A stretch of DNA of 64,000 nt. Source: Akkermansia muciniphila (GTDB lineage Bacteria > Verrucomicrobiota > Verrucomicrobiia > Verrucomicrobiales > Akkermansiaceae). The notes under the pieces were generated by a model. That model was not told the origin of the DNA. It made no database searches and was given only the letters and a program-made list of their open reading frames with translations. The stretch lies in NCBI GenBank assembly GCA_945874895.1, contig CAMCIC010000001.1:62001-126000 (forward strand). Direction: 5' to 3'. Position 1 is the first letter of the stretch. Every line of letters begins with the position of its first letter. Shown here in pieces: positions 1 to 64,000 of this stretch. The translations under genes and the position numbers were made by a program.

Positions 1-138
1 GACGGATCCCGTATACGGCCAGACCTTCGGCCACTGCGTGATCCCCAGAGCCATGATCCTGTCCGACTGCTGGAAACCGCCATCACTCGACGAACATGGG
101 AACTCTGGGCGCAAACTTTTGCATCGAAAAAATCATAA
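1..138 (+). CDS. Possible C-terminal end of an unidentified protein (partial)
   Basis: Frame 1 is open from the window edge to a TAA at 136-138 and would encode the last 45 residues of a protein ending TFASKKS. The fragment is Arg- and Leu-rich and matches no family I recognise. Other frames are also open across this short stretch, so the reading frame is a guess. It would end about 37 bp before the next gene. Confidence 0.25.
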   Translation, partial: DGSRIRPDLRPLRDPQSHDPVRLLETAITRRTWELWAQTFASKKS

Positions 139-175
139 TTTCCCCCAAGAAATTCGTTCCACCGACGTTATATTG

Positions 176-916
176 ATGACACACATGATCCGATACTCCT
201 TGCTTTTGCTGATCAGCCAATTTTGGGCCTGGGCCGATCCTGTTCAGACATCGGACAATGGCAGCGATGGCGCTCACAAAAATCCGGAAAAGCCGAAAAT
301 GATCCGACTCGATGACGGACGCATGAAGTATGGCGATATCGAGTTCGACCCGAAAACGCGCCAAGTGCGCATTCCCTGCAGTGTCAATATGAACGATGGC
401 TTGTTAGAATTCGCCATCGTGCATGAAAACGGCAAAATTCACGAGTCTTTGCTCATTACCAAATGCACACCCACCGACATCAACGTTGTCCTTAAACTGT
501 TGCGCTATGTGGCATCTGAGGAGCTCTACGCCATTGAAAAAGAACCTGGGATTTTGAGCAAAAATTTTCCCGAAGTGCCCGAAGCCACCAAGAAGGCGGC
601 TCGCGTCCATCTCAACATCGAATGGCAACAGGACGGCAAGCTGAAGAAAGTGGCACTGGCCGACTGGCTCATACAGGCTGAGACGCACAAGCCCATGAGC
701 CAAGAGCCATGGGTCTATGGCGGATCCATGATCTACGACGGCGCTTTTTTGGCGGAGCAGACCGGTGATATCGCCTCCATTTTCGTGAGCCGCGGCTCCC
801 TGATTTTGTATGCAGGCAAACACAATTTCAACGATGATGCATGGCTGGCTCATACCAAGCGCATTCCTGCTCAGGGCACCAAAGTCCACTTCATCATCCA
901 ACCTCAACAACCGTAA
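176..916 (+). CDS. Exported YdjY-domain protein
   Basis: A predicted exported protein of 246 residues. The N-terminus is a signal peptide (hydrophobic SLLLLISQFWAWA, cleavage before DP). After it comes a region resembling the YdjY domain seen in Planctomycetes and Verrucomicrobia: RLDDG, then DPKTRQVRIPC, then an EFAIVHENGKIHES stretch at roughly residues 40-100. The biochemical role of the domain is unknown. I chose ATG 176 because it puts the hydrophobic segment at the N-terminus; ATG 185 (MIRYSLLLL) is equally possible. A GTG further upstream would bury the signal peptide. No Shine-Dalgarno sequence is visible. It lies 21 bp before the next exported protein, so the two may be co-transcribed. 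Confidence 0.75.
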   Translation: MTHMIRYSLLLLISQFWAWADPVQTSDNGSDGAHKNPEKPKMIRLDDGRMKYGDIEFDPKTRQVRIPCSVNMNDGLLEFAIVHENGKIHESLLITKCTPTDINVVLKLLRYVASEELYAIEKEPGILSKNFPEVPEATKKAARVHLNIEWQQDGKLKKVALADWLIQAETHKPMSQEPWVYGGSMIYDGAFLAEQTGDIASIFVSRGSLILYAGKHNFNDDAWLAHTKRIPAQGTKVHFIIQPQQP

Positions 917-937
917 ATCTCAAAAACCACAAAAACC

Positions 938-2074
938 ATGAAATCCATCCTATGCTTCTTCGCCGCTGCCAGCGTCACATGGGCCGAAGTTTCGCCCTAC
1001 GTGTCGCTACAGGAAGAAATGAAACAATCCATCGCGCGCGGCAATGCTTGGCTCGCAAAGCAACAAAAACCGGAAGGTCACTGGGATGATCCAGAGATCC
1101 CTGCATTCACCGCACTGGCGCTGACGGCTGCCGTACGCGATCCGAACCTGAAAGCCGGTGCGCGGCCCGCTCACATCAAAACCGGTTTTGCTTGGTTGCT
1201 CAGCAACCAGAAAGAAGACGGTGGCATCTACAACCGCGGCCTCACCGTTTACAATACCGCCACCGCGGTGACCGCACTCACCTCCGCTGGCGATGAAGCT
1301 TACGAGGCTGCCATCGTTCGCGCACGCAAACATCTCATCAACAACCAGTGGGATACGGGCGAAAAAGGAAAAGTGGATGGGCCTAACGATGGAGGCGTCG
1401 GCTACGGCTCCAAGAACGATCGCTCTGACATGTCGAACACCTACCTCGCGATCGAAGCCCTAGCGTTGTCGAAAAAAGTCATTGAAGATGGAAAACATGG
1501 AGACCAACCGGATCTCGACTGGGGCGCTGCCGTTTCTTTCCTATCGCGTTGCCAGAACCTGAAGGAAACCAATTCCAGCGAGTGGGCTACCGAGGACCCG
1601 AAAGACAAGGGCGGTTTTGTGTATGGCCCGAACGAGAGCAAGGTGACAGCGGAGCCTGATGCCAATGGCAAAATACCGTTGCGTTCCTATGGCTCCATGT
1701 CCTACGCCGGACTACTGTCCATGGTCTATGCCAAAGTTTCCGCCGATGACCCACGCGTGGTCGCCGTAAAAGAATGGCTCGGAAAAAACTACACATTGGA
1801 AGAAAACCCCGGGGTCGGGGCACAAGGCTTGTATTACTATTACAACACCATGTCGAAGGCTCTGGCTGCCGCTGGCATCGATAAGCTCCCCTTAGAAAAC
1901 GGCAAGACCGTCGACTGGCGCAAAGAACTCTGCGAACGCCTTTTGAGCAAACAGCGCGAGGACGGGTCATGGGTCAACGACAATGGTCGCTGGATGGAGT
2001 CAAACGCTGTGCTCACCACCGCTTTCACTGTCATGGCCCTAGAGCAGATTTATTACTCCATTCCTCAGCGCTAA
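938..2074 (+). CDS. Exported prenyltransferase/squalene-cyclase-repeat protein
   Basis: The 378-residue product starts with a short signal peptide (MKSILCFFAAASVTWA) and consists of alpha/alpha-barrel repeats of the prenyltransferase/squalene oxidase type. The repeats are visible as recurring Q-K-x-x-G-x-W or Q-x-E-D-G motifs: KQQKPEGHWDD near residue 45, NQKEDGGIY near 90, then GGVGYG, GGFVYG and KQREDGSWV near 345. The acidic DxDD motif of true squalene-hopene cyclases is not evident, and the protein is shorter than those enzymes. It is more likely an extracytoplasmic repeat protein of unknown function, a class common in Planctomycetes and Verrucomicrobia. It follows the YdjY-domain gene by 21 bp. 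Confidence 0.8.
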   Translation: MKSILCFFAAASVTWAEVSPYVSLQEEMKQSIARGNAWLAKQQKPEGHWDDPEIPAFTALALTAAVRDPNLKAGARPAHIKTGFAWLLSNQKEDGGIYNRGLTVYNTATAVTALTSAGDEAYEAAIVRARKHLINNQWDTGEKGKVDGPNDGGVGYGSKNDRSDMSNTYLAIEALALSKKVIEDGKHGDQPDLDWGAAVSFLSRCQNLKETNSSEWATEDPKDKGGFVYGPNESKVTAEPDANGKIPLRSYGSMSYAGLLSMVYAKVSADDPRVVAVKEWLGKNYTLEENPGVGAQGLYYYYNTMSKALAAAGIDKLPLENGKTVDWRKELCERLLSKQREDGSWVNDNGRWMESNAVLTTAFTVMALEQIYYSIPQR

Positions 2075-2152
2075 CAAAACCTTGCCTCGTGCTGGTTCGC
2101 GCCACATTCGCTGGCGAATTCACGCAAACCACACCACTCTCTCGCACGAATC

Positions 2153-3409
2153 ATGAGCAGCAAACAAGATCGACACGTCGTCATCATCGGTGGGGGGATC
2201 ATCGGACTTTGTTCTGCCTACTATGCTCTGCAACGCGGGATGCGTGTAACGGTGTGGGAGCGGGGCGGGGAAAAAGGCGACAACTGCTCTCTCGGCAATG
2301 CCGGGATGGTAGTGCCCAGCCATTTCATTCCTCTGGCAGCACCAGGCATGCTAGCCAAAGGTCTTCGCTGGATGTTTCACCCGCAAAGCCCCTTTTATGT
2401 TAAGCCGCGCCTCAGCCCCGCACTGATGCGATGGGGTTGGTTGTTCTACCAGCACGCCAACTCGCGCCACGTCGATTCCTGCAAGCAGTTGCTGCTGGAC
2501 TTGAATCTACAAAGCCGCGCTCTCTTTGCCGAGCTCGCCAAGGATTCCGCTTTCGACCTCCAGCAACGCGGCCTGTTGATGCTTTGCAACACCCAACACG
2601 GATTGGATGAAGAAGCTGCCGTGGCTACCATGGCTCATGAATTAGGAGCGCGGGCTGAGGTTCTCGATGCGGCAGCAACAGCTCGCATGGATCCCTCCAT
2701 CACCATGAACGTAAAGGGCTCCGTCTGGTTTCCCGATGATTGCCACCTCAATCCACAAGCCTTCTCCACCGCCATGAAGGAGCGCATCCGCGCCGCGGGC
2801 GGTGAAATTCGCTACGACACAGAGTTGGAAACCATCGAGCAAGCACAAGGTCGTGTGGTGGCCATTCACCATCGTGGCCAGCGCCATGAAGTCGATCAAT
2901 TGCTGATCGCCGGAGGGTCCTGGTCCTCAGAAATCCTGCGACAACTCGGCATTCATCTTCCCTTGCAAGCCGGCAAGGGCTACTCGCTCACTCTCACAAA
3001 TCCGCAACAATTGCCCCAACTTTGCTCGATCTTTTGCGAGGCAAAAGTCGCCATTACTCCCATGAACGGCACACTGCGTTTTGCGGGAACGATGGAAGTG
3101 GGAGACTTATCGCTGAAGATCAATCCACAGCGCGTTAAAGGGATCATCCGCTCGATCCAGCCATATTTCCCCGCTTTTTCGGAACAAGACTTTGCCCACA
3201 TTACGCCTTGGGCTGGACTGCGGCCCGTCTCACCGGATGGCATGCCCTACATGGGGCGTGCTCCCCGACTGGAAAACGTTCTGGTCGCTACAGGTCATGC
3301 CATGATGGGCCTGAGTTTGGCTCCAATTACCGGCAAAATCATGGCGGACCTTCTCGCAGAAGCAAATCCAGGCTTTGCCATGGAACGCCTGGCTGTGGAC
3401 CGCTTCTGA
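2153..3409 (+). CDS. dadA: D-amino acid dehydrogenase-like FAD oxidoreductase
   Basis: The 418-residue protein has an N-terminal FAD-binding Rossmann motif (IIGGGIIGLCSAYYAL, residues about 11-26), followed by the glycine-rich GNAGMVVPSHFIPLAAPG segment typical of DadA-type dehydrogenases. The C-terminal FAD-contact region WAGLRPVSPDGMPYMGR ends in a GHAMMGLSLAP motif. DadA oxidatively deaminates D-amino acids to 2-oxo acids in the cytoplasm or at the inner membrane and passes electrons to the respiratory chain. No alanine racemase or transport gene is adjacent, so substrate preference cannot be inferred. Length is normal for the family. Glycine oxidase-like relatives are an alternative. Confidence 0.85.
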   Translation: MSSKQDRHVVIIGGGIIGLCSAYYALQRGMRVTVWERGGEKGDNCSLGNAGMVVPSHFIPLAAPGMLAKGLRWMFHPQSPFYVKPRLSPALMRWGWLFYQHANSRHVDSCKQLLLDLNLQSRALFAELAKDSAFDLQQRGLLMLCNTQHGLDEEAAVATMAHELGARAEVLDAAATARMDPSITMNVKGSVWFPDDCHLNPQAFSTAMKERIRAAGGEIRYDTELETIEQAQGRVVAIHHRGQRHEVDQLLIAGGSWSSEILRQLGIHLPLQAGKGYSLTLTNPQQLPQLCSIFCEAKVAITPMNGTLRFAGTMEVGDLSLKINPQRVKGIIRSIQPYFPAFSEQDFAHITPWAGLRPVSPDGMPYMGRAPRLENVLVATGHAMMGLSLAPITGKIMADLLAEANPGFAMERLAVDRF

Positions 3410-3492
3410 AAGTTGTCACAACAAAATCTCACGAATTTCGTTCTTCCCTTGCATCCCACGGGAGTAGTCACTAGCCTTTCGCCGCCACGCAC

Positions 3493-4632
3493 ATGAGAGC
3501 CATTTTAGCACTTGAAGACGGTCGCACCTTTGAGGGAATTTCCTTCGGTGCCACCGGAACCACTACCGGAGAGATTTGTTTCAATACCTCGATGACGGGC
3601 TATCAGGAAGTGATTACCGATCCCTCCTACCGCGGACAAATCGTGGCGATGACCTACCCTGAAATCGGCAACTACGGTGTGAACGAACTCGATGGCGAAT
3701 CCGCCTCTCCCCATGTTCGTGGTTTTGTCATCGGCCAACTCTGCCCCGCGCCCTCGAACTGGCGCGCTACGAAATCACTCGCGGACTACTTTTCCGAACA
3801 TGGTGTGCTCGGCATCGAAGACATCGATACCCGGGCCCTCACGAAACACCTGCGCTCACGCGGTGCCATGCGTTCGTGCCTGACCACGGAAATGACAGCG
3901 GAAGAAGCGGTCGCCCATGCCCAAAAGTCGGCACCGATGGAAGGCAGCGACTTCGTGCAAGAAGTGTCCACACCCGAGTCCTTCCTGTGGACCGCCGAGT
4001 CGCGCGAATGGACCATCCCCAACGCCTGCACTGGTCAGGAAACAAACTACCTCGAACTGCCGCCCGTGCGTCATCGCATTGTCGCTTTTGATTTTGGCAT
4101 CAAATACAACATCCTCCGCCGCTTGCGTCAGGCGGGCTTCGAGGTAGAACTCCTCAACGCCCGCACTAGCGCCGCGGACGTGCTGAAACGCAATCCCGAT
4201 GGCATTTTCCTCTCGAATGGTCCCGGCGATCCAGCAGCTCTGGGCTACATCCACGAGGAAATGCGCCAACTGATCGGCAAAAAACCCATCTTCGGCATCT
4301 GCCTCGGCAACCAAATTCTCGGCCACGCTTTCGGCGGAAAAACCTTCAAGCTGAAATTCGGCCATCGCGGTGGCAACCAGCCAGTGAAAGATTTGCGCAG
4401 TGGAAGAATTTCCATCACTTCGCAAAACCACGGCTTCGCGGTCGATGCCGATTCGCTGCCCTCAAATGTCGAGGTGACGCACATCAATCTCAACGATGAC
4501 ACCGTCGAAGGCATCCGCCACAAGGAGCATCCAGTCTTCAGTGTGCAATACCATCCTGAAGCCGCTCCGGGACCCAATGATGCCTCATATTTCTTCCAGG
4601 AGTTCGCTGCGATGATCGATTCCGTAAAGTAA
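3493..4632 (+). CDS. carA: Carbamoyl-phosphate synthase small (glutaminase) subunit
   Basis: The 379-residue protein supplies ammonia from glutamine to the CarB large subunit for carbamoyl phosphate, the precursor of arginine and pyrimidines. The N-terminal CPSase small-chain domain carries FNTSMTGYQEVITDPSY (residues about 30-46). The C-terminal class I glutamine amidotransferase domain has the nucleophile elbow FGICLGNQILGHAFGG and the His-Glu pair in SVQYHPEAAPGPND. The Asn after CLG, where many homologues have His, is a tolerated variant. carB is not in the window. The purA start follows 27 bp downstream, so co-transcription is likely. Confidence 0.96.
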   Translation: MRAILALEDGRTFEGISFGATGTTTGEICFNTSMTGYQEVITDPSYRGQIVAMTYPEIGNYGVNELDGESASPHVRGFVIGQLCPAPSNWRATKSLADYFSEHGVLGIEDIDTRALTKHLRSRGAMRSCLTTEMTAEEAVAHAQKSAPMEGSDFVQEVSTPESFLWTAESREWTIPNACTGQETNYLELPPVRHRIVAFDFGIKYNILRRLRQAGFEVELLNARTSAADVLKRNPDGIFLSNGPGDPAALGYIHEEMRQLIGKKPIFGICLGNQILGHAFGGKTFKLKFGHRGGNQPVKDLRSGRISITSQNHGFAVDADSLPSNVEVTHINLNDDTVEGIRHKEHPVFSVQYHPEAAPGPNDASYFFQEFAAMIDSVK

Positions 4633-4659
4633 CATTTTTTTGATCCATCCAATAATTTG

Positions 4660-5928
4660 ATGAATACCATTATTACCGGCCTGCAATGGGGCGATGAAGG
4701 AAAAGGAAAAATCGTCGACTATCTGACCGAAGATGCCGATGTAGTCGTTCGCTCACAAGGCGGCAACAACGCCGGTCACACAGTGATCGCCCACGGCAAA
4801 AAATACGTGCTGCACCTCCTACCCTCCGGCATTCTCTGGGATGGCAAACTCAATGTGATCGGTAACGGTGTAGTGCTCGATCCCGTAGGACTCGTTGCCG
4901 AAATCGAAAAAGTCGAGGCGCAAGGCGTGAAGGTATCGACGGATAAATTGTTCATCTCCGATCGCTGCCACATCGTACTGCCTTTCCACAAAGAGCTCGA
5001 TGTCGCCCGCGAAGCCGCCCTCGGCGACCGCAAGATCGGCACCACCAAACGTGGCATTGGTCCCGCTTATGCCGATAAAATCAACCGTTGCGGATTCAGA
5101 GCCGCCGATCTACTACGTCCATCGTATTTCCGTGAGCAGGTGAAACACCGTGTCGCCGATGCGAATCAGGTGCTCGCTCAATTCGATCTGCCACAGTTCG
5201 ATGCCGAGGCCATGGCCGAGGAGGTGCTCAGCGCCTTTGCCCGTCTCGCCCCGCACGTTACGAACGTGATTCCGCTGCTGCACAAGGCGTGGAAAGATGG
5301 TAAAACCATTTTGTTTGAAGGCGCGCAGGGCAGCTTGCTCGATGTCGATTTCGGCACATATCCCTTCGTTACTTCTTCCAACACCACCGCCGGAGGTTCG
5401 TGCACCGGCTCTGGTTTGCCACCCACATCGATCCAACGCGTGATCGGTGTGTGCAAGTCCTACACCACACGCGTCGGCTCGGGACCTTTCCCTACGGGCG
5501 ATGAAGGGCTTTCGCAATACTTGCACGACCTCGGTCGCGAGTTCGGCGCCACGACCGGACGTCCGCGCGGCTGCGGCTGGCTCGATACCGTGCTTCTGCG
5601 TTTCGCCTGCATGATCAATGGCGTCACGGGGCTTGCCATCACCAACCTCGATGGCCTCGATGAATACGCCACGCTGAAGATTTGCACCGCGTATGATGTC
5701 GATGGCCAGATCGTCGATCTCCCACCCGCGGATCGCGATGCTTGGGATAAAGCGGTGCCGATCTACGAAGAACTGCCCGGCTGGCAAGTCGATACTACCG
5801 CCTGCCGCGACTACAACGATCTACCCGCCAACGCTAAGGCCTACCTCACCCGCTTCGCTGAGCTATGCGGCGCCCCTGTCGCCTTCGTCGGCGTAGGTCC
5901 GGATCGCGCGCAGACCATTGTGGTATGA
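4660..5928 (+). CDS. purA: Adenylosuccinate synthetase
   Basis: Converts IMP, aspartate and GTP to adenylosuccinate, the first committed step to AMP. The 422-residue length is normal. The N-terminal GTP-binding loop GLQWGDEGKGK is followed by the catalytic GGNNAGHT segment; the IMP-binding TTKRGIGPAYADK and the C-terminal GPDRAQTI are all present. ATG 4660 is preferred over the TTG immediately upstream because family members start directly at this point. It follows carA by 27 bp. The stop codon sits at the edge of a palindromic repeat. Confidence 0.97.
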   Translation: MNTIITGLQWGDEGKGKIVDYLTEDADVVVRSQGGNNAGHTVIAHGKKYVLHLLPSGILWDGKLNVIGNGVVLDPVGLVAEIEKVEAQGVKVSTDKLFISDRCHIVLPFHKELDVAREAALGDRKIGTTKRGIGPAYADKINRCGFRAADLLRPSYFREQVKHRVADANQVLAQFDLPQFDAEAMAEEVLSAFARLAPHVTNVIPLLHKAWKDGKTILFEGAQGSLLDVDFGTYPFVTSSNTTAGGSCTGSGLPPTSIQRVIGVCKSYTTRVGSGPFPTGDEGLSQYLHDLGREFGATTGRPRGCGWLDTVLLRFACMINGVTGLAITNLDGLDEYATLKICTAYDVDGQIVDLPPADRDAWDKAVPIYEELPGWQVDTTACRDYNDLPANAKAYLTRFAELCGAPVAFVGVGPDRAQTIVV

Positions 5929-5953
5929 CAGGAGGGCAGGCATCCTGCCTGTC
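5927..5953. repeat. REP-like palindrome at the purA stop
   Basis: The arms GACAGG..CAGG and CCTGCCTGTC form a bulged hairpin around a CAT loop, beginning inside the purA stop codon. The form resembles short dispersed palindromes that recur in Verrucomicrobia and Planctomycetes. Only this copy was noticed in the window. A weaker GGCG-TTG-CGCC stem followed by TGTTTTT at 5964-5981 could help terminate carA-purA transcripts. Confidence 0.45.
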
Positions 5954-6025
5954 GTGGCAACTCGGCGTTGCGCCTGTTTTTGACGAACTACGGAAATCAT
6001 CACCTGTCATCAAAAACCACAATCC

Positions 6026-7402
6026 ATGAACCCATTCTCTCGCTTCCCTCGCTTTTTCTGGTTCGTCTGCGCCCAGCTGCTGCTCGTTTTTTTCACTCAC
6101 GCCGCCGAGCGCAAACCGAATTTCATTTTCGTCATCGCCGATGACCAACGTTGGGACGCGATGGGTGTGGTGCAGAAGGAACATGGCGACAAGGCGCGCT
6201 ACCCGTGGTTCGAAACACCAAACATGGATCGTCTCGCCGCCGAGGGCGTGCGTTTCCGCAATGCCTTCATCACCCACTCGATCTGCTCGCCGGGCCGTGC
6301 GGGGTTCCTGACCGGCCAATACACCCATACCAATGGAGTGATGGACAACCATACACCATTTCCGGTCAACTCCGTCACTCATGCGACGCTGCTGCGCGAC
6401 GCGGGATATCAGACCGCTTACTTCGGCAAATGGCACATGGGCCGCCAGAAAGGTCAACGCCCGGGTTTCACCCACTCCGCCAGTTTCATCGATCAAGGCG
6501 TCTATCAAAATTGCCCCTTCGAAATCAACGGCAACAAAACGCCCACCTCCGGATGGGTCGATGACGTTTCGACCGATATGGCGCTCGGTTGGATCAAACA
6601 GCAGGCCGACCGGCCGTTTTCGCTCGTTCTCGGGTTCAAAAGCCCTCACAACAAACGTGGTGGGGAAGCCCTGCCTGCCCGCCTGCGACAGCTCTATGAA
6701 GGAAAAAGCACTCGCGAAACGCCGAATTGTGACATCGCTGCCGTGTATCACAAACCATTCACCGAGGCTGACAAACAAAAAGGCAAGGGTCTTTCCGACA
6801 ACGCTGTGCATCTGGACTACCTCCGTCATATCAAAGGCATCGATGAAAATCTCGGCCGGCTGTTAGACATGCTTGACGAACTGAAACTCACTGACGATAC
6901 CATCATCGTCTATACCAGCGACAACGGCTATTTCCTGGGAGAACGGGGGCTCGGTGATAAACGAGCGCTATATGAGGAAGGCATCCGCATCCCCTTGCTC
7001 GCGCGCTATCCCAGACTCTTCCCGAAAGGCAAAGTCGTGGACCAACTCGTGATCAACCAGGACCTTGCACCGACCTGGCTCGATCTCGCCGGACTGCCTG
7101 CAGATCCACAAATGCATGGCCGCAGCTTCAAGAACCTCGCCCGTGGCGAAACCGTTGATGACTGGCGCAAGTCATTTCTGTGCTACTACCGCAAGGAACT
7201 GGGCGACACACCCACCTGCCGTGGCGTGCGCACGGAAAACGCCAAACTCATCCTCTATCCGAACCATCCCGAATGGACGGAAGCCTACGACCTCAAGGCT
7301 GATCCTTACGAACTTCAGCGCCTTACTGCCGACAGCCCGCTGGTAAAAGAGCTTTCCACCGAACTGGAAAAACAAATGAAAGCCGTGGGCTTTGCGCAGT
7401 GA
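6026..7402 (+). CDS. Exported sulfatase
   Basis: A 458-residue type I sulfatase predicted to hydrolyse sulfate esters, probably on algal or host glycans, outside the cytoplasmic membrane. The signal peptide covers residues 1-26 (hydrophobic FWFVCAQLLLVFF, then THAA). Calcium ligands lie in VIADDQRWD (about 37-44). The formylglycine motif CSPGR is at residues 87-91, with C87 the residue to be oxidised. GKWHMG and DNGYFLGERGLGDK supply the remaining active-site residues. Closest in style to choline-sulfatase and iduronate-2-sulfatase groups, but the substrate cannot be told from sequence. The dedicated formylglycine-generating enzyme is not in the window. Confidence 0.93.
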   Translation: MNPFSRFPRFFWFVCAQLLLVFFTHAAERKPNFIFVIADDQRWDAMGVVQKEHGDKARYPWFETPNMDRLAAEGVRFRNAFITHSICSPGRAGFLTGQYTHTNGVMDNHTPFPVNSVTHATLLRDAGYQTAYFGKWHMGRQKGQRPGFTHSASFIDQGVYQNCPFEINGNKTPTSGWVDDVSTDMALGWIKQQADRPFSLVLGFKSPHNKRGGEALPARLRQLYEGKSTRETPNCDIAAVYHKPFTEADKQKGKGLSDNAVHLDYLRHIKGIDENLGRLLDMLDELKLTDDTIIVYTSDNGYFLGERGLGDKRALYEEGIRIPLLARYPRLFPKGKVVDQLVINQDLAPTWLDLAGLPADPQMHGRSFKNLARGETVDDWRKSFLCYYRKELGDTPTCRGVRTENAKLILYPNHPEWTEAYDLKADPYELQRLTADSPLVKELSTELEKQMKAVGFAQ

Positions 7403-7452
7403 GATCGGTGACCGCGGTCCACTCTGCTCTTTGATCCGCGCACTGCGCTGAG

Positions 7453-7986
7453 TCAGGGATTTTCCTCATCTGGAATGAGCATGGCCTGTCGCAGATGATG
7501 CACGATGTATTCCGCCTGATCGTCATTCAATCCTCCGCGAATCAAACTCAACTCGCGATTCTCACGATTGGTGTAACGAATGCCATAGGTGATTGAGGAA
7601 TCATTGCTCTGTGCCGAGTTCTTCACACGCACCGCCACGATGTCCTCACGTTTCACCCACTTGCCAAATCCCCACGGAAGAGGATAAGTGGTAACTTTGA
7701 CCTCATACGGCGCAATCGTGATGTCCGTTTTGTTCAAAAACATGGCGAGCACATAATACGTGAGACCGATTCCCACGCTCACGTGCCCTAACGGAAAAAG
7801 GATCGCAAACAACGGTGTGTCTTTCCCTCCGAGAACCTGGCCATACCAAAAGAACAAAAAAGAATCCCAGACGATACAGAAAATCAACAATGGGATGACG
7901 GTCCAGCTCAACCACTTGCGACGAATGATCATGGTGGGTCCATCGTGAATCACGTCGATTTTTTCAGGGATCGGAAGATTTTTCAT
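7453..7986 (-). CDS. Small membrane protein, possible PH-like domain
   Basis: The 177-residue protein has two predicted membrane segments (WTVIPLLIFCIVWDSFLFFW near residues 25-44 and FAILFPLGHVSVGIGLTYYVL near 55-75) and a C-terminal cytoplasmic region with alternating beta-rich sequence (KTDITIAPYEVKVTTYPL; IVAVRV; YGIRYTNRENRELSLI), as in bacterial PH-like membrane proteins. Function is unknown. ATG at 7986 is chosen because it lies 10 bp after trpG and excludes a Ser/Pro-rich upstream reading that overlaps trpG in another frame. It is the last gene of the trpE-trpG transcript. Confidence 0.65.
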   Translation of the reverse strand: MKNLPIPEKIDVIHDGPTMIIRRKWLSWTVIPLLIFCIVWDSFLFFWYGQVLGGKDTPLFAILFPLGHVSVGIGLTYYVLAMFLNKTDITIAPYEVKVTTYPLPWGFGKWVKREDIVAVRVKNSAQSNDSSITYGIRYTNRENRELSLIRGGLNDDQAEYIVHHLRQAMLIPDEENP

Positions 7987-7996
7987 GATCGTATGG

Positions 7997-8560
7997 TCAA
8001 ATCTCCAAGAAGTTCTGCAGCAGTTGTTTGCCTTCCTGTGTGAGGATGGACTCGGGGTGGAACTGGACGCCGTGGACGGGAAATTCTTTGTGGGCGAGGC
8101 CCATGATTTCGCCTTCTTCGGTCCAAGCGGTGATGTCGAGACAATCGGGCAGAGTCTCGCGTTTGACGATGAGACTGTGGTAGCGCGTGGCTTCGAAGGG
8201 ATTCGACAAGCCACGGAACACGCTCGTGCTCTTGTGATGAATCGGTGAGGTTTTGCCGTGCATCAAACGCTCGGCGCGGACGACGTCGCCGCCATACACT
8301 TGGCCGATGCTTTGATGCCCGAGACACACACCGAGGATGGGTGTCGTAGCACCAAGTGCCTCGATCACGGCGCAGGAAACGCCCGCCTCGTTCGGCGTGC
8401 AGGGACCTGGTGACACACAAATGCGCGTGGGCTTGAGCGCTTTGATCTGAGCGAGGTCCATCGCATCGTTGCGAATGATTTTCATTTCCGCACCCAACTC
8501 GCCGAAATACTGCACGAGGTTGTAGGTAAAGGAATCGTAGTTGTCGATGATCAGCAACAT
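7997..8560 (-). CDS. trpG: Anthranilate/aminodeoxychorismate synthase glutaminase subunit
   Basis: The 187-residue protein transfers glutamine amide nitrogen to its synthase partner for tryptophan, and in many bacteria also for folate synthesis. It starts [18 protein letters not shown], the classic TrpG/PabA N-terminus. The nucleophile Cys lies in [15 protein letters not shown], and the catalytic His-Glu in GVQFHPESI near the C-terminus. It starts 5 bp after trpE ends, as one operon. Sequence alone does not separate TrpG from PabA; the neighbour trpE favours TrpG, possibly serving both pathways. Confidence 0.93.
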
Positions 8561-8565
8561 GGCCG

Positions 8566-10071
8566 TTAGGATTCTGAGGATAAGGTGTTCGCCAAAGCAA
8601 TGGCTTTGAGCATGCCCTGCGCTTTGTTGCAAGTTTCTTGGTATTCGTAGGTGGGATCGGAGTCGGCTACCACGCCCGCACCGGCTTGCACGTAGGCTTT
8701 GCCGTTTTTCACCAAACAGGTGCGTAGGGTGATGCAGGAATCGTGAGAGCCATCGAAACCAAAGTAGCCCACTGCACCCGCATACGCGCAGCGCTTGGTC
8801 GGCTCCAGTTCATTGATGATCTGCATCGCGCGGATCTTCGGCGCACCGCTGACGGTGCCGGCGGGAAAGGTCGCACGCAGAACATCGTAAGCGCTGTGCG
8901 AAGGATCGAGCGTGCCGGTGACATTCGAAACAATGTGCATGACGTGGGAGTAGCGCTCGATGATCATAAAGTCATCGACCTTTACTGAACCATGCTTGGC
9001 GATGCGGCCGACGTCATTGCGGGCGAGGTCGATGAGCATGAGGTGCTCGGCGCGTTCTTTGGGATCGTTGAGCAGATCGGCGGCGAGGGCATCGTCTTCC
9101 TCCACCGTCTTGCCTCTCCATCGCGTACCCGCGATGGGACGGATGTCAATGCGACCATTGATCGAGCGCACATGGACTTCGGGCGAACTGCCGACCAGAG
9201 CAAAGTCGCCGAGCTCTAACAAAAACATGTAAGGCGAGGGGTTCACGTGACGCAGGGCTCGATAGAGGTCTACGGGAGCCCCGGAGAAAGGCGTTTCAAA
9301 ACGCTGACTGGGAACAAACTGAAACACATCACCGGCGGCGATATATTCTTTTCCTTTGCGGACATTTTCCTCGAACTGCGCTTGTGTGGTATTACTTTTG
9401 GCGGGGGCACTTTGCGGAGGCGTGAGGCCATTGAGCGCGGGCACATGAAGCGGACGGTTGAGAATTTCCACCATCGCCGCGACGCGACCGCAAGCCTGAT
9501 GATAGGCTTCTTCGGGAGAACTGGCTTCGTCAGTGAACGCATTTGCAATCACCAGCAAGCGGCGCAGGCGGTGATCGAACACCAAGAGGGTATCGGCTAA
9601 CAGAAATAGCGCATCGGGGATTTGTAGGTCATCGTTCGGAGCCAAGCCGATGGTGGGTTCGAACTGCCGCACCGCATCGTAAGCGAGATAGCCGAGCATC
9701 CCACCGGAAAACGGCGGCACCGCACCGTGGGTGACGGGACGATAGCAGGACATCTGGCGCTCCAATTCAGCGAGCACGTCGTCCTCCACTGTCATGGTCT
9801 GAACGTCAGTGCCGCGGCTGATCGTGATGGTTTTCCCATGTGCGGTGAAGGTGCTGCGCGGCTTGCTGCCGACGATGGACCAACGACCGCCCTTTTCCGT
9901 GCTCTCGGCGCTCTCTAACAAAAAAGCGTGCGTGCCGTCGCGGATTTTCAGGTAAGCGGAGAGTGGCGTCTCGAAATCCGCCGCCAACTGGGTATATACG
10001 GGAATGACGTTTCCCGACTTCGACAAAGCGAGAAAAGCATCAAGGGATGGTTCGACGGGAAGAGAATGCAC
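8566..10071 (-). CDS. trpE: Anthranilate synthase component I
   Basis: Makes anthranilate from chorismate, the first step of tryptophan synthesis. The N-terminal part carries [15 protein letters not shown], the usual Trp-feedback region. The chorismate-binding domain follows with [30 protein letters not shown], the PIAGTRWRG loop, [11 protein letters not shown] and [15 protein letters not shown]. The start is uncertain: GTG 10071 gives 501 residues, normal for the family, and begins just before PSLDAFLAL. An in-frame ATG about 100 bp upstream would add residues unlike the family. Divergent from the MATE gene across 132 bp containing paired palindromes. Confidence 0.94.
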
Positions 10072-10150
10072 GACGCCCGATAGATAGCCTTGCCGCTGAG
10101 TATGGTAAAGGAGAAATGCGGGAGAAAGCCCTGCGAAGCAGGACGGGGTT

Positions 10151-10175
10151 TGACAAGTGTCATTGACTTTTGTCA
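10151..10175. promoter_or_regulatory. Tandem TGAC-N4-GTCA dyads between trpE and MATE gene
   Basis: Two 12-bp dyads, TGACAAGTGTCA at 10151-10162 and TGACTTTTGTCA at 10164-10175, stand 13 bp apart in the divergent trpE/MATE intergenic region. A GC-rich hairpin (CCTGC-GAA-GCAGG, 10130-10142) lies on the trpE side. The spacing suggests a dimer-of-dimers operator. The regulator is unknown, and no clear core promoter was assigned. Confidence 0.4.
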
Positions 10176-10203
10176 TAACGGCGATGAACGTCGCTTTCTG
10201 GTC

Positions 10204-11541
10204 ATGTCCCTGCTCACCGAATCCAAAATTACCCTGCGCTTGGCGTTGCCCCTGATGATCGGGCAACTCAGTCAGATGTTGTTGGGTGTGGCGGACACCT
10301 TCATGGTGGGGCAACTTGGCGTGATTGAGTTAGCGTCGCTCACTTTTGTCAACTCACTGTTCTATTTGCCCTTCGTCTTCAGCATTGGCCTGCTCACTTG
10401 CATATCCGTGCATACCTCCCATTCCCGCGGATCCGGCGATCCTACAGCAGCGAGGCGCAGTTGCAGAAATGGCATTTACCTAGCAATCGCGATTTCTCTC
10501 GTTTTTGTCCTGGTTGCCTTGGCATTGCTCCCCTATCTGGATCGTTTCGGCCAACCTCTCAGCGTGGTGGCGATATCTCGCTCGTATTTCATGATCTTAA
10601 TGGTGTCACTGGTTCCGGCGCTGATGTCGTTAGCGCTAAAAAACCATACCGACGCGCTGGATCGTCCATGGCCATCATTTTGGATTTTCCTGGGAGGCGT
10701 CTTACTCAACATTCTGCTCAATTGGATACTCATCTATGGAAAATGGGGATTTCCAGAACTGGGCATGAACGGCGCCGCATGGGCGACCCTCATCTCACGC
10801 ATCCTGATTCTGCTGGCACTTTTTTGCTGGATAAAAACCTCGGTCACTCTGCGGGACTGGATCCCATTCTCATGGTTCCGCAGACCGATGAAAAGAGATC
10901 TCATTGCCCACGCAAAAATCGGTCTACCCGCCAGTTTTCAGATGCTATGTGAGGTGGGCGCTTTTTCCGCTGCCGGCTTTATGATCGGGCATTTTGGTGA
11001 AATCCCCATGGCGGCCCATCAGATTGCCATGACTTGTGCGTCATCGGCCTTTATGATTCCGTTAGGTCTCGCCATGGCTCTAACAGTTCGCACAGGCGCT
11101 TTGGCGGGAGCGGGTGAAACCCGACGATTGCGAGCGGTGGTGCACTCCGGATGGCTGTTGGCAACGGTCTTCGGACTGATCAATGCCACACTTTTTTTCC
11201 TAGGAGGACGTTTTGCTGCGAAACAATTTACCGACTCTGACGAGGTCATTGCTCTGACGGTGGGGTTGTTAGGAATCGTTGGTATCTTCCAGATTTTCGA
11301 TAGCGTGCAAGTCGCCTCCTCCTCGATGCTGCGTGGTTTGCACGATACGCGTGTGCCCGCCTTGATGGGATTTGCAGCCTATTGGATCGTAGGTTTGCCT
11401 GTGGCATGGTGGCTCAGTGTCATTCGTCATTGGGAGGCGCAAGGTGTGTGGTGGGGGCTTGCTGCGGGATTGTTTGTCGCCTGCCTAACACTAGGACCGA
11501 GACTGCGCTATTTGTTGAAACGACTTCATTCGGAGGGATGA
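10204..11541 (+). CDS. MATE-family multidrug/cation exporter
   Basis: A 445-residue inner-membrane protein with about twelve hydrophobic segments. The family N-terminus is clear: SKITLRLALPLMIGQLSQMLLGVADTFMVGQLG. The second half-repeat shows GLPASFQMLCEVGAFSAAGFMIGHFG. MATE proteins export cationic drugs or metabolites using Na+ or H+ gradients. ATG 10204 is chosen because the membrane region begins directly after it; the frame stays open upstream, but that stretch is not family-like. It is divergent from trpE. The substrate is not predictable. Confidence 0.9.
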   Translation: MSLLTESKITLRLALPLMIGQLSQMLLGVADTFMVGQLGVIELASLTFVNSLFYLPFVFSIGLLTCISVHTSHSRGSGDPTAARRSCRNGIYLAIAISLVFVLVALALLPYLDRFGQPLSVVAISRSYFMILMVSLVPALMSLALKNHTDALDRPWPSFWIFLGGVLLNILLNWILIYGKWGFPELGMNGAAWATLISRILILLALFCWIKTSVTLRDWIPFSWFRRPMKRDLIAHAKIGLPASFQMLCEVGAFSAAGFMIGHFGEIPMAAHQIAMTCASSAFMIPLGLAMALTVRTGALAGAGETRRLRAVVHSGWLLATVFGLINATLFFLGGRFAAKQFTDSDEVIALTVGLLGIVGIFQIFDSVQVASSSMLRGLHDTRVPALMGFAAYWIVGLPVAWWLSVIRHWEAQGVWWGLAAGLFVACLTLGPRLRYLLKRLHSEG

Positions 11542-11626
11542 AAGACGGTTCAAATTGCGACGAATTCGCGACACTACTGGACAAACATTTTCTTGCATGG
11601 GTATGGCAGTAGCATAGGTTTTTCCT

Positions 11627-13045
11627 ATGAATTTCAATCGACCAACGGAATCCAAGGGCATCGCAAGGCGCGACTGGCTCAAGTCCCTCTCGATAGGTGG
11701 ACTGGCGGCCATCACTTCAAACGCGTCCCGAGGAGAAACCAATCAAACGGCATCCAGTTCCACTGTGCGGGGGATCATTTTTATGGTATCCGACGGCATG
11801 AGTCCGGGGGTATTGACGATGGCCCAGAACTTTTCACGGATCACGCGCAACAAAGGAACGCGTTGGTGGGACTTGATCAACGAATCATCGGCGGCGCGAG
11901 GTCTCATGGATACGGCTTCAGCGAACTCGATGGTCACAGATTCTGCCGCGGCGTCCTCGGCCTGGGGCGGAGGGCAACGTGTCAACAACGGCATGATCAA
12001 CTACAACCCGTCCGGCAAGGCCATCACGCCGATCGGCAAAATCCTCAAGGACAAAGGACGGCGCATCGGTCTCGTCACCACAGCCACCGTCACCCATGCG
12101 ACACCGGCGGGATTCGCAGCAGCCGTTACCGATCGTAACGATGAGGACTCGGTCGCAGAACAATACCTCGATCGTGTGGACGTAATCCTCGGCGGAGGAT
12201 CGGCATTTTTTAACGCCGAAACGCGTGAGGATCATAAGAACCTATTCGCAGCCTATCAAAGATCCGGTTATGATATTCTTCGACATCGCGATAGCCTGCT
12301 CGGATCAAAGTCGGAAAAACTGTTAGGCACTTTTGCCCCAAGTCACATCCCCTACTCGATCGACCGCAACGGCAACAAGGACCTACAGACCTCCGTGCCT
12401 ACTCTGGCGGAAATGGCACAGGCGGCGGTATCACGTTTCCTTGCCGGCTCCGAGCCTTTTCTATTGCAGATCGAGGGTGCACGCATCGACCACGCCGCGC
12501 ACCTCAATGACATCGGGGCTCTGTTGCATGAGCAAATCGCCTTCGATGATGCCTTGGCACAAGTGCTCGCCATGACGGCGCACCGCTCCGACATCCTCGT
12601 GGTGGTCACCAGCGATCATGGCAACTCCAACCCCGGACTCAACGGCATGGGTGCATCGTACAAGAACAGTAGCCTCTGTTTCCAGCGGATTAGCGCGATG
12701 AAGGAATCGCACGAGTCACTCTTCGCGCGCTGGGCTCAAAAACCCAAAGAAGATCTGGGCAGGATGGTTCGCGAGAGCTTAGGATTCCCGCTAGAAGACG
12801 AACAGAAACAAGCCCTTTTGGAAATCTTACAAAGCAAGACCGTGGTTGAATGGAACGACCAACTGGCCAAACCCGAGGGCCTCTTGGGGCAATTTGCTGG
12901 CAACCACACGGGCATCGGATGGACTGGCACCACGCATACTTCAGATCCTACCATCGTCACTGCCATCGGCCCACAATGCCAGCGCTTTTCCGGCATGGTC
13001 GTGAACACCGATGTCTTCGGTCACTTCACGGATCTTCTTGCATGA
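11627..13045 (+). CDS. Tat-exported alkaline phosphatase
   Basis: A 472-residue phosphomonoesterase acting outside the cytoplasm. A twin-arginine signal (ARRDWLKSLSIGGLAAI, about residues 18-34) directs Tat export. PhoA-superfamily motifs follow in order: metal ligand in MVSDGMSP, nucleophile Ser in VTDSAAASSAWG (about residues 105-116), LVTTATVTHATPAGF, the IEGARIDHAAH metal site, VVTSDHGN, and a final NHTGIGWTGTTHT. Zn and Mg are the usual metals. The stop codon overlaps the ATG of the downstream sulfatase by 4 bp, which implies translational coupling. Confidence 0.93.
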   Translation: MNFNRPTESKGIARRDWLKSLSIGGLAAITSNASRGETNQTASSSTVRGIIFMVSDGMSPGVLTMAQNFSRITRNKGTRWWDLINESSAARGLMDTASANSMVTDSAAASSAWGGGQRVNNGMINYNPSGKAITPIGKILKDKGRRIGLVTTATVTHATPAGFAAAVTDRNDEDSVAEQYLDRVDVILGGGSAFFNAETREDHKNLFAAYQRSGYDILRHRDSLLGSKSEKLLGTFAPSHIPYSIDRNGNKDLQTSVPTLAEMAQAAVSRFLAGSEPFLLQIEGARIDHAAHLNDIGALLHEQIAFDDALAQVLAMTAHRSDILVVVTSDHGNSNPGLNGMGASYKNSSLCFQRISAMKESHESLFARWAQKPKEDLGRMVRESLGFPLEDEQKQALLEILQSKTVVEWNDQLAKPEGLLGQFAGNHTGIGWTGTTHTSDPTIVTAIGPQCQRFSGMVVNTDVFGHFTDLLA

Positions 13046-14694
13046 AAGAGCGCAGCCTCTGCCCTCGTTTTTCCATGGTGAAAAATCTTTTCTTCCTAGT
13101 CGGGTGTTTCATCGCAGCCATTCCTATCAGCGCAGAACCTACCACCTCGCCGAATGTATTGGTCATTCTCGTGGATGACATGGGCTTTTCGGACATCGCT
13201 CCTTACGGCAGCGAAATCGAAACCCCCAACCTCGCTGCACTGGCGGCGAACGGCATGTGTTTCACCCAGTTCTACAACTCCGCACGCTGTTGTCCCACGC
13301 GTGCAGCTCTGCTCACCGGACTGCATCCCCATCAGACCGGCATCGGTCATATGATCAAAGAAAAGGCCTCTAGCAAGGACACCTCTCCCGACGCCTACCG
13401 CGGCAACCTCAACGACTCTTGCTTGACCCTCGCCCAGGCAGCGAAATCGATGAACTACGCCACCTACATGACAGGAAAATGGCATGTGGCAGGTGATGAT
13501 CCCGCCGACTGGCCGCTGCAACGTGGCTTTGATCGCTACTACGGCAATCTTCACGGCGCGGTGCATCAGTTCGCCCCCTATGGGGAACGGGTCATGTATG
13601 ACGGTAACAAACCCGACCCCCATCCGAAAAGCACGACTGATCGTCCGTTTTATACGACGGATGCTTTTGCGGATCACGCCATCCGCTTTTTGAACGATCA
13701 TTTTGCGAAATCCAAGGAAAGCAGATCGACGCAGCCGTTTTTTCTCTATGTTGCCTTCACCGCTCCGCACTGGCCGTTGCATGCACACGATCAGGAACTC
13801 GCCAAGTATCGCGATAAGTATCTCATGGGCTGGGACAAATTGCGGGAGCAGCGTTTCGCCCGACAACAGGAATCCGGGCTGATTCCACGATCTTGGAAAC
13901 TGTCACCGCGCGATCCCGATGTGCCGGCCTGGGACTCCCTGAGCAAAGAAAAACAACAACAAAGCGCCAGCCTGATGTCCGCCTATGCGGCCGTGATCGA
14001 TCGGCTCGATCAAAACATCGGCAATCTTTTTCAAGCCATCAAAAAAAACGATGCATGGAATAACACGCTTGTTTTGTTTCTTTCCGACAATGGTGCCTGT
14101 GCAGAAGGATCAGACATCGGTCTCGGGGATCCTATCACGGATCGTGCTCCTCTCACAGCGCTGCAACGGCCCAGTTACGGCAAAGCGTGGGCGAACGCAT
14201 CCTCCACACCCTACCGTCTGTTCAAGAGTTTCGCCCACGAGGGCGGGAGCAACACACCTTGCATTGCGCATTGGCCTGAACGCATCAAAAAACACGATTG
14301 GTATCGCGAGCCAGCTCATTTGATCGATATCATGCCTACTTTTTTGGAAGTCACTGGGGGGCGTTACCCTATGGAATTCAAAGGAAGACCTCTCACGGCT
14401 CTCGAGGGAGTCTCGCTGCTACCCGCTTTTGAAGGCAAGGCACTTGCGCGCAAGCAACCGCTCTGCATCGAACACCAAAACCAAGCATCGCTGCGCGATG
14501 GTGCGTGGAAGTTGGTGGGGCGCCAAGTGAGCACTGCCGGTGGGACGCAAAGGAAACAATGGGAACTCTATCGCCTTGATGAGGATGGCACGGAGCTCAA
14601 CAATCTTGCGGCTTCTCATCCGCAGCAGTTGCAAGATCTGGCTGATCAATGGGAGACATGGGCCAGACGTGTGGGAGTGTATCCGAAAAAATAA
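13042..14694 (+). CDS. Exported arylsulfatase-type sulfatase
   Basis: A 550-residue type I sulfatase. The signal peptide hydrophobic core is KNLFFLVGCFIAAIPISA. The calcium site is VILVDDMGFSD, and the formylglycine motif CCPTR is at residues 83-87 (C83 modified). YMTGKWHV and LFLSDNGACAEG complete the site. ATG 13042 overlaps the phosphatase stop (ATGA); an internal ATG at 13075 would also leave a complete signal peptide. It ends 3 bp before the convergent Hsp70 gene. It resembles arylsulfatase A more than the shorter sulfatase at 6 kb, so the two probably differ in substrate. Confidence 0.93.
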   Translation: MKERSLCPRFSMVKNLFFLVGCFIAAIPISAEPTTSPNVLVILVDDMGFSDIAPYGSEIETPNLAALAANGMCFTQFYNSARCCPTRAALLTGLHPHQTGIGHMIKEKASSKDTSPDAYRGNLNDSCLTLAQAAKSMNYATYMTGKWHVAGDDPADWPLQRGFDRYYGNLHGAVHQFAPYGERVMYDGNKPDPHPKSTTDRPFYTTDAFADHAIRFLNDHFAKSKESRSTQPFFLYVAFTAPHWPLHAHDQELAKYRDKYLMGWDKLREQRFARQQESGLIPRSWKLSPRDPDVPAWDSLSKEKQQQSASLMSAYAAVIDRLDQNIGNLFQAIKKNDAWNNTLVLFLSDNGACAEGSDIGLGDPITDRAPLTALQRPSYGKAWANASSTPYRLFKSFAHEGGSNTPCIAHWPERIKKHDWYREPAHLIDIMPTFLEVTGGRYPMEFKGRPLTALEGVSLLPAFEGKALARKQPLCIEHQNQASLRDGAWKLVGRQVSTAGGTQRKQWELYRLDEDGTELNNLAASHPQQLQDLADQWETWARRVGVYPKK

Positions 14695-14697
14695 TGT

Positions 14698-16449
14698 CTA
14701 GGGGCTGCCACTGCTGGCCTGATCGATGGCTTGTTCTACCATTCTGGCAGCCAAACTTTCCGTGGCCCGATCGAGTGCTTGCACCGCGCGTTTCAGGATG
14801 TTGGCGTCATGTCCGAGCAGAGCGTTTTGCACCTCTTCACGGGATTGTTCGATCGCGAGCCGCTCTTCCTCTTCCAACCAATGGCTACCCATTACGAGAG
14901 CGGCATCGACGGCGGGAAGCAGTTCTTCCGCTTTCAATTTGGCCTCGGTCCAAATCCGCTCTGACATATCGGTGAAGGCATACTCCACCGACTCGCTGAC
15001 CATTTTCCCGACTTTTTCATCGCTCACATCCACAGCCGAATGTTCGATGACCAATACCCTGTCCTTACCGGTGGATACATCGCGCGCCAGCACCTCGAGG
15101 ATGCCGTTTTCATCAAGACGGAACTGGACACCGATGCGGGCCTGCCCCTTGGGAGCGGGTGCGAAGGGCACGTCAACCTGACCCAACTCCCAGTTATCAC
15201 GCGCCATCTCGCGCTCGCCCTGCAACACACGAATGCGCATGGCGGTCTGTCCGGCCACAGCATTGGTGAACATTTCGCCCGCCTTGCAAGGGATCGTGGT
15301 ATTGCGGGGAATCAGAACATTCATCAATCCACCCAAGGTTTCGATGCCGAGGCTGAGCGGTGTCACATCCAGGAGGGTCATATGCTTCATGGCGCCACTC
15401 AGCATTCCCGCCTGGATCGTCGCTCCCAGCGCGATCGCTTCATCGGGATGCTGGGATACATCGGCCACCTTACCGAAACACCGCTCCACGGCCGCGCGCA
15501 CAGCAGGAATGCGCGTACTGCCACCCACCAATACGACGGCATTCATTTCCTGAGGCTGCAGCCTCGCATCATTGAGAGCCTTGTGACAGCAAGCAATCGT
15601 TCTTGCTATCCATGGCTGCATCCATTCCTGCCATTGTTCCCGCGTAAGTTCCGTGGAAAAACTGTTCAGTCCATCGTAAAAGGGTATCGCAAAGGTTTCT
15701 TCATCGCGATGGGAAAGCGAACATTTTACGCGCTCCGCCTCGACCAACCAGCGCACACGTTGATCCGACGGCAAGTCCTGCCATTCGATGCCAGCGCGTC
15801 GCGCCATCACAGTGGCCATGGTCAGATCGAGATCGTCGCCGCCCAAGCGAGTATCGCCGTGAGTGGCCAAAACCTGGAAGACCCCATCCTGCATTTCCAA
15901 AACCGATAGATCAAAGGTACCTCCGCCCAGATCGTAAACCGCGACCCTCGATCGCTCGCCCAACCGCTCAAGACCATAGCTCAGCGCAGCAGCAGTAGGC
16001 TCGTTGATGATGCGCACCACCTCCAGTCCAGCCCATTCCCCTGCGCGCTTGGTGGCCTGGCGCTGACCATCGTGAAAATAGGCGGGCACAGTAATCACAG
16101 CCTTGCTTACTCCTTGGCCCAATCTCCACTCCGCCACGCGTTTGAGTTCAGCCAAAATCAAAGCGCTAATTTCTTCTGGAGACTTTCCGAACAAAGCCTG
16201 ATTCTCAGCAGCGCTAGGCTCGCGGCCGATCAGGCGTTTCACACTGGTGATCACGCGTGAGCCATCGACCGCCCTGCGTCGCAGCGCCTTACGGCCTACC
16301 TCCACAGAGCCATCCTCACCGATCCAAACCGCACTGGGCATGATTCGTTTGCCGTCTTCATCCGCGAGCAATATCGGAAAACCGGAGTCCACCACCCCGA
16401 TCGCGGAGTTGGTCGTACCCAGATCGATACCCACAATCAGTTCATTCAT
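14698..16449 (-). CDS. Hsp70/DnaK-family chaperone (HscC-like short form)
   Basis: A 583-residue cytoplasmic ATP-driven chaperone. The ATPase domain has GIDLGTTNSAIG at residues 6-17, VYDLGGGTFDLSVLEM and VVLVGGSTRIPAV. The substrate-binding domain begins with LLDVTPLSLGIETLGG and contains VLQGEREMARDN. The C-terminal lid is short and has no EEVD-like tail, so it is shorter than DnaK (about 640 residues) and resembles HscC-type proteins. No dnaJ or grpE is adjacent. Its upstream neighbour, 17 bp away, is a PTS EIIA-like protein. ATG 16449 fits the family start; the open frame upstream overlaps that gene. Confidence 0.9.
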   Translation of the reverse strand: MNELIVGIDLGTTNSAIGVVDSGFPILLADEDGKRIMPSAVWIGEDGSVEVGRKALRRRAVDGSRVITSVKRLIGREPSAAENQALFGKSPEEISALILAELKRVAEWRLGQGVSKAVITVPAYFHDGQRQATKRAGEWAGLEVVRIINEPTAAALSYGLERLGERSRVAVYDLGGGTFDLSVLEMQDGVFQVLATHGDTRLGGDDLDLTMATVMARRAGIEWQDLPSDQRVRWLVEAERVKCSLSHRDEETFAIPFYDGLNSFSTELTREQWQEWMQPWIARTIACCHKALNDARLQPQEMNAVVLVGGSTRIPAVRAAVERCFGKVADVSQHPDEAIALGATIQAGMLSGAMKHMTLLDVTPLSLGIETLGGLMNVLIPRNTTIPCKAGEMFTNAVAGQTAMRIRVLQGEREMARDNWELGQVDVPFAPAPKGQARIGVQFRLDENGILEVLARDVSTGKDRVLVIEHSAVDVSDEKVGKMVSESVEYAFTDMSERIWTEAKLKAEELLPAVDAALVMGSHWLEEEERLAIEQSREEVQNALLGHDANILKRAVQALDRATESLAARMVEQAIDQASSGSP

Positions 16450-16466
16450 ATCAAAAAAACTACTGT

Positions 16467-16940
16467 CTAGTCCTTCAGTTGAACGACTTTTTGACAAAAC
16501 AATTCGTATAACCCGTTCCCGTCAGGTGCATGCATCATCATCTCCCTGGTTTCCGGTTTGGTAAACATCCGCGCGATCGCGGCCAAGGCATGAAGATGTT
16601 TTTGATACGATTTCAGAGGAGAGATGAAAAGCACCACAAAGTGAACCATTTCACGGTCCTGCGCATCAAAATCGATCCCCCTACACGAACGACCAAAGAC
16701 GGCAACCACTTCCTCAATGTGTTCCGAAAAAGCATGCGGAATCGCCACTCCACCCCCCACTCCCGTGCTGATGAGTGACTCTCGCAGTTCCAAACTGTGG
16801 GCCACATCCGCTCGCCATTGAGAAGGAAATCCGCCTATCGAGATGAGATGATCCAACATTTCCTCCATTGCCAACCATCGGTCCGCCGCCCGCAAATCGG
16901 GAAGAATGTGGTTCGGGGTGAGGATGTCAGACAACTTCAT
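16467..16940 (-). CDS. PTS EIIA type-2 (PtsN/fructose-like) protein
   Basis: A 157-residue cytoplasmic phosphocarrier domain of the mannitol/fructose EIIA fold. The phospho-accepting His is H69 in GVAIPHAF. Other family features are LRESLISTGVGGG before it and FVVLFISPLKSYQKHLHALAAIAR after it. No EIIB or EIIC sugar permease gene is near, so a regulatory role like PtsN of the nitrogen PTS is more likely than sugar uptake. It precedes the Hsp70 gene by 17 bp and very likely shares its transcript. Confidence 0.88.
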   Translation of the reverse strand: MKLSDILTPNHILPDLRAADRWLAMEEMLDHLISIGGFPSQWRADVAHSLELRESLISTGVGGGVAIPHAFSEHIEEVVAVFGRSCRGIDFDAQDREMVHFVVLFISPLKSYQKHLHALAAIARMFTKPETREMMMHAPDGNGLYELFCQKVVQLKD

Positions 16941-16951
16941 GCGCTATTGAC

Positions 16952-16969
16952 ATGGGTGTCTAAACCCAT
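16952..16969. promoter_or_regulatory. Inverted repeat upstream of the EIIA-Hsp70 pair
   Basis: ATGGGT-GTCTAA-ACCCAT is a 6-bp-arm dyad ending 12 bp before the EIIA start codon. It could be an operator or a leader hairpin. It does not match the CIRCE heat-shock element (long TTAGCACTC arms). Confidence 0.25.
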
Positions 16970-17040
16970 ATGTCGCAGGTGGCAAGAGGTTTTTCCCCAA
17001 GCTCCGACGGGGCATGACTCGCAACTAAAAATCGATCGTA

Positions 17041-17886
17041 CTATTTCGATTTGACGGATACCTTCTCTCGCTCCTCGACCTTCACACCATCGATGGTCTT
17101 GAGCTTCTTTTGCAGCTCCTCAGGATTTTTCATATCAAACCCTTGCAGCTGCTTCATGACATCGGGGTTAGCCATGAGTTTGCCCATGTCCATCTCCATG
17201 AGAGTGATGACATTGCCCGCATGATGCGATGCGTTGGTCTCGGCGATGCCTGACTCGATCACCACCTTGGCGGACATTTTCATGTCTTTCATCATCTGCA
17301 TTGCCATGGCTTGCATCTGCGCAGCTTCTGCACCGGCCTGCGCTGGCTCTTTCTCAATGGCTTCTTTAGCTGCGCCCTTGGCCGCATCCACGGCCTCTTT
17401 GGGCGGCTGTGGATTGTCGATGGTTAGCATTCCCTCTTTGTAATGAAAACGTATCGGCTTGATCTCAGCGCCCTTCTCATCGGCCGCTTCCGCCATCTGC
17501 GGCGCCATTGCCTTGAGCGAAGAAGAGCCATCGCTCAGATCGAGAGATACGGCGTTGATATCAGTGAAACGATATGTCACGCGCGATCCGGTTTTTCCCT
17601 CTTGATTGATTTTTTCGACTTTCACGACTGACACTCCCTTGCCGAATTTTTCCGCGCGCTTTTGAGCCATGTCTTCTCCGAATAGATCGGGTGCCGCGCC
17701 TTCACCACCTTGCAAAGCGGCCATTTGCATCATGGCACTCAATTGCGCTCCCAGCACGGTTTCCTCCATGATGGTGCCGGAGCCGTCTTTTTTCAGTGTG
17801 ATCGTCTCGTGGATTTCCAAGCAACTGGACAACCCCAGTACGAACAAAGCAGAGAAAATCCCTCGAATGACTGGTAGAAACTTCAT
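17041..17886 (-). CDS. Putative lipoprotein of unknown function
   Basis: The 281-residue protein begins MKFLPVIRGIFSALFVLGLSSC, a lipoprotein signal with lipobox LSSC and acylated Cys at residue 22. The mature part starts ITLKKDGSGTIMEETVLG, a beta-strand pattern shared by other lipoproteins that read 'strand, DGSG, strand'. A Met/Ala-rich predicted helical middle (QAGAEAAQMQAMAMQMMKD) follows, and the C-terminus is Lys-rich. The open frame extends upstream, but ATG 17886 is the only start that exposes the signal. It is divergent from the secretin gene across 327 bp. Confidence 0.7.
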   Translation of the reverse strand: MKFLPVIRGIFSALFVLGLSSCLEIHETITLKKDGSGTIMEETVLGAQLSAMMQMAALQGGEGAAPDLFGEDMAQKRAEKFGKGVSVVKVEKINQEGKTGSRVTYRFTDINAVSLDLSDGSSSLKAMAPQMAEAADEKGAEIKPIRFHYKEGMLTIDNPQPPKEAVDAAKGAAKEAIEKEPAQAGAEAAQMQAMAMQMMKDMKMSAKVVIESGIAETNASHHAGNVITLMEMDMGKLMANPDVMKQLQGFDMKNPEELQKKLKTIDGVKVEEREKVSVKSK

Positions 17887-18213
17887 AAAGTAGAAATAGA
17901 ACGTCGCCAAGGTGAGCAAGTTCTCGCTTTTTTTGCGAAAAATTCCGATTTTTTCTTGCTCTGAATGCTGTTCATGATAACATCTGTTCACATGAATATT
18001 CACCACGTTCGCCTCTGGTTTCTTTGTCAGCGCTGGAAAAACCGTATGCATCGCTGGCATCTGAAGTTTCGTCATTCTCTGCATCGCAGTTCCAGATCCT
18101 TGGGGGCTCCCCAGCGCCGCCCGCGTCTGGAACAATTGCATTTGCCCTTCGACTGAAAAAAAATGCGATTTTACTGATTTTCCGCTTACAGTCGGGTGTC
18201 TGCTTTGCTAGAA
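17887..18213. other. Intergenic region between lipoprotein and secretin genes
   Basis: This stretch separates two divergent genes. It contains A/T tracts and an imperfect inverted repeat near 17915-17955 (GCAAG ... CTTGC, with CGC-T7-GCG inside). A short basic reading frame at 17965-18156 on the plus strand has no family features and is not called. Promoters for both flanking genes must lie here, but I cannot assign -10/-35 boxes with confidence. Confidence 0.4.
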
Positions 18214-20691
18214 ATGCCGCAGCACATGGCACACAAAACCCTCGCAACGCATTCTCATCGACCGATCTGGAGGAGCGCCCTCGTCGCTACCTCTCTGTCG
18301 ATGACACTCTGTTTTGGTCAGACCATGGCCGAAAAAGAGACTCAAGTTCGGATGCAGCGGGCATCTGAAGCACAGCAATGTCTGATGCAAGGTGATATGG
18401 CCTACAGTGCTGGGAAACCTGCGGAAGCCTCGGAGCAATTCCTCAAAGCTCGCAATCTGCTCACCGATGCACCAACCACTCGCGATCTGCGAGAAGCTGC
18501 GACGGAACGTTACGCGACAGCCTCAGTTCAGGTGGCTGCACAGCTCTCACGCAAAGGCGACGTCGCGGGAGCCAAGCAGTTGATCGAGCAGATTCTCTCC
18601 GCCGACATAGCTCCTCGCCACGCCGCAGCTCTGGCGATGCGCGAGCAACTGAACGATCCGATTCGCACTAACCCGGCATTGACCGCGGATCATGCCAAAG
18701 ACATCGATGAAGTGCGTCGCACGCTCTACGAGGCGGACGGTTTTTTTCAGCTGGGCAAGTATGATATGGCGAAGGGGATGTATGAAGACGTGCTCCGTCT
18801 CGATCCTACCAACAAGGCGGCTCGCCGCGGGATGGAAAAAATGGCCAGTGTCAAGTCTGACTACTCCAAAGCCGCATACGATCAAACCCGGGCGCAGATG
18901 CTGGCCGATGTGGATGCGATCTGGGAATCTCCACTGCCGAATATTGCCGAATCCGCCATGCTCGATCCCATGACGTCGAGCAACCCAAGCAGCACACGAT
19001 TCATCACCGAACAACTGCGTTCCATCATTTTCCCGACAGTGGATTTGGAAGGAGTGGGCATCATCGAAGCCATTGATTACATTCGCCAGCAGTCGAGACA
19101 ACTTGACACCACCACCGCGGATCCGCTGGCCAAAGGAGTAAACGTCGTGCTCAATCTCGGCAATCAGGACTCGGAAATCTCTCAAAAAGTCCGATCCTAC
19201 CGCTTTGACCTGAAAATCAAAAATGTCACGGTCGAGCAACTGCTGAAGTACGTTTGTGAACAAACGCGCACGCAGTTTCACATCGACGAGTTCGCCATCA
19301 ACGTGCGACCCGTGGGCACGGATGGAGCGGAATTGATCGGCAGAACGTATCGTGTCCCTCCTGATTTTCTCTCTTCCGACGCCATAGCCAAGGCCGATAC
19401 CGCTTCAGCCAATCCTTTTGAGGACGCTCCTGAAGAAGGCATCAGTGCCAAGAAGGTTACCGCTCTGGAAAAACTTCGCGGCTATGGAATCAATTTCCCT
19501 GAGGGTGCGAAAGCAACCTACAATGCAGGCAGCAGCTCCATTTTCGTTCTCAATACATCGCAAAATCATGATCTGATCCAGCAAGTGGTTGATACCATGG
19601 CGCAGACTGAGCCAGTGCAGGTAGTGATTCGTGTCACGATGATCAAGATTCTAGAGACCCAGCTCAAAGAGCTTGGATTTGACTGGATGTTTGGCAACGT
19701 GGGAGTGGGTGGAACTGGCTCATCCGCCGGCAGTGATGCCATGTTCCTTGGTGGTGGCACAATCGGCAGCGGTGCAGCCCTCAGCGACATGAATTTGGGC
19801 GGAGGCAATGGCAATCCCGTCACGGCCAGCAACCGCAGTGGTGATTCTGCCATTAAGGGAGACAGCATCGATGCCTTCATCCAACGCAGCACAAACGGCT
19901 TTTCACCCGCACCAGCGCGCGCGCCCGGAATCCTCTCGTTGATTGCGAATAATGTGAGCGAAGGTCAAGCCATGATGATGATGCGTGGCCTCAATCAAAA
20001 GAAAGCGGCCGATGTGATGGTGCGGCCCGCCACAGTGACTCGTAGCGGCCAGACCTCCAAGATCGAGGTGATTCAGGAAATGATCTACCCCACGGAGTAT
20101 GAGCCCCCCCAACTGCCTCAGCAAGTCGGCGGAGGATTCGGCCTCGACGCACAAGGCAACATCGTGGGCAACCAACAACAAACGGTGGCTCCGATCACGC
20201 CTGCCACCCCTACTTCATTCGATAAACGTGATGTCGGCGTGGTTCTCGAAGTCAGCCCGATTGTGAGCGCGGATCGACGCTACATCGAGCTCGCGCTATC
20301 ACCGGAAATGGTTACTTTCGATGGTTTTGTAAATTACGGCACGCCCATCCGTAGCAATGCCCCCACTCCCGCGCTGGATGGAATCATTGGAGCCGTTGTA
20401 GGTGGCACTCAATTGGTGGAAGTGACGGCCAACCGGATACTTCAGCCCATCTTCAGCGTCACCCGCACGAACACGAATGTGACGGTGGCCGATGGATCGA
20501 CCATCATCTTGGGTGGCCTGGTGGAAGAACGCATTCAGGATGTGGAGGATCAAGTCCCCGTTCTCGGCAGCCTCCCTTTCATCGGACGCATGTTCCAAAC
20601 CAAGGCACGCCAGCCCATTCGCAAAAATGTCATCATTATGGTGAATGTCGAACTTCAGGATCCATCGGGGCGCCCCTACCGCAATCGCTGA
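18214..20691 (+). CDS. Amuc_1098-type type IV pilus secretin (PilQ-like)
   Basis: An outer-membrane secretin of 825 residues that would form the exit channel for type IV pili or a type II-like secretion machine. An N-terminal signal peptide (WRSALVATSLSMTLCFGQTMA) is followed by a TPR-like helical part (residues about 40-230, including YDMAKGMYEDVLRLDPTNKAARRG), N-domains (VQVVIRVTMIKILETQLKELGFD) and the C-terminal secretin barrel with TVADGSTIILGGLVEE and VPVLGSLPFIGRMFQ. The gene group is characteristic of Verrucomicrobia. Start could be ATG 18214 or 18226 (MAHKT). Other pilus genes (pilM, pilN, pilO, pilB) are not in the window. Confidence 0.85.
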   Translation: MPQHMAHKTLATHSHRPIWRSALVATSLSMTLCFGQTMAEKETQVRMQRASEAQQCLMQGDMAYSAGKPAEASEQFLKARNLLTDAPTTRDLREAATERYATASVQVAAQLSRKGDVAGAKQLIEQILSADIAPRHAAALAMREQLNDPIRTNPALTADHAKDIDEVRRTLYEADGFFQLGKYDMAKGMYEDVLRLDPTNKAARRGMEKMASVKSDYSKAAYDQTRAQMLADVDAIWESPLPNIAESAMLDPMTSSNPSSTRFITEQLRSIIFPTVDLEGVGIIEAIDYIRQQSRQLDTTTADPLAKGVNVVLNLGNQDSEISQKVRSYRFDLKIKNVTVEQLLKYVCEQTRTQFHIDEFAINVRPVGTDGAELIGRTYRVPPDFLSSDAIAKADTASANPFEDAPEEGISAKKVTALEKLRGYGINFPEGAKATYNAGSSSIFVLNTSQNHDLIQQVVDTMAQTEPVQVVIRVTMIKILETQLKELGFDWMFGNVGVGGTGSSAGSDAMFLGGGTIGSGAALSDMNLGGGNGNPVTASNRSGDSAIKGDSIDAFIQRSTNGFSPAPARAPGILSLIANNVSEGQAMMMMRGLNQKKAADVMVRPATVTRSGQTSKIEVIQEMIYPTEYEPPQLPQQVGGGFGLDAQGNIVGNQQQTVAPITPATPTSFDKRDVGVVLEVSPIVSADRRYIELALSPEMVTFDGFVNYGTPIRSNAPTPALDGIIGAVVGGTQLVEVTANRILQPIFSVTRTNTNVTVADGSTIILGGLVEERIQDVEDQVPVLGSLPFIGRMFQTKARQPIRKNVIIMVNVELQDPSGRPYRNR

Positions 20692-20732
20692 AAACCGCAG
20701 AGCCATCATCTCCTCTCTCATCGAATTCGGCC

Positions 20733-22268
20733 ATGACATCGGATCCCCATCCCCCTGAAGAGCCGGAGAGCTACACTCTGGAGGAGATGATGAAGCGATT
20801 GAAGGAGCGAGGTCACGAAGAGGGGGAACTCGTGACTCGCACCGATGGCTCAGTGGCGATCAAGGTCAAAAAACGCAAACGCCGGAGCACACAACCGCAC
20901 AAGGAAAAAGCCAAGCGCGCGCAACGCTTGCGTGTGTTGCAACTGGGTTTGATCTTTTTTCTGATCACCTCTTTTTTGGCTTTGGCAACAGGGATGCTTT
21001 TTTACTACAACAGCAATGCATTCCGCGAATCGATACGACAAAAAGTAGCCGCATGGTCAGGTGCAGAAGTCGAAATGGTGGAGTTCACCGTAACGCCGAA
21101 CAACGCCAAATGTGCGAACATCCATTTCACTTGGCCAGCAGGCAATTACTTGCGTCAGTTGCAAATTTCCTATCCAACGGCCTACCTTGATGCATCAAGC
21201 TTTTTGGGAAACAAATGGGGTGGCACTTCCGTGGTGGCAAAATCAGGAAAATTGGTATTCTCCCCTGCTGAGGTAGACTCTCCGCGTCGCGCCGGCGAAT
21301 CACCAGCGGAAACCATTTTCCCTTTTTCGTTCGCAAGCTATCGTTGCGAGAAGCTCCATCTTGTGGGTCTGGATGGAAATCGGACTCCTTGGATGACGGT
21401 CGATGATACCGAAGCCTCGTTGGTCAAAACCACTCGCGGCACGCAGACGCGATTTGTCGGTGGACTCATCAAGCTGGGAGGCTTTCAACCTATGAGAGTT
21501 GATCGCGGCAGCATTTACTTTGAAGAGCAGCAAATGCGCTGCGAAAATCTGCGGTTGAAGCCGATCTCTGGAAACGGTGTTCTGGAGATGGAAAACAGCC
21601 TTGAGCTCTACAGTCCTGAAAAATCCCAAGTAAAATTGCTCTTGGAAGAGTTTCCGCTCGAGGCTCTCTTGGGCAACGAACTGGATGTCATTTTCAGCGG
21701 TCATGTGGACACGCCCAGCGCCCAAGCGAATCGCTTTTTCACCGTTCACGTGGGAGACCTGAAAACACTGCGATTGCAGATCGGATTTCGCGGCAGCGAG
21801 CGGGACGGATTAACCATCCGCAACTTGCCTTTTTTGGAGGACATCAGCCGTGAACTGCAAAATCCTGAGTATGCTCGACAATACACCTTCAGCGATCGTG
21901 TCGAAGGCGAATTCATTCGAGAGCATAGTATAAGCCGCATTCAGGGGCTGCGTTTGGAAAAGAAAGGAAATTTCGTAATTCTTGGTGACGTGACGGCCCA
22001 AGAAAACCAGCTGAGCGGCACACTGCAAGTGGGGCTTCCGAGTTCCGCGATGTTCAATCATGAACAACACTCGGCATTGAAACAAATTTTCACGCGACAA
22101 GAAGATGGCTACCTCTGGTGCGAAATCAAATTAAGTGGTAAACCCGGACAACCCCAGGACGACTTTGCATCGCAATTGCAAAATGCACTGGCACAGATGT
22201 CAAAAACGCAGCCAAACACCGCTCCCACCAAGCCCGCTACGAGCATCGAAGACGAACTGAAGGAGTAA
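20733..22268 (+). CDS. Membrane-anchored protein of unknown function
   Basis: The 511-residue protein has an acidic then very basic cytoplasmic N-terminus (KKRKRRSTQPHKEKAKRAQR, about 45-65), one membrane helix (GLIFFLITSFLALATGMLFYY, about 72-92) and a large beta-rich extracytoplasmic region. That region resembles AsmA-like/DUF3971-type periplasmic proteins in pattern (strand-rich stretches such as GGLIKLGGFQPMRVDRGSIYF), but I cannot name a family. It starts 41 bp after the secretin and may be part of the same transcript, which raises the possibility of a role in envelope or pilus assembly. The ABC genes follow 48 bp later. Confidence 0.7.
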   Translation: MTSDPHPPEEPESYTLEEMMKRLKERGHEEGELVTRTDGSVAIKVKKRKRRSTQPHKEKAKRAQRLRVLQLGLIFFLITSFLALATGMLFYYNSNAFRESIRQKVAAWSGAEVEMVEFTVTPNNAKCANIHFTWPAGNYLRQLQISYPTAYLDASSFLGNKWGGTSVVAKSGKLVFSPAEVDSPRRAGESPAETIFPFSFASYRCEKLHLVGLDGNRTPWMTVDDTEASLVKTTRGTQTRFVGGLIKLGGFQPMRVDRGSIYFEEQQMRCENLRLKPISGNGVLEMENSLELYSPEKSQVKLLLEEFPLEALLGNELDVIFSGHVDTPSAQANRFFTVHVGDLKTLRLQIGFRGSERDGLTIRNLPFLEDISRELQNPEYARQYTFSDRVEGEFIREHSISRIQGLRLEKKGNFVILGDVTAQENQLSGTLQVGLPSSAMFNHEQHSALKQIFTRQEDGYLWCEIKLSGKPGQPQDDFASQLQNALAQMSKTQPNTAPTKPATSIEDELKE

Positions 22269-22316
22269 TCATCGCCACCGGCCTCTCTCTTGAAGGCTTT
22301 TCCCAATTTTTTCTGC

Positions 22317-23270
22317 ATGAATGAATACGCTGTCGATATCCAGACCCTGCGAAAGCGTTTTCCCAACGGTGTGGAGGCCCTCTCAGGAGTAAGCCTGAGT
22401 GTGCCTTACGGTAGCATTTTCGGATTGATCGGACCCAATGGTGCGGGAAAAAGCACCTTGGTGAAATCTCTACTCACCATCCTGCGCCCCACGGAGTGCC
22501 GCGGTATGATGTTGGGAGAAAAGATTGGCAACAAAGCGGTTCTAGCCAAGGTCGGCTATCTGCCCGAGCACGCTAGCTTTCCTGATTATCTCACGGGCCG
22601 ACAAGTCATCGAATACGCCGCTGGGCTTGCCCATAGGTCGCGATCTGCGTGCCGCGTGCGATGCGATGAGCTTTTGGAAAAAGTCGGTATGAGTCAGGCA
22701 GCGAACCGCTCGATCCGCACGTATTCGAAAGGGATGAAACAACGCATTGGGCTCGCACAGGCCTTGATTCATGATCCGATCGTGGTGTTTCTTGATGAAC
22801 CAACAGATGGCGTCGACCCCGAAGGACGCATCGATTTCAAAAACCTGATTCTCTCCATGCGAGAGGAAGGGCGCACGGTATTCATCAATTCGCATCTGCT
22901 GGCGGAGGTGGAACAAGTCGCCGATCGCGTTGCCATTTTATCCAAGGGTCGCATCATTCAACAAGGCTTGGTGACAGAGTTGACGCGTCGTGATGCACGT
23001 TACGAAATCAAATTTCTGGGGCAACTTCCCCCCGCGTTGATGGAATGGTGTCGAAATGAGTCAATCAGCATTCAAGGCGACCGCATTTCTTGTCATGCCG
23101 AGAGCCCGCTGGGCATGCAGGTTCTGATCGACAAACTTCGCAGCGCGCTCGTGGTGATTTGTGAGATCAAAGAAGAACGGTATTCGTTGGAAGAGCTTTT
23201 TTTGCAAGCAGTGAATCAAGCTCGATCGGAACAACAGCCCACGGACTCCCAGAAAGGAGGTATACGATGA
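22317..23270 (+). CDS. ABC transporter ATP-binding protein
   Basis: A 317-residue cytoplasmic ATPase. Walker A is GPNGAGKST (about residues 38-46), the signature is YSKGMKQRIGLAQAL (about 138-152) and Walker B is VVFLDEPTDGVDP (about 160-172). The C-terminal extension after about residue 230 is typical of ABC-2 exporters of the CcmA/NatA type. ATG 22317 is used because an upstream TTG would add an unrelated tail. It overlaps the permease gene by 4 bp (ATGA), so the two form one exporter. Substrate unknown. Confidence 0.9.
   Translation: MNEYAVDIQTLRKRFPNGVEALSGVSLSVPYGSIFGLIGPNGAGKSTLVKSLLTILRPTECRGMMLGEKIGNKAVLAKVGYLPEHASFPDYLTGRQVIEYAAGLAHRSRSACRVRCDELLEKVGMSQAANRSIRTYSKGMKQRIGLAQALIHDPIVVFLDEPTDGVDPEGRIDFKNLILSMREEGRTVFINSHLLAEVEQVADRVAILSKGRIIQQGLVTELTRRDARYEIKFLGQLPPALMEWCRNESISIQGDRISCHAESPLGMQVLIDKLRSALVVICEIKEERYSLEELFLQAVNQARSEQQPTDSQKGGIR
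23253..23261 (+). promoter_or_regulatory. Strong Shine-Dalgarno before the ABC permease
   Basis: AAAGGAGGT is a near-perfect anti-16S match, with GGAGG ending 6 bp before ATG 23267. It fixes the permease start although the codon overlaps the upstream stop. It stands out because most genes in this window have no recognisable ribosome-binding site. Confidence 0.8.
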
Positions 23271-24283
23271 TTCAGGCATACACCATTCTGCTGGACTCCC
23301 TACGCATGCTCCGCGCTAGCAAGTTATTCTGGGTTTCGATGTGGATTTCCCTGCTCGTCGGCTTAGCCTACGCTTCCATCGGATTCACCACCTCGGGCCT
23401 ATCGGTGGGCTTCGGTCTCGCAGATTTTGATTTCCCCTTGCTTCGCAAAGGCACGAAAGAATCCGAAACATTCTATCTGTTGTTGTTCACGGATGTGATT
23501 GTGCGATTCTGGCTCGGTTGGTTCTCGCTGGTTCTTGCCCTGATCTCAACCTGCTCGATTTTTCCCCAATTTCTGCAAAGTGGTTCGATCGAACTGGCAC
23601 TCTCCAAGCCTGTGAGCCGACTACGGCTTTTTCTGCTCAAGTATCTCGGCGGTCTTTTGTTCGTCGCAGTGCAAACCGCTCTATTCTGCGTGGTGGCATT
23701 TGTTGCCATCGGAATGCGGTTGGGCGAATGGAGCGTCAGCATCTTCTGGGCCGTTCCAGTGATCACCTTCGCTTTCAGCCTGATGTATTGTGTCGGCGTA
23801 GCCATCGGCACGATCACCCGCTCGACGGTCTTCTCGCTGCTCGGCGCCCTGTTGTTTTGGGCGATCACACTGGTAGCTCAGTGGACAGAAGATGTGCTCT
23901 ATAAAATGGCATATGTCTTACCGGAAGCAGGACTGAGCATCAATTTCTCCGAAGGACAAGTGGATCAAGCAGGCAATGATACAACCAGCGGTTTGAAAAA
24001 AACCTACACAACGGTCCGATCCATAACGGCCGTCTTACCCAAAAGCCGAGAGTGCACTCTCGCACTGAAGCGGCTGATTCGTTTTGACGAACGCTCCTCT
24101 TTATTAGCGGGAGTGGATCTGGGCTCGGTGTTGGCAGGCGATCGGGTCGATTCCACTGTCCAAGACGCGATGGAAAAATACGAACTGCGGCACAGTTGGT
24201 TCTCGATCATCGGCACATCGTTGCTATTTGAAATTTTCGTTCTCGCAGTTGCCGCTAAAATTTTTCTTCGTCGCGACTACTAA
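23267..24283 (+). CDS. ABC-2-type transporter permease
   Basis: A 338-residue inner-membrane protein with about six hydrophobic segments (LFWVSMWISLLVGLAYASIGF at residues 19-39, FWLGWFSLVLALISTCSIF, YLGGLLFVAVQTALFCVVAFVAIG, VPVITFAFSLMYCVGVAIGTI, LLGALLFWAITLVAQW and a final IIGTSLLFEIFVLAVAAKIF). The hydrophilic loop around residues 220-300 is extracytoplasmic in related ABC-2 permeases. Translated from a strong ribosome-binding site overlapping the ATPase gene, its obvious partner. Confidence 0.85.
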   Translation: MIQAYTILLDSLRMLRASKLFWVSMWISLLVGLAYASIGFTTSGLSVGFGLADFDFPLLRKGTKESETFYLLLFTDVIVRFWLGWFSLVLALISTCSIFPQFLQSGSIELALSKPVSRLRLFLLKYLGGLLFVAVQTALFCVVAFVAIGMRLGEWSVSIFWAVPVITFAFSLMYCVGVAIGTITRSTVFSLLGALLFWAITLVAQWTEDVLYKMAYVLPEAGLSINFSEGQVDQAGNDTTSGLKKTYTTVRSITAVLPKSRECTLALKRLIRFDERSSLLAGVDLGSVLAGDRVDSTVQDAMEKYELRHSWFSIIGTSLLFEIFVLAVAAKIFLRRDY

Positions 24284-24336
24284 TTTGAATATTTTCCCGA
24301 CTTCCCATCGTAACTTATCTCAACTACTCTATTCGT

Positions 24337-25170
24337 ATGAAATTTTTTCTGGCTATCATCGGCATCATTTTCTCTGGCATCATGGGATACGTCCTCGAGC
24401 CTAGCATGCGCAACGCTCTTATGGGGCGGGCTGTTGTCATCACCGTGCCTGCTTCTCCCACTGAAACGGAAGAAGTTCCCGCAGCGGAAACGCCACCTCC
24501 CGCACCGACACCAAGCTACGACTATTCCGGACTGCAGCCGAGTCAATTGCCGGAAAAAATGGTTCTCAAGATGGCTGTAGTGGCACGCATCGCCGGCGAG
24601 TCAGATGCCTTGCCACTTCCAGCTGGAACGAAAGTGAAACCACTGCGCATCGATGGGAAAAATGTTCATTTCTCTGTCGCAGGCACAGCACAAGGCAAGA
24701 TCGCCGTCGATCAAACCAATCTGGTCGAGCAATTGATCGCCAACCCGCCGCCAGCTCCCGTCACGACACCCAGCGAGCCGACGGTTGCCGAGAACCAGCC
24801 AACGCCTCAACCTGTTGTCGATCCCATGCCCGTGAAAGAGCCTGAGGTCGCACCAGGACCGGCCAAGCAACCGGAGGCCGGTCCAGCACCTCAACCAGTG
24901 TCGGGCAGCACACTTACAGCCGAGGAAATCGTAAAGCTCATGCAGGAAAGCATCCGCTCAGGACAAATCAAGGAGTTCACCTTTGACCAGGTGACAGGGT
25001 GGAAAGCCGGAGAAGAAGAGGAGTCGGAAGGTGAAAAATATCAGACTGGACTGGCGGCCTACAAAGCGGAAACCATTTTCGGAGTGAAAAATATCCAAGC
25101 CAAAGCCATGATCCAAGGTGGCAAGGTGGTTCGTTGGATTTGGCCCACCTCTGGTTTGGAGATCCAATGA
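24337..25170 (+). CDS. Membrane-anchored proline-rich protein of unknown function
   Basis: The 277-residue protein has an N-terminal membrane helix (KFFLAIIGIIFSGIMGYVL), an SH3-like beta segment (residues about 70-125, ...PLPAGTKVKPLRIDGKNVHFSVAG...), and a long Pro/Glu-rich linker (about 130-195, including EPTVAENQPTPQPVVDPMPV). The C-terminal domain ends AYKAETIFGVKNIQAKAMIQ and VVRWIWPTSGLEIQ. No family is recognised. It lies 53 bp after the permease gene on the same strand, so it may be cotranscribed with the exporter. Confidence 0.65.
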   Translation: MKFFLAIIGIIFSGIMGYVLEPSMRNALMGRAVVITVPASPTETEEVPAAETPPPAPTPSYDYSGLQPSQLPEKMVLKMAVVARIAGESDALPLPAGTKVKPLRIDGKNVHFSVAGTAQGKIAVDQTNLVEQLIANPPPAPVTTPSEPTVAENQPTPQPVVDPMPVKEPEVAPGPAKQPEAGPAPQPVSGSTLTAEEIVKLMQESIRSGQIKEFTFDQVTGWKAGEEEESEGEKYQTGLAAYKAETIFGVKNIQAKAMIQGGKVVRWIWPTSGLEIQ

Positions 25171-25180
25171 TGTTTCATCC

Positions 25181-26659
25181 TCATCCGAGGTAACGCAGGC
25201 GCAGGTGATCCAGATGATGCAAGGCTCTGGGTTTTTGGCCGGTGGCGTTCTCGATCAGAGTGGACGGATCTTCCATAGCTCCATGGCAGTGAATGCGTTC
25301 ACGTAGCCAGCCGAGGAGCGGGACATAATCCGCCTGCTGGATCGCTCGAATCACGGAATCATCACAGCAGGCCGCCCTCATCAATTGGGAAGCGTTGAGA
25401 TTCCCGAGTGTGTAGGTAGGGAAATATCCGAAAGCGCCCATCGACCAATGGATGTCTTGCAAACATCCTTGAGCCACCGTCTCTGGTCGGAAACCCATGA
25501 GCTGCTCAAAACGCTCGTCCCACACAAACGGAAGTTCCGCTGGATCAAAGTCCCCGCGAAACATGCCGCGCTCCAGTTCGAATCGCAAAAGAATGTGCAA
25601 ATCATACGTCGCTTCATCAGATTCAACACGTATCGCGGAAAAATTCACAGCATGCACATGTGACATAAAATCTTCGAGTGAATGCCCGCGCAGTTGGGGG
25701 AAATGTCCGCAGGCGACGGGATACCATTTTTCCCAAAACGCGAGGGATCGACCGATGTGATTTTCCCACAATCGCGACTGAGACTCATGGATGCCTAGCG
25801 ATACCGCATCACAGGAAGCCATACCTGGGTGCTCAGTGGACAATCCCTGTTCATACATGCCATGCCCCGCTTCATGCAAAACGCCAAACAGGGATGAGCA
25901 GAAATCCTCCTCATCGTAGCGCGTGGTCAATCGGACGTCTCGAGGACCGAGGTTGCTGCAAAACGGATGAGTGGTGGTATCGATTCGACCAGCGGAGAAC
26001 GAATAGCCCATCGCGCTTGCTACTTTTTCATTCAATGCCTTTTGTTCAGCGATCGGATACGGTCCCGCAGGCAGAGGACGGAATCGGACGCGCGAACGCT
26101 CAGCGGCAGCACGGGCGATTTCCGTCAACTCGGGACGCAGAACATCAAACTCCTCAGACAATTGCGCGGTCGTGCAACCCCGCTCATAACAGGACAGCAG
26201 GGCGTCATATGGTTCGTCCACATACCCCCAAAGCTCGGCTTTTTCTCGATGAATGTCGACCAGAGCTGCGAGATGAGGCAAGAAAAGGGAAAAATCAGCT
26301 GTCTCCCGTGCTTCCGCCCACGCACGTTTCGCCAGAGAACTGGTTTGGGTGTCGCGGGCGACAAGCGCTACGGGAAGCTTTCTCGCCAAATCCAACCGAC
26401 GCTTCATTTCCAGCAAATCCTTGCGCACACTTGATGGTTCCTCAGCTACTTCCGCGAGTGCTTGTTCCAGCGAATCTTGCCAGCGTGCTGAGGTTGCGAG
26501 CTCGTGAGCCCGAGCGCTGAGCCAGGAGAGTTGTTCCGCACGAAACGCTCCCGCATCGGCGGGCATATACGTTTCCTGATCCCACCCCAGCACACTCGCC
26601 GAACTTTGGATCAAATGATATTCGCGCGCCAATGATCGGAAGGAATCGAGTGCATTCAT
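25181..26659 (-). CDS. M32-family metallocarboxypeptidase
   Basis: A 492-residue cytoplasmic zinc carboxypeptidase of the Taq/thermostable carboxypeptidase 1 type, which removes C-terminal residues from peptides. The zinc motif HEAGH is at residues 262-266. Family signatures on either side are GWDQETYMPADAG (25-37), HPFCSNLGPRDVRLTTRYDE (231-250) and HESQSRLWENHIGRS. Length is normal (about 500). It is convergent with the upstream gene, with 10 bp between stops. Confidence 0.95.
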   Translation of the reverse strand: MNALDSFRSLAREYHLIQSSASVLGWDQETYMPADAGAFRAEQLSWLSARAHELATSARWQDSLEQALAEVAEEPSSVRKDLLEMKRRLDLARKLPVALVARDTQTSSLAKRAWAEARETADFSLFLPHLAALVDIHREKAELWGYVDEPYDALLSCYERGCTTAQLSEEFDVLRPELTEIARAAAERSRVRFRPLPAGPYPIAEQKALNEKVASAMGYSFSAGRIDTTTHPFCSNLGPRDVRLTTRYDEEDFCSSLFGVLHEAGHGMYEQGLSTEHPGMASCDAVSLGIHESQSRLWENHIGRSLAFWEKWYPVACGHFPQLRGHSLEDFMSHVHAVNFSAIRVESDEATYDLHILLRFELERGMFRGDFDPAELPFVWDERFEQLMGFRPETVAQGCLQDIHWSMGAFGYFPTYTLGNLNASQLMRAACCDDSVIRAIQQADYVPLLGWLRERIHCHGAMEDPSTLIENATGQKPRALHHLDHLRLRYLG

Positions 26660-26762
26660 CTTGCAGGGATTGAGTCAGATCCACCACCTCATCGCAAGCA
26701 CCGATCATTTTCCCCAAACGCGTTTCCGAGGAAATTCCCAGTAGCGTTGATCCGTGGGGGCG

Positions 26763-27224
26763 TCACGCACGCTGATTGAAGCGTGCCATCTCGCGCTGCG
26801 CCTCGCGCAACTCCACACGGTTTTTCAAGTCGTGCCGCTGATCCCCGTGGGTTTTGCCTTTACCGACGCCGATCTCGACTTTCACCTTGCGATTCTTCCA
26901 ATACATGCGCAAGAGCGGCAGCGATGCGCCTTTGATGGCACTGGCCTGCTCCAGTTTGAAAATTTCCCGTTTGTGAAGAAGTAAGCGACGGGGCCGTTTC
27001 GCCTCGTGTTGAAACCACAGTGATGCGGTCTCCCAGGGCTGGATGTCACAGCCGTAAAGAAACAGTTGCCCTTTTTCGACGCGACAAAAGGCATCTGAAA
27101 TGTTGATCTTGCCAGCCCGTATCGACTTCACTTCGGTGCCGCGGAGTTCAATGCCCGCTTCGTATTTGTCACTGATGTGAAAATCTCGCCCAGCTTTGCG
27201 GTTGGTGGCAATCTCAGCACTCAT
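26763..27224 (-). CDS. smpB: SsrA (tmRNA)-binding protein
   Basis: A 153-residue partner of tmRNA in rescuing stalled ribosomes. Characteristic features are the N-terminal ATNRKAGRDFHISDKYEAGI, GTEVKSIRAGKINISDAF, the LLHKREI motif and the basic C-terminal tail KGKTHGDQRHDLKNRVELRE. The tmRNA gene (ssrA) was not seen in this window. It is 30 bp downstream of rpoZ on the same strand. Confidence 0.97.
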   Translation of the reverse strand: MSAEIATNRKAGRDFHISDKYEAGIELRGTEVKSIRAGKINISDAFCRVEKGQLFLYGCDIQPWETASLWFQHEAKRPRRLLLHKREIFKLEQASAIKGASLPLLRMYWKNRKVKVEIGVGKGKTHGDQRHDLKNRVELREAQREMARFNQRA

Positions 27225-27254
27225 GCCCCAGCATGGTCAAATCCCGGCATGATC

Positions 27255-27464
27255 TCAGGACGGCTCGGTAGTCGTATCGAGAATCTTGATTTTTCCCTCA
27301 ATGATCTCGGTAAGAGCGATATCAGCAGCACCCATGCTCGGGACAGTAGGGATCAACGGCGAACGACCGCTGTTGAGTTGGCGCACCCGTTTCGACACGA
27401 GGTTGATCAAGACCTGTGGATCATCGATGATTTCGGCAGCTTTGTAAACGAGCTCACTTTTCAT
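27255..27464 (-). CDS. rpoZ: RNA polymerase omega subunit
   Basis: The 69-residue core RNA polymerase assembly subunit. Key residues lie in MKSELVYKAAEIIDDPQVLI, NLVSKRVRQLNSGRSPLI and MGAADIALTEIIEGKI. ATG 27464 is chosen because omega proteins begin around this helix; an in-frame ATG at 27530 would add 22 residues without family support. It is upstream of smpB, a plausible operon. Confidence 0.9.
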   Translation of the reverse strand: MKSELVYKAAEIIDDPQVLINLVSKRVRQLNSGRSPLIPTVPSMGAADIALTEIIEGKIKILDTTTEPS

Positions 27465-27707
27465 AGGGAGTGATGGATACCGGTGTTCCGCCTTGGAAGA
27501 TTCAAAAGGAATGATGTTGTCGGGTAACATGATTCGGGATCAAGGAGGCAGCCGGGCGAGTCAATGACCATATTTTTGACGAACTGGCAAGCCCTAAGTG
27601 TGAAAATCGTATCGAATTTGTGACAAACCATCGCTTTTCACCTCATTCTTGCCGTTTTGCCGCCATTCGCGGCTTGGCAGGAAAAATTTCCACGCCATAC
27701 TCCGTGC

Positions 27708-28532
27708 ATGGCTTCACCCGAAAACGCCCCGGCCCGCTCGCCTTTCGCCGGCTGTTTGATCATGATGATTCTGGCCGCCGTAGCCGTATTCTTGATCTCT
27801 GTCTCCGCCTACTCGCTGTTACGACAAAACAAGGAGATCGATCAATTCACCTCAAGCGCGCCGGCAAAATTGCCGGAAATCACCATCGAAGGACGAGAGG
27901 CCACACTGAACGACCTGCACGCGCGTTTGCAACGGTTTCGCGATGCGATTGTGAGCCAAGCCAATCAGGAAGTCTCGATCGAATTGTCCGCCGACGACAT
28001 CAATCACATGCTGGCCACCATGGCTCCCTTGCGCGAGTATCGGGGCAATTTTTTCATCAAGGAAATTCGCGATGGCTTCATTCTAGCGGATCACACAAGG
28101 CCCATGAACGGCATGCCAGGTTCAGGAAAAATGCGCTATCTGAATGCCGAGATCACGCTGAAGCCCGTGCTGGCCGAAAAGACCTTGGTATTTCAGGTCG
28201 CTGACCTAAAGGTTCCGGAAAAAACCGTGCCACGCGAGTTCATCGCACAAATTCCGCCCTATCGCCTCGGAGTAGATCTTCCGCAAGATTCCGTGATGGG
28301 GCCTGTATTGCAACAATTGACCGCCATGGAGGCAAAGCCAGGCAAGCTCGAATTGCGTCGCCGGTCGGGCGATGCTCCGCCATCCTCGGTCTCCAACCAA
28401 CAAGTAGAATCCGCCTTTTTACGAATTGTCCGCGTATTGATCTGCGGGTTTTTGCTCATCGTCGGACTGGGATTGTTTTTCGCATTGCGGGCCAAAGGCA
28501 AAAAAGAACGCTCTGGGAATTCCCAAGCGTAA
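27708..28532 (+). CDS. Membrane protein with N- and C-terminal helices, unknown function
   Basis: The 274-residue protein has membrane helices at both ends (GCLIMMILAAVAVFLISVSAYSLL near residues 15-38; VLICGFLLIVGLGLFFAL near 245-262), with an extracytoplasmic middle. That middle contains SVELSADDIN-like and DLPQDSVMGPVLQQL stretches. No family recognised. ATG 27708 is preferred because it places the first helix near the N-terminus. Its downstream neighbours, a spermidine-synthase-like and a regulatory-domain methyltransferase, follow with short gaps. Confidence 0.65.
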   Translation: MASPENAPARSPFAGCLIMMILAAVAVFLISVSAYSLLRQNKEIDQFTSSAPAKLPEITIEGREATLNDLHARLQRFRDAIVSQANQEVSIELSADDINHMLATMAPLREYRGNFFIKEIRDGFILADHTRPMNGMPGSGKMRYLNAEITLKPVLAEKTLVFQVADLKVPEKTVPREFIAQIPPYRLGVDLPQDSVMGPVLQQLTAMEAKPGKLELRRRSGDAPPSSVSNQQVESAFLRIVRVLICGFLLIVGLGLFFALRAKGKKERSGNSQA

Positions 28533-28562
28533 GATTCGCATCCATTTGCTTTTCGATTTTCC

Positions 28563-29312
28563 ATGCATCTGATCGAAACCACAACGACACGTTTCCAGAG
28601 CATCGAAGTCTGGCAATCGCCCCAGCAGGTGGAATTCCGCGTTGAACAAGCCGTGCACGCCTGGTGGCACGCGCAGCATTTTCTGACGGGCTTGGCATGG
28701 GACAACATCGTTGCCTCCGCCATGCTTCATCCCGGTGAACCGCCGCGATCGATCCTGATGTTAGGCCTGGCCGGCGGCACCACGTTTCGTGCCCTGCGCC
28801 ATCTTTTGCCTGACGCTGAATTGACCGCTGTGGACATTGACGGTGAACTGATCGATCTGGCCCGTAAGCACATGCGACTGGATGAACTGCAGTGCGAGAT
28901 CCACATTGATGACGCTTACGCTTGGATCAAGCGCTGCCGCCGTCGCTTTGACGTCGTGATCGACGATGTCTACCTCGCAGGCAAAACCGACGTTTATCGC
29001 CCGGGTCATTTTGATGAAACCCTGATGATGCAGCTCAAGCGCCTGCTCCAACCTGATGGCATGCTCCTCACCAACCTCGTCCGCGGTGCTGGGCATCGCG
29101 CGCTTCAGACTCAGGTGCGTAAACTCTATCGGCGACACTTCCCTTGCGTCAAAGAGGTGCGAACACCGGAGGGTTTGAACGAGACGCTTTGCGGGGGAAA
29201 TGCTATATCCGGAACCGCTTCCTTACAGGCCTGGCATTCCTGCTTCCCCTCAGCGCGTGACCGAGCATTTTGGGAAAGAATTTCCATCCGCCGACTTCCG
29301 AACCTGTCATGA
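28563..29312 (+). CDS. Spermidine synthase-like class I methyltransferase fold protein
   Basis: A 249-residue Rossmann-fold enzyme. The AdoMet-binding motif I is SILMLGLAGGTTFRALRHLL (about 64-83), followed by the acidic ribose-binding Asp in AELTAVDIDGELIDLARKHM and motif IV FDVVIDDVYLAG. This pattern is shared by polyamine synthases and by related proteins of unknown substrate. The polyamine-synthase DxxE and gate-keeping segments are not clear, so I do not assign spermidine synthesis. Its last codon overlaps the next methyltransferase by 4 bp (ATGA), indicating coupling. Confidence 0.72.
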   Translation: MHLIETTTTRFQSIEVWQSPQQVEFRVEQAVHAWWHAQHFLTGLAWDNIVASAMLHPGEPPRSILMLGLAGGTTFRALRHLLPDAELTAVDIDGELIDLARKHMRLDELQCEIHIDDAYAWIKRCRRRFDVVIDDVYLAGKTDVYRPGHFDETLMMQLKRLLQPDGMLLTNLVRGAGHRALQTQVRKLYRRHFPCVKEVRTPEGLNETLCGGNAISGTASLQAWHSCFPSARDRAFWERISIRRLPNLS

Positions 29313-30679
29313 ATCACGCATCTGCTGCATTCTATCCAGCCATGAGTCATCCACCGGCTCATCCATCCGTGATTGCGGCCACCGCACTGTTGGGTGGAAT
29401 TCATCTGGATTCAGAAAAGACATGGAACATTTTGGAAATTGGTTGTGCCAGCGGACATCACATTCTGCCGATCGCCGAACAATACCCGCAGGCGCGGATT
29501 ACCGCCCTCGATCTCGACGCACGCGCGATCGAGGAAGCGCAAGGCTTGGCAAGATTAGCGAACCTACGAAACATCGAATTTCACTGTGCGGACCTTGCTG
29601 CCTGGGAGGCTCCCTCCCAGCATTTTGATATCATCATCGCTCACGGCGTTTTTTCTTGGGTGCCTGACTCGGTAAAAGCAGCCATGATCTCCCTCTGTGC
29701 CCAGGCGCTGAAAACGAATGGCGTGGCGATGATCAGCTACAACACCCAACCAGGATGGGCGCTGCGACAACCATTGCGGGAAATGACCATGGCATTGCAG
29801 CAACGATCCAGTCATCAGGGTTCCGCATGCTCCGCGCTAGAATGGATCGAACGCGCTCTCGATGGCAGGAACGACGCCTACGGTCATGACCTGCTGGAAA
29901 CAACGAGAGACTCCCTTGCAAAGGGTGAGGCACAGCTGAAGTTTGATGATCTCTACCCCATCAATGACGCCTTTTACTTTAGTCAATTTTTTCATATATG
30001 TCAACAAAATGGACTGACTTATGTGGGAGAAGCAGACAGCACTTTACCCCGCATTTCATTGCTGCATTCGACAGCTAAGGCGCAATTGCAATCATTGGCT
30101 GACAATCCCATCCTGATGGAGCAGATGACCGATTTTCTGACCGGGCGCAGTTTTCGCTGCAGCGTGATTTGTCGGAACGATGCCGAACGAAGGGCCGCCT
30201 CGCCGGAAGAACTCGCAGCATTGAGCATCGAGCGGCTTATGCCCATTCCCGCAACGGGCCATGATCGCACCGATGCCTTTTCCCAGGCGATCCTACGCGC
30301 CGCTCCATCGAGCATATCGATGGGCGACCTCCTTGCCTCCCTGCCTGATGTTCCAGTTCAGCAAGCCATGAAGATGACAGGCACATTGCTTTCGCTGGGC
30401 ATGATACGCCTGCGCGACAGGCCGGTTCTTCTCTCTGATGAAATGCCCAGTCACCCACGATTGAGTGTGCTAAATCTCGATCATCTAAAACGTGGCAAAC
30501 CGATCGTTGACGCCTTTCATCGATCCTGCCTCGTATCACCGAACGATCGCGAATGGTTGCTTCTGTGCAATGGTAGCGTTTCCTTTGAGCAACTCATGAA
30601 ATCATGTCGCCATGAAGACCAGATCTCAGCACTGCATGAGATGCTCGCACATATGAACGAACGTGGATTGTTTGTCTGA
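29309..30679 (+). CDS. Class I methyltransferase with regulatory domain (PKMT-like)
   Basis: A 456-residue protein with an N-terminal AdoMet-dependent methyltransferase (NILEIGCASGHHILPIAEQY near residues 40-60; ITALDLDARAIEEA; FDIIIAHGVFSWVP) and a C-terminal domain resembling the predicted methyltransferase regulatory domain of Rickettsia protein-lysine methyltransferases. That family methylates lysines on outer-membrane proteins, but the substrate here is not known. ATG 29309 overlaps the preceding stop codon. The FSWVP segment, matching 'HGVYSWVP' of this family, supports the call. Confidence 0.78.
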   Translation: MNHASAAFYPAMSHPPAHPSVIAATALLGGIHLDSEKTWNILEIGCASGHHILPIAEQYPQARITALDLDARAIEEAQGLARLANLRNIEFHCADLAAWEAPSQHFDIIIAHGVFSWVPDSVKAAMISLCAQALKTNGVAMISYNTQPGWALRQPLREMTMALQQRSSHQGSACSALEWIERALDGRNDAYGHDLLETTRDSLAKGEAQLKFDDLYPINDAFYFSQFFHICQQNGLTYVGEADSTLPRISLLHSTAKAQLQSLADNPILMEQMTDFLTGRSFRCSVICRNDAERRAASPEELAALSIERLMPIPATGHDRTDAFSQAILRAAPSSISMGDLLASLPDVPVQQAMKMTGTLLSLGMIRLRDRPVLLSDEMPSHPRLSVLNLDHLKRGKPIVDAFHRSCLVSPNDREWLLLCNGSVSFEQLMKSCRHEDQISALHEMLAHMNERGLFV

Positions 30680-30720
30680 AAAAACTCACTCTGCCCGCGC
30701 CATATGTTCTATGGCAGGCT

Positions 30721-32778
30721 TCACCATCCGGAGATGGGGCCGCCCAAATGACGTCGGAAGAAATCAACGCGTTTGCGCTGCATGTGACGCGATTCACCAA
30801 CTCCATGTTTGCCATTGGGCACCACGATCATTTCAAAATCCTTGTCCGCTTTGATCAACTCGTTCACCACCTGCATGGTAGAAGACGGATCCACATTCGT
30901 ATCCACCTCCCCCACGGTCAAGAGCAGAGATCCCGTGAGGTTTTTTGCATGGGTGACGTTGGAATTGTCGGCATAATGGGGACCCACTGGCCAGTCCATC
31001 CATTGCTCATTCCACCAGATCTTGTCCATGCGGTTATCATGGCATCCACAATCGGCAGCGGCCGCCTTGTAGAAATCACCGTGAAACAAAAGTGCGCCCA
31101 AAGCATTCTGACCGCCGGCCGAACCACCAAAGACTCCCACACGGCTCAAATCCATTTGCGGGTATTTTTTTGCCACCGACTTGATCCAAGATATGCGATC
31201 AGGAAATCCCGCGTCCTTCAGATTTTTGTAGCAAAAATGATGGAACTCCTTGCCGCGGTGTGCGGTGCCACGTCCGTCGATTTTTACTACGATAAAACCG
31301 TGAACGGCCACCTCGTGCATAGGCACGATCCACGGCCCCCAGGACTTGCTGACAAAGGCATCTTGAGGACCGGCGTAGATCGATTCCACAACAGGATACT
31401 TTTTGGATGGATCGAAATCAGGCGGAAGAATCACCATGCCGAAGATGTCAAATTTCCCCTCACGATCCTTGGCCGCAAAGGCCTCGGGCAGTTTCCACTT
31501 TGTGCGTAGCTCGCCGTCGTCGCCCTCGCTCAGGGTCTTCAACAGTTTACCATCCTCGGTGCGGCGCAGTTCATAGACCCAAGGTTTATCGATACGCGAC
31601 CAACGACAAACATAGTAGTTCCCTTGGGGCGAAAACACCGGCTGTTCGTGCTGACCAGGCGATGAAGTCAAAGGCACGACCTTACCGCTATCAAAATGAG
31701 CCATCACATAATGCTCGAAATACGGATCCTGCGATGGATAACAGCCACAAACTCTCAACAGCGCCCGGCGTTTTTGCTCCGACACACGAATCACTTTTTT
31801 CACCAGCCAATCGCCTTTCGTCAGTTGCTTTTTGACATCACCTGTTTTCCCATCGAGGAGATAAAGATGGTTCCAGCCATCTCGCTCGGAGTTCCAAAGA
31901 ATTTCATCTCCACCTTTCAGATCCCGACGGAACCCATATCCGTAGGCAAAAACAAATGTGTCGCTCTTCTCGCGAATCAGGACACGTTGTTGGCGGGTCA
32001 CAGCATTCATTTCGATAACATTCGTTTGGCCAAATCCTCGTTCGATGAAGTCATAGGTCAAGCGTTCCGAATCCTGACGCCAAGCAGCATTTTTGATCTC
32101 AAACGGATTCGCGATCAGGGTCCGATCGGCGGCAAGCGGAGCGCTGCCATCGGTGAAAAACACCCACGGCTCGGGAACAGCCATGGCATCACCGGGCTTG
32201 GCATAATCGATGGAGAAATGCTCGGGTTGCAATTGTTTCGCGGGGGAAGAACGCACATAGGGCACTTGGCGCACGGCGATGTCCTTGCATTTCCAAAGCA
32301 GAAATTTTTTCGCGTCCGGTGACCAGTAAGGATTGCCTCGAAAACGGCCCTCGGCATCATCGGCCACCAACGCGCTCTCAACCCCGGTCTGGAGGTTTTT
32401 CAACAAGACCTTGCCATCGCGCTGCGTGACCTCCCATGCACCGTCCTGCGAGCGAGCGTGCTCATGACCGAGTCGGCGCGGACCTCTCTCATCAGCAGGA
32501 GACTGGATCACGGGAATGGATTGATCGGTATCCAACTCGGCACCCGATTTCAGGTCAAAGGCTTTGGTCACTGGCTTGCCATCATCGCCCGTTACCTGAT
32601 AGATCAATTTTGTTTCATCCTCGGTCCAACCGAATGTGATCTTCGCATTGCGCACCGGAGTTTGTGAAATCCCGTAGTATCTTCCAGTGATTTTTTCGAA
32701 TTCCGCCGTGCCGCCGTGCTCGGCAAAAACAAGTGCGACGGGCATAAGCAAAAGTCCCGTAATTTTGGCAAATGACAT
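30721..32778 (-). CDS. Exported S9-family (DPP IV-like) serine peptidase
   Basis: A 685-residue exopeptidase of the dipeptidyl peptidase IV type. The signal peptide is MSFAKITGLLLMPVALVFA. An N-terminal beta-propeller follows (residues about 60-430, with NPYWSPDAKKFLLWK and RLTYDFIERG blades), then the alpha/beta-hydrolase. The catalytic Ser is about 553 in FGGSAGGQ, Asp about 626 in VGEVDTNVD, and His about 658 in PNGKHGV. It likely cleaves X-Pro dipeptides from exported or environmental peptides. Divergent from the DUF1080 gene, with a perfect palindrome between them. Confidence 0.93.
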   Translation of the reverse strand: MSFAKITGLLLMPVALVFAEHGGTAEFEKITGRYYGISQTPVRNAKITFGWTEDETKLIYQVTGDDGKPVTKAFDLKSGAELDTDQSIPVIQSPADERGPRRLGHEHARSQDGAWEVTQRDGKVLLKNLQTGVESALVADDAEGRFRGNPYWSPDAKKFLLWKCKDIAVRQVPYVRSSPAKQLQPEHFSIDYAKPGDAMAVPEPWVFFTDGSAPLAADRTLIANPFEIKNAAWRQDSERLTYDFIERGFGQTNVIEMNAVTRQQRVLIREKSDTFVFAYGYGFRRDLKGGDEILWNSERDGWNHLYLLDGKTGDVKKQLTKGDWLVKKVIRVSEQKRRALLRVCGCYPSQDPYFEHYVMAHFDSGKVVPLTSSPGQHEQPVFSPQGNYYVCRWSRIDKPWVYELRRTEDGKLLKTLSEGDDGELRTKWKLPEAFAAKDREGKFDIFGMVILPPDFDPSKKYPVVESIYAGPQDAFVSKSWGPWIVPMHEVAVHGFIVVKIDGRGTAHRGKEFHHFCYKNLKDAGFPDRISWIKSVAKKYPQMDLSRVGVFGGSAGGQNALGALLFHGDFYKAAAADCGCHDNRMDKIWWNEQWMDWPVGPHYADNSNVTHAKNLTGSLLLTVGEVDTNVDPSSTMQVVNELIKADKDFEMIVVPNGKHGVGESRHMQRKRVDFFRRHLGGPISGW

Positions 32779-32874
32779 GCGGCGAATACTGCAGAAATTT
32801 CTAAAAACTTGCAGCAAATGACTTGGACAAAAAGCGATCCCTTTTTACGCGATCCACAGAGATCATCCTAATGC

Positions 32875-32892
32875 TCCCGAGAATTCTCGGGA
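32875..32892. promoter_or_regulatory. Perfect 18-bp palindrome between divergent genes
   Basis: TCCCGAGAATTCTCGGGA is self-complementary with no loop. It lies 97 bp upstream of the S9 peptidase start and 41 bp upstream of the DUF1080 gene, a typical position for an operator shared by divergent promoters. No regulator gene is adjacent, so the binding protein is unknown. Confidence 0.45.
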
Positions 32893-32933
32893 AAATCCCT
32901 TGCGCAACGGGATCGTGCGGAGCAGATTGATGT

Positions 32934-33629
32934 ATGAAAAAAATCATATGCCTCGCGTTGGTGACCATTTGCCAAGCCGATCCAGCAACTCGCGCTTTCG
33001 TCGATGACAGTGCTCCCGGTTTTCGTGACCTCGTGGCTGGCGATTTCTGCAAAGTCAACAGCGCTGACGACACATGGACATGGCAAGGATCCACACTCTC
33101 CTGCACGGGGCAACCCGTCAGCGTGATGCGCACGACGAAGGAATACAAAAATTTCGAAATGGTCGTAGAATGGATGCACCAAAAGCCTGCGGGCAACTCG
33201 GGTGTCTTTGTATGGACGACACCGGCATCGATCGAAAAACTCACGAGCGATGGCAAGCCCGGCTTACCACATGGCATCGAGGTGCAGATTCTGGATCTCG
33301 GATATGCCACGCAGACGCAAGCCGCGGGCAAGGCGACTGACTGGTTCACCTGTCACGGCGATGTCTTTGCCGTCGGTATCAAAATGAATCATTTTCCGCC
33401 CCTGTCTCCTAATAAGAGCAGAAGCTTTCCGCGCAAAAACCTCTGCAAGGGTCACGGGGAGTGGAATCACTACTACATCCGCGCGATCAACGGAGAAGTG
33501 CGTCTGTGGGTCAATGGAGAAGAGGTTTCTGGAGGTAACGGAGTCGAAAATCCTCAAGGCTACCTCTGCCTCGAAAGCGAAGGATCTCCCATCCAATTCC
33601 GCAAACTACGCATGCGCGAGTTGCCCTGA
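32934..33629 (+). CDS. Exported DUF1080 (3-keto-disaccharide hydrolase-type) protein
   Basis: A 231-residue concanavalin-like beta-sandwich protein. The signal peptide is very short (MKKIICLALVTICQA). Domain features run from WQGSTLSCTG, through EYKNFEMVVEWMHQKPAGNSGVFVW and HGIEVQILDLGY, to HYYIRAINGEVRLWVNGEEV and PIQFRKLRMREL. Some members hydrolyse 3-keto-glycosides, but activity cannot be inferred without the active-site structure. A middle insert (HFPPLSPNKSRSFPRKN) is unusual in length. This family is greatly expanded in Verrucomicrobia and Planctomycetes. Confidence 0.9.
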   Translation: MKKIICLALVTICQADPATRAFVDDSAPGFRDLVAGDFCKVNSADDTWTWQGSTLSCTGQPVSVMRTTKEYKNFEMVVEWMHQKPAGNSGVFVWTTPASIEKLTSDGKPGLPHGIEVQILDLGYATQTQAAGKATDWFTCHGDVFAVGIKMNHFPPLSPNKSRSFPRKNLCKGHGEWNHYYIRAINGEVRLWVNGEEVSGGNGVENPQGYLCLESEGSPIQFRKLRMRELP

Positions 33630-33701
33630 GCAATACACAGCTGCCAAAAGTGACAAAGTATCATGGCACACGCAAACTACCATCCGACGGATACCACCCT
33701 C

Positions 33702-34163
33702 ATGATCTTTCATCGCATCTGCCTCGCGGGAATAACGCCTTTGATCTTGTCCCTTTTGATGACCGCATTGGCATGGGCTCATCCACTCGATGGATTCCGA
33801 AATCACAACCGCCTGATCCTGCTATCGATCGCCGAGCAAGGATCGACGAGCAAGATCGCCGCGACGATCAAAGACGCACGCAACGCCCTGAGCGAACGCG
33901 ATCTCAAAATCATCGATCTTTCAGTTCGACCGACCGACATCGAGGGACTCATACGTCTCAGTGACGAGCAGACCGCACTGCTGCGCAAGGAATATCAATG
34001 GAAAAAGGAAGAAACACGCAATGCCTACGTTCTCATAGGCAAGGATGGCGGAGAAAAAGACCGACAATACGTCACGCTGGACCTCGTCAAATGGTTCCAT
34101 CTCATCGACCAAATGCCCATGCGACGTCAAGAAATGCATAGTCGCGGCAGGGGAAGAATGTAA
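33702..34163 (+). CDS. Exported DUF4174-domain protein
   Basis: A 153-residue exported protein. The signal peptide is ICLAGITPLILSLLMTALAWA. The domain recalls DUF4174: HNRLILLSIAEQG, DLKIIDLSVR, a hydrophobic YVLIGKDGGEKDR strand with the conserved GKDGG, and the terminal LIDQMPMRRQEMHSRG motif. The function of the family is unknown; the fold may be thioredoxin-like. ATG 33702 exposes the signal peptide directly; ATG 33663 would add 13 polar residues and is less likely. Confidence 0.75.
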   Translation: MIFHRICLAGITPLILSLLMTALAWAHPLDGFRNHNRLILLSIAEQGSTSKIAATIKDARNALSERDLKIIDLSVRPTDIEGLIRLSDEQTALLRKEYQWKKEETRNAYVLIGKDGGEKDRQYVTLDLVKWFHLIDQMPMRRQEMHSRGRGRM

Positions 34164-34304
34164 AATGCTCAGGGTCTCGTTGACATGGGGGCGAACTTGA
34201 TTGCAAAAAAATTCCCTTTGAGATTGACAAGAACGAGGGATTCGCGACCATGTCGCTCGCTGTGATACCTTCACAGTCACAACTGATTCCCGATTGCCGG
34301 TAAC

Positions 34305-34379
34305 GGCGGAGTAGCCAAGTGGGAAGGCATTGGTCTGCAAAACCGACATGAATGGGTTCGACTCCCATCTCCGCCTCCA
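34305..34379 (+). tRNA. tRNA-Cys (anticodon GCA), CCA encoded
   Basis: The 7-bp acceptor stem is GGCGGAG/CTCCGCC. The anticodon loop is CTGCAAA with anticodon GCA, and the T-arm is ATGGG-TTCGACT-CCCAT. The discriminator base is U73, as expected for cysteine tRNAs, and the terminal CCA is encoded at 34377-34379. The purN start lies 47 bp downstream on the same strand. Confidence 0.95.
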
Positions 34380-34426
34380 GCAGCAAATGCTGTTGCTTGT
34401 TTCTTTGCCCTTGTTTAGTCTTGTTC

Positions 34427-35026
34427 ATGCGCAAACTTCATCTTGGTGTGTTAGGCTCAGGCTCAGGCTCGAACTACCAAGCCTTGCATGATGCCATTAC
34501 CCGCGGCGACCTCGATGCTGAAATCGTGATGGTCATGAGCGACATCCCGCAGGCCCGCATTCTCGAACGCGCGCGCGAACACGGTGCGCCTCACGCGGTG
34601 ATCGACTGCCGCGGTTTTGCCAGCAAATTCCCCTCCGAGTCGCAAGCAGAGGTCGCGCTCACGATGCAGGAAGCGAAAGTAGATCTCATTTGCCTAGCGG
34701 GTTTCATGCGATTGATCAAAAGCCCCTTGCTCGATGCTTTTCCGCAGCGCGTGATCAACATTCATCCCTCGTTGTTGCCAGCATTTCCTGGATTGAAGGC
34801 ATGGGAGCAGGCTCTCGATGCCAAGGTGGCGGAAACAGGATGCACCGTGCACTACGTCGATGAAGGCATGGACACCGGCCCTATCATTTTGCAGCATCGA
34901 GTTCCCGTATGGCCCACCGATAGCTATTCCAGCTTGCATCAGCGCATCCAGGAAGCCGAGCACCAACTCTATCCCCAAGCCATCCTTCAATTGCGCATGA
35001 AAATGGATGGGCCGTATGAGGCATGA
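34427..35026 (+). CDS. purN: Phosphoribosylglycinamide formyltransferase (10-formyl-THF dependent)
   Basis: Transfers a formyl group from 10-formyltetrahydrofolate to GAR in purine synthesis. The 199-residue length is normal. N-terminal LGVLGSGSGSNYQAL matches the phosphate-binding loop. The catalytic Asn-His-Asp set is visible in RVINIHPSLLPAFPGLKAWEQAL and TGCTVHYVDEGMDTGPII (Asp in DEGMDTG). ATG 34427 is chosen over further upstream starts, which would read through the tRNA gene. Confidence 0.96.
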   Translation: MRKLHLGVLGSGSGSNYQALHDAITRGDLDAEIVMVMSDIPQARILERAREHGAPHAVIDCRGFASKFPSESQAEVALTMQEAKVDLICLAGFMRLIKSPLLDAFPQRVINIHPSLLPAFPGLKAWEQALDAKVAETGCTVHYVDEGMDTGPIILQHRVPVWPTDSYSSLHQRIQEAEHQLYPQAILQLRMKMDGPYEA

Positions 35027-35202
35027 ACTCGGCTTGCACGGCATCTGCGAAGAATCGTGTAAGGTTTTGTCAGGGCCCACCGCATGCGAACATGATGAGC
35101 TTGCGAGGAGACCAGCACCACAAATGCACAGACATGGTGGTCGAGTTCTTTTCCCTCAAGTCGCCAGTTGCCAAACCATCGGATCTGCGCTACCCCTAGG
35201 GC

Positions 35203-35874
35203 GTGCCTGATGCCGTTTATGTGAAAAATGCCTTCGCCCGCATCGCCGATCGATATGTGATGGCAAATCATGTGATGAGCGGAGGAATGGACATCTGGTG
35301 GCGCAAGCGCGTAGCCTGGAAAATCCACTCCTGGAACGCACGAAAGATGCTGGATGTGGCCAGTGGCACCGGAGACCTTGCACTGGAAATCCAAGACGCC
35401 TGTCCGAGTTTGTCCATCCTAGCTACCGATTTCTGTGCTGAAATGCTGGCCCATGCTTCTGCGCGCGGACTGCCTCACACGATGGTGGCCGATGCCTTGA
35501 ACCTGCCCTTTATCGATGCCGATTTCGACGTTGTTACCGTGGCCTTCGGGCTGCGCAACATGGCGGACTACCCTGCTGCCTTGGGGGAAATGGCGCGGGT
35601 ATTGGAGCCTGGAGGGCGACTCGTAGTGCTGGACTTTTCCCTGCCACAAGGATGGTTGCGCGCTCCTTACCGCTGGTACCTGCACCATGTTTTGCCGAAA
35701 ATTGCGGGCTACCTCACTCAACAAAAAGATGCTTATGAGTATCTGGGAGCCTCCATCGAACAATTCCCCCAAGGGGAAGCCATGTGCCAACTCATGCGCG
35801 AAAACGGCTTTTCCCATGCCGATGTGGAACAGCTCACCTGCGGAGTGGTAAGTCTGTATGTGGCAACGAAGTGA
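35203..35874 (+). CDS. menG: Demethylmenaquinone (MenG/UbiE) methyltransferase
   Basis: C-methylates demethylmenaquinone with AdoMet to form menaquinone, the electron carrier. The 223-residue protein starts with GTG at 35203. FARIADRYVMANHVMSGG matches the UbiE/MenG signature I, DVASGTGDLALEI is the AdoMet loop, and VTVAFGLRNMADYPAALGEMARVLEPGG is signature II. The GTG start fits the family; no in-frame ATG lies nearby. Ubiquinone biosynthesis is less likely in this phylum, so menG is favoured over ubiE. Confidence 0.93.
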   Translation: MPDAVYVKNAFARIADRYVMANHVMSGGMDIWWRKRVAWKIHSWNARKMLDVASGTGDLALEIQDACPSLSILATDFCAEMLAHASARGLPHTMVADALNLPFIDADFDVVTVAFGLRNMADYPAALGEMARVLEPGGRLVVLDFSLPQGWLRAPYRWYLHHVLPKIAGYLTQQKDAYEYLGASIEQFPQGEAMCQLMRENGFSHADVEQLTCGVVSLYVATK

Positions 35875-35960
35875 CCGACGTTTTTTACGTTCTACTCGAA
35901 AAAAACGACAAAAAATGTCATGATCTCTTGCAAAGATCTGCAACCGTGGCATCTACCATC

Positions 35961-36206
35961 ATGAAACGAGTGGATCACAACGACGTCGAAAAACTCAGCC
36001 GTGGCCAAGCGACCAAGGCAAAAATCGGCAATCGTAGCATCGGTCACAGGCTAACGGAAAAGGAGCGCATCCTGTTTGAAGCGGCCAAACGACAAGGCTA
36101 CCTGAAAATCCCCCACTCAGGAGTGAGACGTAACGTCATCCGAATCTACCAACTGTGGTGCGAAGTGGAAGCTCGCACGTGCTTGATCAAGGAAGCGGGT
36201 CAATGA
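35961..36206 (+). CDS. Small basic conserved-looking protein, unknown
   Basis: The 81-residue protein is rich in Lys and Arg. It contains KIGNRSIGHRLTEKERILFE and a C-terminal helical SGVRRNVIRIYQLWCEVEAR. It looks like a nucleic-acid-binding mini-protein, but I cannot name a family. ATG 35961 is used; a GTG at 35871, overlapping the menG stop (GTGA), would add 30 residues. The last 20 bp overlap the convergent TrhO-RluA gene. Confidence 0.55.
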   Translation: MKRVDHNDVEKLSRGQATKAKIGNRSIGHRLTEKERILFEAAKRQGYLKIPHSGVRRNVIRIYQLWCEVEARTCLIKEAGQ

Positions 36207-37998
36207 CCGCCCAATCGGGTCGTTCATCCTCAAAACTCAGACGTTGCCCAGTGTGGGGGTGATCGCAGGAAAGGCGCCACGCATGGAGCTTCAGTGGCTC
36301 ATCCTTGCAATCCAGTGTTTGTGTGGCAGCGACTTGTCGCGATAGCAAGTAGGTGGCATCGCCGCAAACCGGATGACCCAGATGCCAAAGATGAACTCGG
36401 ATTTGATTGGTGCGACCCGTAAATAGTGCCGCTTCTAACAAAGCCGTGCCATCATGGAATCGCTTCACAACAGTGAAATCAGTACGCGATGGCAGTCCAT
36501 CCGTTTCATCAATCACGCGCGAACCAGCTACATCCGGGTCAGAACTGATGGGAGCCTCGCAGCAATGCCGCTGCCACTCGGGATGCCCCTGCACCCGAAC
36601 AAGGTAGGTTTTTTCGATCGTCTGCCGCTGGAACTGCCGCTGCATTTTCGCGCAGAGCGGACTCGTGCGAGCATACAATACAAGTCCCGTGGTATTGGCA
36701 TCCAAGCGATGCACTGGGCGCGGCGCAGGGTGAACGACTTGATTGATGATCGATTGCAGTGTGTTCCGGTGAAACCGACCGCAAGGATGCATAGGCAGCG
36801 GCGCGGGCTTGCGTATGACGATGAGCGCGCTGTCTTCATAAACGAAACGGATATCGGCATTCACGTCAGGCTCCGCTGCCAAGGTCATGCGTTGCTCGTA
36901 GCGTTCACCGGCGCGCACGATCTGATCGCCATCGACCACTGCTCCATTCTGATGACGGAATCGGCCCTCGGCTAGGCGTTGGCGCCATTCGTCCTCGCCG
37001 ATGTGGGGAAAAACCCGCAACAGCAAATCGAGCAATTTCCAACCATCGAAATCCTGTTTCACGAATAACGGTCTGAGATTTTCGTATGGCACACTACCGG
37101 GTAAAGGATTCACGACTTTTGCCAAAGCAGCACGGCGTTTTTCCAAGGTCATGGCCATTTTCTGCTCCTCACTGACAAAACAGTAGGGGCAAGACTCCCC
37201 TTCGACATAACGCGGGTCTTGTTGTTCCTCTTCCTCGAGCGGAGCCTGGCAATGGAAACAAATGGCCGAGGGGGTTTCACGCAAACTGGGATCGAGCCCA
37301 ACTCGATGATCGAAGACGAAGCATTCGCCGTCGTAGTGATCTCCCCCCACTTCCTCGAAGTATTTGAGGATACCGCCATCGAGTTGGAAAATGTTTTCGA
37401 AGCCCTGCAACTCCATGTAAGGTGCTGCCTTTTCACAACGGATGCCACCCGTGCAGAAAGTGACAATAGGTTGTTTTTTCATTTCTTCCGGCAGCTTGGC
37501 CACGGCATCGGGAAATTGGCGGAAGGTATCCACACCGATGGGAATCGCGTTGCGAAAAGTGCCGAGCTTGACTTCATAGTCGTTACGCGTGTCGAGCAAG
37601 GTCACCGGGCGTCCTTCATCCAGCCATTGCTTGAGGGTTTGGGCCGGCAGATGGCGCGAGGTATAGGTAGCAGGATCCACCTCGGGCACGCCGAAGGAAA
37701 TGATTTCCTTTTTGATGCGCACCAGCATGCGATTGAAGGGCTGGTGGTCGCTTTCGCTAAACTTGGCCTGAAATTTTTCCAAACCCGGAATGTCACGAAC
37801 GACGGATATCAAGTGATCGATGTCCTCGCGTTGCCCCGCCAGAAACAAATTGATGCCCTCCGTGCTGAGAAGGATGGTTCCCTTCAACTGATGGGCCTTG
37901 CATTCGTGAATCAACTTCGCCCTCCAATCCTTTAGGTTGTCGAGCCGAGCGAAGAGATACCCAGAAATGTTTTGATAGACCGTGTCAGCAGAATTCAT
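36187..37998 (-). CDS. TrhO-RluA fusion: tRNA U34 hydroxylase plus pseudouridine synthase
   Basis: A 603-residue two-enzyme protein. Residues 1-280 are the rhodanese-like TrhO (UPF0176) module: LSTEGINLFLAG, and the persulfide-type Cys in FCTGGIRCEKAAPYMELQGF (C182). A putative zinc site follows, with CxxC pairs CFHC (247-250) and CPYC (270-273). Residues about 320-365 look like an S4 RNA-binding domain (LLDLLLRVFPHIGEDEWRQ). Residues 380-603 are an RluA-type synthase with the catalytic HRLD (430-433), then EKTYLVRVQG and TGRTNQIRVHL. TrhO hydroxylates wobble U34 of tRNA and RluA proteins isomerise U in tRNA or rRNA. The fusion suggests linked RNA modification. Confidence 0.88.
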   Translation of the reverse strand: MNSADTVYQNISGYLFARLDNLKDWRAKLIHECKAHQLKGTILLSTEGINLFLAGQREDIDHLISVVRDIPGLEKFQAKFSESDHQPFNRMLVRIKKEIISFGVPEVDPATYTSRHLPAQTLKQWLDEGRPVTLLDTRNDYEVKLGTFRNAIPIGVDTFRQFPDAVAKLPEEMKKQPIVTFCTGGIRCEKAAPYMELQGFENIFQLDGGILKYFEEVGGDHYDGECFVFDHRVGLDPSLRETPSAICFHCQAPLEEEEQQDPRYVEGESCPYCFVSEEQKMAMTLEKRRAALAKVVNPLPGSVPYENLRPLFVKQDFDGWKLLDLLLRVFPHIGEDEWRQRLAEGRFRHQNGAVVDGDQIVRAGERYEQRMTLAAEPDVNADIRFVYEDSALIVIRKPAPLPMHPCGRFHRNTLQSIINQVVHPAPRPVHRLDANTTGLVLYARTSPLCAKMQRQFQRQTIEKTYLVRVQGHPEWQRHCCEAPISSDPDVAGSRVIDETDGLPSRTDFTVVKRFHDGTALLEAALFTGRTNQIRVHLWHLGHPVCGDATYLLSRQVAATQTLDCKDEPLKLHAWRLSCDHPHTGQRLSFEDERPDWAVIDPLP

Positions 37999-38226
37999 GT
38001 AGCGCCCAACACACTAAATGACCACGCATTCCTTGACAAGACAGATGATCATACCAAACACGCAACCGTGTGGCCTCATGGAAGCTGCGACTTGCTTTTT
38101 GAGCAGAAGTGTGCCAATCTGTCGCGCTACGCCTTCATCCGGAAAACTGCACAAAACCAACAGCAGTTATGTCGATGAGTGCATGATGCAACCTACCCTT
38201 GCTCGTGGAGCTAGGCAATCACGCAT

Positions 38227-39399
38227 ATGAAATCGGGATTTTTGGAAAAATTGAGGCCGCGACTCGATCGCCTGGATCCGAGCGTGGTGCAATCGATTGT
38301 GGACCGATTGTTGCAGGAAAAAAGTTTTTTCCTGCAGGTTTTCGAAGCCTTGCACGAAGGGGTAATCTTGATCGGCACGGATGGTCGCGTGACATTCCTA
38401 AACGCTGCCGCAAGCCGGTTTTTCGGATTGGATGTGGAGCTCTCGGTAGGCAAAAAACTTGGCGACCTCGTGCGAGGAATGGATTGGCCATCTCTCATGG
38501 ATCAGGCAAGAGTCGTGAGTCGTGACATGGAAGTCTTTTACCCGGAAAGGCGATACCTGCACTTTTATCTAGCACCCATCGCTGACAGTGAGACGCCCTC
38601 AGGCTTCGTGATGATCATCAATGATCTCACCAGTAATCGCGCCGAGACCCAGGCGACCATCGAATCTGAGAGGCTTGGAGCCCTCACCTTGCTGGCCGCT
38701 GGGGTGGCCCACGAGATTGGCAATCCACTCAACTCGCTGGGGATCCATCTGCAACTGCTCGACCGTAAGATCAAAAAACTCGCGGCGACTGAGCGGCAAA
38801 TGCTTGAAGATCATCTGGCCACGGCGCGACAAGAAATCCAGCGCCTCGATTCCATACTCAAACAATTTCTGCAAGCAATACGGCCTTCCACTTTGCGGCG
38901 CGAGCCGGTGAAGCTGGACGAGCTATGTCGCGATGTGCTTCGACTGCTGGAGCCCGAGTTGTCCGAGCGAGGCATAGGCGTGGTGCTGGATCTGGATGCC
39001 GATCTGCCAGTGTTGCAACTTGATGCCGTGCAGATGCAGCAGGTTTTTCACAATCTTCTGCGCAATGCGGCGCAGGCCGTGAGCCAAGATTCCGAGGGTC
39101 GCATCACCGTGGAAATCCACAGCAACGACTACGAGATGCAGGTATTGATTGCTGACAACGGCATGGGCATCTCCCCAGAGCAGATGGGCATCATGTTTGA
39201 ACCTTTCCGCAGCACGAAGGAAGGAGGCACGGGGCTGGGATTGCTGATTGTAAGGCGAATCATCCGCGAGCACGGTGGCGAAATGGAAATCGAAAGCCGC
39301 GAAGGGAGCGGCACCCGCGTTTCCCTGTTCTTACCCTTGGCCGCGAAAAAAGCCCGACTTTTGCCAGAGCCAGAACAAGTGATCGAAATCTCCTCATGA
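38227..39399 (+). CDS. PAS-domain sensor histidine kinase (NtrB-like)
   Basis: A 390-residue soluble kinase with no membrane segment. The PAS domain spans residues about 38-132 ([20 protein letters not shown]). The dimerisation/phosphoacceptor helix has H162 in [19 protein letters not shown]. The ATPase domain has N-box [12 protein letters not shown]1 IADNGMGI, F-box FEPFRSTK and G2 [14 protein letters not shown]. The cytosolic PAS plus HEIGNPL H-box arrangement is like NtrB. It overlaps the response-regulator gene by 4 bp (ATGA), so the pair is co-translated. It is divergent from the TrhO-RluA gene across 228 bp. Confidence 0.92.
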
Positions 39400-40787
39400 G
39401 CCGCATCCCGAACCTACTGATTGTCGATGATGAAAAAGCCACGCGCGAGGGATTGCGCCTCGCGCTGGAAAACGATTTCGAGGTCTATCTTGCTTCTAAC
39501 AAAAAAGAAGCCGCCGCTTTATTGAACCATGAAAACATCGACGTCTTGCTTACAGACCTACGCCTTGGGAGCGACAGCGGCATGGATATTCTGGACTGTG
39601 CCATGGGATTGAACAAGCCGCCCTTGGCTGTGATGATGACGGCCTATGGCTCAGTGGATACAGCCGTGGAAGCGATGCGGCGTGGCGCATGGCATTTCGT
39701 GACAAAGCCGCTGCATCTCGATGAAGTGGAGATGTTGCTCAAGCGCGGACTGCGGTCTCGTTCACTAGAAGAGGAGAACCGCGAACTGAAACAAGTGGTT
39801 GCCGAAAAACGAAGCCTCAAAAACCTGATCGGAAAATCCGCTTCACTGGCGAAAACCATCGAGAAGATCGAACAAGTCGCCCCCACCCGGGCTACCGTTC
39901 TGATCGAAGGAGAAAGTGGCACAGGAAAGGAAGTCGTCGCCCATACGATTCATCAGCTTTCCGGACGCCCAGCGGCAAAGTTTGTCATCGTAAACTGCGC
40001 AGCCCTATCAGCACAATTGTTAGAAAGTGAACTGTTCGGCCACGAAAAAGGCTCGTTCACCGGCGCATCGCAACGCAGGCTGGGGCGGTTTGAACAAGCC
40101 GATGGCGGGACGATTTTTCTGGATGAAATTGGTGAGATCGATGCCACCACGCAGGTCAAACTGCTACGCGTATTGTCGGAGCGCACCATCGAGCGTGTCG
40201 GTTCCAACACCCCCGTAAAGGTGGATGTGCGCCTGATAGCCGCAACCAACAAAAACCTGAAGCTTATGGTGGATCGGGGCGAGTTTCGCGAAGACCTTTA
40301 TTTCCGACTCAATGTGATCAAGATCGACATGCCACCCTTGCGTCGGCGGGGTGAGGACATCGTTCTTCTCGCCTCGGCGTTCCTGCGGGAATTCGCTCAG
40401 GAGAACCAGCGTCCGGTCAAATCGCTGAGTGACGAAGCGCTTGCTTTACTGCGTCAATACCCTTGGCCGGGAAATGTGCGGGAGCTGCGCACGGTGATCG
40501 AACATGGAGTGGTCATGTGCAACGACACGCAAATCGACATCGAGCATCTACCGGATTTTCTAAAAAACGCGACAACCACGCATCCGGATCACGAATCCGC
40601 CACACAAGAGCCGCAAATGGCGCTTGCTAGCCATCCTGAATTGAACTTACATTTGCTCGAGCGACAAGCCATCCAGGACGCACTGGCCAAGTCCGCGGGC
40701 AACCGCACACTGGCCGCGGAGTGGCTGGGGATTTCGCGGCGCACCTTGCAACGAAAGCTGAAAGAACTCGGATACGACGGACTCTGA
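39396..40787 (+). CDS. Sigma-54-dependent response regulator (NtrC-like)
   Basis: A 463-residue activator. The receiver domain carries phosphorylation site D54 (LLTDLRLG). The AAA+ domain has Walker A GESGTGKE (172-179), the sigma-54 contact loop as GSFTGA (219-224) rather than the standard GAFTGA, Walker B GTIFLDEIGEID, and R-finger region FREDLYFRLNV. The C-terminal Fis-type HTH is NRTLAAEWLGISRRTLQRKL. It should turn on sigma-54 promoters when phosphorylated by the upstream kinase. The amtB sigma-54 promoter at 51.8 kb is a possible target. Confidence 0.94.
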   Translation: MSRIPNLLIVDDEKATREGLRLALENDFEVYLASNKKEAAALLNHENIDVLLTDLRLGSDSGMDILDCAMGLNKPPLAVMMTAYGSVDTAVEAMRRGAWHFVTKPLHLDEVEMLLKRGLRSRSLEEENRELKQVVAEKRSLKNLIGKSASLAKTIEKIEQVAPTRATVLIEGESGTGKEVVAHTIHQLSGRPAAKFVIVNCAALSAQLLESELFGHEKGSFTGASQRRLGRFEQADGGTIFLDEIGEIDATTQVKLLRVLSERTIERVGSNTPVKVDVRLIAATNKNLKLMVDRGEFREDLYFRLNVIKIDMPPLRRRGEDIVLLASAFLREFAQENQRPVKSLSDEALALLRQYPWPGNVRELRTVIEHGVVMCNDTQIDIEHLPDFLKNATTTHPDHESATQEPQMALASHPELNLHLLERQAIQDALAKSAGNRTLAAEWLGISRRTLQRKLKELGYDGL

Positions 40788-40788
40788 C

Positions 40789-42600
40789 ATGATCACCCAT
40801 ACTTCCCAACAGGAATTGGACGCACCGGCTCTGGTGCGCAAAATTCTCTTTTTTCTTCTGATGATCATCCTGACATTGGGCAATGTTTTCTTGCTCTTCC
40901 GAGGCATCAACTCGGCCGAAGCCATGGATCAGGCTCAGATTTCTCGTCAGATTTCGCGCAACGAGGGCATCACCACCAAGTTCATTCGACCCGCCGCTTA
41001 CGAACAAAGCAAACGAGCGCCTGATGCGAATGCTGGATTTGTGAATTTCCGCGATACCTTCCACGCGCCGCTCAACCTGCTGGTAAACGCGGCAGTCTTC
41101 AAAATCATTGATGCCGGCGACACGGAAAAATGGAAGATCCAGAAGGACCAGATGGTGTATAGTCTCGACCGCGTGATTGCAGGTGTAGCGACCATGTTCT
41201 TCCTGTTATCGATCGGAGTAAACTACCTTCTGCTCACGAGGATTTTTGATGGCAAAATTGCTGGGGTCACTGCGCTTCTGATGTTGTGCTGCGAACTCAT
41301 GTGGAATTTTTCGCTCTGCGGTCTACCGCAGATGCTGATGCTTTTTCTGTTTTCTTCTGCCCTGTATTTCGCCTATCGGGCGGTGGAATTTGTCAATGAA
41401 GGCAAGCTTCCGTTAACGCCTGCGCTGCTTGCTGGATTCTGCCTGATCCTCCTCGTGCTCACCCACTGGATCTGTGTTTGGATTCTCATCGGCTATTTGA
41501 TTTTCGCAGCCATCGCTTTCCGGCCACGGGGGCTGGTATCGATACTCGTCGTGGCCCTAGCAGCTGTGATTTGCGCCGCCCCGCTCTATCGAAACTATCA
41601 AGCCAGCGGCTCGGTCATGGGCACGGCTTACATGGTCATATACAGCGGACTGGGTGACGGCGAGGACTCCGCCATGCGGATCACGGATTTTTCTTCCGAC
41701 GATTCCACGCTGCGGCTCGATGGACTCATCATGAAAATCGTGCGCACTACGATCCTGCAAGGAACGGACATTCTTCCTTTCTTGGGCTCGATTTTCGCAG
41801 CTCCGTTGTTTTTCCTGGCTCTGCTTCACCCTTTCAAGCGGATTCCCATCGCCAACTTCCGGTGGTGCATTCTTCTCATGTGGGTCTTCGCCGCCATCGG
41901 CATGTCCATTTTTGGAGTATCTGCGGATGGCACCCACCCGAATCAAATTCACATTTTATTTGCCCCGATCATGACGGCCTATGGACTGGCGCTTCTGTCC
42001 ATCCTGTGGAGCCGACTGGAGATTGTTAACAGCATTCCTCTTCTCGCGAACGCGCACCACGTCTTGATCGTGCTTCTGAGTGCCGCTCCGCTTGTGCTGG
42101 GATCGATCAATATGGCCCGATTTGGTCTGACGCGCGGAGACAAAGGATTTCCCCATTGGCCCCCGTATTACCCAGCTGGCATGAACATCTATTTCAACCA
42201 GCAGAAAATGGTGAAGCAAGATCAGGTCATGTTCAGTGACCAACCGTGGGCTGTGGCTTGGTATTGTGACCGCATGGCGATCTGGCTGCCAAAAAAAGTC
42301 AAAGGGTTTGATGAAATGGAAACTGTGGCGACCAACCTGAAAACTCCAGTAGTAGGCATTCTGATCACTCCATCCTCTCACGGCAGCAAGAGCATCGCGG
42401 AAATCAATCGTCAGTTTGGTGACTTCACTTCCCTCATCATCGACGGCCGCGGCTACCTGAGCACCATGCCACAGGGAGTGACGCTGTTTGACAAAGATCC
42501 CAAACTCACCGCGATATCGAACAAGTATCGTTATCGCGCGAGCATCATCGGTATGGATATGGTCTATTACAGCAACCAACCGTTGCGCGTTACCGAATAA
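40789..42600 (+). CDS. GT39/ArnT-like multi-pass membrane protein
   Basis: A 603-residue polytopic protein with about ten hydrophobic segments, beginning IMTHT-type N-terminus then ILFFLLMIILTLGNVFLLFRG (about 19-39). Family-like features of C-family glycosyltransferases are an acidic first loop (SAEAMDQAQISRQI, about 43-56) and RDTFHAPLNLLV. A large C-terminal extracytoplasmic domain follows residue 430. It may transfer sugar from polyprenyl phosphate to an envelope acceptor, but this is inferred from topology only. It starts 1 bp after the NtrC-like gene stop. Confidence 0.6.
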   Translation: MITHTSQQELDAPALVRKILFFLLMIILTLGNVFLLFRGINSAEAMDQAQISRQISRNEGITTKFIRPAAYEQSKRAPDANAGFVNFRDTFHAPLNLLVNAAVFKIIDAGDTEKWKIQKDQMVYSLDRVIAGVATMFFLLSIGVNYLLLTRIFDGKIAGVTALLMLCCELMWNFSLCGLPQMLMLFLFSSALYFAYRAVEFVNEGKLPLTPALLAGFCLILLVLTHWICVWILIGYLIFAAIAFRPRGLVSILVVALAAVICAAPLYRNYQASGSVMGTAYMVIYSGLGDGEDSAMRITDFSSDDSTLRLDGLIMKIVRTTILQGTDILPFLGSIFAAPLFFLALLHPFKRIPIANFRWCILLMWVFAAIGMSIFGVSADGTHPNQIHILFAPIMTAYGLALLSILWSRLEIVNSIPLLANAHHVLIVLLSAAPLVLGSINMARFGLTRGDKGFPHWPPYYPAGMNIYFNQQKMVKQDQVMFSDQPWAVAWYCDRMAIWLPKKVKGFDEMETVATNLKTPVVGILITPSSHGSKSIAEINRQFGDFTSLIIDGRGYLSTMPQGVTLFDKDPKLTAISNKYRYRASIIGMDMVYYSNQPLRVTE

Positions 42601-42612
42601 CTGTCATCGAAC

Positions 42613-42924
42613 ATGAGCCGTAAAAAAGAAGAGAAGTCGAACGGGGCAAGTTTCGAGGAATCACTCGAAGAATTGGAGACGATTGTTGAGGCTCTGGAAA
42701 ACGACTCACTCAGTCTTGCCGACATGATTTCGCGATACGAACGCGGCAGCCACTTATTGTCGAGTTGCGACAGTTTTCTCAAATCGGCAAAGCTTCGATT
42801 GGAAAAACTTGCGATCCGAGAAGAAAATGAAATCGTACTAGCATCAGATCCGGAATTGTGCCAAGTTCAGCCCACGGCAACGCCGTCCAACGATCACGAT
42901 GACGACTCCATCAGCCTCTTCTGA
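42613..42924 (+). CDS. xseB: Exodeoxyribonuclease VII small subunit
   Basis: A 103-residue protein with the XseB helical hairpin SFEESLEELETIVEALEND then LSLADMISRYERGSHLLSSC. It binds XseA to make the single-strand exonuclease VII. xseA is not in the window. The acidic C-terminal tail (DHDDDSISLF) is longer than usual. It overlaps dxs by 26 bp; xseB-dxs adjacency is common in bacteria. Confidence 0.9.
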   Translation: MSRKKEEKSNGASFEESLEELETIVEALENDSLSLADMISRYERGSHLLSSCDSFLKSAKLRLEKLAIREENEIVLASDPELCQVQPTATPSNDHDDDSISLF

Positions 42925-44794
42925 ACCACCAGCGCTCGGTCCTCTATTGTCGGGAATACACTCACCCGCAGACGTCAAAGCACTTCCCGAACAACAATTG
43001 CCCGCGCTGGCTGATGAGATTCGTCATTCCCTGATCACTTCTCTGGCAAAAACGGGCGGACACTTGGGCCCCAACCTCGGAGTGGTAGAACTGACCATCG
43101 CCATGCACCGCGTGTTTTCGACACCGAGTGACAAATTCGTTTTCGACGTGGCGCATCAAGGATACGTTCACAAGATGCTAACAGGTCGTGCTGATCAAAT
43201 TCACACGATCCGCACCTACAAAGGTTTGAACGGCTTTCTGCTGCGTAGTGAATCGGAACACGACTGCTACGGCGCCGGACATGCAGGGACCTGCCTGTCC
43301 GCGGCACTCGGCATGGCCGCAGCTCGGGATCTACTCAAAGAGGACAGCCACGTCGTGGCCGTGGCAGGCGATGCGGCCTTCACCTGTGGACCCACCTTGG
43401 AAGCTCTCAACAATATTGCGGAGACTACGAAAAAATTCATCGTCGTACTCAATGACAACGAATGGTCGATTGATAAAAACGTGGGAGCGATCGCCAAGTA
43501 TTTCAATGCTCTGCAAACCCATTCGACCTACGCAGCGGTGCGGAACACGGCGGCGAATTTCGTCGAAAAGATCGCAGGCAAGGCCGTGCGCAATCTCGCT
43601 CACAAGGTCGAGGAGGGTGCTAAAAACCTGCTTTTCCCCAACGTCCTTTTCGAAAAATTTGGCATGCGTTACTATGGTCCCATCGATGGACATGACGTGG
43701 GCTTGTTGGTCAAGACCTTTGAGCATCTGAAGACTCTCAACGAGCCTGTGGTTCTCCACATTATCACAGAAAAAGGACGAGGCTACCAACCCGCGCTAGC
43801 CAATCCCGGAAAATTCCACGGCCTGGGATCCTACAACATCGAGGACGGCACGACATCCGCAGGCGGCCCCCCCACGGCATCGGAAATTTTCGGGCGAACG
43901 GTCACGGATTTAGCGAAGAATGACGAGTCAGTTGTCGCCATCACAGCGGCCATGCCCGGCGGCACGCGACTGGATATTTTCAAAAATGAACTTCCTCAAC
44001 GCTACTATGATGTGGGCATTGCCGAGGAACATGCCGCTTTGTTTGCATGCGGTCTGGCTACGCGGGGAATCCGTCCCTTCCTAGCGATTTATTCGACCTT
44101 TATGCAGCGGGCCTACGACATGATCATCCATGACATGGCGCTGCAAAACCTACCCGTGCGCCTATGTATGGATCGAGGTGGTCTCTCCGGTGACGATGGT
44201 CCTACACACCACGGACTTTTCGATATCGGCTATCTTCGCCATGTTCCGGGACTCATTTTCATGCAGCCCAAAGATGAATCCGAATTTGTGGACATGCTGC
44301 ATTTTATGGCGAAATACGACGATGGGCCCACAGCCATTCGCTACCCTCGCGGCACCATCGCCGGCACGCCCATCTCTCCCTCCCGCAGAAACATCGAGAT
44401 CGGCAAAGCGGAAGTCGTGGCAGACGGTTCGGATGTAGCTCTCCTCGGTCTCGGCACGATGTTTGAAGTCGCCGAGCAAACGAAAAAGCTGTTAGAAGAG
44501 AAAGGCTACTCGGTAGCTCTGATCAACCCGCGGTTTATCAAACCTCTCGATGCAACTGTGATCAGTGATTACGCGCGCAAATGCCGCGTGCTTTGCACCT
44601 TTGAGGATCACGTGCTTCACAACGGCTTCGGAGCGGGAGTCATCGAACTATTGCATGATGCTGGCATTCACACGCCCGTGGAGCGAATCGGTTGGCCGGA
44701 TGAGTTTGTGGAGCATGGCAAGCCTGACATTCTTCGTCATCTGCATCGTTTGACTCCCGAAGCAGCGGTGTCCAAGGTGATCAAGCATCTCTGA
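42899..44794 (+). CDS. dxs: 1-Deoxy-D-xylulose-5-phosphate synthase
   Basis: Condenses pyruvate and glyceraldehyde-3-phosphate in the non-mevalonate isoprenoid pathway; thiamine diphosphate enzyme. The 631-residue protein has GGHLGPNLGVVELT and FDVAHQGYVHKMLTGR, then the ThDP motif GDAAFTCGPTLEALNNIA, and the transketolase-like DRGGLSGDDGPTHHG. The C-terminal domain ends near DILRHLHRLTPE. ATG 42899 lies inside xseB, in a different frame. Confidence 0.96.
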   Translation: MTTPSASSEPPALGPLLSGIHSPADVKALPEQQLPALADEIRHSLITSLAKTGGHLGPNLGVVELTIAMHRVFSTPSDKFVFDVAHQGYVHKMLTGRADQIHTIRTYKGLNGFLLRSESEHDCYGAGHAGTCLSAALGMAAARDLLKEDSHVVAVAGDAAFTCGPTLEALNNIAETTKKFIVVLNDNEWSIDKNVGAIAKYFNALQTHSTYAAVRNTAANFVEKIAGKAVRNLAHKVEEGAKNLLFPNVLFEKFGMRYYGPIDGHDVGLLVKTFEHLKTLNEPVVLHIITEKGRGYQPALANPGKFHGLGSYNIEDGTTSAGGPPTASEIFGRTVTDLAKNDESVVAITAAMPGGTRLDIFKNELPQRYYDVGIAEEHAALFACGLATRGIRPFLAIYSTFMQRAYDMIIHDMALQNLPVRLCMDRGGLSGDDGPTHHGLFDIGYLRHVPGLIFMQPKDESEFVDMLHFMAKYDDGPTAIRYPRGTIAGTPISPSRRNIEIGKAEVVADGSDVALLGLGTMFEVAEQTKKLLEEKGYSVALINPRFIKPLDATVISDYARKCRVLCTFEDHVLHNGFGAGVIELLHDAGIHTPVERIGWPDEFVEHGKPDILRHLHRLTPEAAVSKVIKHL

Positions 44795-44804
44795 TCACCA
44801 GTGC

Positions 44805-44852
44805 GGGGATACGTAGCTGCTGTTAAGCTGCGTGCGAACTCCCCGTATCCCC
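44805..44852. terminator. Inverted repeat between convergent dxs and the feo operon
   Basis: GGGGATACG (44805-44813) pairs with CGTATCCCC (44844-44852) over a 30-nt loop. It could be a shared terminator structure, but neither side has a strong T-tract. It overlaps the end of the small Cys-rich protein gene on the minus strand. Confidence 0.35.
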
Positions 44853-45014
44853 ATCATGACTGTGCGCTGACGGGATTTTTTTCTTCGGATGATGGCAATC
44901 ACATGCCTCTCCGCATGAGCGAGAGGAGGAGGATTTTCTTATCATAAAAATCAGGTAGAGGATCGCGAGAAACACGATCAGGAGTGAAAGCGAGACCTGA
45001 TAGAACGAATTCAT
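44823..45014 (-). CDS. FeoB-associated Cys-rich membrane protein
   Basis: A 63-residue single-pass membrane protein: NSFYQVSLSLLIVFLAILYLIFM forms the helix, and the C-terminal tail carries SCGEACDCHHPKK, a cluster of Cys and His likely to bind iron or another metal. It ends in a His-rich HSHDGDTGSSH tail. ATG 45014 overlaps the feoB stop codon (ATGA), so it is translationally coupled. Such small proteins often follow feoB and may handle ferrous iron at the pore. Confidence 0.82.
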   Translation of the reverse strand: MNSFYQVSLSLLIVFLAILYLIFMIRKSSSSRSCGEACDCHHPKKKIPSAHSHDGDTGSSHAA

Positions 45015-46903
45015 GGGATACGAATGCCGATTTGGTAAGCGAGACAGGCAGTCAGCCAGGCGAAGGCCGTCATGAAAAGGAATTGTGACACAGCCCACTT
45101 CCACGAGCCCGTTTCGCGAGCTACCACGGCACTGGTAGGAAGACATTGCAGGGCATAGATGTAAAACAACAACAAGCTGATCAAAGAGGCAGTCGTGAAC
45201 ATCGGACGTCCATCCGGCCATGCGGTATCTTGGAGCGTATCGCGCAGTGAGGCGCGCGCGAGGTTCTCATCCTCAGCTTCTTCGACATGATGCACGATGG
45301 CCATGGAAGAAACAAACACCTCGCGGGCGGCGAAGGAAGTGAGGATGGCGGCACCGGTTTTGCCATCGTGCCCCAATGGACGGAATATCGGCTCAATCAC
45401 GCGGCTGATTCTTCCCATCATACTGTGCGAGAGACGCTCCGCCGGATCATCGGACTCGCTCTTCGGATAGGTTTGCAAAGCCCAAAGTATGATCGAGATC
45501 GCTAAAATGATGGTGCCCGCATTTTTGACAAACGCCCAAGCTCGATCACACACGTGACGGAGTATGTAGTTCCATTGCGGTCGACGAAACGGTGGCAATT
45601 CGATCATGAAATGATGCTTTCGCTCATCCGGTCCGAGTTTTTTACGAAGCACCTTAGCTACCAAAAAAGCCGTGAGTGTACCCGTGGCATAAAGAGCGGT
45701 CATCACCAGCGCTTGCCTCATGCTGCCACCTTCCTTTTCGTGCAATAACAAGGGCACTAGCAACAGATACACGGGAAGACGAGCAGAGCACGACATCCAT
45801 GGCGCGACAAAAATCGTCACCAAGCGCTCTTTCGCGGAATCGATGGTACGGGTGGCCAAGATGCCGGGAATGGCACAGGCGTATGAGCTCAACAGTGGCA
45901 AAAAAGCTTTTCCGGACAGACCCACGCGCGACATCAACCCGTCCATCATAAAGGCCGCCCGTGCCATGTATCCCGAGCTCTCCAGCAAACCGATCAAAAA
46001 AAACAAAAGGACAATCTGAGGCAAAAAAACCAACACGCTGCCCACACCGCCGATGATACCTTGGGTCAGAAGATCGTTCAAATCACCGGGAGCCATGGAA
46101 TTCGAGACCACTGACTGGAGCCATTCTTGGGCGAATTCCAGCCATCCCATGGGGATCTCCGAGAACCGGAAAATGGTCCAAAAGAGCACAAACATCGCCA
46201 CCAAGAGAGCCAACCATCCGCCGATCGGATGCAAAAAAAAGCGGTCGAGTTGATCAGAAAGAGCGACTTGTGCGGCATCGGGACGTCGCGCAGCCAGAAG
46301 ACAGGTCTCGTGAATGAATCGCAGGCGCGCCTCTCGTTTTTCTTCATCACTCATTCCCGGTCGCAGCCATTTTGACTCGGGAGGCAATGGCAATGGGTGG
46401 CGAACGGACTGCTTGAGCTCAATCAATCCTTTGCCGTGACTCGCCTGCATGGGCACGACCGCGATGCCCAGCTGCTCGGATAACAAGCGGGGATCCAGTC
46501 GGATGCCTTGGTTTTCCGCCACGTCAATCATGTTCAATGCCAGAACCATAGGCCGGCCCAATTCCATCAACTCGAGAGTCAGCATCAGGTGGCGTTCGAG
46601 CGCCGAAGCATCCACCACATTGATGATCCATGACGGCGGTGGTTCGAGCGAGTCCTGCCCAAGCAATACACGAGCCGCAATTTGTTGGTCCAAGCTCTCC
46701 GCATTCAGCGCATAGCAACCGGGGAGATCGATCACCCGAACCTTGCGGCCATGTGGCGTGAAAAACTCTCCGGATTTTTTTTCGATGGTCACGCCTGCGT
46801 AATTGCCCACCCTCTGATTCGATCCCGTCAGCGCGTTAAAGATCGTGGTCTTTCCCGCATTCGGATTACCAGCCAGCGCCACTGTGTCCTTGATCTCAGT
46901 CAT
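45011..46903 (-). CDS. feoB: Ferrous iron transporter B
   Basis: A 630-residue GTPase-gated Fe2+ permease. The N-terminal G domain has G1 GNPNAGKTT (residues 12-20), G2 about GNYAGVTIEKK, G3 DLPGCYAL and G4 LNMID. The membrane domain repeats (GVGSVLVFLPQIVLLFFLIG and AIPGILATRTIDSAKERL) carry the family signatures. It is shorter than the 770-residue E. coli protein, as in many FeoB proteins. It is downstream of feoA by 12 bp and overlaps the small Cys-rich protein gene. Confidence 0.95.
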   Translation of the reverse strand: MTEIKDTVALAGNPNAGKTTIFNALTGSNQRVGNYAGVTIEKKSGEFFTPHGRKVRVIDLPGCYALNAESLDQQIAARVLLGQDSLEPPPSWIINVVDASALERHLMLTLELMELGRPMVLALNMIDVAENQGIRLDPRLLSEQLGIAVVPMQASHGKGLIELKQSVRHPLPLPPESKWLRPGMSDEEKREARLRFIHETCLLAARRPDAAQVALSDQLDRFFLHPIGGWLALLVAMFVLFWTIFRFSEIPMGWLEFAQEWLQSVVSNSMAPGDLNDLLTQGIIGGVGSVLVFLPQIVLLFFLIGLLESSGYMARAAFMMDGLMSRVGLSGKAFLPLLSSYACAIPGILATRTIDSAKERLVTIFVAPWMSCSARLPVYLLLVPLLLHEKEGGSMRQALVMTALYATGTLTAFLVAKVLRKKLGPDERKHHFMIELPPFRRPQWNYILRHVCDRAWAFVKNAGTIILAISIILWALQTYPKSESDDPAERLSHSMMGRISRVIEPIFRPLGHDGKTGAAILTSFAAREVFVSSMAIVHHVEEAEDENLARASLRDTLQDTAWPDGRPMFTTASLISLLLFYIYALQCLPTSAVVARETGSWKWAVSQFLFMTAFAWLTACLAYQIGIRIP

Positions 46904-46915
46904 CAGTGAATAGGA

Positions 46916-47176
46916 TCAGGCAGTGGCTTGACCGAGAATTTGATGCGCCAATTCGCGGGATAGTGCCATTTTCGTGCCACAAACGGTGCAAAGCACGTTA
47001 CGACCATCCGTGATTTTTTTCACCCGCATGCTCTCGCAAAAACCCATTTGGCGCAGCCGCTCGCAAGCAGGACCGTTCAGAAAACGGATGTGGAATTCGC
47101 AACCAACTTTCGCCTGCTCCAGCGAGATCAACGAATCCTGCTGGATGGTTTGAGCGATGGATGCTGTGGCAGACAC
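46916..47176 (-). CDS. feoA: FeoA-domain protein
   Basis: The 86-residue SH3-like protein supports FeoB. FeoA features are SLEQAKVGCEFHIRFLNG, RLRQMGFCESMRVKKITDG and a closing MALSRELAHQILG. GTG 47176 is the chosen start because it yields the usual size and lies just downstream of a Fur-box-like site; no ATG is in frame nearby. Several cysteines (VGCEF, GPACERL, GFCES, LCTVCGTK) are more than usual and could bind metal. Confidence 0.85.
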   Translation of the reverse strand: MSATASIAQTIQQDSLISLEQAKVGCEFHIRFLNGPACERLRQMGFCESMRVKKITDGRNVLCTVCGTKMALSRELAHQILGQATA

Positions 47177-47191
47177 AAGAAGAGCATAGCT

Positions 47192-47212
47192 TATTGAGAT
47201 TGATTTGCAATA
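47192..47212 (-). promoter_or_regulatory. Fur-box-like operator upstream of feoA
   Basis: On the minus strand the site reads TATTGCAAATCAATCTCAAT followed by A, an imperfect 21-bp palindrome with TATTG/CAATA ends. It resembles Fur boxes of the form GCAAATNATTCTCA. It ends 16 bp upstream of the feoA start codon, which fits Fe2+-dependent repression of the feo operon. No fur gene is in the window. Confidence 0.6.
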
Positions 47213-47365
47213 GCAGATGCGAAAAAAAGGCGACTTTTCTCGGATTGTCAGTTCGAGCGTCAAGGAATCCGTAAGCGCGTCATTCCGGGCTTGCTCAACG
47301 TCGTCCACTCGATTACGTCCGTGGCGGGTCGATCAGTCGATCGTCCACTCACCCACTCTCATTCT

Positions 47366-48907
47366 ATGGCCATTCAACGCGCGTTACTATCGGTATCGGA
47401 CAAATCGGGCTTGATCGATTTTGCCCAAGGACTCCATCGCTTCGGCGTCGAACTTCTCTCCACAGGCGGCACGGCCAAATCGCTTCGCGAAGCGGGTCTG
47501 CCCGTGATCGATGTAGCGGACTACACCGGTGCGCCTGAACTTTTTGAAGGCCGAGTGAAAACCCTGCACCCAAAAGTTCATGGAGGATTGCTGCAAAAAC
47601 GCGATGACGCGGAACATCAAGCACAAGCGACCGAGCATTCCATTCCTACGATTGACCTCGTCGTGGTCAATCTCTACCCCTTTGAGCAAACCATCATGCG
47701 CGAGGGCGTAACTCTGGAAGAGGCGATCGAAAACATCGACATCGGTGGTCCTTCGATGCTTCGTAGCGCCTCGAAAAATTACGCCAGTGTTACTGTCGTC
47801 ACCGATCCAAAGGACTACGACCGCGTTCTCGGGCAAATGCAGGAAAACAACGGCGACACCACCCTCGCTTTGCGTGAAGAACTTGCGGTGAAGGTTTTCC
47901 TCCGCACCTCGCAGTATGACGCTGCCATCACAAACTACCTGGGCAAATGCCAAAACGGCACACGCTGCCATCTGACCATCAATCTGCCTCTCGATCAAGA
48001 ACTGCGCTACGGTGATAACCCACACCAGAAAGCGGCTCTCTACGGCAACTTTGGCTCCTGTTTCACGCAGATCCAAGGCAAAGAGCTCAGCTACACCAAT
48101 GTGCTTGATATAGAAGCCGCCGCCGACCTCATTCTCGACTTCCGCCGTCCTACCGTAGGCATTCTCAAGCACACCAACCCTTGCGGTGTGGGTCAGGACG
48201 ATGAGGATTTGCGCGTTGCTTGGCAAAAAGCCTTTGAAACGGATCGTCAAGCTCCGTTCGGCGGTGTGATCGTGGTCAACCGACCACTCACCGAAGCACT
48301 CGCAAGGGTGATTTCGGAAATTTTCACCGACGTGATCATCGCTCCAGACTTTGAAGCAGGAGCCCGCGCCCTCTTGCAGAAAAAGAAAAACCTTCGCATC
48401 ATGAAGATGAACGAGGCTTATCTCAAAGCCAAGACGGACCCCGTCATCCGCTCTTGCCCCGGCGGCATCATGGTGATGGATCGCGATCATACCGCTTTGG
48501 GACTCGACCATTTGGAAGAAAAAGTCGTGACCAAACGCCCACCAACGCAGGAGGAACTTCGCGCCATGCGCTTCGCTTGGCGCATCGTCAAACACGTCAA
48601 GTCAAACGCCATCGTCTATGCCACATCGGATCGCACCTTGGGCATCGGCGCCGGACAAATGAGCCGCATCGATAGCTCACGCATCGCCGTTTGGAAAGCC
48701 AAAGAAGCGGGACTGGATCTCAAGGGATCGGTCATTGCCTCTGATGCCATGTTCCCCTTTGCCGATGGGCTGCAAACCGCCATCGATGCCGGCGTCACAG
48801 CCTGCATCCAGCCTGGTGGCTCCATGCGCGATGAGGAAGTGATTGCTGCCGCCGATGCTGCGGGCATTGCCATGGTCTTCACGGGCCACCGCCATTTCAG
48901 GCATTGA
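47366..48907 (+). CDS. purH: Bifunctional AICAR transformylase/IMP cyclohydrolase
   Basis: Catalyses the last two purine steps, AICAR to FAICAR to IMP. The 513-residue protein starts [19 protein letters not shown], with [13 protein letters not shown] and [13 protein letters not shown] in the cyclohydrolase domain. The transformylase domain contains [34 protein letters not shown] and the final [13 protein letters not shown] 47366 is chosen by homology, since the frame is open upstream into the feoA promoter region. Confidence 0.97.
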
Positions 48908-48916
48908 TGGAAATCC

Positions 48917-49651
48917 TTACAAATTCTCCAATGCGAGGGCGTGTAAGCCCTCAAAGGTGAGGTGAGGATCCACGTATTGAATCAAATCCACGTCTTTTGC
49001 GATCAAAGCAGCATCGCCTCCAGTGGCGATGATGGTGACCTTACCCGCGATTTCTTCTAACAATTTTTGAAGGATTTCCCGGACCAAGCCGCGATATCCG
49101 ATCACCGCACCGGCCAGCATGGCCTCTTGCGTGGACTGGCCGATGGCACGTTGTGGTTCAGCCAGATCGATGAGTGGCAGCAGGGCGGTTTTGCGATGGA
49201 GGTAATCATTCATTGCACCTAAGCCGGGCGCGATGACACCGCCGCAATACGCGGGAGAGGCGGATATCACATCAAAAGTCACAGCTGTGCCGAAATCGAT
49301 CACGATCGCCGGTGTGCTGTAGTGCTTGACCACTCCTACGGCATTGGCCAGTCGATCAGCGCCAATTTGTTGGGGCAATGGATAATCGATGCTCAGTGGC
49401 ATACGACTCTCACAATTCATTTGATGAAACGGTTTCCCCGATGCCAAGACACCGCGCAAGATTTCAGCCTTCTCCGGCACGACCGAGCAGAGCAAAACGG
49501 CATCGTATTCGATCTTGGAAATCAGATGTCCCACCGACTCCCACGAGATTTCACTGGTGGGAATCCATTGTTGCCAATCGAGCAACTGCTGCTCGTTCGC
49601 CAAGCGGAATTTGGTGCGCGTGTTCGAATTATCAATGAGAAGATAGATCAT
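48917..49651 (-). CDS. coaX: Type III pantothenate kinase
   Basis: Phosphorylates pantothenate, the first step to coenzyme A. The 244-residue ASKHA-fold protein starts [15 protein letters not shown], with the type III signatures [26 protein letters not shown] and [15 protein letters not shown]; the ATP-site glycines lie in [11 protein letters not shown]. It requires a monovalent cation and resists CoA feedback, as a family trait. It is convergent with purH. The upstream small gene ends 1 bp before its ATG. Confidence 0.94.
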
Positions 49652-49652
49652 G

Positions 49653-50078
49653 TTACCACTGGGTTTGGCGATACGTGCGGCGATGTCCGTTTTTCAGTAC
49701 AATCCCTCCGCTTTTTTTAATCAGCAAATTCTCCCCCTGCAACTGCAAGCTCCATTCCCGGGTTAAGTCATTTGCGTTGAGCCAAAAGCGGATCTGACAC
49801 GTTTTTCTATCTTTGCTCACGCGTGCGTCCGCAGGATTCATCCGAGTGCCTTGCGCGTCTACCAGATCGCAGAGCGGAGGTTCATCCCCGATCAGACTCT
49901 CCCGGTGTTTCAATTCGACTTCCACCCAGACCGAACCGTGATCCCGACGCACCGAAACTTCTTCCACCTGCCATGGCGAAGCCTGTCCCATTTGATAGGG
50001 ACGCAGCCATTGCCATGCGGTCCATAGCACAGAGAGCAGAAGGACACATGTGAGCAGTAATGTAACCCGTCGGGGCAT
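49653..50078 (-). CDS. Small exported or membrane-anchored protein, unknown
   Basis: The 141-residue protein begins PRRVTLLLTCVLLLSVLWTAW, one N-terminal membrane segment or uncleaved signal. The remainder is beta-rich with a polar surface (VSVRRDHGSVWVEVELKH; CQIRFWLNANDLTREWSLQL). No family recognised. ATG 50078 is chosen because the helix follows directly. It ends 1 bp before the coaX start, so it is probably the first gene of the coaX transcript. Confidence 0.6.
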   Translation of the reverse strand: MPRRVTLLLTCVLLLSVLWTAWQWLRPYQMGQASPWQVEEVSVRRDHGSVWVEVELKHRESLIGDEPPLCDLVDAQGTRMNPADARVSKDRKTCQIRFWLNANDLTREWSLQLQGENLLIKKSGGIVLKNGHRRTYRQTQW

Positions 50079-50112
50079 GACGGCAACTGACGCTTCCGCG
50101 AACAAATTGCAA

Positions 50113-50149
50113 TAAAAAAAGCCTGATCGAGCGGAACTCGATCAGGCTT
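50113..50149 (-). terminator. Rho-independent terminator of amtB
   Basis: On the minus strand a perfect 13-bp stem (AAGCCTGATCGAG / CTCGATCAGGCTT) closes a 5-nt TTCCG loop and is followed by an uninterrupted T-tract. It lies 45 bp downstream of the amtB stop and insulates it from the next minus-strand genes. Confidence 0.92.
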
Positions 50150-50193
50150 GGCAGAAGAGCTAGGATCGCGAAATCCGCGTCTCACCGGAGACA

Positions 50194-51729
50194 TCAATGC
50201 TCATACCCTTGTTCACCGTGGTCGGAGATATCTAGACCTTCGCGCTCGGCTTCTGTCGATGGACGCAAACCGACGATCGATTTGACCACGAACGCAATCA
50301 CCACTGTGGCAGCGATGGAGAGCACCAACGTGATGCCAATGGCGGTCAACTGACCGGACATCAGAGCACCCTTATCAAGAGCCAGCTTTCCGTCAGCAGC
50401 AGCTTTAGCAAGACCATTTTTACCAGCGTAGTCAGCCAGCAGGAGGTTCGCATTCGCATCACTCGTAGCAAGGAAACCTGTCATCAGAGCGCCTAAGGTT
50501 CCGCCCACAGCGTGGACTCCGAAGGTATCCAAGGCATCATCGTATCCAAGTTTGGATTTGACCACTGCCACAAAGATGTATGGCACAACACCGGCGCATA
50601 CACCGATGATCATGGCACCGCTGGCATCAATGAATCCACAAGCAGGAGTGACGACCACGAGACCACCCACGATCCCAGAGCAGAATCCGAGAACGGAAGG
50701 CTTGCCGCGGTGGAATCCTTCAATCATGGCCCAGAAAAAACCTGCTGTAGCAGCAGCCAGCGTGGTCGTCATGAATGCGTTAGCGCCCACACCATCAGCA
50801 GCCAGTGCCGATCCAGCATTGAAGCCATACCATCCGACCCATAACATTCCCGTGCCGACAAAGCACAACACCATGCTGTGAGGTGACATTTTCTCTTTGC
50901 CAAATCCCGTGCGCTTGCCGAGCAGAATGCAGAGAATCAGAGCAGACCATCCGGATGTCATGTGCACCACTGTGCCACCGGCGAAGTCGATCGCGAGAAC
51001 CTTGGCATCGCCATTCCACACTCCGTTCATGAGACCCGTGCCACCCCAAACCATGTGAGCCATGGGGAAATAAACCACCAACATCCAGAGGAAAACAAAG
51101 AGCATGATGGCACTATATTTCATCCGCTCAGCCACAGCACCAATGATCAAAGCTGGGGTGATGATGGCGAACATCAACTGGAACATGCAGAACACACTTT
51201 GAGAAATCCATCCCGCATAGGTGGTGTTGGGTGCAGCGCCCACACCCTTGAGGAAAAAGTATTCTGTTCCACCAAGGTAGGGAGAGTTAAAGTTGCTGCC
51301 AAACACCAAGCTGTAGCCGACAGCCCACCACAGAATGGCAACGATACCTGCGATTCCAGCGCACTGGGCGCAAATCGAAAGCACGTTCTTACTGCGCACC
51401 AGACCGCCGTAGAACAACGCGAGACCGGGCAGAGTCATAAACAAGACCAAAGCCGCACACACCATGATGAAGGCGTTGTGCCCCGGTCCAGCGATATCCT
51501 TGAGCTGGTGGGTCGGCGCCACATTGTTGAAATACGCCTCCAAATCAGCAACCCGGTCTTCCACTGTGGGAGAGGCAGGTTGATCAGCCGGAGTCGCTGT
51601 CGATGCCTCGGCAACGGGAGCCGTAGGCTGAGGTTCCTGGGCAAGTGCCATGGGAGATAGCAGGCCCAACATTGCGGCACCGAGCAAAAGAAACTTTGCC
51701 GGTATGTCTCGATAGGATCGTTTAGTCAT
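50194..51729 (-). CDS. amtB: Ammonium transporter
   Basis: A 511-residue Amt/Rh channel. A signal peptide (FLLLGAAMLGLLSPMALAQ) precedes a periplasmic extension rich in Pro/Thr/Ala (residues about 30-60), so it is longer than the usual 400-450. The channel part begins GHNAFIMVCAALVLFMTLPGLALFYGGLVRSKNVLS and contains the twin-His region. FAGGTVVHMTSGWSALIL and HAVGGTLGALMTGFLA are Amt signatures. No glnK/PII gene is beside it. The upstream sigma-54 promoter suggests expression under nitrogen limitation. Confidence 0.95.
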   Translation of the reverse strand: MTKRSYRDIPAKFLLLGAAMLGLLSPMALAQEPQPTAPVAEASTATPADQPASPTVEDRVADLEAYFNNVAPTHQLKDIAGPGHNAFIMVCAALVLFMTLPGLALFYGGLVRSKNVLSICAQCAGIAGIVAILWWAVGYSLVFGSNFNSPYLGGTEYFFLKGVGAAPNTTYAGWISQSVFCMFQLMFAIITPALIIGAVAERMKYSAIMLFVFLWMLVVYFPMAHMVWGGTGLMNGVWNGDAKVLAIDFAGGTVVHMTSGWSALILCILLGKRTGFGKEKMSPHSMVLCFVGTGMLWVGWYGFNAGSALAADGVGANAFMTTTLAAATAGFFWAMIEGFHRGKPSVLGFCSGIVGGLVVVTPACGFIDASGAMIIGVCAGVVPYIFVAVVKSKLGYDDALDTFGVHAVGGTLGALMTGFLATSDANANLLLADYAGKNGLAKAAADGKLALDKGALMSGQLTAIGITLVLSIAATVVIAFVVKSIVGLRPSTEAEREGLDISDHGEQGYEH

Positions 51730-51791
51730 ATAGTGTGATCGGGTTAGATCAAAACGAGGTTTTTCTCTTTTTGATGTTCACCGGATCATTT

Positions 51792-51807
51792 AGCAGGATG
51801 CGTGCCA
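51792..51807 (-). promoter_or_regulatory. Sigma-54 (-24/-12) promoter of amtB
   Basis: On the minus strand the sequence is TGGCACGCATCCTGCT. It matches TGGCACG-N4-TTGCW with one mismatch (C for the first T of TTGC) and has the required GG-to-GC spacing. It lies 62 bp upstream of the amtB ATG. Two CATGCGA repeats 18 bp apart (51920-51926 and 51938-51944) lie further upstream, where an activator could bind. Confidence 0.85.
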
Positions 51808-52003
51808 ACTTTCTCCACACAAGATGGGCACGCCGGTTTTGATCTGCCATCAAGGTGTCACACTCAGATTTCCGCATTCATTCAAAAGCCTTTTGCTTGC
51901 ATTCGCAGAGTTCTCATAACATGCGATAAAAACGAACCATGCGACTCCCATGCTAGCCAAACATTGGAAGAGCGATTCACACATACAGAAGTCACGATCG
52001 AAC

Positions 52004-52600
52004 TTATAGCAATCCAAGAAGCCCCGCGGCGGACTCCAGCTCATCATGCCGATCGGGATGATAGAGATGGCAGTGGAAACCAAAACGCCTGCCCGTTTCG
52101 ATGTTGGCGATCAAATCATCAATGTAAAAAGTCTGTTCAGGTATGAGCTCGTAACGCTCCGTGGCGATCTGATAAAACTCATCGTGAGGTTTCATGCAGC
52201 CAATCTCATATGACATCACAGCGCCGTGAAAATGACGAAAAACGGAAAATGCATCGAATATCCAGGGGTGATGAAGCGGATTGATGTTGGAAAACAAAAT
52301 GAGCCGGTGTCCCTGATCCGCCCATCGCATCGCCAACTCCCAGGTTCCGGGAATCGGCGTGAAAATCGATCGCCAAGCGGCGGTGAAATCTTCTGCGCTG
52401 GCTTCCGTGCCCAGAGTAGCCAAAGACCAGTCAATGAAATCATCCGCACTGATGCGCCCGGATTCAAGGTCGTCGCGTTTCAAATCAAGCAAACGCAGAC
52501 GCTCCGCAGCCTGACCCTGATGCGGAGGAATCAGCGCATGAAGCGCGTCCTTGTAATCGAAACGCAACAGAACGTTTCCGATGTCAAAAAGAATTGTCAT
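52004..52600 (-). CDS. HAD-superfamily hydrolase
   Basis: A 198-residue phosphatase-like protein. The N-terminal motif is TILFDIGNVLLRFDYKDAL, with the general-acid second Asp of DxD replaced by Gly, as in YihX-type alpha-glucose-1-phosphatases. LILFSNINPLHHP carries motif II, EIGCMKPHDEFYQ motif III with the conserved Lys, and FYIDDLIANIETG motif IV. It probably dephosphorylates a sugar phosphate; the substrate is unknown. It is separated from amtB by 274 bp. Confidence 0.85.
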   Translation of the reverse strand: MTILFDIGNVLLRFDYKDALHALIPPHQGQAAERLRLLDLKRDDLESGRISADDFIDWSLATLGTEASAEDFTAAWRSIFTPIPGTWELAMRWADQGHRLILFSNINPLHHPWIFDAFSVFRHFHGAVMSYEIGCMKPHDEFYQIATERYELIPEQTFYIDDLIANIETGRRFGFHCHLYHPDRHDELESAAGLLGLL

Positions 52601-52691
52601 GCACTCACCCTCTGCCGTGTGATGCTCCTTGGAAAGGACAAAAATGCAGGATTGTGATTGTCTTTTGCTGTCTCCTGACTAGATTGCGTCC

Positions 52692-53636
52692 GTGACAAAG
52701 CAATGGTTGAAAAACGGGATTTTGCTGCTGTGGGCATGCGTGTCCGGAGTGGCATCGGCACAAGAAGCCTACATGGTGGTCGAGGCACACTCGGGGAAAG
52801 TAATTCTTGCGCAAAACTCCCAACTCAAGCGTCCGGTTGCGAGTCTAACGAAAATCTGCACGGGCGTGATAGCTACGGATTGGGCGATTGCCACTCAGCA
52901 GGATTTGAAAAAAGTCATGGCTACTGTGCCAGAATCGATTACCCGCGTCGGCGGTCCTAATCCTCTGAACCTACAACCGGGACAACAAATCAGTTTGTCC
53001 GATGCTCTCTATGCGGCCCTATTGGCCTCGGACAATCTCTCCGCCATGACCATCGCCGATCACATCGGGCGTGACATGAACAACCGTAGAGGACGACAGG
53101 AAGATCCTGTATGGTCATTCGTTAAGGAAATGAATGAGCTTGCGCGCGTTCTTGGCATGCGAAACACGCGGTTCCTCAATCCTCATGGGTTGGAACTGCC
53201 CAAGCAAGAAGGATACTCCACTGCGGCCGATATCGCCAAGCTTTCGATTTACGCGATGCGCCGTCCAGCCTTCGCATTTTTTGTGCGCCAAAAAAACCGC
53301 TCCATCACCGTAGCGGGGAAATCCTACAACCTGTCCAACACCAATCAACTGGTGGGGGAAGCGGGTATTCTTGGCATTAAAACTGGACAAACATCGGCCG
53401 CTGGTTCCTGCCTGGCGACCTCGATGGAAAAAGACCCTCTTGTCAGAACCAAGCCAGATGGAACAAAAGGCGCGACGCCACGGCGCATGATTGTGGTTTT
53501 GCTCAACAGTGACGACCGCTTTGGTCGCACCCGCGGACTGCTTCAATCCGGTTGGCAAGGCTACGATCAATGGCTCTCAGCAGGAGGAATCGTTCAGGAT
53601 CCCAGACGCGAAATTTTGCCTGTGCCAAAATTTTAA
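52692..53636 (+). CDS. Exported D-alanyl-D-alanine carboxypeptidase (S11)
   Basis: A 314-residue low-mass penicillin-binding protein that trims D-Ala from peptidoglycan stems. The signal peptide is GILLLWACVSGVASA. The active-site triad is complete: SLTK (51-54), SDN (113-115) and KTG (230-232, in GIKTGQTSAAGSC). It lacks the C-terminal amphipathic anchor domain of DacA/DacC. The start codon is GTG at 52692. Confidence 0.93.
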   Translation: MTKQWLKNGILLLWACVSGVASAQEAYMVVEAHSGKVILAQNSQLKRPVASLTKICTGVIATDWAIATQQDLKKVMATVPESITRVGGPNPLNLQPGQQISLSDALYAALLASDNLSAMTIADHIGRDMNNRRGRQEDPVWSFVKEMNELARVLGMRNTRFLNPHGLELPKQEGYSTAADIAKLSIYAMRRPAFAFFVRQKNRSITVAGKSYNLSNTNQLVGEAGILGIKTGQTSAAGSCLATSMEKDPLVRTKPDGTKGATPRRMIVVLLNSDDRFGRTRGLLQSGWQGYDQWLSAGGIVQDPRREILPVPKF

Positions 53637-53672
53637 TTCCGCACAGACCTTACTACCTCACGACAAAAACGT

Positions 53673-54746
53673 ATGAAAATTGGAATATTGAATAGCGGCG
53701 GAGATTGTCCGGGACTGAATGCGGTAATTCACGGCGTGGTAGGAGCGGCCGCCGAACTGGGATGGGAGGTCGTCGGTTTCCGCGATGGATTCGAGGGACT
53801 GCTGCCACCGGGAGACTTCATGATGCTCAGCCCTGAAGATACCGTGGGCATTCTCAAATTGGGAGGCACGATCCTCGGCACCACCAACAAAGGGCATTTC
53901 GCCGCTAAAGTCGGCGTGGGCGAGGTGAGCGGAGTTCCCAAAGAAATTGTTGAAAAAGCCAAACGCACCATGGAGCAAATGGGCATAGGTGCACTCGTTG
54001 TCGTAGGTGGCGACGGCTCCCTCACAACCGGACTTCAACTCTATCAGGAAGGCTGGCCCATCATCGGAGTGCCCAAAACCATCGACAACGATTTGCAGGC
54101 CACGGCGATGACTTTCGGTTTCGACAGCGCGGTCAGCGCCGTGGTCGATGGACTGGACCGACTTCACACTACTGCCGCCAGTCACAAACGCGTGATGGTC
54201 TTGGAAGTCATGGGTCGGCATGCCGGATGGATCGCCCTGTGGGGTGGAATGGCTGGTGGAGCGAACGTAGTGCTGTTGCCGGAAATTCCCTTCGATATGG
54301 AAAAAGTTGCCGCACACATCCGCGCACGCGAAGCAGCGGGCTGCCACAGCACCCTTGTGGTCGTCGCGGAAGGAGCCCGACTTCCTGATGGTCATGTGAT
54401 GAGCATCGATGAAAACAAAGGTGGGGAAGTTCGCTTGGGTGGTATGGGCGAATACGTGGCGCATCAGATTGAGAAGCTCACGGGCAAAGAAACACGTGCC
54501 TGCATTCTTGGGCATTTGCAAAGGGGGGGCGCTCCCACTTCACTCGATCGCATTCTCGGCGTGCGCTTTGGCGTGATGGCTGTCAAACTTGCCGCGGAAG
54601 GACGTTTCGGCCGCATGGTAAGCTACCAATCCTATCATGTGGATTCCGTTCCGATCGAGGAAGCGGTGAACCAATTGCGCCTCGTCAATCCTACCGGAGA
54701 GATGGTGCAGGCGGCCCGGGCGATCGGCATTTGCTTTGGTGATTGA
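53673..54746 (+). CDS. pfkA: 6-Phosphofructokinase
   Basis: Phosphorylates fructose-6-phosphate in glycolysis. The 357-residue protein begins KIGILNSGGDCPGLNAVI and has GGDGS (112-116), PKTIDND (134-140, catalytic D138) and MGRHAGWIAL. The Gly after the Asp in GGDGS (equivalent to E. coli G104) points to ATP rather than pyrophosphate use. Lys in PKTIDND (equivalent to position 124) places it in the mixed clade III, where Gly104/Lys124 proteins are ATP-dependent. It lies 36 bp after the carboxypeptidase. Confidence 0.94.
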   Translation: MKIGILNSGGDCPGLNAVIHGVVGAAAELGWEVVGFRDGFEGLLPPGDFMMLSPEDTVGILKLGGTILGTTNKGHFAAKVGVGEVSGVPKEIVEKAKRTMEQMGIGALVVVGGDGSLTTGLQLYQEGWPIIGVPKTIDNDLQATAMTFGFDSAVSAVVDGLDRLHTTAASHKRVMVLEVMGRHAGWIALWGGMAGGANVVLLPEIPFDMEKVAAHIRAREAAGCHSTLVVVAEGARLPDGHVMSIDENKGGEVRLGGMGEYVAHQIEKLTGKETRACILGHLQRGGAPTSLDRILGVRFGVMAVKLAAEGRFGRMVSYQSYHVDSVPIEEAVNQLRLVNPTGEMVQAARAIGICFGD

Positions 54747-54858
54747 ACCTAGGAGAGTTCGCCATGAAGGCAGCACAAGCCCGCCGCAATGAGGATCCCA
54801 TGATAATTCTCAATTCGGTGTTTTCACGAAGCAAGGAACCTGATTGAATCATCCCGCC

Positions 54859-55344
54859 ATGTCTACCGACCCCTTACTGGAACTGCTCCGTTCCAAAGCC
54901 CGACACTCTCACGAGGAGCTCGCCGAATTGCTCGCGATGAGCGAAGCGGAAGTGCGGGCAAAGATCGCAGCTTGGGAAAAGAACGGCACCATCCTCGGAT
55001 ACCACGCCGTCGTCCATGGCGAACGCGCGGGCGATGTGAACGTCCAGGCTTTTATCGAAGTCAAAGTCACACCTGAGCGCGGTGGCGGCTTCGATCGATT
55101 GGCCATGCGCATCGCTCGATTCGACCAAGTCGTTTCATGCTATCTCGCCAGTGGTGGATATGATCTGATGGTTGTGGTGGAAGGCGGAGATCTTCGCGAG
55201 GTGGCCCGCTTCGTTTCCGAGCGCCTCAGCACTCTCGACGGCGTACTTTCCACTGCCACCCACTTCCTCCTCAAAACCTACAAACAAAACGGTTTCCCAT
55301 TCGAAGATGAAGGCTCCATGGAGCGCTTGGCTGTCGCCCCGTGA
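54859..55344 (+). CDS. Lrp/AsnC-family transcriptional regulator
   Basis: A 161-residue regulator with an N-terminal HTH (LLRSKARHSHEELAELLAMS EAEVRAKIAAWEKNG in two parts, residues about 8-45) and a C-terminal RAM/AsnC ligand domain (AFIEVKVTPERGGGFDRLAM through GGYDLMVVVEGGDLREVARFVSERL). It likely senses an amino acid and may regulate the aminotransferase 27 bp downstream. ATG 54859 is chosen; an upstream TTG is in frame but adds only five residues. Confidence 0.9.
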   Translation: MSTDPLLELLRSKARHSHEELAELLAMSEAEVRAKIAAWEKNGTILGYHAVVHGERAGDVNVQAFIEVKVTPERGGGFDRLAMRIARFDQVVSCYLASGGYDLMVVVEGGDLREVARFVSERLSTLDGVLSTATHFLLKTYKQNGFPFEDEGSMERLAVAP

Positions 55345-55371
55345 TCAATATTTTGCTAGAAACACTTTTTT

Positions 55372-56538
55372 ATGGATTATTCCTCGATCATCGCCAAGCA
55401 CATCGCTTCGATCCCGCGTTCGGGCATTCGTGATTTTTTTGAATTGGTGCAGGGGCGTGACGACGTCATTTCCCTGGGAGTCGGTGAGCCTGACTTCGCC
55501 ACTCCCTGGCACATCCGCGAAGCGGCGATTTATTCGCTGGAAAAAGGTCAAACCAGTTACACTTCCAACCTGGGATTGCTATCGTTGCGCAAATCCATCG
55601 CGAAGTATGTCAGTCGCTTTTTTCACGTGGATTACGTGGCGGAAAAGGAAATCCTCGTTACTGTAGGCGTCAGTGAAGCCATCGATCTCGCACTGAGGGC
55701 GCTGCTCAATCCGGGCGACGAAGTGATTTATCACGAGCCCTGCTATGTTTCCTACAACCCGAGCATCGTCATGGCATATGGCAAGCCAGTGACCGTCGTG
55801 ACCAAAAAAGAAGACGGGTTTTCTTTGAAACCCGAGGCCGTCGCAGCCGCGATCACTCCACGCACGCGCTTGCTGATGTTGAATTTCCCCACCAACCCCA
55901 CTGGAGCCTGCGCCACGCGCGAGGATCTGGAAGGCATCGCGAAGTTGTGCATCGAACACGACATCATCGTGATGACCGATGAAATCTACAGCGAACTGCG
56001 CTACGATGGAGAGGAACATCTCAGCATCGCAGCGCTACCAGGCATGCGCGAACGAACGATTCTTCTGCACGGATTCTCCAAAGCCTTTGCCATGACGGGA
56101 TTTCGCCTCGGGTATGCCTGCGCGCCGCAACCGATCATCGAGGCGATGATGAAGATTCACCAATACGCCATGCTGTGCGCTCCCATCATGAGTCAAAATG
56201 CCGCGATCGAGGCTCTCGAAAACGGCACACCAGCGATGGAAAAAATGCGTGACAGCTACCACCAGCGCCGCGACTACGTTGTAAAGCGACTCAACGAAAT
56301 GGGCATTGATTGTCACACGCCCGGCGGGGCTTTTTATGTGTTTCCAGACATCCGTAAGTTTGGACTAAGCAGCAAAGAGTTCGCCATGAAATTGTTAGAG
56401 CAGGAAAGCGTCGCCGCCGTGCCCGGCACGGCCTTCGGTGAGAGCGGCGAAGGCTTCCTTCGCTGCTGTTATGCCACGGGATTCGATGATTTAAAAGTGG
56501 CCATGGATAAGCTCGAGCGATTCATCGCGAAGTTGTAA
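55372..56538 (+). CDS. PLP-dependent class I/II aminotransferase
   Basis: A 388-residue fold-type I aminotransferase. Features include SLGVGEPDFATPWHIREAA (36-54), the substrate/PLP motif NFPTNPTGA, and the Schiff-base Lys in HGFSKAFAMTGFRLGYAC. This matches aspartate/aromatic or alanine-type transaminases with the N-terminal VGEPDF signature. The exact amino acid is not predictable. It is preceded by an Lrp-type regulator and followed 4 bp later by the CAAX-protease gene. Confidence 0.92.
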   Translation: MDYSSIIAKHIASIPRSGIRDFFELVQGRDDVISLGVGEPDFATPWHIREAAIYSLEKGQTSYTSNLGLLSLRKSIAKYVSRFFHVDYVAEKEILVTVGVSEAIDLALRALLNPGDEVIYHEPCYVSYNPSIVMAYGKPVTVVTKKEDGFSLKPEAVAAAITPRTRLLMLNFPTNPTGACATREDLEGIAKLCIEHDIIVMTDEIYSELRYDGEEHLSIAALPGMRERTILLHGFSKAFAMTGFRLGYACAPQPIIEAMMKIHQYAMLCAPIMSQNAAIEALENGTPAMEKMRDSYHQRRDYVVKRLNEMGIDCHTPGGAFYVFPDIRKFGLSSKEFAMKLLEQESVAAVPGTAFGESGEGFLRCCYATGFDDLKVAMDKLERFIAKL

Positions 56539-56542
56539 AGTC

Positions 56543-57319
56543 ATGAAGTCTGTTGCTGAGCCATGGCGATGCAGCGATCCGCGAGGCTGGGTTAGGGCCC
56601 ACGTGATGCCTTTCGTCTGGTTCATGGGTCTGCTGATGCTCTTACAATGGGTCGGTGAATGGATCGAGTGGGATCATCCCGCAGCTCCATGGTGGCGCCG
56701 TTGGCCTGAACAATGGGGCTACCCCATTCAAACGGTTTTCTGCTTGTTCTATCTGATCAAGCGCTGGCGCTATTACGAATTTGACTGGAATGCGCGCTGG
56801 TGCGGCGTAGGAGTCTTGATGGGTGCGGCAGGTATCGCGATCTGGCTGCTCCCGACGACACTCTACGATCACTGGCAGTTCGCGGGAGAGACGAGCGGTT
56901 GGATGAAGTGGTGCGGGATTCAGCAACGCAACGAAGGATTCAATCCTGCGGTCTTTGGTCATCCGCTCGCCTATGGTTTTTCTCTCGTCACACGGTTTGT
57001 GAGAGCTGCCGTGGTGGTGGCTCTGATCGAGGAGATTTTCTGGCGCGGTTTTCTTATGCGTTTTCTTGCTGATCGAGACGGCGATTACTGGAAGCTACCC
57101 TTCGGCTATCACACTTGGCTGGGATTCGCGGGCAGCACCCTGGCCTTTATGCTGGCACACGCCCCCGTGGATTATGCTGCCGCTTTGATCTACGGCGCGA
57201 TGGCATACTTCCTCAGTGTTTGGAGCAAAAACCTAGGCGCCTGCGTGATCATGCATGCCACCGCGAATTTCCTGATGGGATGTTACATCATGAACTATGG
57301 CAAATACGGACTATGGTGA
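56543..57319 (+). CDS. CPBP/CAAX-type intramembrane protease (exosortase-associated type)
   Basis: A 258-residue membrane protein with about seven hydrophobic segments. The CPBP motifs are present: EEIFWR (E163/E164 and R168), H206 in FMLAHAPVD, and HATAN (H238, N242). The overall layout is closest to CAAX prenyl protease-related proteins linked to PEP-CTERM/exosortase systems. No exosortase or PEP-CTERM protein is in the window. It is 110 bp before the tRNA gene that bears the integrated element. Confidence 0.82.
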   Translation: MKSVAEPWRCSDPRGWVRAHVMPFVWFMGLLMLLQWVGEWIEWDHPAAPWWRRWPEQWGYPIQTVFCLFYLIKRWRYYEFDWNARWCGVGVLMGAAGIAIWLLPTTLYDHWQFAGETSGWMKWCGIQQRNEGFNPAVFGHPLAYGFSLVTRFVRAAVVVALIEEIFWRGFLMRFLADRDGDYWKLPFGYHTWLGFAGSTLAFMLAHAPVDYAAALIYGAMAYFLSVWSKNLGACVIMHATANFLMGCYIMNYGKYGLW

Positions 57320-57429
57320 AATGATCGCAAAATACTTGGATTTTTTTCATGCAAAAAATACGATCCATCAAAAAAATCACTTCGTTGGATTTGGTAGACG
57401 CAAGACTGACGCTTGGCTTTTTCGTAAAG

Positions 57430-57502
<73 letters not shown>

Positions 57503-57534
57503 TTTAAAGGAAATTCGACTTTGACCTTGCCAAA

Positions 57535-57555
57535 TGCATCCCCTCGGTGCATCCC
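57535..57555 (+). repeat. Paired TGCATCCC sites inside the left end
   Basis: Two copies, TGCATCCC at 57535-57542 and 57548-57555, 13 bp apart, sit between the att core and the integrase start. The same heptamer is repeated inside the other end, which fits arm-type integrase or excisionase sites. Confidence 0.6.
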
Positions 57556-57579
57556 TTGGGCGCAACAAAATAAAACGCT

Positions 57580-58635
57580 ATGCAACAAAAAGCGCAATTT
57601 ACTAAGTCCAAGGTTCCCTGTTTGTTTCTGCATCGTGGCGGGACATACTACGCATCGGTGAAGGTATCGGGCAAGACAATTCGTCGCTCCCTTGAAACGT
57701 CCGATTACAATACAGCAAAGAACAGACTCGACGGCGTAGTCTCAGAAATCCGTGGGGCAAGTAATGCATCTCAGGCATCAACATTCGGCGTTGCAATCCA
57801 TGCCGAAGCAGATCGGGAAGATCCATCGATCAAGGCGACCACCCGCCACTACTACAAGCAAATCGCCATTGCCCTGCACAAAGTGGCGGCATCCATGCCA
57901 GTGGATACTATGGGGCTGAGCATCGCCAAGATCACCATGGCGGAACTTAGGAATCTCATGGACAAATTTGCGGCGACCACAGCACCGACCAGATACAACG
58001 GCGCGCTAGCTTTACTCCGCCGTGTCTATGAGCGCGCCATCGAAGCCGGATTCGTTGCCAACAACCTGCCGCTAGGACTGAAACGCATTAAGCCGAAAAA
58101 GATCAAGCACGACCTCCCCACAGCATCAGTATTTGCCAGCATCGTGGCGGACATACTCGCACAGAAAAAATCTCACTCGAAAGCTACAGCCGCCGCCGTG
58201 GAACTAATGGCTTACACCGGACTGAGAATCTCCGAAGCTCAATCTCTGCAATGGCGGGACATAAAAGACGACCACCTTGTCATTAAAACGGCAAAAAATG
58301 ATGACTTTCGCCAAGTCCCCCTCATCCCCGCCACCATTGCCCTGCTAGACCGCCTCAGGGATTCAGGCATCCCCACAGGGGCAAATGATCCTGTAATGCT
58401 GATCAAGTCCCCTAGAATCGCTCTGGCGGGATCCTGTGAGCGACTAGGCATCGACCACCTGCGCGTGCATGATCTCCGGCACATCTTCGCCACGAGATGT
58501 ATCGAATCAGGCGTCGACCTCCCCACGCTGGCATCATGGATGGGTCACAAGGACGGAGGAGTCCTCTGCGCGCAGGTCTATGGGCATATATGCAAAAAAC
58601 ATTCCTCAAAAATGGCGGCGAAAGTCTCCGCATGA
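57580..58635 (+). CDS. int: Tyrosine recombinase/integrase
   Basis: A 351-residue site-specific recombinase. The N-terminal arm-binding/AP2-like part begins LFLHRGGTYYASVKVSGK (about 15-32), followed by a core-binding helical domain. The catalytic residues are R216 (TGLRISEA), H297 and R300 (HDLRH), H323 (MGHKDG) and Y334 (QVYGHI). It faces away from the tRNA gene, 77 bp beyond the att repeat, and would catalyse integration and excision at the 40-bp core. Confidence 0.93.
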   Translation: MQQKAQFTKSKVPCLFLHRGGTYYASVKVSGKTIRRSLETSDYNTAKNRLDGVVSEIRGASNASQASTFGVAIHAEADREDPSIKATTRHYYKQIAIALHKVAASMPVDTMGLSIAKITMAELRNLMDKFAATTAPTRYNGALALLRRVYERAIEAGFVANNLPLGLKRIKPKKIKHDLPTASVFASIVADILAQKKSHSKATAAAVELMAYTGLRISEAQSLQWRDIKDDHLVIKTAKNDDFRQVPLIPATIALLDRLRDSGIPTGANDPVMLIKSPRIALAGSCERLGIDHLRVHDLRHIFATRCIESGVDLPTLASWMGHKDGGVLCAQVYGHICKKHSSKMAAKVSA

Positions 58636-58660
58636 AAATCGAACTCGCATCAAAAGTATC

Positions 58661-59320
58661 ATGAGCGCGAAAAGTGAAATTGCTAAAATCAAATATCACG
58701 GAATCACTCTCGAGGTTGATCCAGATCAAAACTGGTTAGATCTTAAATCTTTACCGATTGAAGATCAGAGAAACCAAGTTCTTACCGACCTACATTTTCT
58801 CATTCACCTAGGCACCATCGATTTGCCTTATTCGATCAAAACGCGTTTTTTTGACTACTTCACAAAACCCGAGTGCAATCATTCGCGGGAGGTTGCCAAG
58901 TGGGGCATAGTTGAATCAAATTACTCAAACGAGGCACATTTAGTTGAATCCGCATTGAAATTTTCGCATGATCGAAAGTCTGGCAAAATTCAAAGTCAAG
59001 ATGCGTTTTTCAGATCTACCGCATCGCTGGCTTTAGAAATCACCGAAATCATTGAAAAGCGAGATGTGGCGGCATTACGGCGCATCATCTCCATCATTGA
59101 AAATAAAGGCATTCCCGAAGGATCAAGGGGTGGTGTGGGATCAGAGGATGGTTACATGTTAGAAAAGTTTTGCGATCTTCATCTTGCGACCAGATCCCTA
59201 CCAACAAAAAAAGCATTACGCGATGCGTGCGGACTTGGCGCAAGAGAAGATGAAAAAATGGCATCAAAAAGAATGGATAAACTTGGTCTTAAAGGTCTAC
59301 CGACAGAACCCGAAATATGA
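58661..59320 (+). CDS. Unknown 219-residue protein, candidate cargo
   Basis: No family is recognised. It has an acidic, Ile/Lys-rich N-terminal half (KIKYHGITLEVDPDQNWLDL; LIHLGTIDLPYSIKTRFFDY) and a helical second half (SLALEITEIIEKRDVAALRR) ending in a Lys-rich tail. Codon use is more A+T-rich than its neighbours, a sign of separate origin. ATG 58661 is chosen; the frame is open upstream but overlaps the integrase. It stands where satellites and islands often carry defence or superinfection genes, but nothing in it proves such a role. Confidence 0.65.
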   Translation: MSAKSEIAKIKYHGITLEVDPDQNWLDLKSLPIEDQRNQVLTDLHFLIHLGTIDLPYSIKTRFFDYFTKPECNHSREVAKWGIVESNYSNEAHLVESALKFSHDRKSGKIQSQDAFFRSTASLALEITEIIEKRDVAALRRIISIIENKGIPEGSRGGVGSEDGYMLEKFCDLHLATRSLPTKKALRDACGLGAREDEKMASKRMDKLGLKGLPTEPEI

Positions 59321-59350
59321 TTTTTCGGGGGGGTCTTGCTGACCGATACA

Positions 59351-59368
59351 ACGCGCGACGATGCGCGT
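59351..59368. promoter_or_regulatory. Dyad abutting the excisionase-like start
   Basis: ACGCGC-GACGAT-GCGCGT is a 6-bp-arm inverted repeat ending one base before ATG 59369. It could be an operator for the HTH protein or a hairpin that limits its translation. Confidence 0.4.
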
Positions 59369-59572
59369 ATGTCCTCGACATTAGCTAACAAAACGCAACG
59401 TGCCGCTTACTCATTCAGTGAGGCGGCAAAACTATTCGGAAAAGATCGGACGTGGGTGTATCGCCACGTTAAGGAAGGCAGGATTCGCGTGATTCGTGGA
59501 TTCGGTGCAATGCTCATTCCTGCATCAGAGATCGAACGTATTTGCGAGGGGGGCGCGAAGGTAAGAGCATGA
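59369..59572 (+). CDS. Small HTH (excisionase/MerR-like) protein
   Basis: A 67-residue winged-HTH protein: YSFSEAAKLFGKDRTWVYRH forms the HTH, then VKEGRIRVIRGFGAMLIPAS with the recognition wing. The pattern is shared by Xis/AlpA directionality factors and MerR-type regulators. It is the likely partner of the integrase and repressor of the downstream genes. ATG 59369 is chosen; an upstream TTG is possible. Its stop overlaps the primase start by 4 bp. Confidence 0.78.
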   Translation: MSSTLANKTQRAAYSFSEAAKLFGKDRTWVYRHVKEGRIRVIRGFGAMLIPASEIERICEGGAKVRA

Positions 59573-60405
59573 CCGCGACCATCTTACCGCCTGAGCATGG
59601 CATCCATACGTTCCTACCCTCAGCAGCGCGCAAATGCCGTTTGCAGGGCATGACAGCACAAGAGACGATCAATCACCTTGCGTCTCTCAGCTATCGCAGG
59701 AAGGTGCCACAGAGCGAAATCACGCAAGCCGTGAATCTCGTTTTCGGCACCGAGTTGACCAGCACCGACCGACCACAGGAAACCAAGCCGCAAGCATGGC
59801 TGAAAACTGCCACCGAGCGAATCCATGCAGAATGGAAAACGACCGAGCAAGACCTAGTGGAAATCTCAGACGTTCACCCGTCCGACATTGACCAGCGCGC
59901 TTTGATCGAATGTCTATTTCCTGACAATGGCGCGCTTGTGTGCATTGGCACCGCATTCAATCGCTTCACCACGGCACCACTGGCAGAGCATGAGAATCTG
60001 TCTCACGGGCAATTCATCGTGCCTTGTTACATGACAGCGCGCCAAGGCATCACCACCGAGGGCAAGCCGTCATGCCGTGCCTTGTCGAATACAGGCGAGC
60101 GGCGTTTCATTGTCTTAGACTTTGACTCACCACCGCCCGAGCATCATGCAAGCATCATTCGTTGGCTGATGGGAACCCGTGCGCCCGTGCTGGTCATCAA
60201 ATCAGGCGGGAAATCGCTTCACGCTTGGTATGGCACCGAGGGGCAAGAGCGAGATGCGAAATTCTGGCATCTGGCAATCGCAGCGGGAGCCGATCCCGCT
60301 ATCCAGCGAAACCGAGGGCAAGCCGTGCGTTTGCCAATGGGGCAACGGGACAACGGGAACGTGCAAGGCGTTTTGTATTTCAACCCTAACGCATTGCCAG
60401 CATGA
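59569..60405 (+). CDS. Primase-like (archaeo-eukaryotic primase fold) replication protein
   Basis: A 278-residue protein that probably primes replication of the element. AEP-type motifs are visible: hDhD in FIVLDFDSPPP (D184, D186) and sxH in KSGGKSLHAWYG (S216, H218). A basic loop (QAVRLPMGQRDNG) follows, then a strand (VLYFNPNA) as in phage primases. The N-terminal 110 residues are variable. Start ATG 59569 overlaps the HTH stop; its end overlaps the helicase start (ATGA), so three proteins are translated in series. Confidence 0.7.
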   Translation: MTATILPPEHGIHTFLPSAARKCRLQGMTAQETINHLASLSYRRKVPQSEITQAVNLVFGTELTSTDRPQETKPQAWLKTATERIHAEWKTTEQDLVEISDVHPSDIDQRALIECLFPDNGALVCIGTAFNRFTTAPLAEHENLSHGQFIVPCYMTARQGITTEGKPSCRALSNTGERRFIVLDFDSPPPEHHASIIRWLMGTRAPVLVIKSGGKSLHAWYGTEGQERDAKFWHLAIAAGADPAIQRNRGQAVRLPMGQRDNGNVQGVLYFNPNALPA

Positions 60406-61802
60406 ACCAGACAGAAACAATCGAAGAAAAAGCGATGGATGAACTGCTAAAAAAAGGCGGCGACCTCATTCATTACCCTAACGATGATTCTGGAAATGCC
60501 GAGCGATTTCACGCGATTCACGGCGCGGATTTCAGGTATCACCGAGACTCAGGGACATGGCTACGATGGAACGGCATACGCTGGATTTCTGGCAATGATG
60601 AAGTGATTCAAGCATTCATCACAACCATGCGCAAACTGGCAATGCAGGCGGGGAATCATCACGACATAAACACGGGCAAGGACGTTTCGCGACATGCTTT
60701 CAAATCATGCGACTTGCACAAGGTGAAAGCAGGCATTGAACTTGCGCGCAGCATCCCGAGCGTGTCAGTCACATCAGAAATGCTCGATCATGATACAATG
60801 CTTGTTTGCGCTCAAAATGCCGTGATTGACCTACGCACAGGAAAAGAGATACCCGCAGACCGTGGGCAACTCATCACAAAGCAGATAGGCACCACCTACG
60901 ACCCGCAGGCGCAATGCCCTTTGTGGTTGGCGTTTCTCGATACCGTCACAGGCGGTGACAAGGAATTGATCGACTTCCTACAAGCCGCCATTGGCTACAC
61001 GCTGACAGGCAAGACAAGCGAGCAATGCTTGTTTTTTCTCTATGGCAGAGGGCAAAACGGGAAAGGCGTTTTCATTGGCACCATCGAAGTTTTGCTTGGC
61101 GACTACTCACAGACCGCACCCGAAAGTTTGTTTGTGGTGAATAAGAACGGCGGGGGCATCCCTAACGACTTAGCGCGCCTTGTCGGTTGCCGTTTATCCG
61201 TAGCGGCTGAACTCGATGAAGGGGCATCATTTGCAGAGTCTCGCCTAAAGTCTCTCACTGGCAGCGATACCATCACGGCGCGCTTTCTTCACAAGGAATA
61301 CTTCGATTTTGCGCCGTCCCACAAGTTCTGGATTTCAGGCAACCACAAGCCTGCGATCAAGGGAACCGACATGGGAATTTGGCGCAGGATTCGATTGATA
61401 CCGTTCACGGTGACAATTCCCGAGGAAAAGAAAGACAAGCGACTTGCTGAAAAACTCAAAGCGGAAATGCCAGGCATTTTGAACTGGGCAATCGCTGGTT
61501 GTTTGCGCTGGCAGTCCGAAGGATTGCGCGTGCCATCATGTGTGAAAGCAGCGACAGAGGAATACCGAGCCGCCGAGGACGTGGTGGGGCAATTCATCAG
61601 CGAAGCGACACGACCAGACGGGGAAACCACGAAGTCAGACCTTTACACTCATTACCTAGCATGGTGCGACAAGTGCGGGATCCGTAGCAGACTCACAAGC
61701 CGCAAGTTCAATGATCGAATCAGCGAGCGCGGGGGATACGAGGAAATTCGAACGAACACGGCGCGCAGTTGGCGCGGAATCTCAGCAATGCCTCTCTGGT
61801 AA
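60402..61802 (+). CDS. Phage/plasmid SF3 helicase (D5/P4-type)
   Basis: A 466-residue protein. A D5_N-like domain lies around residues 100-200. The SF3 helicase core follows: Walker A GRGQNGKG (215-222), Walker B AAELDEG (268-274), and sensor motif C HKFWISGNHKPAI (307-319, N314), then arginines in GIWRRIRLIPF. A C-terminal winged-helix part follows (DLYTHYLAWCDKCGIRS). Together with the primase it forms the replication module; in P4 phage these functions are fused in one protein. Confidence 0.9.
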   Translation: MNQTETIEEKAMDELLKKGGDLIHYPNDDSGNAERFHAIHGADFRYHRDSGTWLRWNGIRWISGNDEVIQAFITTMRKLAMQAGNHHDINTGKDVSRHAFKSCDLHKVKAGIELARSIPSVSVTSEMLDHDTMLVCAQNAVIDLRTGKEIPADRGQLITKQIGTTYDPQAQCPLWLAFLDTVTGGDKELIDFLQAAIGYTLTGKTSEQCLFFLYGRGQNGKGVFIGTIEVLLGDYSQTAPESLFVVNKNGGGIPNDLARLVGCRLSVAAELDEGASFAESRLKSLTGSDTITARFLHKEYFDFAPSHKFWISGNHKPAIKGTDMGIWRRIRLIPFTVTIPEEKKDKRLAEKLKAEMPGILNWAIAGCLRWQSEGLRVPSCVKAATEEYRAAEDVVGQFISEATRPDGETTKSDLYTHYLAWCDKCGIRSRLTSRKFNDRISERGGYEEIRTNTARSWRGISAMPLW

Positions 61803-61805
61803 AAA

Positions 61806-61905
61806 GTGACGCAAGTGACGCAATGACAGCTTTTCCCCCTTTTTTCTCTATACCCGCGCGTAAGGAAAAACATGGGAAATGCCCAAGTTGCGTCACTAGC
61901 GTCAC
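61806..61905. repeat. Iteron-like inverted pair of GTGACGCAA repeats
   Basis: Two direct copies of GTGACGCAA (61806-61814, 61815-61823) are mirrored by TTGCGTCAC (61888-61896) and TAGCGTCAC (61897-61905). The two 18-bp arms match at 17 of 18 positions and are 64 bp apart. Such arrays are typical of Rep/primase binding at plasmid-like origins. Confidence 0.6.
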
Positions 61906-61936
61906 AAATTCACATAATTCAAACGACCGTTTTACA

Positions 61937-62020
61937 ATGAACCCGACAACCATCATCACCCTTGCCCTTGCCTTGCGCTTCGTTTGCCATCTCATAGCCG
62001 CCATCCTGCGCACGCTTTGA
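61937..62020 (+). CDS. Possible 27-residue hydrophobic peptide
   Basis: MNPTTIITLALALRFVCHLI followed by AAILRTL reads as one membrane-spanning helix. No Shine-Dalgarno is seen, and such short frames occur by chance, so this is only a candidate small membrane peptide. Confidence 0.3.
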   Translation: MNPTTIITLALALRFVCHLIAAILRTL

Positions 62021-62235
62021 CGTTTGCGCACTGGTCACACTTCCGAGGGCGGAAACGCTCGCCACGGGGCGCACAGCGCAAGCATTGACCTCCCCCCACA
62101 TAAGGAATCTTTTTCTTTCCCAAAAAACTGAGCGGGCTGCGTCTCGCGTAGAGTGTAAGTGCAACAAATTTTCAATAATGACGCAAAATCGCACAAATCG
62201 AAAAATCACAAAAAAGGCGTTGACATAAGAACACG

Positions 62236-62499
62236 ATGCTCAAAATCGAACGAATGAACGCGCAAGCACCATACCCTATTATGCAGGCATCAGTGGGCAA
62301 AATCGCTATTTGTTACGGCATCGCAGAAAGCGCATTGCGTCAAATTGCCAAGCGTCATTCGTTAGACTACCACGACTTTTACCGAGCCGAGAAAGTAGCC
62401 GCTGCGGTAGTCTCAGCACCTTACAATACCGCAACAAAACGCCTGCTATCGAATCCCGAAATCGTTAGAACCATTCAAAACAGAATCAACGCACTATGA
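62236..62499 (+). CDS. Small unknown protein (possible HTH)
   Basis: The 87-residue protein contains KIAICYGIAESALRQIAKRH, which could be an HTH, then a helical C-terminus (SNPEIVRTIQNRINAL). No family is recognised. Its stop codon overlaps the next gene by 4 bp (ATGA). Confidence 0.55.
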   Translation: MLKIERMNAQAPYPIMQASVGKIAICYGIAESALRQIAKRHSLDYHDFYRAEKVAAAVVSAPYNTATKRLLSNPEIVRTIQNRINAL

Positions 62500-62954
62500 G
62501 CCACAACCGCACAAAAATTCTCGCCGCCATCGCTGAAGCGCAAGCCATTCAAGCCGGAACTGTCACCAATCGCACCAAGCCATCAGTGGTCGCGACCGCT
62601 GGCAATAGCCTGTTCGGTAATACATCCGAACTCCGGGGCATTATCGCACAAATCCGCACCATCGAAGCCAGCAACCCCGCGCTGGCAAAATTTCCACAGC
62701 CCAAGAAGCTCAACACTAACAATCCCTATTGCAAAAAAAAGGACGTTATCGAAGCAAGCGCACATCTCGCCAAGCTTCAGGGACAAGCACCACGCACGGC
62801 ACCACGCACGGCACCCACAAGTCGCGCCACGGCACCCGTAGCCGCTCGTCCTGCTATCGCTCAGACTCTACGCGCAAAAATCAACAGTGAACCATCCGCC
62901 GCCAAGCGTCAGGCATTGCGCCTTCAAAACTGGCAAAAACTTACCACCAAGTAA
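62496..62954 (+). CDS. Unknown protein with Ala/Pro-rich repeats
   Basis: A 152-residue protein with an N-terminal helical part, a low-complexity stretch (QAPRTAPRTAPTSRATAPV) containing two tandem 12-bp DNA repeats, and a basic C-terminus (KRQALRLQNWQKLTTK). No family is recognised. It starts inside the stop codon of the previous gene and ends 3 bp before the next. Confidence 0.55.
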   Translation: MSHNRTKILAAIAEAQAIQAGTVTNRTKPSVVATAGNSLFGNTSELRGIIAQIRTIEASNPALAKFPQPKKLNTNNPYCKKKDVIEASAHLAKLQGQAPRTAPRTAPTSRATAPVAARPAIAQTLRAKINSEPSAAKRQALRLQNWQKLTTK

Positions 62955-62957
62955 CTC

Positions 62958-63509
62958 ATGAACGTTCATCTTAACACCGCGCCAATCATCGAAGGCTTTC
63001 AAACCTCGCCGCCTAGCTTCACGCCAAGCGAGCGCGAAACGATCACCGCAGCACTAGCACAACTCTCCGCGTTGAATCTCCGCGCGAAAAAAGCAAATGC
63101 CGAGGCGATCATCGAAGCATCACGCACCATTTGCGACCGTTACGCCGCAGGGAAAGCATCGCTGGATGAAATGCTAGGCTTGGCACAAATCAGCCAAGGC
63201 ATTTCCGATGAACTCGCGCGATCACTCGCCGCACGCGCATCGGAAGCAATCAACAGAGCCGAGCGTGCCATCCTGCGCGAACTGCAGCCGCTTGTCATTG
63301 CCGCACTCACACATCGCGCCGAGGAAATCCGCCTCGCTTGCAATCGCATCGAAAGCCGAGAGCAAGAAGATGCTGAAATCGCCGGCATCGATCATCAACC
63401 ATCTGAGCTACTCCGCAGGATGCAAAGCACTTTCCGAGCCGTTCAAGCCCGAGTCCGAGAACTCCGCGATGGGCAGTTACCGAGCCGCGCGGAAGCCCGA
63501 GATTTGTGA
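62958..63509 (+). CDS. Unknown coiled-coil protein
   Basis: A 183-residue protein that is almost wholly helical with heptad-like pattern (AALAQLSALNLRAKKANAEA; LARSLAARASEAINRAERAI; EEIRLACNRIESREQEDAEI), so it is probably a coiled coil. No family is recognised. In phage satellites, late small genes of this size sometimes act in capsid or packaging redirection, but there is no evidence for that here. A terminator follows 34 bp later. Confidence 0.55.
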   Translation: MNVHLNTAPIIEGFQTSPPSFTPSERETITAALAQLSALNLRAKKANAEAIIEASRTICDRYAAGKASLDEMLGLAQISQGISDELARSLAARASEAINRAERAILRELQPLVIAALTHRAEEIRLACNRIESREQEDAEIAGIDHQPSELLRRMQSTFRAVQARVRELRDGQLPSRAEARDL

Positions 63510-63543
63510 TGTTGAGAGATTACTTGTTTTTGCGAACGAGTTG

Positions 63544-63573
63544 GCCGTCCCTCGGGTGAGGGGCGGCTTTTTT
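63544..63573 (+). terminator. Rho-independent terminator at end of element operon
   Basis: GCCGTCCCTC / GAGGGGCGGC form a 10-bp stem (one G-U pair) around GGGT, followed by TTTTTT. It closes the plus-strand operon. Confidence 0.9.
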
Positions 63574-63628
63574 GTTGCTCAGATTGGATCACAGGGACAC
63601 AGTCTCATGCTCCAACAGAAAAAAATGA

Positions 63629-63668
63629 TGCATCCTCGCGTGCATCCCTGACCCTAAAAAAGGATGCA
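63629..63668. repeat. TGCATCC sites inside the right end
   Basis: TGCATCC at 63629-63635, TGCATCCC at 63641-63648, and the reverse GGATGCA at 63662-63668 mirror the left-end pair. They lie 94-134 bp before the right att core. A 6-bp AAAATC-AAC-GATTTT dyad (63722-63736) and A-tracts follow. Confidence 0.6.
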
Positions 63669-63762
63669 TTTCGCCCTTTTTGCTGCGTTTTCGGCATTTA
63701 GAAAATCCGAAAAATCCTTTTAAAATCAACGATTTTCAACACTCCGCAAAACCATCTGATGC

Positions 63763-63802
<40 letters not shown>

Positions 63803-63808
63803 GTTGCA

Positions 63809-64000
63809 ATGACTGGGCAATTGATGGATTGCCCGAAAATCCACCAACCTTTGTTTGATACCGCAGGGGAGAAATTTGAACGAGTCTTACGTGGGTTCAA
63901 CTCGTGGGAAATTTCCAGCATGCGGTCATCGACATCGGCTAAGGATGTTCCGTCCGACGGACTGTATTTGTCGCCTATGGTGAGAGGCAAGAAAATTCGG
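63809..64000 (+). CDS. Possible partial ORF running off the right edge
   Basis: An open frame from ATG 63809 (or 63824) to the window end, 64 codons, starting MTGQLMDCPKIHQPLFDTAG. No family is recognised and the opposite strand is also open, so it is a weak call. An inverted repeat GGGCAAT-TGATGG-ATTGCCC lies at its start (63815-63834). Confidence 0.22.
   Translation, partial: MTGQLMDCPKIHQPLFDTAGEKFERVLRGFNSWEISSMRSSTSAKDVPSDGLYLSPMVRGKKIR

Follow-up and report, generated by a model that had tools for sequence, protein, structure and literature searches.

Introduction

TrhO hydroxylates U34 of tRNA. In the E. coli enzyme, mutants identified C200, T201, G203 and R205 as essential, and K112 and R114 are residues of the tRNA-binding sheet (excerpt of PMC6599085). 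Of the RluA family of pseudouridine synthases, RluA modifies loops with UUXXAAA (Psi32) and 23S rRNA (Psi746), and yeast Pus8 and Pus9 make Psi32 (both from an excerpt of PMC7822408); human RPUSD2, a member of the same family, makes Psi31/32 and some Psi34 in tRNAs (excerpt of PMC12716993). RluC and RluD are rRNA enzymes by their names. Two activities in one protein, at or near the wobble base, are known from MnmC and from other two-domain tRNA-modifying enzymes.

A gene of Akkermansia muciniphila joins a TrhO to an RluA-family synthase. It lies in the window (the whole stretch of 64,000 nucleotides that was analysed). Judged from the sequences, this conserved domain fusion is real; a literature search aimed at it, covering open papers only, did not find it described.

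Architecture of the fused protein

The ORF list and the translation give one frame with no internal stop (Table 1); frame 1 of the plus strand over the same interval holds seven stops. The single 603-residue frame of the first-pass annotation is borne out at the same coordinates, and the strand, which was absent from that annotation, is now fixed as minus.

Table 1. Features of the fused gene. Positions are those of the window; residues are those of the 603-aa protein.
Feature	Position	Strand	Basis
Whole fused gene, 603 aa plus stop	36187..37998	-	ORF list, translation
UPF0176_N (acylphosphatase-like), residues 8-99, with R94 and K96	37702..37977	-	Pfam, alignment
Rhodanese domain, residues 119-214	37357..37644	-	Pfam; structure matches 4f67, 9j5o
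Active-site loop C182-T-G-G-I-R-C188	37435..37455	-	Invariant in 34/34 fused proteins
Four-cysteine cluster C247, C250, C270, C273	37180..37260	-	Invariant in 34/34 fused proteins
Helical linker, residues 277-296	37111..37170	-	Secondary structure of predicted model
PGxxPYxN element and S4-like domain, about residues 299-372 (marked from 304)	36883..37089	-	Alignment to RluD structure
RluA-family pseudouridine synthase catalytic domain, residues 381-603	36190..36858	-	Pfam; structure match to RluA 2i82
HRLD motif 430-433, expected catalytic Asp D433	36700..36711	-	D433, Y465 invariant in 34/34

Three Pfam domains score over their cut-offs: UPF0176_N (E 6.8e-24), Rhodanese (E 3.1e-11) and PseudoU_synth_2 (PF00849; residues 392-537, E 3.1e-29, 102.6 bits vs a cut-off of 26.8). 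Rhodanese_C (PF12368) is below its Pfam cut-off (residues 223-256, 20.8 vs 26.9 bits, first 34 of the 66 model positions). The TrhO rhodanese Cys and the complete HRLD synthase that had been read from the sequence were both recovered, C182 within CTGGIRC and HRLD together with its Pfam domain. The two CxxC pairs (247/250 and 270/273) are present as had been noted and are not specific to the fusion: all four cysteines are found in E. coli TrhO and in 35/36 unfused TrhO rows. The cluster possibly binds metal.

An AlphaFold2 model (pLDDT 83.9, pTM 0.53) is mostly confident for the domain folds and not for their relative placing. The model matches (VIA) 4f67 (Z 26.5, 2.7 A, 238 aligned) and B. subtilis TrhO with tRNA-Ala, 9j5o (Z 26.5, 4.0 A, 262 aligned). 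Residues 375-595 match RluA 2i82 (Z 23.2, within about 2 of RluD and RluC for the catalytic domain; rmsd 2.4 A, 206 aligned), whose RNA is presumably an anticodon stem-loop. Residues 304-603 align to chain residues 2-318 of RluD 2ist (Z 21.6, rmsd 8.3 A, 273 aligned), which are taken to include its S4 domain; the S4-like segment suspected earlier has thus gained structural backing. The PGxxPYxN element precedes the S4-like domain in unfused kin of the synthase half too. No RPUSD2 or Pus9 chain is among the structure matches listed; the 14 PDB sequences matched include RPUSD1 and RPUSD4, and RPUSD2, Pus8 and Pus9 are not among them.

Conservation of the fusion

The check proposed with the first reading, whether both domains belong to one protein in relatives, was run, and the fusion of TrhO with an RluA-family enzyme is true. 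It is found in 10/10 genomes of the genus (own included), as a single match over nearly the whole protein, in 19/38 genomes of the set of relatives and in 22/387 genomes of an even sample of the phylum Verrucomicrobiota. An Akkermansiaceae MAG and Brevifollis gellanilyticus also carry it. The search of genome contigs with the single protein matched just two close relatives.

The alignment covers the fused protein of Brevifollis and 33 others from eight family groups, 34 distinct proteins in all. At the level of sequence, the joined form with both active sites complete is conserved across families. C182, T183, G184, G185, R187, C188, the four cysteines, D433, Y465 and GRTxQIR (x being N or H) are kept in 34/34.

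The window neighbours of the gene (purN, ubiE, a kinase and a regulator) gave no tblastn match (E 1e-6) at the 33 other distinct fused loci, within flanks of about 0.4-1.5 kb per side at most loci and 3 kb for Brevifollis; the fused gene of the window is about 0.3 kb from ubiE and about 0.2 kb from the kinase. The fusion thus stays despite changing surroundings. Matches were found in 181 plasmid records and 71 phage records, none of which covers 80 % of the fused protein. The C half alone matched 157 plasmid records; the best 30 of the 157 are 26-32 % identical, and the annotated ones among these 30 are named RluD or RluA-family/pseudouridine synthase.

One far genome, of another class (G161, locus L056), has the two enzymes as separate neighbours. 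A TrhO (51 %) and a synthase (41 %) are adjacent there on one strand; the TrhO stop is at 5089-5087, and the candidate synthase ATGs are at 5103 (overlap) or 5070 (gap of less than 20 bases). Among the 36 unfused TrhO loci, L056 alone shows an RluA-family match (E 1e-8) within the flanks searched, whose length varies between loci from almost none to about 4-5 kb.

The TrhO tree has 71 rows. All 34 fused rows fall, with 19 unfused rows of which 17 belong to one group, into a clade of 53 (support 95/98) that is poorly resolved inside. The fewest changes of state found on this tree are three; a topology that unites the 34 fused rows in a clade of their own is not rejected (p-AU 0.59). A fused genome (G126) and an unfused one (G299) belong to one genus.

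The TrhO half

The NCBIfam TrhO model NF001133 is matched with 244.7 bits (cut-off 170). By alignment, CTGGIRC corresponds to C200-C206 of E. coli TrhO; the essential C200, T201, G203 and R205 are C182, T183, G185 and R187, present in 34/34 fused proteins. K112 and R114 of the basic sheet correspond to R94 and K96, with the charge kept in 34/34. The N half most likely makes ho5U34.

UPF0176_N is found in 90/387 genomes of the phylum, one copy each. Of these 90, 22 are fused and 68 are without the fusion; the fused form is thus the sole TrhO in 22/22. In the set of relatives, UPF0176_N is found in 31/38, as a single copy in 18/19 fused genomes. G033 has a second TrhO N-terminal part (L168, G033:C4:110500-115000), 60 % identical over residues 8-116; it is cut short, runs into a long N stretch or assembly gap, and is probably broken or an assembly effect. 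In G308 alone (L064:3385-4983), a TrhO of the same subgroup is joined in one 533-residue frame with a PAP2 phosphatase domain (415-504).

Other routes to modified U34 were compared with the presence of TrhO. A U32 protein is found in 37/38 relatives, in its long form (frames 749-962 aa) in 35. Short U32 proteins (frames 428-513 aa) are found in G011, G013, G019, G022, G028, G029 and G031, that is, in 6/7 relatives devoid of TrhO vs 1/31 with TrhO (Fisher p 1.7e-5, or 6.7e-5 when a fragment in G010 is counted, kinship ignored in both tests). No short U32-peptidase frame was found in any of the 19 fused relatives among the 38. This complementarity is consistent with, but does not prove, hydroxylation of U34 by TrhO in the relatives. 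The NCBIfam TrhP model was run on eight U32 proteins, the short one of G028 being left out; that of G019 alone passes (663.5 vs 534 bits), and the others score 167-197 (five short ones), 126 (the G010 fragment) and 207 (the long protein of the own genome). The phyletic argument is weakened by the five short proteins and the fragment, which are far below the cut-off. The short U32 proteins of G011, G013, G022, G028, G029 and G031 may be another type of U34 hydroxylase. CmoB, looked for as a sign of onward conversion to cmo5U, is over cut-off in 4/38 relatives, none of them fused.

The synthase half

In a tree of 81 rows, the 34 fused domains and three unfused kin form one clade of 37 rows (support 100/98); E. 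coli RluA, RluC, RluD and TruC all fall outside it, and the order inside it is weakly resolved. The first-pass term 'RluA type' holds at family level: the Asp of HRLD (D433), the Tyr (Y465) and GRTxQIR (G528-R534) are all present. It does not hold as RluA proper, the clade being separate and the score with NF007543 being 94.4 bits vs a cut-off of 286. Scores with the NCBIfam models of RluC (95.5/378), RluD (92.1/351) and TruC (74.5/328 bits) likewise speak against orthology, as does the separate clade. The whole-protein cut-off of TIGR00005 is narrowly missed (186.9 vs 192.7 bits).

The clade was compared with the RluA, RluC, RluD and TruC groups of the tree. It has a signature: P402, H404, G407-R408, N412 (H in some) and T413 (S in some). 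None of the four groups has the whole signature; H404 is found in RluC, TruC and RluD, and T413 in RluD.

Unfused kin of the synthase are not beside a TrhO in G019 and G269. In G269 the synthase stands alone, apart from the TrhO of that genome; G019 has no UPF0176_N at all, and TrhP and CmoB are present. The halves can thus live apart, which counts against an obligate coupling.

Paralogues in the tree come from some fused genomes, not from all; the own genome also has an RluD-group paralogue (L080). A replacement of RluA by the C half was considered and rejected: the search for RluA orthologues in the 22 fused genomes of the phylum found one clear case, G305 (E 2.5e-101, 69 %), which is fused yet keeps RluA. 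In eight others among the 22, E 1e-30 is reached only by matches of 38-42 % (frames 304-360 aa); those from G015 and G030 were placed in the tree and are RluD-like. Of the unfused genomes in this phylum sample that share the class or are closer, G022 alone has a clear RluA orthologue (E <1e-80), so the absence of RluA says little on the fusion. Three rows of relatives group with E. coli RluA, from the unfused G017, G020 and G022.

tRNAs of the own genome

In the own genome, 36 distinct tRNA sequences were found, 11 of them with U34. U32 is present in 6/11 (Gln, Glu, Leu-UAG, Pro-UGG, Thr-UGU, Val-UAC); a double modification at U32 and U34 is thus allowed by these tRNAs. U32 is not enriched in U34 tRNAs of NYN type (4/5) vs the rest (13/31; p 0.17). 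tRNA-Ala(UGC) and tRNA-Ile(GAU) are absent from the 36 sequences of this assembly; an rRNA operon missing from the assembly may contain them.

Proposed function and alternatives

Since relatives keep the joined form, one fused enzyme probably makes two RNA modifications, as far as sequences tell. The activities of both halves, the tRNA target of the C half and any coupling between the halves are inferred from the comparisons above. The best explanation, with chances only just better than even, is a bifunctional enzyme whose N half makes ho5U34 and whose C half makes pseudouridine in the same anticodon loop. The N half, the cell's only TrhO, would use O2 to make 5-hydroxyuridine at wobble U34 of tRNAs reading NYN codons. 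The C half, predicted to be an active RluA-family synthase with an S4-like RNA-binding domain, would isomerise an anticodon-loop uridine of the same tRNAs (position 31 or 32 as best guess), and one protein would deliver two changes to one loop. The two halves being coupled on one anticodon arm, as was first suggested, is plausible.

In favour of a bifunctional enzyme acting on this loop, both halves match RNA-bound structures (TrhO with tRNA-Ala in 9j5o, RluA in 2i82), the two enzymes are adjacent on one strand as separate genes in another class (L056), and human RPUSD2, of the RluA family, acts on tRNA positions 31/32 and 34 (excerpt of PMC12716993). Several points speak against it: the bacterial Psi32 enzyme, E. 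coli RluA, belongs to a clade other than that of the C half; RluD, which acts on rRNA, has an S4-like domain as well; 68/90 TrhO genomes lack the fusion; G126 and G299 differ within one genus; and U32 is not enriched in the NYN-type U34 tRNAs. The odds that the C half targets the same anticodon loop are about even. Its link to a wobble enzyme tips the estimate that way, with rRNA as the chief rival.

That rival is an enzyme that is bifunctional and uncoupled: the C half would modify 23S rRNA like RluC and RluD, and the fusion would merely link the expression of both enzymes. It is a possible, though not a probable, explanation. The alignment of the S4-like domain with RluD and the unfused kin in G019, which has no TrhO, would fit it. 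The own genome, however, has a separate RluD-group paralogue (L080), the structure nearest to the catalytic domain is that of RluA with RNA (although by a Z within about 2 of those of RluD and RluC), and the conserved fusion to a tRNA enzyme would favour a shared RNA.

The C half could also be chiefly an extra RNA-holding module that aids TrhO, with synthase activity secondary. Catalytically inactive E. coli TruA and RluA do keep substrate binding (excerpt of PMC7822408), but binding alone would not demand an Asp, a Tyr and a GRTxQIR that are invariant in 34/34, which makes this explanation unlikely. Less likely still is an N half that is a sulfurtransferase and not a U34 hydroxylase. The best NCBIfam match over cut-off is PRK05320, named 'sulfurtransferase' (residues 9-278, 338.8 vs 331 bits); the TrhO equivalog model is also passed, every TrhO residue found essential is kept, and TrhO is complementary to short U32 proteins in the relatives. 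A frame or assembly artefact joining two genes has nothing in its favour and is ruled out by 34 distinct proteins that are fused in one frame in different genomes, the window neighbours not being found in the flanks searched at the other loci.

The bifunctional enzyme with a shared anticodon loop may be taken one step further. The pseudouridine would lie in the same loop as ho5U34, two or three bases upstream of it, and one of the two steps could help or order the other; the synthase half would then found a new bacterial anticodon-loop subgroup of RluA enzymes; this extended form is tentative and rather doubtful.

Comparison with known systems

The conserved fusion points to shared work of both halves. 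If both modify one loop, nature would here offer an example of two chemically different tRNA modifications that are physically coupled, and the fusion would hint at what an uncharacterised RluA subgroup acts on; were the halves coupled, an O2-dependent change at the wobble base would be made together with one that stabilises the loop. If the target of the C half is rRNA, tRNA and ribosome modification would be linked in one protein.

TrhO (YceA/UPF0176; E. coli, and YbfQ in B. subtilis) and the N half have in common UPF0176_N and rhodanese domains, CTGGIRC, the basic tRNA-binding sheet and the four cysteines. TrhO of E. coli and B. subtilis is a stand-alone protein, whereas the 603-aa protein continues into a pseudouridine synthase. 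The PRK05320 model, matched by the N half, has 280 positions and does not include the RluA half.

RluA, RluC, RluD and TruC share with the C half PseudoU_synth_2, the Asp of HRLD, the Tyr and a QIR-type motif; the S4-like domain is as in RluD. The fused synthase differs from all four by its own clade and its own signature. Human RPUSD2 and yeast Pus8/Pus9 are of the RluA family like the C half, but are eukaryotic. These eukaryotic enzymes may share with it an HPxGRxxxNT stretch similar to the clade signature. In MnmC both activities belong to a single pathway and act on the same base, whereas the fusion joins two unrelated chemistries.
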